Shown: positions 1 through 27,872 of the stretch, one piece after another | How the letters are laid out: every line of letters begins with the position of its first letter | Numbering within the stretch: the stretch's first letter is position 1 | DNA from: a virus | Strand: one strand, 5' to 3' | Length of the DNA stretch: 27,872 nt | IMG/VR virus record: IMGVR_UViG_3300002514_000017 | Span: 47,247-75,118 of that record | Notes under the pieces: generated by a model | Database searches by the model: none | The model's input: only the letters and a program-made list of their open reading frames with translations | What the model was told of the DNA's origin: nothing | Program-made: the position numbers and the translations under genes

Positions 1-543
1 CTGCTCGGAGATAGAAACGCTCTGATGGTCTCTGTGAGGGTAACTGGATACGGAACTAGATACGGAGCAGAGGTAAGCTGTCCAGAGTGTGCAAATAGAA
101 GCACGCAGAGTTTTAATCTTGCAGAGCTAGAAATTAGACGCCTAGAGATAGAGCCTGTGAGTCCTGGTGAGAACTTATTCTCATACACACTTCCTGTCAC
201 AAAAAAGGTCGTACACTTCAGGTTTCTGACAGGCAGGGACGAAGAGGAGCGTGCTCTGGTCGCAGAGAGAAAGAAGAAGCTTATTCCTGATCTTGAGGTA
301 GAGAATGCTGTGACAGCTAGGCTCGAGCAGTTCATCGTGTCTGTGGATGGTATCACAGACCAGAATAAGATCAACGCATTCATAAGTGGAATGCCAGCAC
401 AGGACTCTAGAAAGATCAGGCAGTATATGCTAGAGAGTGAACCCGGGATAAATATGGAGGGCTGGATGAAGTGTCCAGGCTGCGGAGAATCATCTCAGGT
501 ACCTCTTCCGATAGGAATCAATTTTTTTTGGCCCAGCTCGTAG
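1..543 (+). CDS. T4 gp26-like baseplate hub/assembly protein, 5'-truncated
   Basis: The frame is open from base 1 and reads LLGDRNALMVSVRVTGYG across the ATG at 25, so the gene very probably begins before the window and the ATG is internal. The protein has a CPEC pair near its start and a CPGC pair near its end, which look like the two halves of a zinc ribbon. Between them is a PVTKKVVHFRFLTGRDEEE segment typical of the T4-type base plate (gp26-like) family. It sits directly upstream of the likely tape-measure gene, the usual place for tail assembly proteins. It ends with FFWPSS and a stop just after a run of eight T (522-529). The next frame continues with a conserved-looking extension (see 530-805). 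The family assignment is from recalled motif similarity; a hub-assembly role is inferred. Confidence 0.65.
   Translation: MLGDRNALMVSVRVTGYGTRYGAEVSCPECANRSTQSFNLAELEIRRLEIEPVSPGENLFSYTLPVTKKVVHFRFLTGRDEEERALVAERKKKLIPDLEVENAVTARLEQFIVSVDGITDQNKINAFISGMPAQDSRKIRQYMLESEPGINMEGWMKCPGCGESSQVPLPIGINFFWPSS
522..529 (+). other. Candidate slippery T8 run for recoding
   Basis: Eight consecutive T lie 11 nt before the stop codon of the upstream frame (541-543), exactly where the downstream frame opens. A -2 slip gives INFFFGPARS and a +1 slip gives INFFGPARS. A +1 slip of tRNA-Pro from CCC to CCA two codons later would instead keep FFWP and give FFWPARS. The sequence alone cannot decide among these. 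Confidence 0.4.
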
Positions 544-805
544 TCTAAGAGAGCAATTTCTTGAGGAGGCATTCCTCCTCCTCTTTCATCTCAAGATCGA
601 CTATAGTGATATCTCGTCTATGCCTGTCGCATATAGGAAGTGGTTTATACAGAGGATCGCTGATGAGTACTCTGACCAAGCTGACGCACGGAAGCGTCAG
701 TCAGACAACACGTCAAGAAGGAATGTGAGAGATCTTCCTATGGGAGAGATGGGCCTTGAGGCAGCATCATCACCACCGAAAGATGGGCCAAAGAGCTTTA
801 AGTGA
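530..805 (+). CDS. Frameshifted C-terminal extension of the gp26-like protein (or separate small gp51-like hub protein)
   Basis: This frame is +1 (equivalently -2) relative to the upstream gene and is open from 515. It reads GPARSLREQFLEEAFLLL, then FHLKIDYSDISSMPVAYR, then KWFIQRIADEY. That is a coherent helical protein with the MPVxYRxWFIxRI motif found after gp26-like domains in tail assembly proteins of other myoviruses. The only ATG is at 620, in the middle of this conserved stretch, and there is no GTG or TTG upstream in frame. A start at 620 (61 aa) would lose about 35 conserved-looking residues. Translation by frameshifting at the T8 run (522-529), or at CCC-A (532-535), explains the arrangement better. 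A homopolymer sequencing error (T8 instead of T7) would give the same picture. The C-terminal tail is polar and probably disordered. Confidence 0.6.
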   Translation, partial: GPARSLREQFLEEAFLLLFHLKIDYSDISSMPVAYRKWFIQRIADEYSDQADARKRQSDNTSRRNVRDLPMGEMGLEAASSPPKDGPKSFK

Positions 806-845
806 TTCTCTGTAGCGTAATACATATTAGACAGAGGGATATCTG

Positions 846-3287
846 ATGGTAGACGAAACAAGATCTCGCATGACCAGGTCCGAGGCAGAGGTCTGGCGTG
901 AGGCAGCAAATCAGGCCGAACGCGGTGAGGTAGCAACAGCCGGCTGGCGGGCTAACGTCCGAGGTGCGAATCAGGAGGCATCTGACTTCATCACACTTGG
1001 TCGCCAGCTCCAGCAGGTAGGACAGGGAGTCCAGAACACGTGGGATCAATTTGGCGCGACTATCGCTAGCCAGATTCCTTCGAAGATGCGTGAAGCATAT
1101 GACAAGATCCAGTACCAATTCGGTGGGCTGGGTGACGACATCCTATCACCTACAAATAACATGGCCAGGGTCATGCAGTCGACGACAAGAGATGTCTACA
1201 GTGAGATGAATAGGACCTCAGAGATGTATGAGATACATCAGATGAGTCTGAAAGCTGTGTTTAAGGATGTCGGCGAGGCCATGGAATACTTCAATGAGAT
1301 GGCTGAGGAGCAGGCAGGTAATTACGCTCTGCTGAGCTCAGCTAATGCAAATCTTGCAATAGAGATGCAACTCTTTGGAGAGGGCATAGGCCTAGAGTCG
1401 AAGCAGACAGGCGACTTCATAAGGAGACAGATAAGCCTGACAGGCGAGGCTGGCACAGATATGCTGAGGGAGGCTGTCGTATATGCTAATAAGGTAGCTG
1501 ACTACACAGGTGACTCAGCTAAGCTCATCGCACAGAACATGTCAGCGATGATAAGTGACACCGAGAACTTTGGAAATGTCACAGTTGTCGAGTCAGCTCG
1601 AATAAGCTCTGAGTTGCGCCAGATAGGCATCGCATACGGTGACCTATCAGGAATGGTGGGTCAGTTCCGAGGATTCGAGCAGGCATCTCAGTCCGTATCA
1701 GCTCTCACGACTGTATTCGGAGTTCAGCTTGACGCCATGGAGCTGATGAGGCTAGCAAATGAGGACCAAGGGGGATTCCTGCGACGGATAAGGCAGGACT
1801 TCCTCCAGACAGGAAAGTCAGTTGACCAGCTCAGTCTCGCTGAGAAGCGTCTCATAAAGGAGCAGCTGAACCTCAAGGACGTCGCTTCCGTTGAACGACT
1901 ACTAGATCCTAGGACAGCTATCACATCATTCGAGGAGCTCTCGATGGCAACTTCAGGCGTTGCCACGGATACGGGAGCTGCCATGGATGAGATACAGGAT
2001 GACATCCAGGTGATGAGCAATGCTGCTGAGATGCGTGCTGATGCAATGAGAGATCACATGCAGGAGGCATTCAGGGAGGGTGTCATAGACTCGACATTCC
2101 AAGCGGAGCAGCAATTTATCAGGTTCGGACACCAGGCGGTGGAGGCACTGACAGACTCGACAGAGAAGTCTGACGCGCTCACAATTGCGATGGAGGACCT
2201 GGCTCAGGGCCCGCTATCTATGGAGACAGCAGGTGGCCTGATGGACTGGATCAACACGCTCAACACAGACGTAAGAACTGCGGGTGCGAAGGTCTACGAA
2301 ACGACAACTGCCATCGTCAACGGCGTAGAGGTAGAGTGGACAAGATTCTCTGGCGCTCCCTGGATGGCGATCGTCGAGAGGATGACAGAGGGCCTGACAA
2401 CTGGATTCTCTAACGCATTCGGAGAGATCGAGAATGACTATCTCAAAATTTCTACGAGGCCCCCACGCGGCTGGGAAAGGCGCAGCATGTCTCCCGCGGG
2501 AAGGGAGGTCTTTGAGGGCTTCAAGCTCGCGTTTGACGCTCTTCCACCTGCTCTGCAGGAGAGCTTCGGCGAGATGGAGAACATCAACGCAGAGTCAATG
2601 AATGTCATGCTAGGTCAGAGTGATAGTGCTCTGACGAGGATGGTCCAGGATGTGGCCAGGACATATGAGCAGACATATGATGAGCTCAATGAGGATGACA
2701 AGATAGCCCTACGGCAGAGGCTACACCTAGGCGAGGACTACGAGGCACAGATACGGTCACTCATGTCGAGCTCAGCTTGGACACAAGGAAAGGACATGCA
2801 GGCACTAGAGGATAGCGCTGGGTCTTTTCTAGCTGACATGAAGATGATGAAAGAGACGTTTAACTCTGCAGACCTCAGGAGGATCCAGGAGCAATTCGGT
2901 CTAGACCCAGAGCTAGTTCAAGAGTACATGGGAGCAGAAAGTACTGCATCCCTCGCTGACATCGCAGGAGAGAGGCTACGAGCAGCGTCACGAGCAAGGG
3001 TCGTAGGTGAGGATGAAGAAGCTGCTGAGGAAGAGTCAGAGGATGGAACTCCCGCACGTCACCGCGGCCGAGCACCGAGACATGCCGGCGGTCCAACATC
3101 TAGTTCTAGAAGTCTAGATGAGCTCAAAGAAGTCCTCGAGAAAGTCGAAACTAACACTGACCCTGACAATAATAGCGTGCAGGTAATAGTCAATCTTGAC
3201 AGTGTAGCCCTGATAGACCAGATAGTCAGAGGAACTGGGACCGGCGGCGTACAGGTCAGTCACTCAACACCTGGGTCCACGGTGTGA
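846..3287 (+). CDS. Probable tail tape-measure / virion structural protein
   Basis: This is an 813-aa, largely alpha-helical, polar protein. It is rich in Gln, Glu, Ala and Met and has long heptad-like stretches (for example residues 270-350, including RGFEQASQSVSALTTVFG). A Glu/Arg-rich low-complexity linker near residues 715-755 precedes a short beta-type C-terminus with VQVIVNLDSVALIDQIV. Length, helicity and position just after a split tail-assembly gene fit a tape-measure protein, which sets tail length and is ejected with the DNA. I recognise no enzymatic domain or clear transmembrane helix. The start at 846 follows AGAGGGAT. The next gene begins 1 nt after its stop, so translation is probably coupled. 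The tape-measure call rests on context and composition, not on a diagnostic motif. Another elongated baseplate or tail protein is possible. Confidence 0.5.
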   Translation: MVDETRSRMTRSEAEVWREAANQAERGEVATAGWRANVRGANQEASDFITLGRQLQQVGQGVQNTWDQFGATIASQIPSKMREAYDKIQYQFGGLGDDILSPTNNMARVMQSTTRDVYSEMNRTSEMYEIHQMSLKAVFKDVGEAMEYFNEMAEEQAGNYALLSSANANLAIEMQLFGEGIGLESKQTGDFIRRQISLTGEAGTDMLREAVVYANKVADYTGDSAKLIAQNMSAMISDTENFGNVTVVESARISSELRQIGIAYGDLSGMVGQFRGFEQASQSVSALTTVFGVQLDAMELMRLANEDQGGFLRRIRQDFLQTGKSVDQLSLAEKRLIKEQLNLKDVASVERLLDPRTAITSFEELSMATSGVATDTGAAMDEIQDDIQVMSNAAEMRADAMRDHMQEAFREGVIDSTFQAEQQFIRFGHQAVEALTDSTEKSDALTIAMEDLAQGPLSMETAGGLMDWINTLNTDVRTAGAKVYETTTAIVNGVEVEWTRFSGAPWMAIVERMTEGLTTGFSNAFGEIENDYLKISTRPPRGWERRSMSPAGREVFEGFKLAFDALPPALQESFGEMENINAESMNVMLGQSDSALTRMVQDVARTYEQTYDELNEDDKIALRQRLHLGEDYEAQIRSLMSSSAWTQGKDMQALEDSAGSFLADMKMMKETFNSADLRRIQEQFGLDPELVQEYMGAESTASLADIAGERLRAASRARVVGEDEEAAEEESEDGTPARHRGRAPRHAGGPTSSSRSLDELKEVLEKVETNTDPDNNSVQVIVNLDSVALIDQIVRGTGTGGVQVSHSTPGSTV

Positions 3288-3288
3288 T

Positions 3289-3528
3289 ATGGACTTCATG
3301 AAGGACGTCAGGGAGAGCGAGCTATATAAGAATAGCATACGTGGGCTATCTGAGGAGGAGATAAAGCAGGTCGAGAGAGAGCTCGAGGCACTAACAGGGC
3401 CGCTGAGTGAGCTAGCTAATCACATACAGTCACTCGCAGCAGATGACAAGGGATTCTTTGAGATGATAGATGCGATAGCTGAGGTGACAACTGCTAAGGA
3501 GGTCAAGAAATGGCACGAGAAAAGCTAA
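3289..3528 (+). CDS. Small acidic helical protein between tail genes, unknown
   Basis: This 79-aa protein reads as helices rich in Glu, Lys and Leu (for example SEEEIKQVERELEALTG) and has no Cys. It starts 1 nt after the tape-measure stop (TGA 3285-3287) and its last 19 nt overlap the next gene. The ribosome binding site of that next gene (AAGGAGGT, 3496-3503) lies inside its 3' end. The tight coupling suggests an accessory role in tail or baseplate assembly, for example as a chaperone, but no family is recognised. Confidence 0.65.
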   Translation: MDFMKDVRESELYKNSIRGLSEEEIKQVERELEALTGPLSELANHIQSLAADDKGFFEMIDAIAEVTTAKEVKKWHEKS

Positions 3529-6500
3529 AAGACTTCTTGGCTGCAGCCGGTGTGCACCTAGACGGTGGGATATCAACAGAGAATCGGATAGCATACACGA
3601 TCGATGATCCGAGTGGTGATGGAGTCGGAGCTGACCTAGGAATAGATCCAGGAACACAGCGGGAACTACTAGGCCTCCACGAGGGAGGAGTGAGTGAGGG
3701 ACTACTGGGAGAGTGGCTACAGCTTATCGTAGACGAGTCAGGCAACCTATTCACTCTAGAGCCAGGGATAGAGCAGGCTGCGTCGTCTGACAGAGGTAAT
3801 GTCCTTCCTGCGGCAGAGGAACAGGGTGTCGTCCGTCCGTTCGTCACGACGTCAGAGTCAGATAGCCTAAACCGTGACCTGGGACCTGTCATGACCTCTT
3901 ACTCTAACTCTGGAATGTTCGACAGCGGTGAGAATGACCTGTCTGACATAATCGATAAGACAGGCCATAATGATCCAAGAATTCAGGATGACCCAAGTGC
4001 ACAGACACCTCACCACTCTGGACACACGATGCTGTCAAGCATAGTTGGAGAGGACATGGGAAACCAGGGCTTCGCTGATAGCGGATATCTCCCAGAGTCA
4101 ATCCTCCAGGAGCAGGTCGAGTCAGACCTCGTCAGGAATAGTAGATTCAACCCAGCATCTGACGGAAGGAAGAAAATATACTCAAAATATCCAACTACAG
4201 TAAGTGCTCTAGAGATGGGAGAATCTATTCAGGGAACAACAACATCTCAGAATCTATTTGGTGACTATGACAAGGAGGCTGTCGAGATGATAAGTGACGA
4301 GCTCAAAAATGTTGCGGAGTCACTTATGATAAAGGCAGCCGGCTGGGATAAGTCAACCTCTCCATCAGGCGATGACGGAAGTGTAGATCCAAATGATCCT
4401 GTGTATCTTGATAACACAGCTAACAGGGAGTCAACTGACTATACTAATCGGTTGATTGACCCAGCGGTCCTGCGTGCTAAAAATGCATTCGGTGCACCGA
4501 GTGGGGAGTCTGGAGAGTCGACACGTGCTGCGAGAGGGGACCTTCTCATACATAATGACTTGAGTCAGACAAGATACACGAGATCTCACGGAACGATAAA
4601 CACACCCGACACACCGTTCACGAGCTCGACGTCACATCACGTCCTTGTGTCACAGGCTGCGGGCGCCATAGTTGCCATGATGGCATTCTCAAAGGTCGTC
4701 TTTGACTCAGTTCTCATCGGTGGCCTCAGCAACAGGGTTGACCTGCTAAATGGTCCTTATTTCCAGGGACAGGCGAGGGTCATACCTCATCTATCAAAGA
4801 TGCAGCTATTTAGGCGTGTCATTCTCACAAGCACCGACTATCCATATGAGACATGTGTGAACCTAGGATTTGACCTGCTATTTAACATAAACTTCTCATC
4901 ATTTGAGGCCTCATCAGCAAATACCGCAACAGCTATGAGCTCACTCAGTGAAACTGTAGATAATTCACCAATGCTTGGAGAGTCATCAGGCTTCTGGCTA
5001 TCTGTTGCAAGAAAGATACTGAGATCTTACTCAGACATCTCTGTGACGACAAACCAGATAGTAAATAGTGAGGGACTAAGAAACACGACGAGCTCATTCA
5101 GTAATATTCTCTTTGAGATCTCAAAGTCAGGCATAATAGACATATTAAATGTCATGGCAGTAACGGGTGACGTCGCCCTAAAGGCATCAGGTGGATCTGT
5201 TGAGGAGGCAAAGACACCAGGATCATCAGTTAGTCCATTTAATGTAGATGCATTACCTGACGGCCCAGCCACCAGGATCTCTAAGAGCAGGAGTCAGGAT
5301 GGCAATACAAACCTAGCCCTAGCGTGGAGGGGAAACTCAGTTCCAAGCATGTACATGATATCACAGAATATCATTAACGCGTCTATCCAGCTCAACACAG
5401 TTGCCACAGGCCAGAATCCCCTCAAGGGACTGGTTGGGTCTAGCCTCATTAAAGACACTTACATAGATCCTGCCATGGAGGGGCAGAACGCAAGAATTCC
5501 AAGTGACGTCGTAGAGAGAATGGAAAACTTTCTAGATGCAGAGTATGTCCCATTTTACTTCCATGACCTACGAACAAATGAGATCGTCTCCTTCCACGCG
5601 TTTATCACACAACTCGGTGACTCGTATAACCCGAGGTTCACGTCAACTGCAGGATACGGTCGAATGGACCCTGTTCAGACATTCAAGAGCACGACACGTA
5701 GCATATCACTCTCATTCATCATAGCGTCTACATCTAAGACAGACTTTGATGAGATGTGGTGGAAGATAAATAAGCTGACTACGATGATATATCCGCAGTG
5801 GACACAGGGCGATAAGCTAGCAAGTGCACGTGCACTCGGAAAATCCACATTTATCCAGCCATTCAGCCAGGTCCTCGGAGGATCCCCGATCATCAGACTG
5901 AGGGTCGGTGACGTGATAAAGGGAAATTATTCAAGATTTAACCTTGCAAGGCTATTTGGAATAGGAGACACAGGAATTAAGCCTAGCCTCGTCGATGAGG
6001 CTGTTGCGCAGAAGACCCTAGCTACAGTACCAGATGCGATGGCTAAGGCTGGCATGCACCCGGTCCACAGGGAGGTCTTTAATGTGATGTTTGCATCTCC
6101 AATGGCACTCATAGCTAAAATTCCTCAGGCTGATGTGGCACGAGCTGTTGGCTCTGTTGTGTCACAGCTTCTAGAGAATGGATTTGCAAATCCCGCTGCT
6201 ATGTTCTTTATAAACAGGCAGTTCAAGGATCCCGACTCAGTCTCACAGCCATCGGTGCCCTCTGTCACACTGAAGGGGGGCATAGAGTATGCTATGTCTA
6301 TGCTAGACACAGAGGCAGGCCCACAATTACGTGGATACTTTCCGCTCAACGTCGTGTATCTCAGGGCAACAGCTGGGTATGACGTGAATTTTACAGCGAA
6401 GTCTGGAGACTCACTTGGAAAGTGGAAGATAAATAGGCCGCTGAAGGTCATCATCGTGAAGCCATCACAGATAGACGGACAGAAACAGATGCTGCAGTCT

Positions 6501-7181
6501 GAGAGAGACGGACACACCGCCCCATTCAAGGGCCCTCGTAATAAGGGAACTCCTCTGAGGCAGACTAAGTACCAGGTGATGGTGATCGACGTAAATGCAC
6601 CAGCTAAGTTATTCATGAAGTTCACTGATGTCACACACTCCATGCTATTGCCAAATCCCTCAGGGATATTTAACATGTATGTTCTGCCGTTTCTAAGCAT
6701 TGGACAGGCAGGATCAGGACACCTTCAGGAGGCAGCTAACACGCTAGCGTCTATAGCTGGAATTCCAGCTGATATCGTATCTGATAATCTCTTTGCAACA
6801 ACACAGGCCCAGTTCATGCAGGCTAAGAATAATCCGATCACAAAGGCCTTTGAGTCCTCTAGGGGTCGAGGACTAGCAGGAGCAATAACGAGACTATCAT
6901 TTGACTGGATGGACTATAACTGGGAGATAGATCATAACTCTCGGGCACCTATGGCGGTCAAAGTCGACATGAGTCTTGACGTGATCCACGACATCCCACC
7001 AGGACTTGATCACTCCGGATTCAATAGGGCACCAATCTATAATGTCGGAGAGGTGATGCGGAATGTCGCGGGTGATCCGTATAATGATAGTGGCCGTGCC
7101 TCACTAGATGCATATACTAATGCAGGAAGGATCGCGACAGTCAAGAAGAGCTCAGGAACTGATACACCGGAGGAGGGGTGA
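3510..7181 (+). CDS. Very large baseplate/tail structural protein (1223 aa)
   Basis: The start at 3510 has a near-perfect AAGGAGGT at 3496-3503. The first ~370 residues are hydrophilic and Ser/Asp/Gly-rich with no recognised fold. From about residue 690, FYFHDLRTNEIVSFHAFI followed by GYGRMDPVQTFKSTTRSIS and DEMWWKINKLTTMIYPQW resembles a domain that recurs in myovirus baseplate and LysM-type tail proteins, where a beta-rich unit is followed by a Leu/Tyr-Pro signature. The C-terminus contains VIHDIPPGLDHSGFNRAPIY, a pattern I associate with large marine phage virion proteins. It lies between the tape-measure region and a wedge-like protein, so it probably forms part of the baseplate. It carries no catalytic motif. 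The exact T4 equivalent cannot be assigned from sequence alone. Confidence 0.6.
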   Translation: MAREKLKDFLAAAGVHLDGGISTENRIAYTIDDPSGDGVGADLGIDPGTQRELLGLHEGGVSEGLLGEWLQLIVDESGNLFTLEPGIEQAASSDRGNVLPAAEEQGVVRPFVTTSESDSLNRDLGPVMTSYSNSGMFDSGENDLSDIIDKTGHNDPRIQDDPSAQTPHHSGHTMLSSIVGEDMGNQGFADSGYLPESILQEQVESDLVRNSRFNPASDGRKKIYSKYPTTVSALEMGESIQGTTTSQNLFGDYDKEAVEMISDELKNVAESLMIKAAGWDKSTSPSGDDGSVDPNDPVYLDNTANRESTDYTNRLIDPAVLRAKNAFGAPSGESGESTRAARGDLLIHNDLSQTRYTRSHGTINTPDTPFTSSTSHHVLVSQAAGAIVAMMAFSKVVFDSVLIGGLSNRVDLLNGPYFQGQARVIPHLSKMQLFRRVILTSTDYPYETCVNLGFDLLFNINFSSFEASSANTATAMSSLSETVDNSPMLGESSGFWLSVARKILRSYSDISVTTNQIVNSEGLRNTTSSFSNILFEISKSGIIDILNVMAVTGDVALKASGGSVEEAKTPGSSVSPFNVDALPDGPATRISKSRSQDGNTNLALAWRGNSVPSMYMISQNIINASIQLNTVATGQNPLKGLVGSSLIKDTYIDPAMEGQNARIPSDVVERMENFLDAEYVPFYFHDLRTNEIVSFHAFITQLGDSYNPRFTSTAGYGRMDPVQTFKSTTRSISLSFIIASTSKTDFDEMWWKINKLTTMIYPQWTQGDKLASARALGKSTFIQPFSQVLGGSPIIRLRVGDVIKGNYSRFNLARLFGIGDTGIKPSLVDEAVAQKTLATVPDAMAKAGMHPVHREVFNVMFASPMALIAKIPQADVARAVGSVVSQLLENGFANPAAMFFINRQFKDPDSVSQPSVPSVTLKGGIEYAMSMLDTEAGPQLRGYFPLNVVYLRATAGYDVNFTAKSGDSLGKWKINRPLKVIIVKPSQIDGQKQMLQSERDGHTAPFKGPRNKGTPLRQTKYQVMVIDVNAPAKLFMKFTDVTHSMLLPNPSGIFNMYVLPFLSIGQAGSGHLQEAANTLASIAGIPADIVSDNLFATTQAQFMQAKNNPITKAFESSRGRGLAGAITRLSFDWMDYNWEIDHNSRAPMAVKVDMSLDVIHDIPPGLDHSGFNRAPIYNVGEVMRNVAGDPYNDSGRASLDAYTNAGRIATVKKSSGTDTPEEG

Positions 7182-7187
7182 TAGATA

Positions 7188-7484
7188 ATGTCATTTAGCA
7201 GGTACACATTCACACCACAGATACTAGGCAGGAGGATCCTAGGAACTCCAAGCCTGTCAGGTAAGATACACAGGGCATGTGACACTGGACAGATATCCTA
7301 TAGGTCTATCACACTCACAGAGGGTGTGAGGCTTGATCACCTATCTGGAAGAGCATACGGAACCGCTTCACTCTGGTGGGTAATAGCTGCAGCATCAGGA
7401 ATAGGCTGGTGCCTCCAGGTGCCAGCAGGAACTCTCATCAGGATTCCAACTAATCCAGGCATGATCATGTCAATGATGAGGTGA
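7188..7484 (+). CDS. Baseplate wedge gp53 / LysM-like small protein
   Basis: This 98-aa protein contains DHLSGRAYGTASLWWVIAAA and ends in VPAGTLIRIPTNPG. The pairing of a WWVIAxASGI helix with a PAGTLIRIPT strand is the signature of small LysM-like tail proteins and of T4 gp53-type wedge subunits, in which a short peptidoglycan-binding-like fold is reused as a structural joint. The start ATG 7188 follows AGGAGGGG (7171-7178), which lies within the end of the upstream gene. The next gene begins at 7486, one base after this stop. The role in baseplate assembly is inferred from the fold and neighbours. Confidence 0.65.
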   Translation: MSFSRYTFTPQILGRRILGTPSLSGKIHRACDTGQISYRSITLTEGVRLDHLSGRAYGTASLWWVIAAASGIGWCLQVPAGTLIRIPTNPGMIMSMMR

Positions 7485-7485
7485 C

Positions 7486-10400
7486 ATGAACGGTCTTAGT
7501 AATACTCAGTCTAATTCAGTTAACAGACTATCTGCAGCTATCAGGCTATTAAATCAGTACTATGCAGCTCTCGGCAGGGGTGACATACTTGAAATCATTA
7601 ATAAGGCAGCACTGGGATCTGGGCAAGACATAGATGCTCTCATTGCTGCTGACCTCGGTGCTTCACTCGCAGCAGCGGGGCAGGGAGTTAACGCAGAGAT
7701 CATTGATAACCTTCTCTATATGCTACTCGACACGTCAGAGGGAGCGTACTTCACGAAAGATCTCTTGTCTGTGACTCGCCTGCTTGAAAAGTTTAAGGTA
7801 AATGAGGGCGGTAATCAGTATGCCGGTGTCGATGATTTCGTCCAGTGTGTCTATGAGCCAGGACTATGGACAGAGCTAGATAGCTTAAAGCCACTAGTTA
7901 AGACAGCTGCTTATAATCCTCTTGAGTGCGCAGACCCTGATGAACCCGCCGGGGAGATGATCCTAGATAGAGCAGAAGACAAAGCAGAGATACACAAGAT
8001 GATCAGGTCTATCGCAGAGGATTATGCCTCTGGTGATGGGGAGGAGGGTAAATTTGCAGAAGACAGATCAGGGAGATTCGTCAACAGCGCACCCAAGGAT
8101 CCTAACAGGTTTATGTCCCCATCACTCTCAGCGTGGTTATTTCCAAACCTCAGGATTGGTCCGCCCACAAGGAATACAGCTGCAGTCGGCTTATTTGCAA
8201 ATGCAATTCCAACAGTTGAGATGTCACTCAGCGTTCCTTATATCAACATGTTCTTTGTCGCCGCAGTCCCTCCATTGCTCGGAGAGAGGACAAAGCAGCT
8301 ATCACTATTGAGATTCCTTGGGATGAATGGCAATGACGGCAGTCTTCCGGGACCCGGGCATGATAAGATCGGAATGAGGTCTGCACTCAGGGTCGCAGCT
8401 GTGGGTGGCATGCCCGGACAGATAATCACAGACGCGACAGTCGATGCATCGAGCCAGAGTGGATTCGATCAGTGGGGAGAGTCTGTATCAACAGCAGGAA
8501 TGGAGCTATTCACGTCTCCACAGACTCTAGTTAATGCTGACATAAACAGCACTGGGAAGGGCGAAGATGGCGGCATATTTCAAAACTTCTCAGGAATGTC
8601 TGGAGGTGTGCTAGATCCCATGCAGCCTCTTCTCACACTAGACACAATCAGCATCAGCGTGAGAGGACTAGGTCAGGCACTGCTAGCTAATAGGAATGCA
8701 ACAATAAGCTTCACTCTACATGATCGGTCGAGGATGTCAGACATAGCACCGCTGATATCAGCTGACTTATTCGGCACGACATATATCATGCTAGAATACG
8801 GATGGATGCATCCAAATGACTCGATGTGGTCCACACCTCTCGGCAAGCGTGGTGCTAGTGAGAGCTCTAATGTATACGGAACTCTGATCAATTCGATGAG
8901 GACACGAGGCATCTTTAACATCATGTCATCTAACTTTACAATTGGAAATGACGGTCAGGTTAAGGTGAGGATGGAGCTAGCATCTCGAGGCGGCGCAGAT
9001 GCTAGGTCACTTCCGATAGCTATTGGTAACGTCGTTCCAGCAGCACCTCTCAAGAGCATGATCACGACTCACCTAGCAAGGCTATTTGACTCATATAACG
9101 GGAATGATGACGCATCTAGAGAGATAAGACAGAGAATAAGTGTGTCACTTGACGCAGCTAACTCAAATAGCTCAGTTATCCCTAGAAGTCTGTGGACAGA
9201 GTATCTCGCCTTGCTAAATTCTGGCAAGCAGGGAGTGCCGGCTGTGGATGATCTATACTCTATCATTAAGCTTCTCGTCGGCGACCCAACAGACCCAAAT
9301 GACATAGGCCTAGTTGCAAAAAGCAATCAAACACTTATGAAAGAGCTCAGGGCACGTTCTCTAGCACTAGTTGCCCAGCCTGACGCCTTTCGTAGCACAT
9401 TACCTCCTCCCTTCCTTGAGGCCGTCATGGCTGCAATCTTAGCTGAAGAAGCACACGGCGGAGGAATGATTTCACTAGGGATGATCTTTCTAGCATTTGT
9501 AGGAAGGCCTCTTGCAGCGTCAGGAAGATATGATGAGGTGCAGATGATGTTCTATAGATTTAATGCTAGAGCAGGAGAGGCACGCAATTATGACACCATC
9601 GCTAACTTCCTAGTTGACTATGCACACTTTCACATGAAGCTAATGGAGTATGCGGAGTCTTTTCCGGGAATGTCAGTTGAGGGTTTCATTAACATGATCA
9701 ATGGTGAGTTTGTCAATGATCCGACAGATCTAAACTATGGATTTGAGATGGCAACCCTGTATAGTAAGCTCAGCGACCTAGAAAAGCGGGACATGGAAGG
9801 AGCAACTGAGGCAGAGCAGCGTGAGCACCAGTCCCAGGTACACAGTGTGAGTAATAAGATCAGCGATGCTCTCATTAGGATGTACAGAGAGGGAGGAGAG
9901 CCTGTATTTATCATCCCACGTGTCGTGGCATACTTCGAGACACTTCCAGCATACTCAGTTCAGGACGACGATACATTCGTCTTAGACCCTGATAAGTCTA
10001 TACTCAGGATCCACATATTTGACTCAAATTCAACACCTCACGATGACCAGAGATTCATATTAGCTGCCATGAATGACGCCGATATGGCCATAAAGATAAA
10101 GGGATCAACATCTGCAGCCGGCCCCAGCTACCGGCACCTGTATGAAGGCGTCCGGCCTAACGGCTGTGACACGTCGGTCAGTGACTGCCTAGAGAACAGA
10201 AATTCACTAAGGCAATCTACAGACTCTGCTGACAACAGGACAGAGTATATGGTATACACTGCTAACATATCTAACGCAGAGATAAAGGACATACTCAAGA
10301 GCTCTGTTCCCAGTATGACATTTGGGTCACAGTTCAGCGCGATGCAGTCTGTATCTCTCAGCTCTAACACCTCAGGTGCTGTTAATAACGTGCTACTACT

Positions 10401-10764
10401 GAATGCAATATCACAAAGAAATCAGGTGCAGCCTGGCGCAAGTAATGATCTCGAGGAGGTGAAGGTGATACCAGCATCAGCTAGGATCACTCTCCTCGGC
10501 TGCCCACTAGTTGAGTACGGGCAGCAATTTTTTATTGACATGGGCACAGGCACCACAGCAGATAACCTATACAGGGTCACAGGAATAACACATACGATAA
10601 GCGCAGGTAGGTTTGAGACATCACTTGACATGACATTTGTGTCAAATGGAACGATGAATACATTCAGGGGTGTCCTCGCATCAGCACTCCCACGCCTCGG
10701 GGAGATATGTAGTGCAGGTGCGGGAGATGCCTGGGGGCACATCTCCACCGCTAACATCGGATAG
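7486..10764 (+). CDS. Large baseplate/hub virion protein (1092 aa)
   Basis: The N-terminal ~220 residues are helical. From about 235, the segment SLSVPYINMFFVAAVPPLL begins a beta-rich body. The stretch SFTLHDRSRMSDIAPLIS followed by FGTTYIMLEYGWMHPND matches a family of large myovirus virion proteins that I recognise by the LHDRSRxxxIA and EYGWxHP signatures. Near the C-terminus, PASARITLLGCPLVEYGQQF and YRVTGITHTISAGRFETSLD resemble the OB-like or hub domains of late-control/gp27-type proteins. It is coupled to the wedge-like gene (start 1 nt after its stop) and is the last gene of the structural block. A baseplate hub or inner wedge role is inferred. No lysozyme or protease motif is visible. 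Confidence 0.6.
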   Translation: MNGLSNTQSNSVNRLSAAIRLLNQYYAALGRGDILEIINKAALGSGQDIDALIAADLGASLAAAGQGVNAEIIDNLLYMLLDTSEGAYFTKDLLSVTRLLEKFKVNEGGNQYAGVDDFVQCVYEPGLWTELDSLKPLVKTAAYNPLECADPDEPAGEMILDRAEDKAEIHKMIRSIAEDYASGDGEEGKFAEDRSGRFVNSAPKDPNRFMSPSLSAWLFPNLRIGPPTRNTAAVGLFANAIPTVEMSLSVPYINMFFVAAVPPLLGERTKQLSLLRFLGMNGNDGSLPGPGHDKIGMRSALRVAAVGGMPGQIITDATVDASSQSGFDQWGESVSTAGMELFTSPQTLVNADINSTGKGEDGGIFQNFSGMSGGVLDPMQPLLTLDTISISVRGLGQALLANRNATISFTLHDRSRMSDIAPLISADLFGTTYIMLEYGWMHPNDSMWSTPLGKRGASESSNVYGTLINSMRTRGIFNIMSSNFTIGNDGQVKVRMELASRGGADARSLPIAIGNVVPAAPLKSMITTHLARLFDSYNGNDDASREIRQRISVSLDAANSNSSVIPRSLWTEYLALLNSGKQGVPAVDDLYSIIKLLVGDPTDPNDIGLVAKSNQTLMKELRARSLALVAQPDAFRSTLPPPFLEAVMAAILAEEAHGGGMISLGMIFLAFVGRPLAASGRYDEVQMMFYRFNARAGEARNYDTIANFLVDYAHFHMKLMEYAESFPGMSVEGFINMINGEFVNDPTDLNYGFEMATLYSKLSDLEKRDMEGATEAEQREHQSQVHSVSNKISDALIRMYREGGEPVFIIPRVVAYFETLPAYSVQDDDTFVLDPDKSILRIHIFDSNSTPHDDQRFILAAMNDADMAIKIKGSTSAAGPSYRHLYEGVRPNGCDTSVSDCLENRNSLRQSTDSADNRTEYMVYTANISNAEIKDILKSSVPSMTFGSQFSAMQSVSLSSNTSGAVNNVLLLNAISQRNQVQPGASNDLEEVKVIPASARITLLGCPLVEYGQQFFIDMGTGTTADNLYRVTGITHTISAGRFETSLDMTFVSNGTMNTFRGVLASALPRLGEICSAGAGDAWGHISTANIG

Positions 10765-10815
10765 CCCACAGCTAAAAATTCAATACATGTAACTCACAGT
10801 CTGTATTATTAACAC

Positions 10816-12024
10816 GTGAAAGTCACGATACTGAACAGCACACTAGGAACACCGAGGCACCTCGTGCATGACGGAACAGAATTCTCATGGGCGTCGAGCA
10901 TTCCGAGTGACTCGTGGGTCTATCCTGGAGTCTCCGGTCACAGAGACCTGCTACCTATAGCAGAGGCTCTCGGAGAGAAGATATCAGGATTTGAAGACAC
11001 ACCGCACGCAGTGGCCTGGGAGTCAATGACAAGGGGAAGGGATGTCAGGATACCATGGATGCATGCCATCCCGCCCGATCAGTTTCAGAGATACCTCTCA
11101 GGCATCCTAGATCAGCTCTGGATGATCATCAGGACAGAGAATGACAGTTACTATATGAATGAATTCGTGATCAACAGAGGGATGCTAGAGAGCCTCTGTC
11201 CGCCCATTGTCGATAAGCTTCTGATAGAGAATTTTTTGATAGACGCGACAGATAAGTCCAGAGCAGACCTTCTAAAGTTTTTACCTGATGAAAGTGGACG
11301 TGCACCTCACTCGTCTTATACCCAGAGCAACACTGTCACGGGCCGCCTGACAGCCACGAGCGGACCTAATATCCTCACCCTGAAGAGGAAGTATAGAGGC
11401 ATGATGAGATCTGAGTTCAAGAACGGATCTATCGTTCAGGCTGACATAGTGTCTCTTGAGCCCAGGATAGCTCTGTGCGTCGCACAAAAGACTCCACCTG
11501 AAGACATATATGACACTATCATGAATGACGTGCTCGGGGGAGAGGTCTCACGGTCGCAGGCTAAGATAGCAACACTCGGGTGCATATATGGAATGAGCCC
11601 ATGGACGCTATCTAAGAAGCTCCCTGAGAGTCTAGATGCCAGAGATATATTAATGAGAATTAGAGACTACTTCGACATACCACATCTAGAGAGGGGTCTA
11701 AAGAGAGAGTTCAGGGAAAAGGGCTTCATTGAAAATATCTATGGAAGAAGAGTTCCTGCCGGAGATGCACTAGTGAATCACTTTTTACAGTCCACAGGAG
11801 CAGATGCATCTCTCCTAGCATTTAGTATGCTTAAGAGCAAGTTAGATGACCTCAACGCGAGATTTAAACCTCTCTACATCATCCATGATGCGATCTTATT
11901 AGATCTAGATGCGTCAGCCCTAGCGTCTCTCAGAGAGATAACATCATCTGGTCTAGAGGTGCCAAAATTTAAACAAAGATTTCCTATAAAGATAGAATTT
12001 ATAGGCGGAGATAAACATGAATGA
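10816..12024 (+). CDS. Family A DNA polymerase lacking the proofreading exonuclease
   Basis: This 402-aa protein is about half the length of a typical phage PolA. It has the palm and fingers motifs in order: VTGRLTATSGPN at 174-185, motif A D210-IVSLEPR, motif B R246-x3-K250-x3-L254-x3-Y258-GMS, and motif C IIHDA at 355-359. NIYGRRVP at 308 and NHFLQSTGADASLL at 321 also match the family. The first ~165 residues show no 3'-5' exonuclease motif. Residue 254 aligns with E. coli Pol I Phe762 and is Leu. Residue 359 aligns with Glu883 and is Ala. The start is a GTG without a Shine-Dalgarno sequence. The downstream HD gene overlaps by 8 nt. It probably replicates the phage genome with the nearby helicase, SSB and exonuclease; proofreading may be encoded elsewhere. 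Confidence 0.9.
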   Translation: MKVTILNSTLGTPRHLVHDGTEFSWASSIPSDSWVYPGVSGHRDLLPIAEALGEKISGFEDTPHAVAWESMTRGRDVRIPWMHAIPPDQFQRYLSGILDQLWMIIRTENDSYYMNEFVINRGMLESLCPPIVDKLLIENFLIDATDKSRADLLKFLPDESGRAPHSSYTQSNTVTGRLTATSGPNILTLKRKYRGMMRSEFKNGSIVQADIVSLEPRIALCVAQKTPPEDIYDTIMNDVLGGEVSRSQAKIATLGCIYGMSPWTLSKKLPESLDARDILMRIRDYFDIPHLERGLKREFREKGFIENIYGRRVPAGDALVNHFLQSTGADASLLAFSMLKSKLDDLNARFKPLYIIHDAILLDLDASALASLREITSSGLEVPKFKQRFPIKIEFIGGDKHE

Positions 12025-12604
12025 TCTTGAAAAGATCCAGTCAAACTGGGAAACATTTGAAAAGCTTTGTCAGAGGCTATCTGACGACAATCTTAATTCA
12101 CTGCTAGAGTCACTAGGCGAGAGGATTATAATGACACCGGCCTCTACTAGAAGAGATCAGTATGGTTGCTTCCCAGGTGGGCTAATCCAGCACTCTCTAG
12201 ATGTTACGATGACCATGCGAAAACTAAATGATACCCTTGACATGGGAGTAACAACTGGCTCTATCTTAAAGGTGGGACTACTGCATGACTTAGGAAAGGT
12301 CGGAGGCCTAGATGCACCCCTATTTCTTGAACAGGACTCAGAGTGGCATAGAGATAAGCTAGGACAGCTATATAAGTTTAATGAGGACCTTTCTAGAGTG
12401 TCTGTCTCACATAATACACTATTCTTGCTACAGCACTTTGGGGTGCGTCTCACACGAGAGGAGTGGCTATCTATTCAGCTAGCACCTGGATCTCACTTTG
12501 AGGAAAATAGATTCTATGTCGGACATGAGCCGTCACTAGCAATTCTAACACAGCAGGCGAAGTCTATCGTTGTCCACAGGGAAAAATTAGAAAACAAACA
12601 TTGA
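12017..12604 (+). CDS. HD-domain phosphohydrolase
   Basis: This 195-aa protein has the metal-binding pattern of the HD superfamily: His59 in LIQHSLDV, the His90-Asp91 pair in GLLHDLGKVG, and further His residues at 132 and 140 that may complete the site. HD enzymes hydrolyse phosphate esters of nucleotides or (p)ppGpp-like signals; the substrate here is unknown. The ATG follows GGCGGAG and overlaps the polymerase stop by 8 nt, so the two are translationally coupled. A role in dNTP metabolism or in removing a host nucleotide signal is plausible from context, but this is an inference. Confidence 0.8.
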   Translation: MNDLEKIQSNWETFEKLCQRLSDDNLNSLLESLGERIIMTPASTRRDQYGCFPGGLIQHSLDVTMTMRKLNDTLDMGVTTGSILKVGLLHDLGKVGGLDAPLFLEQDSEWHRDKLGQLYKFNEDLSRVSVSHNTLFLLQHFGVRLTREEWLSIQLAPGSHFEENRFYVGHEPSLAILTQQAKSIVVHREKLENKH

Positions 12605-12630
12605 TCTGACCTTCTTGGTTTTTAATCCTC

Positions 12631-12639
12631 TGATATAAT
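12631..12639 (+). promoter_or_regulatory. Extended -10 promoter element
   Basis: TGATATAAT is a consensus extended -10 (TGnTATAAT), 15 nt before the start of the 541-aa gene and after the HD gene. No -35 at correct spacing is visible, as is common for extended -10 promoters. Confidence 0.4.
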
Positions 12640-12654
12640 AATTAATATTAGAGT

Positions 12655-14280
12655 ATGAGCAAAAGATTTAAACCAAGTCCAGTTAAGCCAGAAATGGGTG
12701 TGTGGTCCGGAAGAGGGATCGGCATTCCTGTTGTGGGAGCGATAGGCGGCGGAGATGACTATAAGCAGAAGATAGGTCGTGACAAGATACGGTGGGACCA
12801 GACAGGCTTCAAGGGTTCTCCTTCTCTGTCTGCTGACGCTACATACTCTGTATACCTTGCAAGGGTCAATAAGGACTGGGATGAGGAATATGAGGCTGTA
12901 ATGTTTCCCAGTCAAGAAGAGGACGATGTGAATATTTATGATATGGATGTCTCTGCCATAAGAAGCAGAAAGACTCCAAGGGATTTTAAAGTGAAGCATC
13001 CAAGAGCTCTCGGAATATCAGAACGTCACGTCTTTGACGAGAATGATGTCGTCGAGAATAGCCGATATCGTCTCACCCAGGTCACTGAGGGAATATTTAC
13101 ACAGATATTTGGAGATATAGCAGGAGACATAGGCGCAGCTGCTTTAGCAGCTGTACCACTCTTTGGAGTACCTGCTGCCGCTGGTCTCGCTGGCTGGAAT
13201 ATAAAACAGCTGAAAGATGACATGGATAATTCTGATGTCGCGATCACCGCATTCTTAAAATCACCAAGTGATGACACAGTTGAGATGATGAATGATGAGC
13301 TAGATAGCATTACAGTTAACCTGATCGACCTCTTTCAGAGACTTCTCGAGTTAGTTCCAGATGCAGAGTGGCCGATCGGAGAGGCTGCCAGTGTGATGAC
13401 ATCAATAGTTAATAATCTTGTTAAGCTTAAAAGGGCTCTTCAGGTCACAGGATTAGCCACACCAAAATTTACTCACATGCCGATCGGGGGCATAGGTCCG
13501 ACAGGACCAGCCACATCGCTGGCAACAAAAACAGCTGCAAAGGCAAAAGTCGCTGGAATCATCACACCAATACTCAAGTTCTTCATGGGAATTCTCGACT
13601 CTGGAGCTGCACCAAGGGTATTTAGAGATAATAAAGGTGTGATACTTGGAGTTCCGCGCAGGATGATACTTCTAGCTGACCTCATAGATGACTATCACAT
13701 TCAGGAAGACGCAGCAGCAGCAGTTGGACAGGAATTTGTTTATCAAAATAGAATAATCCCTGAGGGGGGCTATAATTCTTATGACTATGTGAGATCTCCG
13801 ATAAGATCAGGTCAGCAAGCTCCTCAACAACAAGCTTTTCGAGTTGAGGATCTAACTTTTTCAGATCCAGCTGCAGCAGTAGCTCACATTCAACGACAGC
13901 AACAACAAGGACAACAACTATCTTTAGAGGAAAGAACTATGAGAAAAGATATGAAGAATCTAAGAAAATTCATAAGAGAGACAGTTAAGACAGCGCTAAG
14001 AGAGACATCTTATCCAGACTATCCCTCTATGCACCCTCCTAATCCCACAGGATATCAGTTCAGAAATGTTCCTGTTATCGAACCAGAGTCTCAGCAGGTC
14101 GATAAATTTGAAACACTTGATAGCTATGATGACTTCTCTGTCTCATACACAGCTGATGGAGGAGTTGTCAACTACCAGGCGAGGAATAAGCTTAAGCTCG
14201 ATGAGGAGAGACATCTCGCTCTGAGAAGGTTAATTCGACAAGATATCGCTGGGATTGTCAAAGAGTCAAAAAAAAAGTAG
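12655..14280 (+). CDS. Unknown protein with hydrophobic segment and Gln-rich linker; upstream partner of an apparent -1 frameshift
   Basis: This is a 541-aa protein of unrecognised family. A Gly/Ala-rich hydrophobic stretch at about 152-181 (GDIAGDIGAAALAAVPLF and onward) could insert in or disturb a membrane. Residues ~385-420 are Gln-rich and probably flexible, followed by basic helices (MRKDMKNLRKFIRETVKTAL). A similar helix, LRRLIRQDIAGIVKES, is at the very end. The frame ends KKK-stop on A9-G (14268-14277) and the -1 frame continues directly into an SGNH hydrolase. An extended -10 motif (12631-12639) precedes the start, so it may head its own transcript. A virion-associated or ejected protein is one possibility. 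No enzymatic motif is visible in this part. Confidence 0.7.
   Translation: MSKRFKPSPVKPEMGVWSGRGIGIPVVGAIGGGDDYKQKIGRDKIRWDQTGFKGSPSLSADATYSVYLARVNKDWDEEYEAVMFPSQEEDDVNIYDMDVSAIRSRKTPRDFKVKHPRALGISERHVFDENDVVENSRYRLTQVTEGIFTQIFGDIAGDIGAAALAAVPLFGVPAAAGLAGWNIKQLKDDMDNSDVAITAFLKSPSDDTVEMMNDELDSITVNLIDLFQRLLELVPDAEWPIGEAASVMTSIVNNLVKLKRALQVTGLATPKFTHMPIGGIGPTGPATSLATKTAAKAKVAGIITPILKFFMGILDSGAAPRVFRDNKGVILGVPRRMILLADLIDDYHIQEDAAAAVGQEFVYQNRIIPEGGYNSYDYVRSPIRSGQQAPQQQAFRVEDLTFSDPAAAVAHIQRQQQQGQQLSLEERTMRKDMKNLRKFIRETVKTALRETSYPDYPSMHPPNPTGYQFRNVPVIEPESQQVDKFETLDSYDDFSVSYTADGGVVNYQARNKLKLDEERHLALRRLIRQDIAGIVKESKKK
14271..14277 (+). promoter_or_regulatory. In-frame A AAA AAG slippery heptamer for -1 ribosomal frameshifting
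   Basis: In the frame of the upstream gene the codons read AAA (14272-14274), AAG (14275-14277), then TAG (14278-14280), preceded by A at 14271. This is exactly the X XXY YYZ form A AAA AAG used by E. coli dnaX. After a -1 slip the next codon is GTA (14277-14279) and translation continues KVVAVGDSNTVG into the hydrolase. A two-tier hairpin begins 7 nt downstream. Sequence and frame are observed; activity is inferred. Confidence 0.7.
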
Positions 14281-15350
14281 TAGCTGTTGGAGACAGTAAT
14301 ACTGTCGGAGTCGGCAACAACAATACGTCGTATATAAACCTTCTTGGTGACGACATCGACGTCGGAAAGTTCGCCACAGGCGGTAAGGCCAGCTTTCAGC
14401 TAGGGGGAAAGCTGGCACAGGCCTTGCGAGGTAATCCAGACTATGTTGTAATTTTTGTGGGAATTAATAATCCTATGTCTGAAAGAGGTTGCTTTGGCAA
14501 ATTCCCACGAAAAGGCACTGGGTTCACAGAAGAGTCTTGGGTGGGTGATGTAATTAATGACCTGAGGTCATATTATGCTAAAGTAAAAAACAGGGGACCA
14601 CAGCTCGACCCGCCAAAGGAGATAAGGGTCATAGGAATTACTTTAGTTCCTGCTGTAGGGCGCTGGAGTAAAAAATATGATAAATGTCTAAAGAATGATC
14701 CATATGGGATAAAGTCAAGCAAGGGTGATGTCATAGATCTCGAAGATAAGGGTCAAAAGGATTGTTATCGATTACGATGTGATGCTTTAGAGGAGCGCGA
14801 GCCGGGAGTATTTACAGTCAAGCGTCCAGGTGAGGGACTCGAAAGACGTAATCCGAGTATTCTTCTCGCGCAAACTAAAAGGGTTAACGATTGGATACGA
14901 TCAAATGCTGACATAGTCATCGACGCTGCGTCAGCATTAAGTGATGAGAGTGGTATCTTACCAGCTTATGATAGTGGTGACGGCATTCACCTAAACAATG
15001 CTGCACACCAGTGGATCGCTAGAGAGATTAGTAGAATAGTTGGACCTACTGTGGCAATAGATGATGCTGTAGAAGACAATGATGATCCTGACGATATCGT
15101 GAGAGAGTCAAAAGAGGGCGCTGATCATCCTGGTAAGTCATGTGAGGAGTCTCATCCTGAGGTGTCACATGATGACTGGGTTGAAGACCAGGCTAATGAG
15201 GTCTCTGGTGCGGGAGGAATTGCTGGAGTTATCCTTCCACTTGGAATGTCTGCACCGTCACATGGAAGAAAGAGAAAGCCAGCTTGGCAGGCTGCAGGAT
15301 CTGGATTCGCTCGGGCGACACCGGTCGGCGACATAAAGTGGAATAAATAA
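14277..15350 (+). CDS. SGNH (GDSL-type) hydrolase domain, reached by -1 frameshift from the upstream gene
   Basis: The -1 frame is open from 14205 and gives 357 codons after the slip, for a fusion of about 898 aa. Fusion residues 542-550 read VVAVGDSNT, the first strand and catalytic block I of SGNH hydrolases with Ser548. FATGGKASFQL supplies the block II glycine, IFVGINNP the block III asparagine, and DGIHLNNAAHQWIA the block V Asp/His pair. SGNH enzymes remove acyl or acetyl groups from lipids, glycans or peptidoglycan; the substrate here is unknown. No ATG, GTG or TTG exists in frame before 14280. The first alternative start (TTG 14424) would delete the nucleophile. After the catalytic domain comes an acidic linker and a Gly/Pro-rich basic tail. 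A tail- or virion-associated esterase or deacetylase is a reasonable guess. Confidence 0.8.
   Translation, partial: VVAVGDSNTVGVGNNNTSYINLLGDDIDVGKFATGGKASFQLGGKLAQALRGNPDYVVIFVGINNPMSERGCFGKFPRKGTGFTEESWVGDVINDLRSYYAKVKNRGPQLDPPKEIRVIGITLVPAVGRWSKKYDKCLKNDPYGIKSSKGDVIDLEDKGQKDCYRLRCDALEEREPGVFTVKRPGEGLERRNPSILLAQTKRVNDWIRSNADIVIDAASALSDESGILPAYDSGDGIHLNNAAHQWIAREISRIVGPTVAIDDAVEDNDDPDDIVRESKEGADHPGKSCEESHPEVSHDDWVEDQANEVSGAGGIAGVILPLGMSAPSHGRKRKPAWQAAGSGFARATPVGDIKWNK
14285..14319 (+). promoter_or_regulatory. Two-tier stem-loop downstream of the slippery site
   Basis: An inner perfect stem GACAGT/ACTGTC (14292-14297 and 14301-14306, loop AAT) is enclosed by an outer stem TGTTG/CAACA (14285-14289 and 14315-14319). 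The outer stem starts 7 nt after the heptamer, close to the spacing of known stimulatory hairpins. The inner stem overlaps the codons of the catalytic Gly-Asp-Ser. Pairing is read by eye, without energy calculation. Confidence 0.5.
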
Positions 15351-15364
15351 TTAAAAGATGAACA

Positions 15365-15447
15365 TTGATAGCGTCATGCTATATCATATACATGTAAGCT
15401 AAATTACATATTGCACATTAAACATTTAATATTTAGGAGATTTAAAA
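15365..15447 (+). promoter_or_regulatory. Possible promoter and AU-rich leader of the SSB gene
   Basis: TTGATA (15365-15370) and TATACA (15387-15392) are 16 nt apart, a plausible weak sigma70-type promoter. Downstream are two short inverted repeats, ATGTAA/TTACAT (15392-15397 and 15404-15409) and ATTAAA/TTTAAT (15417-15422 and 15425-15430). An AU-rich tract then leads to the TTTAGGAG ribosome site before ATG 15448. T4 gp32 represses its own translation by binding a comparable structured, AU-rich leader. Autoregulation here is an analogy only. Confidence 0.35.
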
Positions 15448-16221
15448 ATGGCAATTGACTTTGATGCAATTCGAGCAAAGCTCGATAGGTTGAGCGGAAC
15501 ATCTAAAAATCGCTCTGTTATGTGGCGGCCCACTGAAGGTGAGGAGCACACAGTTCGACTTCTCTCTTTCCCAGAAAATGACGGACTTCCCTTTAAGGAG
15601 CTGTGGTTTTATTATAACATCGGTGAGCAGCGCGGGCTTCTAGCTCCAAATCAGTTCGGAGATCCTGATCCCATTCAAGAGCTGATCAACTCCCTGAGAG
15701 ATGAGGGCTCTAAGGAGTCTTATGAGCTCTGCAAGAAGCTCTATCCGAAGATGCGGACATATGCTCCCGTCATCGTCAGGGGTGAGGAAGAGAAGGGAGT
15801 TCAGATCTGGGGATTTGGAAAGACTGTCTATCAGGCCCTGATGGGACTTATGCTAGACGAGGACTACGGCGACATCACTGACCCACTAGAGGGAAGAGAT
15901 ATCAAGGTTCTCTGCACTAAGCAGCCTGGTAAGAAGTGGGCGATGACTGAGGTCAGGCCACGAGGAAAGCAGTCACCTCTATCATCTAGCACAGATAATG
16001 CAAGCGAGTGGCAGAATAATATTCCAGATGTCTCAGAGATCTATCGCTGTAAGACATATGATGAACTATCTAAGATAGTTAATGACTGGATCAATGATGA
16101 TGCATCGGGTGATGAGGAAACTGTAACTGAAACTTCAACAGAAGGAGAAACAAAGGGCTCAACCTCTTCTGGATATAGTAATATTGATGATGCATTTGCA
16201 GACCTTATGACTGATGATTAA
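15448..16221 (+). CDS. gp32-like single-stranded DNA-binding protein
   Basis: This 257-aa protein has the layout of T4-type SSBs. A short basic N-terminus is followed by a core opening with SVMWRPTEGEEHTVRLLSF, PFKELWFYYNIGEQRGLL and an ELCKKLYPKMRTYAPVIV segment. GVQIWGFGKTVYQALMGLM is typical of the OB-fold of gp32. The C-terminus is Ser/Thr-rich and then acidic (IDDAFADLMTDD), as expected of the tail that docks replication partners. I do not see the zinc-binding Cys/His set of T4 gp32, so the fold here may be metal-free. It stands alone between an AU-rich leader and a strong hairpin terminator, which suggests separate, probably high-level, expression. It coats ssDNA for the polymerase, RecA and helicase encoded around it. 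Confidence 0.85.
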   Translation: MAIDFDAIRAKLDRLSGTSKNRSVMWRPTEGEEHTVRLLSFPENDGLPFKELWFYYNIGEQRGLLAPNQFGDPDPIQELINSLRDEGSKESYELCKKLYPKMRTYAPVIVRGEEEKGVQIWGFGKTVYQALMGLMLDEDYGDITDPLEGRDIKVLCTKQPGKKWAMTEVRPRGKQSPLSSSTDNASEWQNNIPDVSEIYRCKTYDELSKIVNDWINDDASGDEETVTETSTEGETKGSTSSGYSNIDDAFADLMTDD

Positions 16222-16240
16222 TATCGACATATCTTAATAC

Positions 16241-16277
16241 GAACCTGTCAGGATCTCAGATCCTGACAGGTTCTTTC
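16241..16277 (+). terminator. Hairpin terminator after the SSB gene
   Basis: A perfect 15-bp stem, GAACCTGTCAGGATC (16241-16255) and GATCCTGACAGGTTC (16259-16273), with a 3-nt loop TCA, is followed by TTTCATATT. The stem is strong and the U-tract short. It separates the SSB transcript from the RecA operon. Confidence 0.75.
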
Positions 16278-16280
16278 ATA

Positions 16281-16310
16281 TTGAACAAATAGAGTCTTTC
16301 AAGATATTAT
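16281..16310 (+). promoter_or_regulatory. Sigma70-like promoter for the recA-exonuclease-helicase operon
   Basis: TTGAAC (16281-16286) and TATTAT (16305-16310) are separated by 18 nt, immediately after the SSB terminator and 26 nt before the recA start. Placement between a terminator and a new operon supports the call. Confidence 0.5.
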
Positions 16311-16336
16311 TTTAATGATATCAAGAGAAAATACAG

Positions 16337-17533
16337 ATGGCAAAAAATAATAGACCCAAGAAGGGAGAAAAGGTAGAAGACTTTACTTCTGACCTAATAG
16401 CTTCTTTAAATAAAGAACATGGCTCTCGTGTGGCATATAATCTTAGCCAAGATGAGTCACCCACACATGTCAGTCAGTGGATAAGTACTGGCTCTCACTT
16501 GCTTGACTACATTTGTTCAAATAGAAGAAATGGCGGTCTTCCAGAGGGAAGAATCATAGAGATTTTTGGTCCTCCTAGCATAGGAAAGTCTCACATCGCA
16601 ACACAGATAGCTAGAACAACACAGATGATGGGCGGAATTGTCGTTTATATTGACACAGAAAATGCCACGTCAGTTGAAAATTTAGGCCTGCTTGGTGTAG
16701 ACGTTTCTAAGAGATTCGTGTACGTTGATACACATTGTACAGAAGAGGTTCTTTCAATTGCAGAGGCAACTATTTTAAAGGCACGTGCAATGGAAAAAGA
16801 CGTTCCTGTCACAATTGTCTGGGATTCTGTTGCAGCATCATCTCCTAAGGCCGAGCTAATAGGTGACTATGATAAAGAATCAATAGGCCTTCAAGCTCGA
16901 GCGATTTCAAAGGGGATGAGAAAGATCACGGGTGTCATTGCTAATCAAAATGTTCTATTTGTAATTCTTAATCAGATAAGAACTAAGATTGGTGTTATGT
17001 ATGGTGATCCTGATATCACCCCAGGAGGCAAGGCAATTCCATTCCATGCTTCAACAAGAATTAAGCTTGGTGCGGGTCAGCAAATAAAAGATGGTGACGA
17101 CGTGATCGGAATACACGTGTCAGCTAAGACAATTAAAAATAAGGTTGCACCTCCATTTAGAAAGATTAATTTTGAAATTCACTTTGGTGTGGGAATCAAG
17201 GAGCATGAGCAAATATTTGATGTGCTAAGAAAGCACGGTCCAGAAATAATAAATGACAACGAGATCTCTATTTCTGGTACGGGAGCATGGAAGTGTATCA
17301 CTATCACTGACACAAAAACAGGTGAAATTATCTCTGAAAAGAAGTTTCATAAACCAAAATTTGATGAGATAATGTCAGATCCTCAGTATACGAAATATAT
17401 TGATGATCTCTTAGAGATTGTAATGATTAAAAAATTTAATCCAGAAAACATTGATGTAGACACAGATTCTTACATTGAGGTAGAGTCTCTTGTTAATAGT
17501 ATCAGTGAGGATTTCATTGATCCTGAGGCTTAG
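16337..17533 (+). CDS. recA: RecA-family recombinase
   Basis: This 398-aa protein has Walker A GPPSIGKS at about 78-85, YIDTENATS at 104-112, Walker B VTIVWDSVAAS near 157, the Q-containing VLFVILNQIRTKIGVMYGDP (L1 neighbourhood) and TPGGKAIPFHASTRIKLG (L2 region). The later IKNKVAPPFRKINFEIHFG matches the bacterial RecA end-of-core signature. It polymerises on ssDNA with ATP and drives strand exchange, which supports recombination-dependent replication and repair in T4-like phages (UvsX role). The C-terminal ~110 residues are longer and less conserved than in bacterial RecA. Its stop overlaps the next GTG start by 1 nt, so it heads an operon with the exonuclease and helicase. The start ATG has only a weak upstream purine tract. 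Confidence 0.9.
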   Translation: MAKNNRPKKGEKVEDFTSDLIASLNKEHGSRVAYNLSQDESPTHVSQWISTGSHLLDYICSNRRNGGLPEGRIIEIFGPPSIGKSHIATQIARTTQMMGGIVVYIDTENATSVENLGLLGVDVSKRFVYVDTHCTEEVLSIAEATILKARAMEKDVPVTIVWDSVAASSPKAELIGDYDKESIGLQARAISKGMRKITGVIANQNVLFVILNQIRTKIGVMYGDPDITPGGKAIPFHASTRIKLGAGQQIKDGDDVIGIHVSAKTIKNKVAPPFRKINFEIHFGVGIKEHEQIFDVLRKHGPEIINDNEISISGTGAWKCITITDTKTGEIISEKKFHKPKFDEIMSDPQYTKYIDDLLEIVMIKKFNPENIDVDTDSYIEVESLVNSISEDFIDPEA

Positions 17534-18492
17534 TGGAAAATACAGACAAGGTAGTGCTAATAGTTGACGCACTTAATCTATTTACGCGTCACTATGTTGC
17601 TCATCCTGCTTTAAATAGCAATGGTGGTCATGTAGGTGGCATAGTTGGATTTTTATATTCTGTTATATCACTTGTTGAAAGATATAAGCCCAGCGAAGTT
17701 GCTATTATCTGGGAAGGCGGCGGGTCCACTAGAAGGAGAGCAATATACAGTGAGTATAAGTCTAAAAGAAGGCCACAGAAACTAAACAGGTACTATGAGA
17801 AAGACATTCCAGATACTGTTGAAAATAGAAACTATCAAATTGCAACACTAGTACATCTTTTAGGATTCTTGCCAGCGATGCAGGTATATGTTCCTGATTG
17901 TGAGGCTGATGACGTGATAGGCTACATGTCAAAGTATGCATTCAAAGATAAAAGAAAGGTAATAGTATCTTCTGATAGAGATTTCTATCAGCTTCTCGAT
18001 AATAAGACAATTATTTATTCGCCAACATGGAAAAAATTAGTGACATTTAAAGAAGTGAAAGAAAAGTTTGGAATATCTCCTGAAAATTTTTGTCTAGCAA
18101 AGGCCATATGTGGAGATCCTTCAGATAATATATCAGGAGTAAAGGGTGTCGGATTTAAAACATTGTCTAAAAGATTTCCAGAATTAAGAGAGTCAACATC
18201 TGTAGAGATATCAGATATCATAGATGTCTGTAACATGAATATCTCTGAGGGGACAAAAATAAAAGCGTACCAAGAGATAGTATCGTCAGAAGATCTTATA
18301 CGAAGAAACTGGAAGCTAATATATCTTGATACCGTTAATCTTTCAGCATCACAAATACAGAAAATTAATTATTTGATTGATACTTTTGCTGTTTCTAGAA
18401 ATAAAATTCATATGATGAGAGCCTTAATAAAAGAGGGAATTCAATCCTTTAACATTGATAGAGCATTTTTATCATTTAATCACATAAGGTAG
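17533..18492 (+). CDS. 5'-3' exonuclease / flap endonuclease (T4 RNase H-like)
   Basis: This 319-aa protein matches the FEN family. VVLIVDALNLFTRHY gives the first metal-binding Asp, AIIWEGGGSTRRRAIYSEYK the substrate strand and the Arg/Lys helix, VPDCEADDVIGYM the acidic cluster, VIVSSDRDFYQLLD the next Asp pair, and CGDPSDNISGVKGVGFKTL the helix-hairpin-helix DNA clamp. In T4-type replication this enzyme removes RNA primers from lagging-strand fragments. The present polymerase lacks an N-terminal 5' nuclease, so the function is supplied here in trans. The GTG start overlaps the recA stop (TAGTG) and its own TAG abuts the helicase start region. Confidence 0.9.
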   Translation: MENTDKVVLIVDALNLFTRHYVAHPALNSNGGHVGGIVGFLYSVISLVERYKPSEVAIIWEGGGSTRRRAIYSEYKSKRRPQKLNRYYEKDIPDTVENRNYQIATLVHLLGFLPAMQVYVPDCEADDVIGYMSKYAFKDKRKVIVSSDRDFYQLLDNKTIIYSPTWKKLVTFKEVKEKFGISPENFCLAKAICGDPSDNISGVKGVGFKTLSKRFPELRESTSVEISDIIDVCNMNISEGTKIKAYQEIVSSEDLIRRNWKLIYLDTVNLSASQIQKINYLIDTFAVSRNKIHMMRALIKEGIQSFNIDRAFLSFNHIR

Positions 18493-18498
18493 GTGAAA

Positions 18499-19872
18499 AT
18501 GTCTGATACTGATCTCTTTAGTCAGTATGGAAAATCTTTTCAAGAAAAGATATTTCAAGCACTTTTAACAGATCATACCTGGGGTTCTCAGATGCTTGAG
18601 GTAATGACACCTGAATTTTTTGAAGTAAGGTATTTAAGATATCTTACAAAAAAATATTTTAAATACTTTGAAAAATATAAGACATTTCCAACACTTTCCT
18701 TGCTAATAACAATCATTAGAGATGATTTACGTGAGGGAAATGATATAATTTTGAGAGATCAAATAATTGAATTTCTTCACAGGTTAAAGGTTAGCCCTGA
18801 TATGGGTGATCTTGCATTTGTTAAAGATAAATCACTTGATTTCTGTAGAAAACAGGCACTTAAGAGTGCACTTGAAAAATCTGTTGAGATGGTTGCCACT
18901 GATAGATATGAGGAGGTCATATCTGTTATGAAAGATGCTATTTCAAGAGGCATGTCAAGTACATTAGGGCATAATTTTTTTGAAGATTTTGAACATAGAT
19001 TTTCTAAAGTTGCAAGAGTGACTTGCCCAACTGGATTACAACAGCTTGATAAAAAAGATTTATTAAACGGCGGATTGGGTAGGGGAGAAATAGGAGTTAT
19101 AACAGCTCCTACCGGGGCTGGAAAATCTCACTTCCTAGTACACCTCGGTGTTGAGGCACTTAAGGTTGGCAAGAATGTTGTTCACTATACATTTGAACTT
19201 TCTGAGAGAGCTGTAGGTCTGAGATATGATAGCAACCTTTGTGACATTCCAAGTAATGAAGTTATTGACAGAAAGAATGAAGTAATTGAAAAATATGAGA
19301 GCATGGATACAGGAAGGCTTATCATCAAGGAATATCCAACTGGTGCGGCGTCTGTTATGACTATTAGAAATCACATTGAAAAATTACTTCTCAAGTCATT
19401 TATTCCAGGACTAATAATAATCGACTATGCAGATATTATGAAGCCGTCGAGAAAGCTTGATTTTCTTCGTCATGAATTGAAGTTAATATATGAGGAGCTA
19501 AGAAACTTATCAATGGATCTAAACGTTCCTGTCTGGACAGCATCGCAGGCAAATAGAGAAGCTGCTAATTCATCTGTTGTAGGGCTAGAAAATATGTCAG
19601 AGGCTTATGGAAAAGCAATGGTTGCAGATGTTGTACTCTCGCTTTCTAGAAAGCCTATTGAAAAATCATCTGGTGCTGGAAGGCTATTTGTTGCTAAGAA
19701 TAGGTCCGGAAGAGACGGAATTTTATTTCCCGTATTTTTAGACACTGCTAAGTCAAAGATCTCAATTGTTGAAAGTGCAAGTGAGATGTCAATAGAAGAT
19801 ATTATCAACACAGACTCAGGTTCACTAAGAGATCTTTTGAGAGAAAAGTGGAAAGAGGTTAACGGTGATTAA
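18499..19872 (+). CDS. DnaB-type replicative DNA helicase (T4 gp41-like)
   Basis: The RecA-like core has Walker A APTGAGKSH, then VVHYTFELSERAVGLRYDS (motif H1a region), Walker B GLIIIDYADIM, VPVWTASQANREA (H3) and LFVAKNRSGRDG (H4, arginine finger area). The N-terminal ~150 residues, starting SDTDLFSQYGKSFQEKIFQA, are the helical hairpin-forming domain of DnaB/gp41 helicases. I prefer ATG 18499 (457 aa) over GTG 18493 because AGGTAGGT precedes it at good spacing. It forms the hexameric fork helicase. No primase gene is seen in the window. It is the third gene of the recA operon. Confidence 0.9.
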   Translation: MSDTDLFSQYGKSFQEKIFQALLTDHTWGSQMLEVMTPEFFEVRYLRYLTKKYFKYFEKYKTFPTLSLLITIIRDDLREGNDIILRDQIIEFLHRLKVSPDMGDLAFVKDKSLDFCRKQALKSALEKSVEMVATDRYEEVISVMKDAISRGMSSTLGHNFFEDFEHRFSKVARVTCPTGLQQLDKKDLLNGGLGRGEIGVITAPTGAGKSHFLVHLGVEALKVGKNVVHYTFELSERAVGLRYDSNLCDIPSNEVIDRKNEVIEKYESMDTGRLIIKEYPTGAASVMTIRNHIEKLLLKSFIPGLIIIDYADIMKPSRKLDFLRHELKLIYEELRNLSMDLNVPVWTASQANREAANSSVVGLENMSEAYGKAMVADVVLSLSRKPIEKSSGAGRLFVAKNRSGRDGILFPVFLDTAKSKISIVESASEMSIEDIINTDSGSLRDLLREKWKEVNGD

Positions 19873-19907
19873 CTATCGCTGTAAATATTACATTATCGAG
19901 GTGTCAT

Positions 19908-22391
19908 GTGTCGACGTTTGAAGAAGCAATTAGTGCATGTATTGAATATTTTGGAGGAGATGAACTAGCTGCTAATGTTTTTGTGACAAAATATGCTCTA
20001 ACTGATAAAGATGGTGTGATACATGAGCTAACACCTGATGATATGCATCACAGAATGGCACGTGAATTTGCACGAATAGAGAAAAAATATCCAAATCCCA
20101 TGTCAGAGGAAGGGATCTATGATCTTTTCAAGGATTTTAAGTATATAGTTCCACAGGGTTCTCCTATGTCAGGTGTTGGTAACCCATACCAGATCCAGTC
20201 ACTATCTAACTGCTTCGTTATTGAGTCACCATATGACTCATATGGGGGAATTTTAAAGACTGATCAGGAATTAGTTCAAATTGCTAAGAGGCGAGGAGGA
20301 GTAGGGTTTGATCTTTCAACGATTCGACCTAAGGGCCTGTCTACTAAAAATTGTGCAAGAACAACAGACGGCATTGAGGTCTTCATGGATCGTTTTTCTA
20401 ATTCATGCCGAGAGGTGGCACAGGGTGGTCGCAGAGGTGCATTAATGCTTACGATATCTGTACATCATCCGCAGATCAGAGATTTCATAAGGATCAAGCA
20501 AAATTTAACAAGAGTAACAGGCGCAAATATTAGTGTAAGACTGTCTGATGAGTTTTTACAAGCTGTCAATGACGATAAAAAGTTTCAGCTAAGATTTCCT
20601 GTAGATTCTGATGATCCTAAATTTTCCTCACTAGTGTCTGCAAGAGAAATATGGGAAGAAATAATTGAATGTGCACATTCTTGTGCAGAACCAGGTCTTC
20701 TTTTTTGGGACACTGCAACAAGACTGACGCCATCAGACATCTATTCTGATAAAGGGTTTGGGTCTACTTCTACTAATCCTTGTGGAGAAATTATTTTATC
20801 TCCTTATGATAGCTGTCGTCTTATGGTTATTAACCTTTTATCTTTTGTGAAGAGTCCATATACTCCCCTGGCTGAATTTGATTTTTCTTCTATGCAAAGT
20901 GTTGTTCAAAAAGCACAAAGGTTAATGGACGACATGATTGATCTTGAAATAGAACAAATTAAAAAAATTATAAAAAAGATTGAAAATGATCCAGAGCCTT
21001 CAAGTGTTAAGAAGATTGAAAAGGATATGTGGATAAATATTAAAACACAGGCACATCTAGGTAGAAGAACTGGATTAGGCATGACAGCAGTTGGTGATAC
21101 ACTTGCTGCACTAGGAATTCGCTATGGGTCGCAAGAGTCTATTGATGCTGTAGAGGAATTTTATAAAAATTTAGCCATTAATTCATATAAGTCTTCGTGT
21201 GTGATGGCAAAGGAGCGGGGAGCATTTGAAATTCATGATCACAACAAAGAGAGAGAGAATGAATTTTTGAAAAGAATATGGGGTGCATCTCCAGATGTAT
21301 ATGAGCTTTCTAAAAAATATGGAAGGAGAAATATTGCTCTTACAACTACAGCTCCAGCAGGATCTGTGTCAACACTGACACAAACAACTAGTGGGATCGA
21401 GCCAGCGTATCTAGTAAAGTATACTCGACGTAAAAAACTAACTGAGCATGATTTAGACGGTCGTGTTGACTTTGTTGATGACGTGGGAGATAGGTGGCAA
21501 GAATATGATGTTTATCATCATGGGTTTAAGCAGTGGATGGAAACTTTATCTGATGAAGAGATAAATACATCAAATATAGAAGACTTAGTTGAATCTAGCC
21601 CATATGCAAGAGCGACGTCTAGTGAAATTGACTGGGTTGCTAAGGTAAAGATGCAAGCTGCAGCACAAAAGTGGATATGTCATGCGATTTCAAATACAAC
21701 AAATGTTCCAGCTGACACTGATGTAGAGACAATAAAGAAAATCTATCTAGAGGGGTGGAAGTCTGGATGCAAGGGAGTGACAGTATACCGCGAGGGATCT
21801 AGAAGCGGTGTGCTTATTAGATCCTTAGGGAACACTTCTAAGTTTGAGACACACGAGGCACCAGTCAGGCCTGATAAGCTTCCATGTCATATACATCACG
21901 CATCTATTAAGGGAGAAGCATGGACAATTCTTGTAGGTACACTAGATGGAAGGCCATATGAGGTTATGGGAGGACTACAGCAGTACATAGAGATTCCCAA
22001 GAAGTATAAGGAGGGCATAATCGTAAAGCATTCAAGAAAGACTAGAAATTCAATTTATGATCTTAGGGTCGGGAAAAATGGAGATGAGTTTATTATAAAA
22101 GATATAGTCTCAGTATTTGACAATCCAAATCATGCTGGTTTTACTAGAACTATCTCTCTCGCTCTACGACATGGTGCAAACATACACTATGTAGTCGAGC
22201 AGCTTCAGAAGGATCGAGAGATGGATATGTTTTCATTTTCAAAGGTTATAGCGAGAGTTCTTAAGTCTTATATTAAGGATGGCACAGTTCCAGGAAAGAC
22301 TGTTTGTGAAAATTGTAGTGCAGAAGATACACTCAGGTATCAGGAAGGCTGTGTGATGTGCACTGCTTGCAGTTATTCTAAGTGCGGATAG
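19908..22391 (+). CDS. nrdJ: Adenosylcobalamin-dependent (class II) ribonucleotide reductase
   Basis: This 827-aa single-chain enzyme reduces ribonucleotides to deoxyribonucleotides, supplying DNA precursors. Visible motifs include IQSLSNCFVIES with active-site Cys102, KRRGGVGFDLS, STNPCGEI with Asn290, Cys292 and Glu294, TGLGMTAVGD, and TTAPAGSVSTLTQTTSGIEP near 490. The last ~190 residues form the TSCPD-type domain (HIHHASIKGEAWTILVGT), then a Cys-rich end (CENCSAED, CVMCTACS, KCG) that may bind zinc or carry the redox-active pair. No class I small-subunit gene is present, which fits class II. Oxygen independence and need for host B12 follow from the class. The start is GTG 19908 after GAGGTG; an ATG at 19906 is out of frame. 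Confidence 0.92.
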   Translation: MSTFEEAISACIEYFGGDELAANVFVTKYALTDKDGVIHELTPDDMHHRMAREFARIEKKYPNPMSEEGIYDLFKDFKYIVPQGSPMSGVGNPYQIQSLSNCFVIESPYDSYGGILKTDQELVQIAKRRGGVGFDLSTIRPKGLSTKNCARTTDGIEVFMDRFSNSCREVAQGGRRGALMLTISVHHPQIRDFIRIKQNLTRVTGANISVRLSDEFLQAVNDDKKFQLRFPVDSDDPKFSSLVSAREIWEEIIECAHSCAEPGLLFWDTATRLTPSDIYSDKGFGSTSTNPCGEIILSPYDSCRLMVINLLSFVKSPYTPLAEFDFSSMQSVVQKAQRLMDDMIDLEIEQIKKIIKKIENDPEPSSVKKIEKDMWINIKTQAHLGRRTGLGMTAVGDTLAALGIRYGSQESIDAVEEFYKNLAINSYKSSCVMAKERGAFEIHDHNKERENEFLKRIWGASPDVYELSKKYGRRNIALTTTAPAGSVSTLTQTTSGIEPAYLVKYTRRKKLTEHDLDGRVDFVDDVGDRWQEYDVYHHGFKQWMETLSDEEINTSNIEDLVESSPYARATSSEIDWVAKVKMQAAAQKWICHAISNTTNVPADTDVETIKKIYLEGWKSGCKGVTVYREGSRSGVLIRSLGNTSKFETHEAPVRPDKLPCHIHHASIKGEAWTILVGTLDGRPYEVMGGLQQYIEIPKKYKEGIIVKHSRKTRNSIYDLRVGKNGDEFIIKDIVSVFDNPNHAGFTRTISLALRHGANIHYVVEQLQKDREMDMFSFSKVIARVLKSYIKDGTVPGKTVCENCSAEDTLRYQEGCVMCTACSYSKCG

Positions 22392-22413
22392 CATAGTTAT
22401 GCTTAGAGGCAAC

Positions 22414-22797
22414 ATGGCATACTCAAAAAAGGTCCTAGATCATTTTAAAAATCCCAAAAATATAGGATCTTTAGATAAAAATGATAAAAATGTAGGAACG
22501 GGAATTGTCGGAGCGCCTGAGTGCGGTGATGTAATGAAGCTACAAATTAGTGTAAAAGATTGTTGCATAGTTGATGCTAAATTTAAAACATTTGGATGCG
22601 GTTCAGCAATAGCTGCATCATCACTTGCAACAGAAATGATAAAAGGTCGTACATTACAAGAAGCATCAACTCTCAAAAATACAGAAATCGTTGATGAGCT
22701 CAGCCTCCCACCGGTGAAAATACACTGTTCTGTTCTAGCTGAAGAAGCTATCAAGTCAGCTATTGAGGACTACAGGAGCAAGAATGATGAAGGGTGA
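22414..22797 (+). CDS. iscU: IscU Fe-S cluster scaffold protein
   Basis: This 127-aa protein is collinear with bacterial IscU from its first residues (MAYSKKVLDHFKNPKNIGS). It keeps Cys37 and Asp39 in GAPECGDVMKLQ, Cys62 in TFGCGSAIA, and His104-Cys105 in VKIHCSVLAEEAI. The LPPVK motif (98-102), by which the HscA chaperone recognises IscU, is intact. All cluster-assembly residues are therefore present, and the protein could work with the host IscS, HscA and HscB. I chose ATG 22414 over 22399 because it matches the family N-terminus and has GAGG 4 nt before it. It lies just downstream of the reductase and 6 nt upstream of an A-type carrier gene. Such an intact scaffold is unusual in a phage. 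Confidence 0.93.
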   Translation: MAYSKKVLDHFKNPKNIGSLDKNDKNVGTGIVGAPECGDVMKLQISVKDCCIVDAKFKTFGCGSAIAASSLATEMIKGRTLQEASTLKNTEIVDELSLPPVKIHCSVLAEEAIKSAIEDYRSKNDEG

Positions 22798-22803
22798 TAT
22801 AGA

Positions 22804-23133
22804 ATGTCAATAACAATGACAGAGAATGCAATAAGGGCAGCATCAGATGCAGTAAATGATGATGACGCACACCCGATCGGCTTGCGAGTAGCAGTAGTCG
22901 GCGGCGGATGCTCAGGATATTCTTATGGCCTTGACTTCGTTGAAGACGATGATATAGATGAGGATGATTCTCAGCTAAAATTTGGTGGCTTAACAGTCTA
23001 TCTCGATCCCCACAGCGCGCAGATGCTCGGCGAAACCGAGATCGACTACGTCGAAACACTCCAGAAGAAGGGCTTCGTGTTTAACAACCCGAACGCGAAG
23101 ACAACCTGCGGCTGCGGCTCGAGCTTCAGTTAG
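22804..23133 (+). CDS. A-type Fe-S carrier (IscA/ErpA/SufA family)
   Basis: This 109-aa protein carries the three family cysteines, Cys36 in VVGGGCSGYSYGLDF and Cys102/Cys104 in TTCGCGSSFS. It starts SITMTENAI as in IscA. These proteins hold and deliver Fe-S clusters downstream of the IscU scaffold, whose gene ends 6 nt earlier. The loop around 47-56 is very acidic. The 3' half (from about 22999) is GC-rich with nearly all third positions G or C, unlike its AT-rich flanks, suggesting a host-derived segment. ErpA, IscA and SufA cannot be told apart reliably here. Confidence 0.9.
   Translation: MSITMTENAIRAASDAVNDDDAHPIGLRVAVVGGGCSGYSYGLDFVEDDDIDEDDSQLKFGGLTVYLDPHSAQMLGETEIDYVETLQKKGFVFNNPNAKTTCGCGSSFS
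22999..23133 (+). other. GC-rich, host-like segment in the A-type carrier gene
   Basis: By hand count 75 of 130 bases are G or C in 23001-23130, against 39 of 120 in 23161-23280 just downstream. Almost every codon from residue 67 to the stop ends in G or C. This looks like a recombined segment from a GC-rich bacterial gene. Confidence 0.6.
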
Positions 23134-23141
23134 CTAAAAAC

Positions 23142-23744
23142 ATGAAATGGACAACTAAAGTATCTCATCTTATTAAAGAGGTTGAGCTCAGAAAAAATCC
23201 TATAATTGTGACAGTTAATAAGTTTGACGAAAAATCTGCAAAAGAGTTTCAACAGCAGATATCTATGGCACATAACACAGGTCAAAGTGTGATTCCAGTT
23301 GTGATTGATTCATACGGTGGACAAGCTTACAGCTTAATGTCTATGATTTCCGCTATAAAGCATTCAGAGATACCAGTTGCAACTATTGTTGAGGGCAAGG
23401 CGATGTCATGTGGAGCAATTTTATTCTCTTTTGGTGAGGACGGTCTCCGTTTTATGGACAGCGATGCAACGCTCATGATTCACGATGTCTCATCTATGGA
23501 GCGTGGAAAGGTTGAAGAGATCAAAGCGTCTGCAGAAGAAACTGAGAGGCTTAATCAGATTGTCTATAAGATGATGGCTAGAAACTGTGGTAAGAAAGAC
23601 GATCACTTTCTAAAGCTTGTTCACAAGAAGGGACATGCAGACTGGTTTTTAAATTCAGAAGAAGCTAAGAAGCATAACCTAGCAAATCACATAAGAATCC
23701 CTAAGATTAACATTAATATTGCAGTTGACATAGACTTTGAATAA
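23142..23744 (+). CDS. ClpP-like serine protease
   Basis: This 200-aa protein is about ClpP length. The fold signatures are VVIDSYGGQAYSLMSMISAI (oxyanion Gly-Gly), VEGKAMSCGAILFSFG with nucleophile Ser89, LMIHDVS with His114, and HADWFLNSEEAKKHNLAN with Asp167, so the triad is complete. ClpP needs an unfoldase partner; none is encoded nearby, so it may use host ClpX or ClpA, or act alone. In many phages a ClpP-like enzyme is the prohead protease. Here it is far from head genes and next to Fe-S genes, which favours a host-modifying role, but that is inference. No good Shine-Dalgarno precedes the ATG. Confidence 0.85.
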   Translation: MKWTTKVSHLIKEVELRKNPIIVTVNKFDEKSAKEFQQQISMAHNTGQSVIPVVIDSYGGQAYSLMSMISAIKHSEIPVATIVEGKAMSCGAILFSFGEDGLRFMDSDATLMIHDVSSMERGKVEEIKASAEETERLNQIVYKMMARNCGKKDDHFLKLVHKKGHADWFLNSEEAKKHNLANHIRIPKININIAVDIDFE

Positions 23745-23756
23745 TAGGAGTTTAAA

Positions 23757-23993
23757 GTGACACAAAGAGAAATAATAGAAGAGTTTGTAGAAAAACTCAT
23801 AAGAATAGAGAATGAAAAAAAGCTTCTCCAAGATGAGCAAAAAGATCTATTTACGTCTTATAAGGACACACTTGATATAAAAGCAATAAGGGCAGCTATT
23901 CAAATAGCAAAAATAAAGTCTAGGCTCGGCGATTCTGAATACGCAATGGAAGATATGCTAGACACTGTAGAAAAGAAAATATCACTTTCTTAA
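23757..23993 (+). CDS. GapR-like / DUF2312 DNA-binding protein
   Basis: This 78-aa helical protein follows the DUF2312 pattern: EEFVEKLIRIENEKKLLQDE is the first coiled-coil helix, FTSYKDTLDIKAIRAAIQIA matches the characteristic ...D(I/V)KA(I/M)R... region, and a third helix carries acidic residues. GapR of Caulobacter forms a clamp on overtwisted DNA ahead of replication and transcription. The family is mostly alphaproteobacterial and also occurs in phages. The GTG start has TAGGAG 8 nt upstream. A role in nucleoid or supercoil handling during phage replication is inferred. Confidence 0.7.
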   Translation: MTQREIIEEFVEKLIRIENEKKLLQDEQKDLFTSYKDTLDIKAIRAAIQIAKIKSRLGDSEYAMEDMLDTVEKKISLS

Positions 23994-24006
23994 GGGAGAA
24001 AGACTG

Positions 24007-24948
24007 ATGGATAAAGACTTTTATAATAAGTCAAGCTCTGACAGCCTCGGGTGGGACCCATCTTGGTTCGGTTGCGAAGAGTTTGACGTGAATTTAGTGA
24101 ATGCCGTTCAAAAGTGGCAAAGAAAAAATGGATTAACAGCTGATGGTCTTGTTGGGCCTATGACGTATAGGCGCGTGTGGACAGAGAGAGAAGCTAATAT
24201 ATCAGATTCATTTCCATCGCTGAAAAGCTATAGAGGCGGTGATAAGCATATTGTTCATAACGGACATTTTATTCCAATTGAGTGGACTAAAGTGATTCTC
24301 TGGGATGAATCTACAGGGTTCAAGTCAAACAAAGGATGCTACACTGACTATTCTGGAAAGCCGGATAGAAAGCCTACATTTTTTGTAAATCACTGGGATG
24401 TGTGCTTAAGTTCAGCATCGTGTGCAAAAGTTTTAAACAAAAGAGGAATATCAGTTCACTTTCTTATTGATAATGATGGAACAATTTTTCAGACATTAGA
24501 TACACAGCATAAAGCGTGGCACGCGGGTATTCCAAGATATGAAGGTGGGAACCCTAAGGGAATCGGTGTAGAAATTAGCAATGCATATTACCTCAAGTAT
24601 CAAGACTGGTATGTCAATCACGGATACGGAAAACGACCAATTCAGGAAAATGGATTAGTTCACGGAAGGGTGAGAGCTCCATTTTTAGATTTTTATCCCA
24701 TACAGATCGAAGCTCTGAAAGCATTATGGAAGGCAATTCACGTTGGGCTCGAAATTCCGCTAGAATATCCAAAAGATTTAAATGGACAATTTGATACTGG
24801 GCTTAATAAGGATTGTGAGAGAGGAAAGTTTCATGGATTCTGTAATCACTATAACTTCATTAAATCAAAAATTGACTGTGCTGGACTAGACCTACCAGAA
24901 CTTCTAGAGGACGTAAAAAACACACCTGACTATTGTTTAGACAGCTAG
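24007..24948 (+). CDS. Endolysin: peptidoglycan-binding domain plus N-acetylmuramoyl-L-alanine amidase
   Basis: This 313-aa protein begins with a PG_binding_1-type repeat (VNAVQKWQRKNGLTADGLVG, 31-50). It continues with an Amidase_2 fold: FFVNHWDV with zinc ligand His129, VHFLIDNDGTIFQTLDTQHK, AWHAG at 170-174, GIGVEISNA with Glu189, and a later GFCNHYNFIKSKIDCAG that probably gives the second His and the third ligand. It cleaves the bond between muramic acid and the stem peptide to lyse the cell. No signal peptide is visible, so export would need a holin. The ATG follows AAGGGAGAAAG. It sits among metabolic genes rather than beside obvious holin or spanin genes. Confidence 0.88.
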   Translation: MDKDFYNKSSSDSLGWDPSWFGCEEFDVNLVNAVQKWQRKNGLTADGLVGPMTYRRVWTEREANISDSFPSLKSYRGGDKHIVHNGHFIPIEWTKVILWDESTGFKSNKGCYTDYSGKPDRKPTFFVNHWDVCLSSASCAKVLNKRGISVHFLIDNDGTIFQTLDTQHKAWHAGIPRYEGGNPKGIGVEISNAYYLKYQDWYVNHGYGKRPIQENGLVHGRVRAPFLDFYPIQIEALKALWKAIHVGLEIPLEYPKDLNGQFDTGLNKDCERGKFHGFCNHYNFIKSKIDCAGLDLPELLEDVKNTPDYCLDS

Positions 24949-24956
24949 GAATATTT

Positions 24957-25376
24957 ATGTCTGCATATTGGCAAACTATGAAACTATTATCTACTCATTT
25001 ATGTAAGACGAGCGATATAGGATTTCACGGAAATTTATTTGGAGGTCAATTATTAGCGTGGCTTGACGAGGCAGGAGCTGCTCTCTCTGCAGAATTTGCA
25101 GAGACAGGACGCATAGTCACAAAGCATATCTCTGAGGTGAACTTTCAAAGCCCTGTTAGACCTGGTCAGCTCATTAAAATTTATGGAAAAATTAAAAAGG
25201 TTGGGAATACTTCTTTAACTTTAGAAGTAGAAGCAAGAAGACATAGCATATATAATGGAACTCAAAAACCTGTATGTAGGTGTGAGATGACATTTGTTAG
25301 AATAGACGGAGACGGAGAACCAGTACCAATTCCTCCTCACATCCACAAAAAATTTGAAGATACCAGCGCTGAGTAA
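24957..25376 (+). CDS. Hotdog-fold acyl-CoA thioesterase (YciA-like)
   Basis: The 139-aa protein has the acyl-CoA thioesterase signature HGNLFGGQLLAWLDEAGA (24-41) with the probable catalytic Asp37, then VTKHISEVNFQSPVRPGQLI and a basic strand KKVGNTSLTLEVEARRH. The family hydrolyses acyl-CoA to free acid and CoA; chain-length preference cannot be read here. ATG 24957 is chosen because AGGA precedes it and the protein then matches the family start. It begins 8 nt after the endolysin stop. It may redirect host fatty-acid or CoA pools during infection (inference). Confidence 0.88.
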   Translation: MSAYWQTMKLLSTHLCKTSDIGFHGNLFGGQLLAWLDEAGAALSAEFAETGRIVTKHISEVNFQSPVRPGQLIKIYGKIKKVGNTSLTLEVEARRHSIYNGTQKPVCRCEMTFVRIDGDGEPVPIPPHIHKKFEDTSAE

Positions 25377-25442
25377 TTTAATTTAACTTATTTTTTAAAA
25401 TTTGATACAAAATAAGCATGCTTGTTTTTCTTTGTGTAATGA

Positions 25443-25778
25443 ATGCTTAATAGATTCTTCATTTTCATGTTAGGATTTATAGTAGTTTCAAATTTAATAG
25501 ATGCAATTGCAACAGCTGTCTGGGTTAACATGGGGCTAGCAACTGAATTTAATCCTCTCATGGCAGGAATTTTAGACTCAGGTCCGGGAAAATTTATTTT
25601 AATTAAGATGATTTTAATTAATTTATGTGTCTATCTTCTCTGGAGGTTTAAAGATAAAAGTTTATCAAAGTGGCTTGTCACACCAGTTTTTCTTATTTAT
25701 ACTTATATACTTCTTATTCACCTCTATATTTTATCACAGGCCTTAGGTCCGTGGAGACATCTTCATGCATTATCATAG
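25443..25778 (+). CDS. Small membrane protein, DUF5658-like
   Basis: This 111-aa protein has three predicted membrane helices at about 5-28, 50-67 and 77-98. Asn17 and Asp20 in the first helix, EFNPLMAGIL at 35-44, and Lys50/Lys55 at the start of the second helix match the conserved pattern I associate with DUF5658. Its function is unknown. Because it lies near the endolysin gene it could be a holin, but the conserved polar residues inside the first helix argue for a bacterial-type membrane protein. A weak AT-rich leader (25377-25442) contains an imperfect palindrome around AAGCATGCTT (25414-25423). Confidence 0.65.
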   Translation: MLNRFFIFMLGFIVVSNLIDAIATAVWVNMGLATEFNPLMAGILDSGPGKFILIKMILINLCVYLLWRFKDKSLSKWLVTPVFLIYTYILLIHLYILSQALGPWRHLHALS

Positions 25779-25796
25779 ATAAACTAGGCTATAAAA

Positions 25797-25817
25797 TGAT
25801 GATCATCAGTGTATAAT
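25797..25817 (+). promoter_or_regulatory. 12-bp palindrome next to a -10-like TATAAT
   Basis: TGATGATCATCA (25797-25808) is a perfect palindrome followed after 3 nt by TATAAT (25812-25817). No good -35 is seen. A transcript from this -10 would start at about the ATG at 25823, so the mRNA would be leaderless. It could be an operator-promoter pair or chance. Confidence 0.25.
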
Positions 25818-25822
25818 ATTTT

Positions 25823-26242
25823 ATGTGGATACCCCCTAAGTCTCCTTATAATCTTATTCAAGAACATCTTTGGGATGATCCTTGGAAGATTTTTGTTGCA
25901 TGTATATTTTGTAATCTAACCAGAAGGGTAGATGCAGAACCCTATATATGGAAATTTTTTCAACACTATCCTAATGAATATCACGCTGCAAGTGCTAAGA
26001 TAGAGGAATTAAAAAATATGATCAAACCTCTAGGTCTATCAGAAAGACGATCTAAGGCCCTTATTAATATGTCTGATGATTATATCAAGAAGGACTGGCG
26101 GAGTTCACCAGATGTTCTCTATGGGATTGGTAAGTATGGCTCAGATGCTTATCAGATATTCTGTGAAGGAAAGTGGAGAGAAGTAGAGCCAGCAGATCAT
26201 GCTTTAAATGATTATCACAAATGGCTCGAGGAGCGAAAATGA
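25823..26242 (+). CDS. MBD4-like HhH-GPD DNA glycosylase
   Basis: The 139-aa protein is collinear with the catalytic domain of eukaryotic MBD4. It opens with PPKSPYNLIQEHLWDDPWKI then FVACIFCNLTRRVDAEPYIW, followed by KPLGLSERRSKAL, the helix-hairpin-helix GIGKYGSDAYQIF, and VEPADHALNDYHKWLEE carrying the catalytic Asp125. MBD4 removes T or U opposite G and some 5-substituted pyrimidines, so the phage enzyme may repair deamination or act on modified bases. There are no Fe-S cysteines of the MutY/EndoIII kind. The ATG lacks a Shine-Dalgarno sequence. The stop overlaps the next start (ATGA), so the methyltransferase is coupled. Substrate is inferred from similarity only. Confidence 0.85.
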   Translation: MWIPPKSPYNLIQEHLWDDPWKIFVACIFCNLTRRVDAEPYIWKFFQHYPNEYHAASAKIEELKNMIKPLGLSERRSKALINMSDDYIKKDWRSSPDVLYGIGKYGSDAYQIFCEGKWREVEPADHALNDYHKWLEERK

Positions 26243-27045
26243 ATAGAGAAGAAGAGAAAGAACTATTTTTAAATTTAAGAGACGAAGAGAAAGAACTATA
26301 TAATGATTTTTTCTTCAAGGCCAGTGATGACTTCACAATGTGGCGAGACGGAGAAAAAACATATAGCAAGGATGAATCAAAATTAGGACGTGACTGGATT
26401 TATATCTATCAGGATAAAAAAGCATTTGAAGTCTTAACGTATCTCAGAAAATCAGCTGAGCAAGAATTGAAAATACTTGATGTAGGAAGTAAATTCTATG
26501 CTGCTCTATTTTTTTCTGCTATTGGAAGAACCATGTATCTGGAACCTAGAATGGAGGATATATTCGGTGGTCAGTGGCCCTTCTTCTCGCAGCTAAATAT
26601 GGGATTTATTAAAGGAGAGGCTCAGGACATAGCAGCACCCGATAAATCTTTTAATGTAGTAACATGCCTTCACGCAATGGAACATTTTGGACTTGGAAGG
26701 TATGGAGATACAATAGACTATTATGGTGATCAAAAAGGATTAAGAGAATTTAACAGAGTCCTAGACGATAATGGACATCTCATTCTTTCTGTACCTGTAA
26801 ATGAAAATGCTCGGATAGATTTTAATGAACAGAGAGTATATAACCCTGATATGGTTGATGAGATGCTAGATAACGCTGGGTTTAAGGTGTTATCTAGAAT
26901 CTATATCGTATCGCTAGGACTTCTGCGGGGTCATGATGGTGAAATTTTTGAGCCGACATCAAATGATAGAAAAATTTTACGATGTGTCAAGGAAGATCAT
27001 CAGGCCGCATATATGACGTTATCAACTAAAATAAGAAACTTCTAA
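26239..27045 (+). CDS. SAM-dependent methyltransferase, DUF268-like
   Basis: The 268-aa protein has motif I ELKILDVGSKF, the acidic strand end YLEPRMEDIF, and VVTCLHAMEHFGLGRYGDTI followed by KGLREFNRVLDDNGHLILSV. The EHxGLGRYGD segment and the later IDFNEQRVYN match DUF268 proteins, a branch of class I methyltransferases often found near polysaccharide genes. ATG 26239 is chosen because GAGGAG lies 5 nt before it; an in-frame ATG at 26221 is upstream but less well placed. It overlaps the glycosylase stop by 4 nt. The substrate could be a sugar, lipid or nucleic acid and cannot be decided. The stop codon sits in the loop of a hairpin. Confidence 0.75.
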   Translation: MNREEEKELFLNLRDEEKELYNDFFFKASDDFTMWRDGEKTYSKDESKLGRDWIYIYQDKKAFEVLTYLRKSAEQELKILDVGSKFYAALFFSAIGRTMYLEPRMEDIFGGQWPFFSQLNMGFIKGEAQDIAAPDKSFNVVTCLHAMEHFGLGRYGDTIDYYGDQKGLREFNRVLDDNGHLILSVPVNENARIDFNEQRVYNPDMVDEMLDNAGFKVLSRIYIVSLGLLRGHDGEIFEPTSNDRKILRCVKEDHQAAYMTLSTKIRNF

Positions 27046-27054
27046 GAAGTTTCT
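27034..27054 (+). repeat. 9-bp inverted repeat with the methyltransferase stop codon in its loop
   Basis: AGAAACTTC (27034-27042) and GAAGTTTCT (27046-27054) are perfect complements separated by TAA, the stop codon. It lies directly before the terminator hairpin and may protect the mRNA end or add to termination. Confidence 0.5.
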
Positions 27055-27055
27055 G

Positions 27056-27091
27056 GCGGGTCCTGCAAGAGCAGGACCCGCTTTTTATTTT
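27056..27091 (+). terminator. Strong rho-independent terminator
   Basis: An 11-bp perfect GC-rich stem, GCGGGTCCTGC (27056-27066) and GCAGGACCCGC (27071-27081), with a 4-nt loop, is followed by TTTTTATTTT. It ends the transcript of the glycosylase-methyltransferase pair. Confidence 0.93.
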
Positions 27092-27104
27092 GGCATCTCT
27101 TGTT

Positions 27105-27133
27105 TTTACACATCACGATTTTGTATTTATTAT
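27105..27133 (+). promoter_or_regulatory. Sigma70-like promoter after the terminator
   Basis: TTTACA (27105-27110) and TATTAT (27128-27133) are exactly 17 nt apart, each one mismatch from consensus, 24 nt before the next start and just after a terminator. GGAG at 27142-27145 is the likely ribosome site. Confidence 0.6.
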
Positions 27134-27157
27134 ATGTGTGTGGAGAAATAGAAAAAT

Positions 27158-27529
27158 ATGAACATCAATAATACACTAATAGAAGACCTTACCCAGCTAC
27201 GTGACAGTTGTAGTCAATTTTTATCCTCTAAGGATAGAGATCAGGCATACAGTGTAATATACGATAATGTAAAACAGTTAGGCACACAGGAAGTAATAAG
27301 GACAAAAGAAGAAGATGAAAATATTTCAGAGCATGTGGCATCATTTGTAAATAAGCTTCTTTCAATGATTAATAATATTAAAAAGATGGAAGATTTTTCT
27401 ATGCAGAAGGCTATTGCTAAGATAGAGCTAGCTGATGAAATAATCAGTAAGGCTTCACTAGAGATAGAAAGACGGCAGCTAGAAAATCAGCTAGATGATG
27501 AAGAAGATCCACAACAATTAGATGAATAG
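27158..27529 (+). CDS. Unknown acidic coiled-coil protein
   Basis: This 123-aa protein of unrecognised family is almost wholly helical, rich in Glu, Asp, Lys, Ile and Leu, with one Cys (SCSQFLSSKDRDQA). Its C-terminal tail (RRQLENQLDDEEDPQQLDE) is strongly acidic. It has its own promoter and ribosome site (GGAGAAATAG upstream). No homologous family or function can be assigned. Confidence 0.7.
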   Translation: MNINNTLIEDLTQLRDSCSQFLSSKDRDQAYSVIYDNVKQLGTQEVIRTKEEDENISEHVASFVNKLLSMINNIKKMEDFSMQKAIAKIELADEIISKASLEIERRQLENQLDDEEDPQQLDE

Positions 27530-27640
27530 TAGCTGACTCTTTTGATAGATATTAAAAGATGGCAATCAATCTGATAAAATCTGTTTATTCAGCTAGCATA
27601 CACATCGCTGATTCTTTTACAGGTTATCTATTATGGGACA

Positions 27641-27872
27641 ATGGATGAGATCTTCGAGTTTCTAACACTTAGGCAGACAGGTAAGATTGATAGAAATATT
27701 CCAGCTGTCCTATTTGGTAAGGACTTCTGGGATGATGTTATTGACTTCGAGGCGCTAAAGGATTGGGGAGCCATTGGTGAGAACGACGATGATATGTTCC
27801 TGATAACGAACTCAGTGGACGAGGCCCTGGAACACCTCTCACAGAAGATGGAAGTCGCGCCAGTAGAATATT
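27641..27872 (+). CDS. LOG-family (lysine decarboxylase-like) protein, C-terminal part; N-terminus missing, runs off window
   Basis: From ATG 27641 the frame reads MDEIFEFLTLRQTGKI, then NIPAVLFGKDFWDDVIDFEA, then DDDMFLITNSVDEALEHLSQ, which is the C-terminal third of LOG-family proteins (nucleoside-monophosphate phosphoribohydrolases; LOG enzymes in plants release cytokinins). The preceding in-frame codons give YYGTMDE, so the PGGxGTxxE catalytic motif is cut after its PGG and no Rossmann N-terminal half lies upstream: the frame is closed at 27575 (TAA). The gene is therefore truncated or broken, although no stop occurs over 77 codons to the window end. Base use becomes richer in GC from about 27740. 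It may be a remnant, a host-derived fragment, or a short functional derivative. Confidence 0.65.
   Translation, partial: MDEIFEFLTLRQTGKIDRNIPAVLFGKDFWDDVIDFEALKDWGAIGENDDDMFLITNSVDEALEHLSQKMEVAPVEY

Follow-up and report, generated by a model that had tools for sequence, protein, structure and literature searches.

The question raised by this locus is how a reading frame that carries every block of an SGNH hydrolase, but no start codon before its catalytic serine, could be expressed. The window (the whole stretch of 27,872 nucleotides analysed) comprises positions 47247-75118 of the 75,118-base IMG/VR virus record IMGVR_UViG_3300002514_000017. On its + strand, the ORF list and translation give a 0-frame open reading frame of 541 aa (12655-14280), the predicted short product, whose 3′ end reads TCA AAA AAA AAG TAG. 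The proposed slippage site is the A9 run at 14268-14276 (+ strand), conserved as A8-A12 in relatives, and the terminating TAG occupies 14278-14280. The sequence-only reading had described the gene as ending on an in-phase A AAA AAG heptamer followed by TAG, and this is confirmed: the heptamer lies at 14271-14277, inside and at the end of the A9, in phase with the 0 frame. The junction is the only place on the + strand of the window with a run of eight or more A, and outside the junction only 2 runs of nine or more A occur in 402 kb of the window phage and its relatives. The sole other sense-strand A9 runs lie a few bases past the start codon of a RecA-like gene (ATGTCAAAAAAAAATAATG, position 6000 in both L027 and L049, the L-numbers being labels of loci).

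The extension (14268-15350, + strand, 360 aa) is accessible solely via a frame change, given its lack of start codons: the open stretch of the -1 frame spans 14205-15350 and the first ATG, GTG or TTG does not occur before 14424, i.e., past the GDS block. Its translation, KKKVVAVGDSNTVG..., contains all the catalytic blocks, GDS at 14289-14297, GxN (GIN) at 14460-14468 and DxxH (DGIH) at 14979-14990. Pfam places an SGNH hydrolase domain at 14277-15029 (+ strand), with matches above the cut-offs to Lipase_GDSL_2 (PF13472, 9.5e-16) and Lipase_GDSL (PF00657, 1.6e-7). The earlier claim that the -1 frame encodes such an enzyme with no start ahead of the serine is thus upheld, and the predicted hydrolase is likely a working enzyme. 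The body encoded by 12655-14280 has a low-complexity, helical character and no family match in the Pfam, PHROG or NCBIfam profiles; its family is restricted to T4-like, uncultured marine phages of this group. No homologues of body or hydrolase were found in cultured phages by tblastn, and no solved structures match by sequence. AlphaFold gives poor models for both parts (pLDDT 53 for the body with 19 sequences, 34 for the extension from a single sequence).

Conservation was assessed in 80 loci fetched using the neighbouring RecA-like protein. Many of these contain a homologue of the 541-aa body at the same place, 5′ of a gp32-like gene, and the homologues are 22-39% identical in the alignment. 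In relatives the body frame stops at the A-run, past which the -1 frame encodes homologues of the last ~50 residues of the window extension. This C-terminal tail (15168-15350, + strand, ..GGIAGVILPLGMSAPSHGRKRKPAWQAAGSGFARATPVGD..) is common to the family and matches the tail profile with an E value of 3e-20; this profile was built from 18 sequences that include the window tail, and a separate match is seen without it. Body and tail profiles were run over 86 loci, representing 38 clusters at 90% nucleotide identity. The tail is found at -1 behind an A8-A12 run in 21 of the 38 clusters (window phage included), at +1 in 1, in frame with the run kept in 7, with an A9 inside the tail in 2, and in frame without a long run in 7. 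Further scans added one -1 member (L140) and one +1 member (L133), bringing the totals to 22 clusters at -1 and 2 at +1 (L065 and L133), both of the latter being single contigs in which homopolymer errors are possible. A scan with L084 as query returned no match besides L084 itself. The alignment of homologues that the sequence-only reading had proposed as a check therefore shows the offset kept in the 21 -1 clusters and L140, with an in-phase A AAA AAN heptamer in all 21. Since no start codon is found within 17 codons past the run in any of these 21 clusters, a separate start for the extension is excluded.

Several loci depart from this layout. In L032, L033 and L035 (run at 4224, 4878 and 4862) the usual A-run is missing and an A9 occurs deeper in the tail, shifting the last 39 residues into the -1 frame, so that the switch has apparently arisen anew at another position. 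Past the -1 shift, the tails of L090 (about 5530) and L142 (about 1530) change frame a second time, at TTTGGGAAG as compared with TTTGGAAG in L015, which could reflect an indel error or a further shift. In L049, L055, L097, L024 and L118 the body is only about 240-265 aa long, with N- and C-terminal parts present and the middle (about 300 aa) absent; in L055/L056 a related middle region forms a separate gene just 3′ (3466-4995).

The frame of the tail is itself variable. The gp32 tree shows at least 5 switches of frame state on well-supported branches, the run being mostly retained; across the family the end of the run occupies each of the three codon phases, with the tail at -1, +1 or 0. In the in-frame clade every one of the 15 Lys codons within the run is AAA, vs. 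15 of 35 at other invariant Lys columns (Fisher 8e-5, or 0.03 by column; relatedness among the sequences makes the true significance weaker). A slip at the run in these members leads to a stop within about 4-16 codons, i.e., to a short product. Because they keep the AAA run and would slip to the short form, both products seem to be retained as a pair. The occurrence of the same gene in -1, +1 and in-frame layouts suggests that the two-product outcome, and not the frame, is what is selected.

The hydrolase has a different history from the switch. In the window the SGNH domain is placed between the A-run and the acidic linker of the tail, so that the extension is composed of a ~260-aa SGNH insert and the older conserved tail (about 15168-15350). 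The domain is missing from all other family members, and no relative was found with the hydrolase as a separate gene, the finding that had been named as refuting recoding. The run-start sequence ATTGTCAAAGAGTCAAAA (14254-14271) has a near-copy, ATCGTGAGAGAGTCAAAA, at 15096-15113 (+ strand, encoding IVRESK), identical at 15 of 18 nt and located on the far side of the insert. This near-copy suggests, from sequence comparison, that the domain arrived by insertion with a short duplication. The nearest relative of the body, L084 (47% identical), has an A10 and a -1 tail, KKKVDDESESAEENHHVDEQSAGGVPGPALPLGMSTPTFGRKRKPPWKAAGDAFGRATLVGD, without the SGNH domain; in the -1 clusters other than the window phage the tail is 60-96 aa long. 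Because L084 has the run and the -1 tail and lacks the hydrolase, the frame change is, as read from these sequences, older than the hydrolase, which is a recent insert limited to the window phage. The sequence-only reading had left the choice between recoding and a broken gene, and had centred the switch on the hydrolase. The conserved frame transition decides the former for recoding; the latter does not hold, the hydrolase being a late insert in an older family with a short tail.

Conservation of the frame transition among relatives points to recoding rather than to a sequencing error or a broken gene, and as a sequence feature the recoding is almost certainly conserved and real. A-runs are error prone and the hydrolase has been seen in a single phage population, which could suggest an error or a gene broken in the window phage alone. 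However, two further IMG/VR contigs of this phage from other metagenomes, which align with the window along 9,470 and 4,015 bases, each with a single mismatch, have the identical A9, and the same offset occurs in 21 other clusters. An error or broken gene is therefore very improbable; the idea of an A9 read in place of an A10 is rejected by these three contigs and by the relatives. Alternatively, slippage during DNA replication could alter the run length and keep part of the phage population in the long-product state. Sister lineages do differ (A10 in frame in L038 vs. A9 at -1 in L116), and DNA-level change thus happens over evolution. Nevertheless, the run has one and the same length in contigs of a single species taken from several metagenomes (five with A9, L040-L044; four with A11, the L015 group; three with A10, L050-L052), so that rapid phase variation, also raised in the sequence-only reading, is improbable. 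The recoding may also be real and the SGNH insert a functionless passenger, which would be compatible with either slippage mechanism. The insert occurs in one population, and its sequence does not differ among the three contigs, which makes selection on it unmeasurable; against a passenger stand the long intact frame, the retained catalytic blocks and a GC3 equal to that of the body gene (0.37 each), and this explanation is considered a minor though reasonable possibility.

The frame may be changed by the polymerase or by the ribosome. In the proposed mechanism, one transcription unit would give two products. Most copies would end at the TAG directly past the A9, while stuttering of RNA polymerase on the run would provide some transcripts with one extra A, on which the ribosome would enter the extension frame and produce body, SGNH hydrolase and conserved tail together. 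The family would retain the run so as to retain both products, members with the tail in frame slipping to the short form instead. Transcriptional slippage is also known in IS elements. The runs of A8-A12, with AAA kept in the in-frame members, agree with the homopolymer expected of such sites (about 8-9 or more A or T, conserved at the nucleotide level). The typical threshold for slippage is nine nucleotides (PMC1088944), and precedents include the A11 of tssM1 (PMC4256274) and the A9/A10 of dnaX, in both layouts (PMC5009743; PMC3711429). From this pattern we infer a role for the polymerase, whose slippage is probable and somewhat likelier than -1 ribosomal slippage.

Slippage of the ribosome at the A AAA AAN heptamer is the main rival. 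The heptamer is in phase in every -1 member and could yield all 22 -1 cases, 22 of the 24 shifted clusters being at -1; in the in-frame members a -1 slip runs into a stop no more than about 4-6 codons later, which is also the arrangement of E. coli dnaX. On the other hand, no shared downstream RNA structure is found (mean z -0.13, 21 clusters) and no shared Shine-Dalgarno-like element upstream of the run is evident by eye, stimulators being usual in bacteria although not strictly required. A downstream stem-loop or pseudoknot was rejected as stimulator: the small GACAGT-AAT-ACTGTC hairpin located 15 nt past the run in the window has no counterpart shared in the family. Furthermore, two +1 members exist, and the runs reach A12 and end in any codon phase. 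A codon simulation shows the run to be no longer than expected from the heptamer and the encoded Lys residues and amino acids, and so does not separate the two models; since each run also holds an in-phase A AAA AAN, ribosomal slippage is compatible with the data and has an appreciable, if lower, probability. The ribosomal heptamer of the sequence-only reading is therefore present, while as a mechanism polymerase slippage fits at least as well, with run ends in any phase, tails at -1, +1 or 0, and no structure.

The genome that contains the junction is T4-like by profile matches, with a gp17-type terminase, Portal_T4 (8e-75), Gp23 (3e-77) and a tail sheath, and it encodes a gp21-type prohead protease (Peptidase_S77 2e-26, phrog_207 1.6e-53). 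By terminase, RecA and gp32, the closest phages in culture are ones infecting Flavobacterium and Microcystis, at less than 45% identity; tblastn finds no body gene in them, but the corresponding region of Mel-JY01 encodes a protein terminating in a similar helix, MKITREQLKEKIRIIVKRVLNEAMK. Elsewhere in the window, a family A DNA polymerase of merely 402 aa (10816-12024) seemingly consists of the C-terminal polymerase part alone, and adjoining IscU-like and IscA-like iron-sulphur cluster assembly proteins (22399-23133) are followed by a ClpP-like protease (23142-23744). In G000, two neighbouring proteins of ~1,000 aa have similar starts (40068-43256 and 43289-46333); the first matches tail sheath profiles and the second looks paralogous.

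In T4, internal proteins have short N-terminal peptides for head entry that are removed by gp21, which cleaves after L/I-X-E; these CTS peptides direct proteins into the head (PMC9026906). The N-terminus of T4 IpIII is MKTYQEFIAEA. The body of the window gene ends in an LRxxIRxxI helix, LRRLIRQDIAGIVKES, directly 5′ of the A-run (14221-14268, + strand), and a similar helix, LRKFIRETVKTALRE, occurs ~85 residues earlier (13960-14004, + strand). In the family alignment the Glu of FIRE in this first CTS-like helix (column E442) is invariant across 19 members. Most junctions in the family come after an LRxxIRxxI helix, often terminating in [LI]xE. This motif lies just 5′ of the run in 18 of 31 clusters and in 11% of the background windows (P 3e-10, on the assumption that clusters are independent); it is enriched in the family, yet the pre-run site of the window phage itself is V-K-E, and a large in-frame clade is without [LI]xE at this position. 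The major capsid protein of the window phage contains LLREQ near residue 60, and the putative scaffold LLRET. Distant phages have at the same place a small protein of about 85-130 residues that starts with the same type of helix, including [LI]xE, and continues with an acidic linker and tail. In L064-L082, the stretch between the HD and gp32 genes encodes small proteins with an N-terminal LLRxxIRxxI..E helix, an acidic linker, a G-PLG tail and a Lys-rich end, which may represent an ancestral state of the tail module.

On the basis of these motifs, the family is thought to comprise prohead core or internal proteins, with the extension as cargo or as a core-binding tail. Motifs and genome context favour a place in the prohead, and the analogy to G/GT tail proteins that the sequence-only reading drew for the ratio of short to fusion protein is not supported. 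Since the body carries capsid-targeting-like helices, both product forms are probably proteins of this prohead kind. The prohead protease may cut between IVKE and SKKK and between IVRE and SKEG in the window phage, and cuts at both sites may free the hydrolase inside the head. The hydrolase could well be head cargo, since the junction helices resemble T4 targeting and cleavage sequences and the genome has a prohead protease of the gp21 type; for the hydrolase or extension as head-internal cargo the prospects are about even. Taken together, two products made by polymerase slippage, head location, and cleavage with release are by a small preference the best explanation. A fully slippage-controlled head-cargo system, in which a minor extended prohead protein docks the enzyme, the protease releases it in the capsid and it is delivered to the host, is rather unlikely in that complete form.

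With this locus, a recoding switch at poly-A that is conserved among relatives comes to light in a gene family of marine T4-like phages that had no name before. Within the incomplete set of papers searched, programmed transcriptional slippage is not described for any gene of a double-stranded DNA phage, nor is an enzyme joined to a phage protein by such a frame change. Annotation pipelines split such genes, and an active enzyme, as predicted here, would be missed.

Several known systems share features with this arrangement. Citrobacter rodentium tssM1 also has an A-run (A11) near a stop, a C-terminal domain out of frame and no stimulatory structure (PMC4256274), and its relative, Yersinia tssM3, slips to a short form instead; however, tssM1 is a bacterial secretion gene in which slippage is measured, whereas for the phage family we infer it. 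The dnaX genes of Thermus and Chlorobi resemble the family in having in-frame and two-ORF versions at A9-A10, both giving a short and a long product (PMC5009743; PMC3711429), but encode a DNA polymerase subunit, with a known product ratio in Thermus. Capsid proteins 10A/10B of T7/T3 and phage Ig-like extensions (PMC5009743) are structural proteins with a C-terminal extension added by frame change, in which in-frame, -1 and +1 versions coexist. In contrast, their shift is ribosomal and the added domain non-enzymatic, and the window gene belongs to a different family, which is no known shell protein. The lambda G/GT tail assembly chaperones also combine a short and a frame-shifted long product, but differ in gene context and motifs, and T4 is named as an exception without a G/GT-type frameshift (PMC5009743). 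Comparable as regards the proposed head role are T4 IPI-III and Alt, with a gp21-type protease in the genome, variable cargo and a targeting-like peptide, the [LI]xE end of which occurs in many members of the family but not in the window phage, where it is V-K-E (PMC9026906); their targeting peptides are N-terminal and involve no recoding, and the likeness is one of motif, without demonstrated sequence homology.
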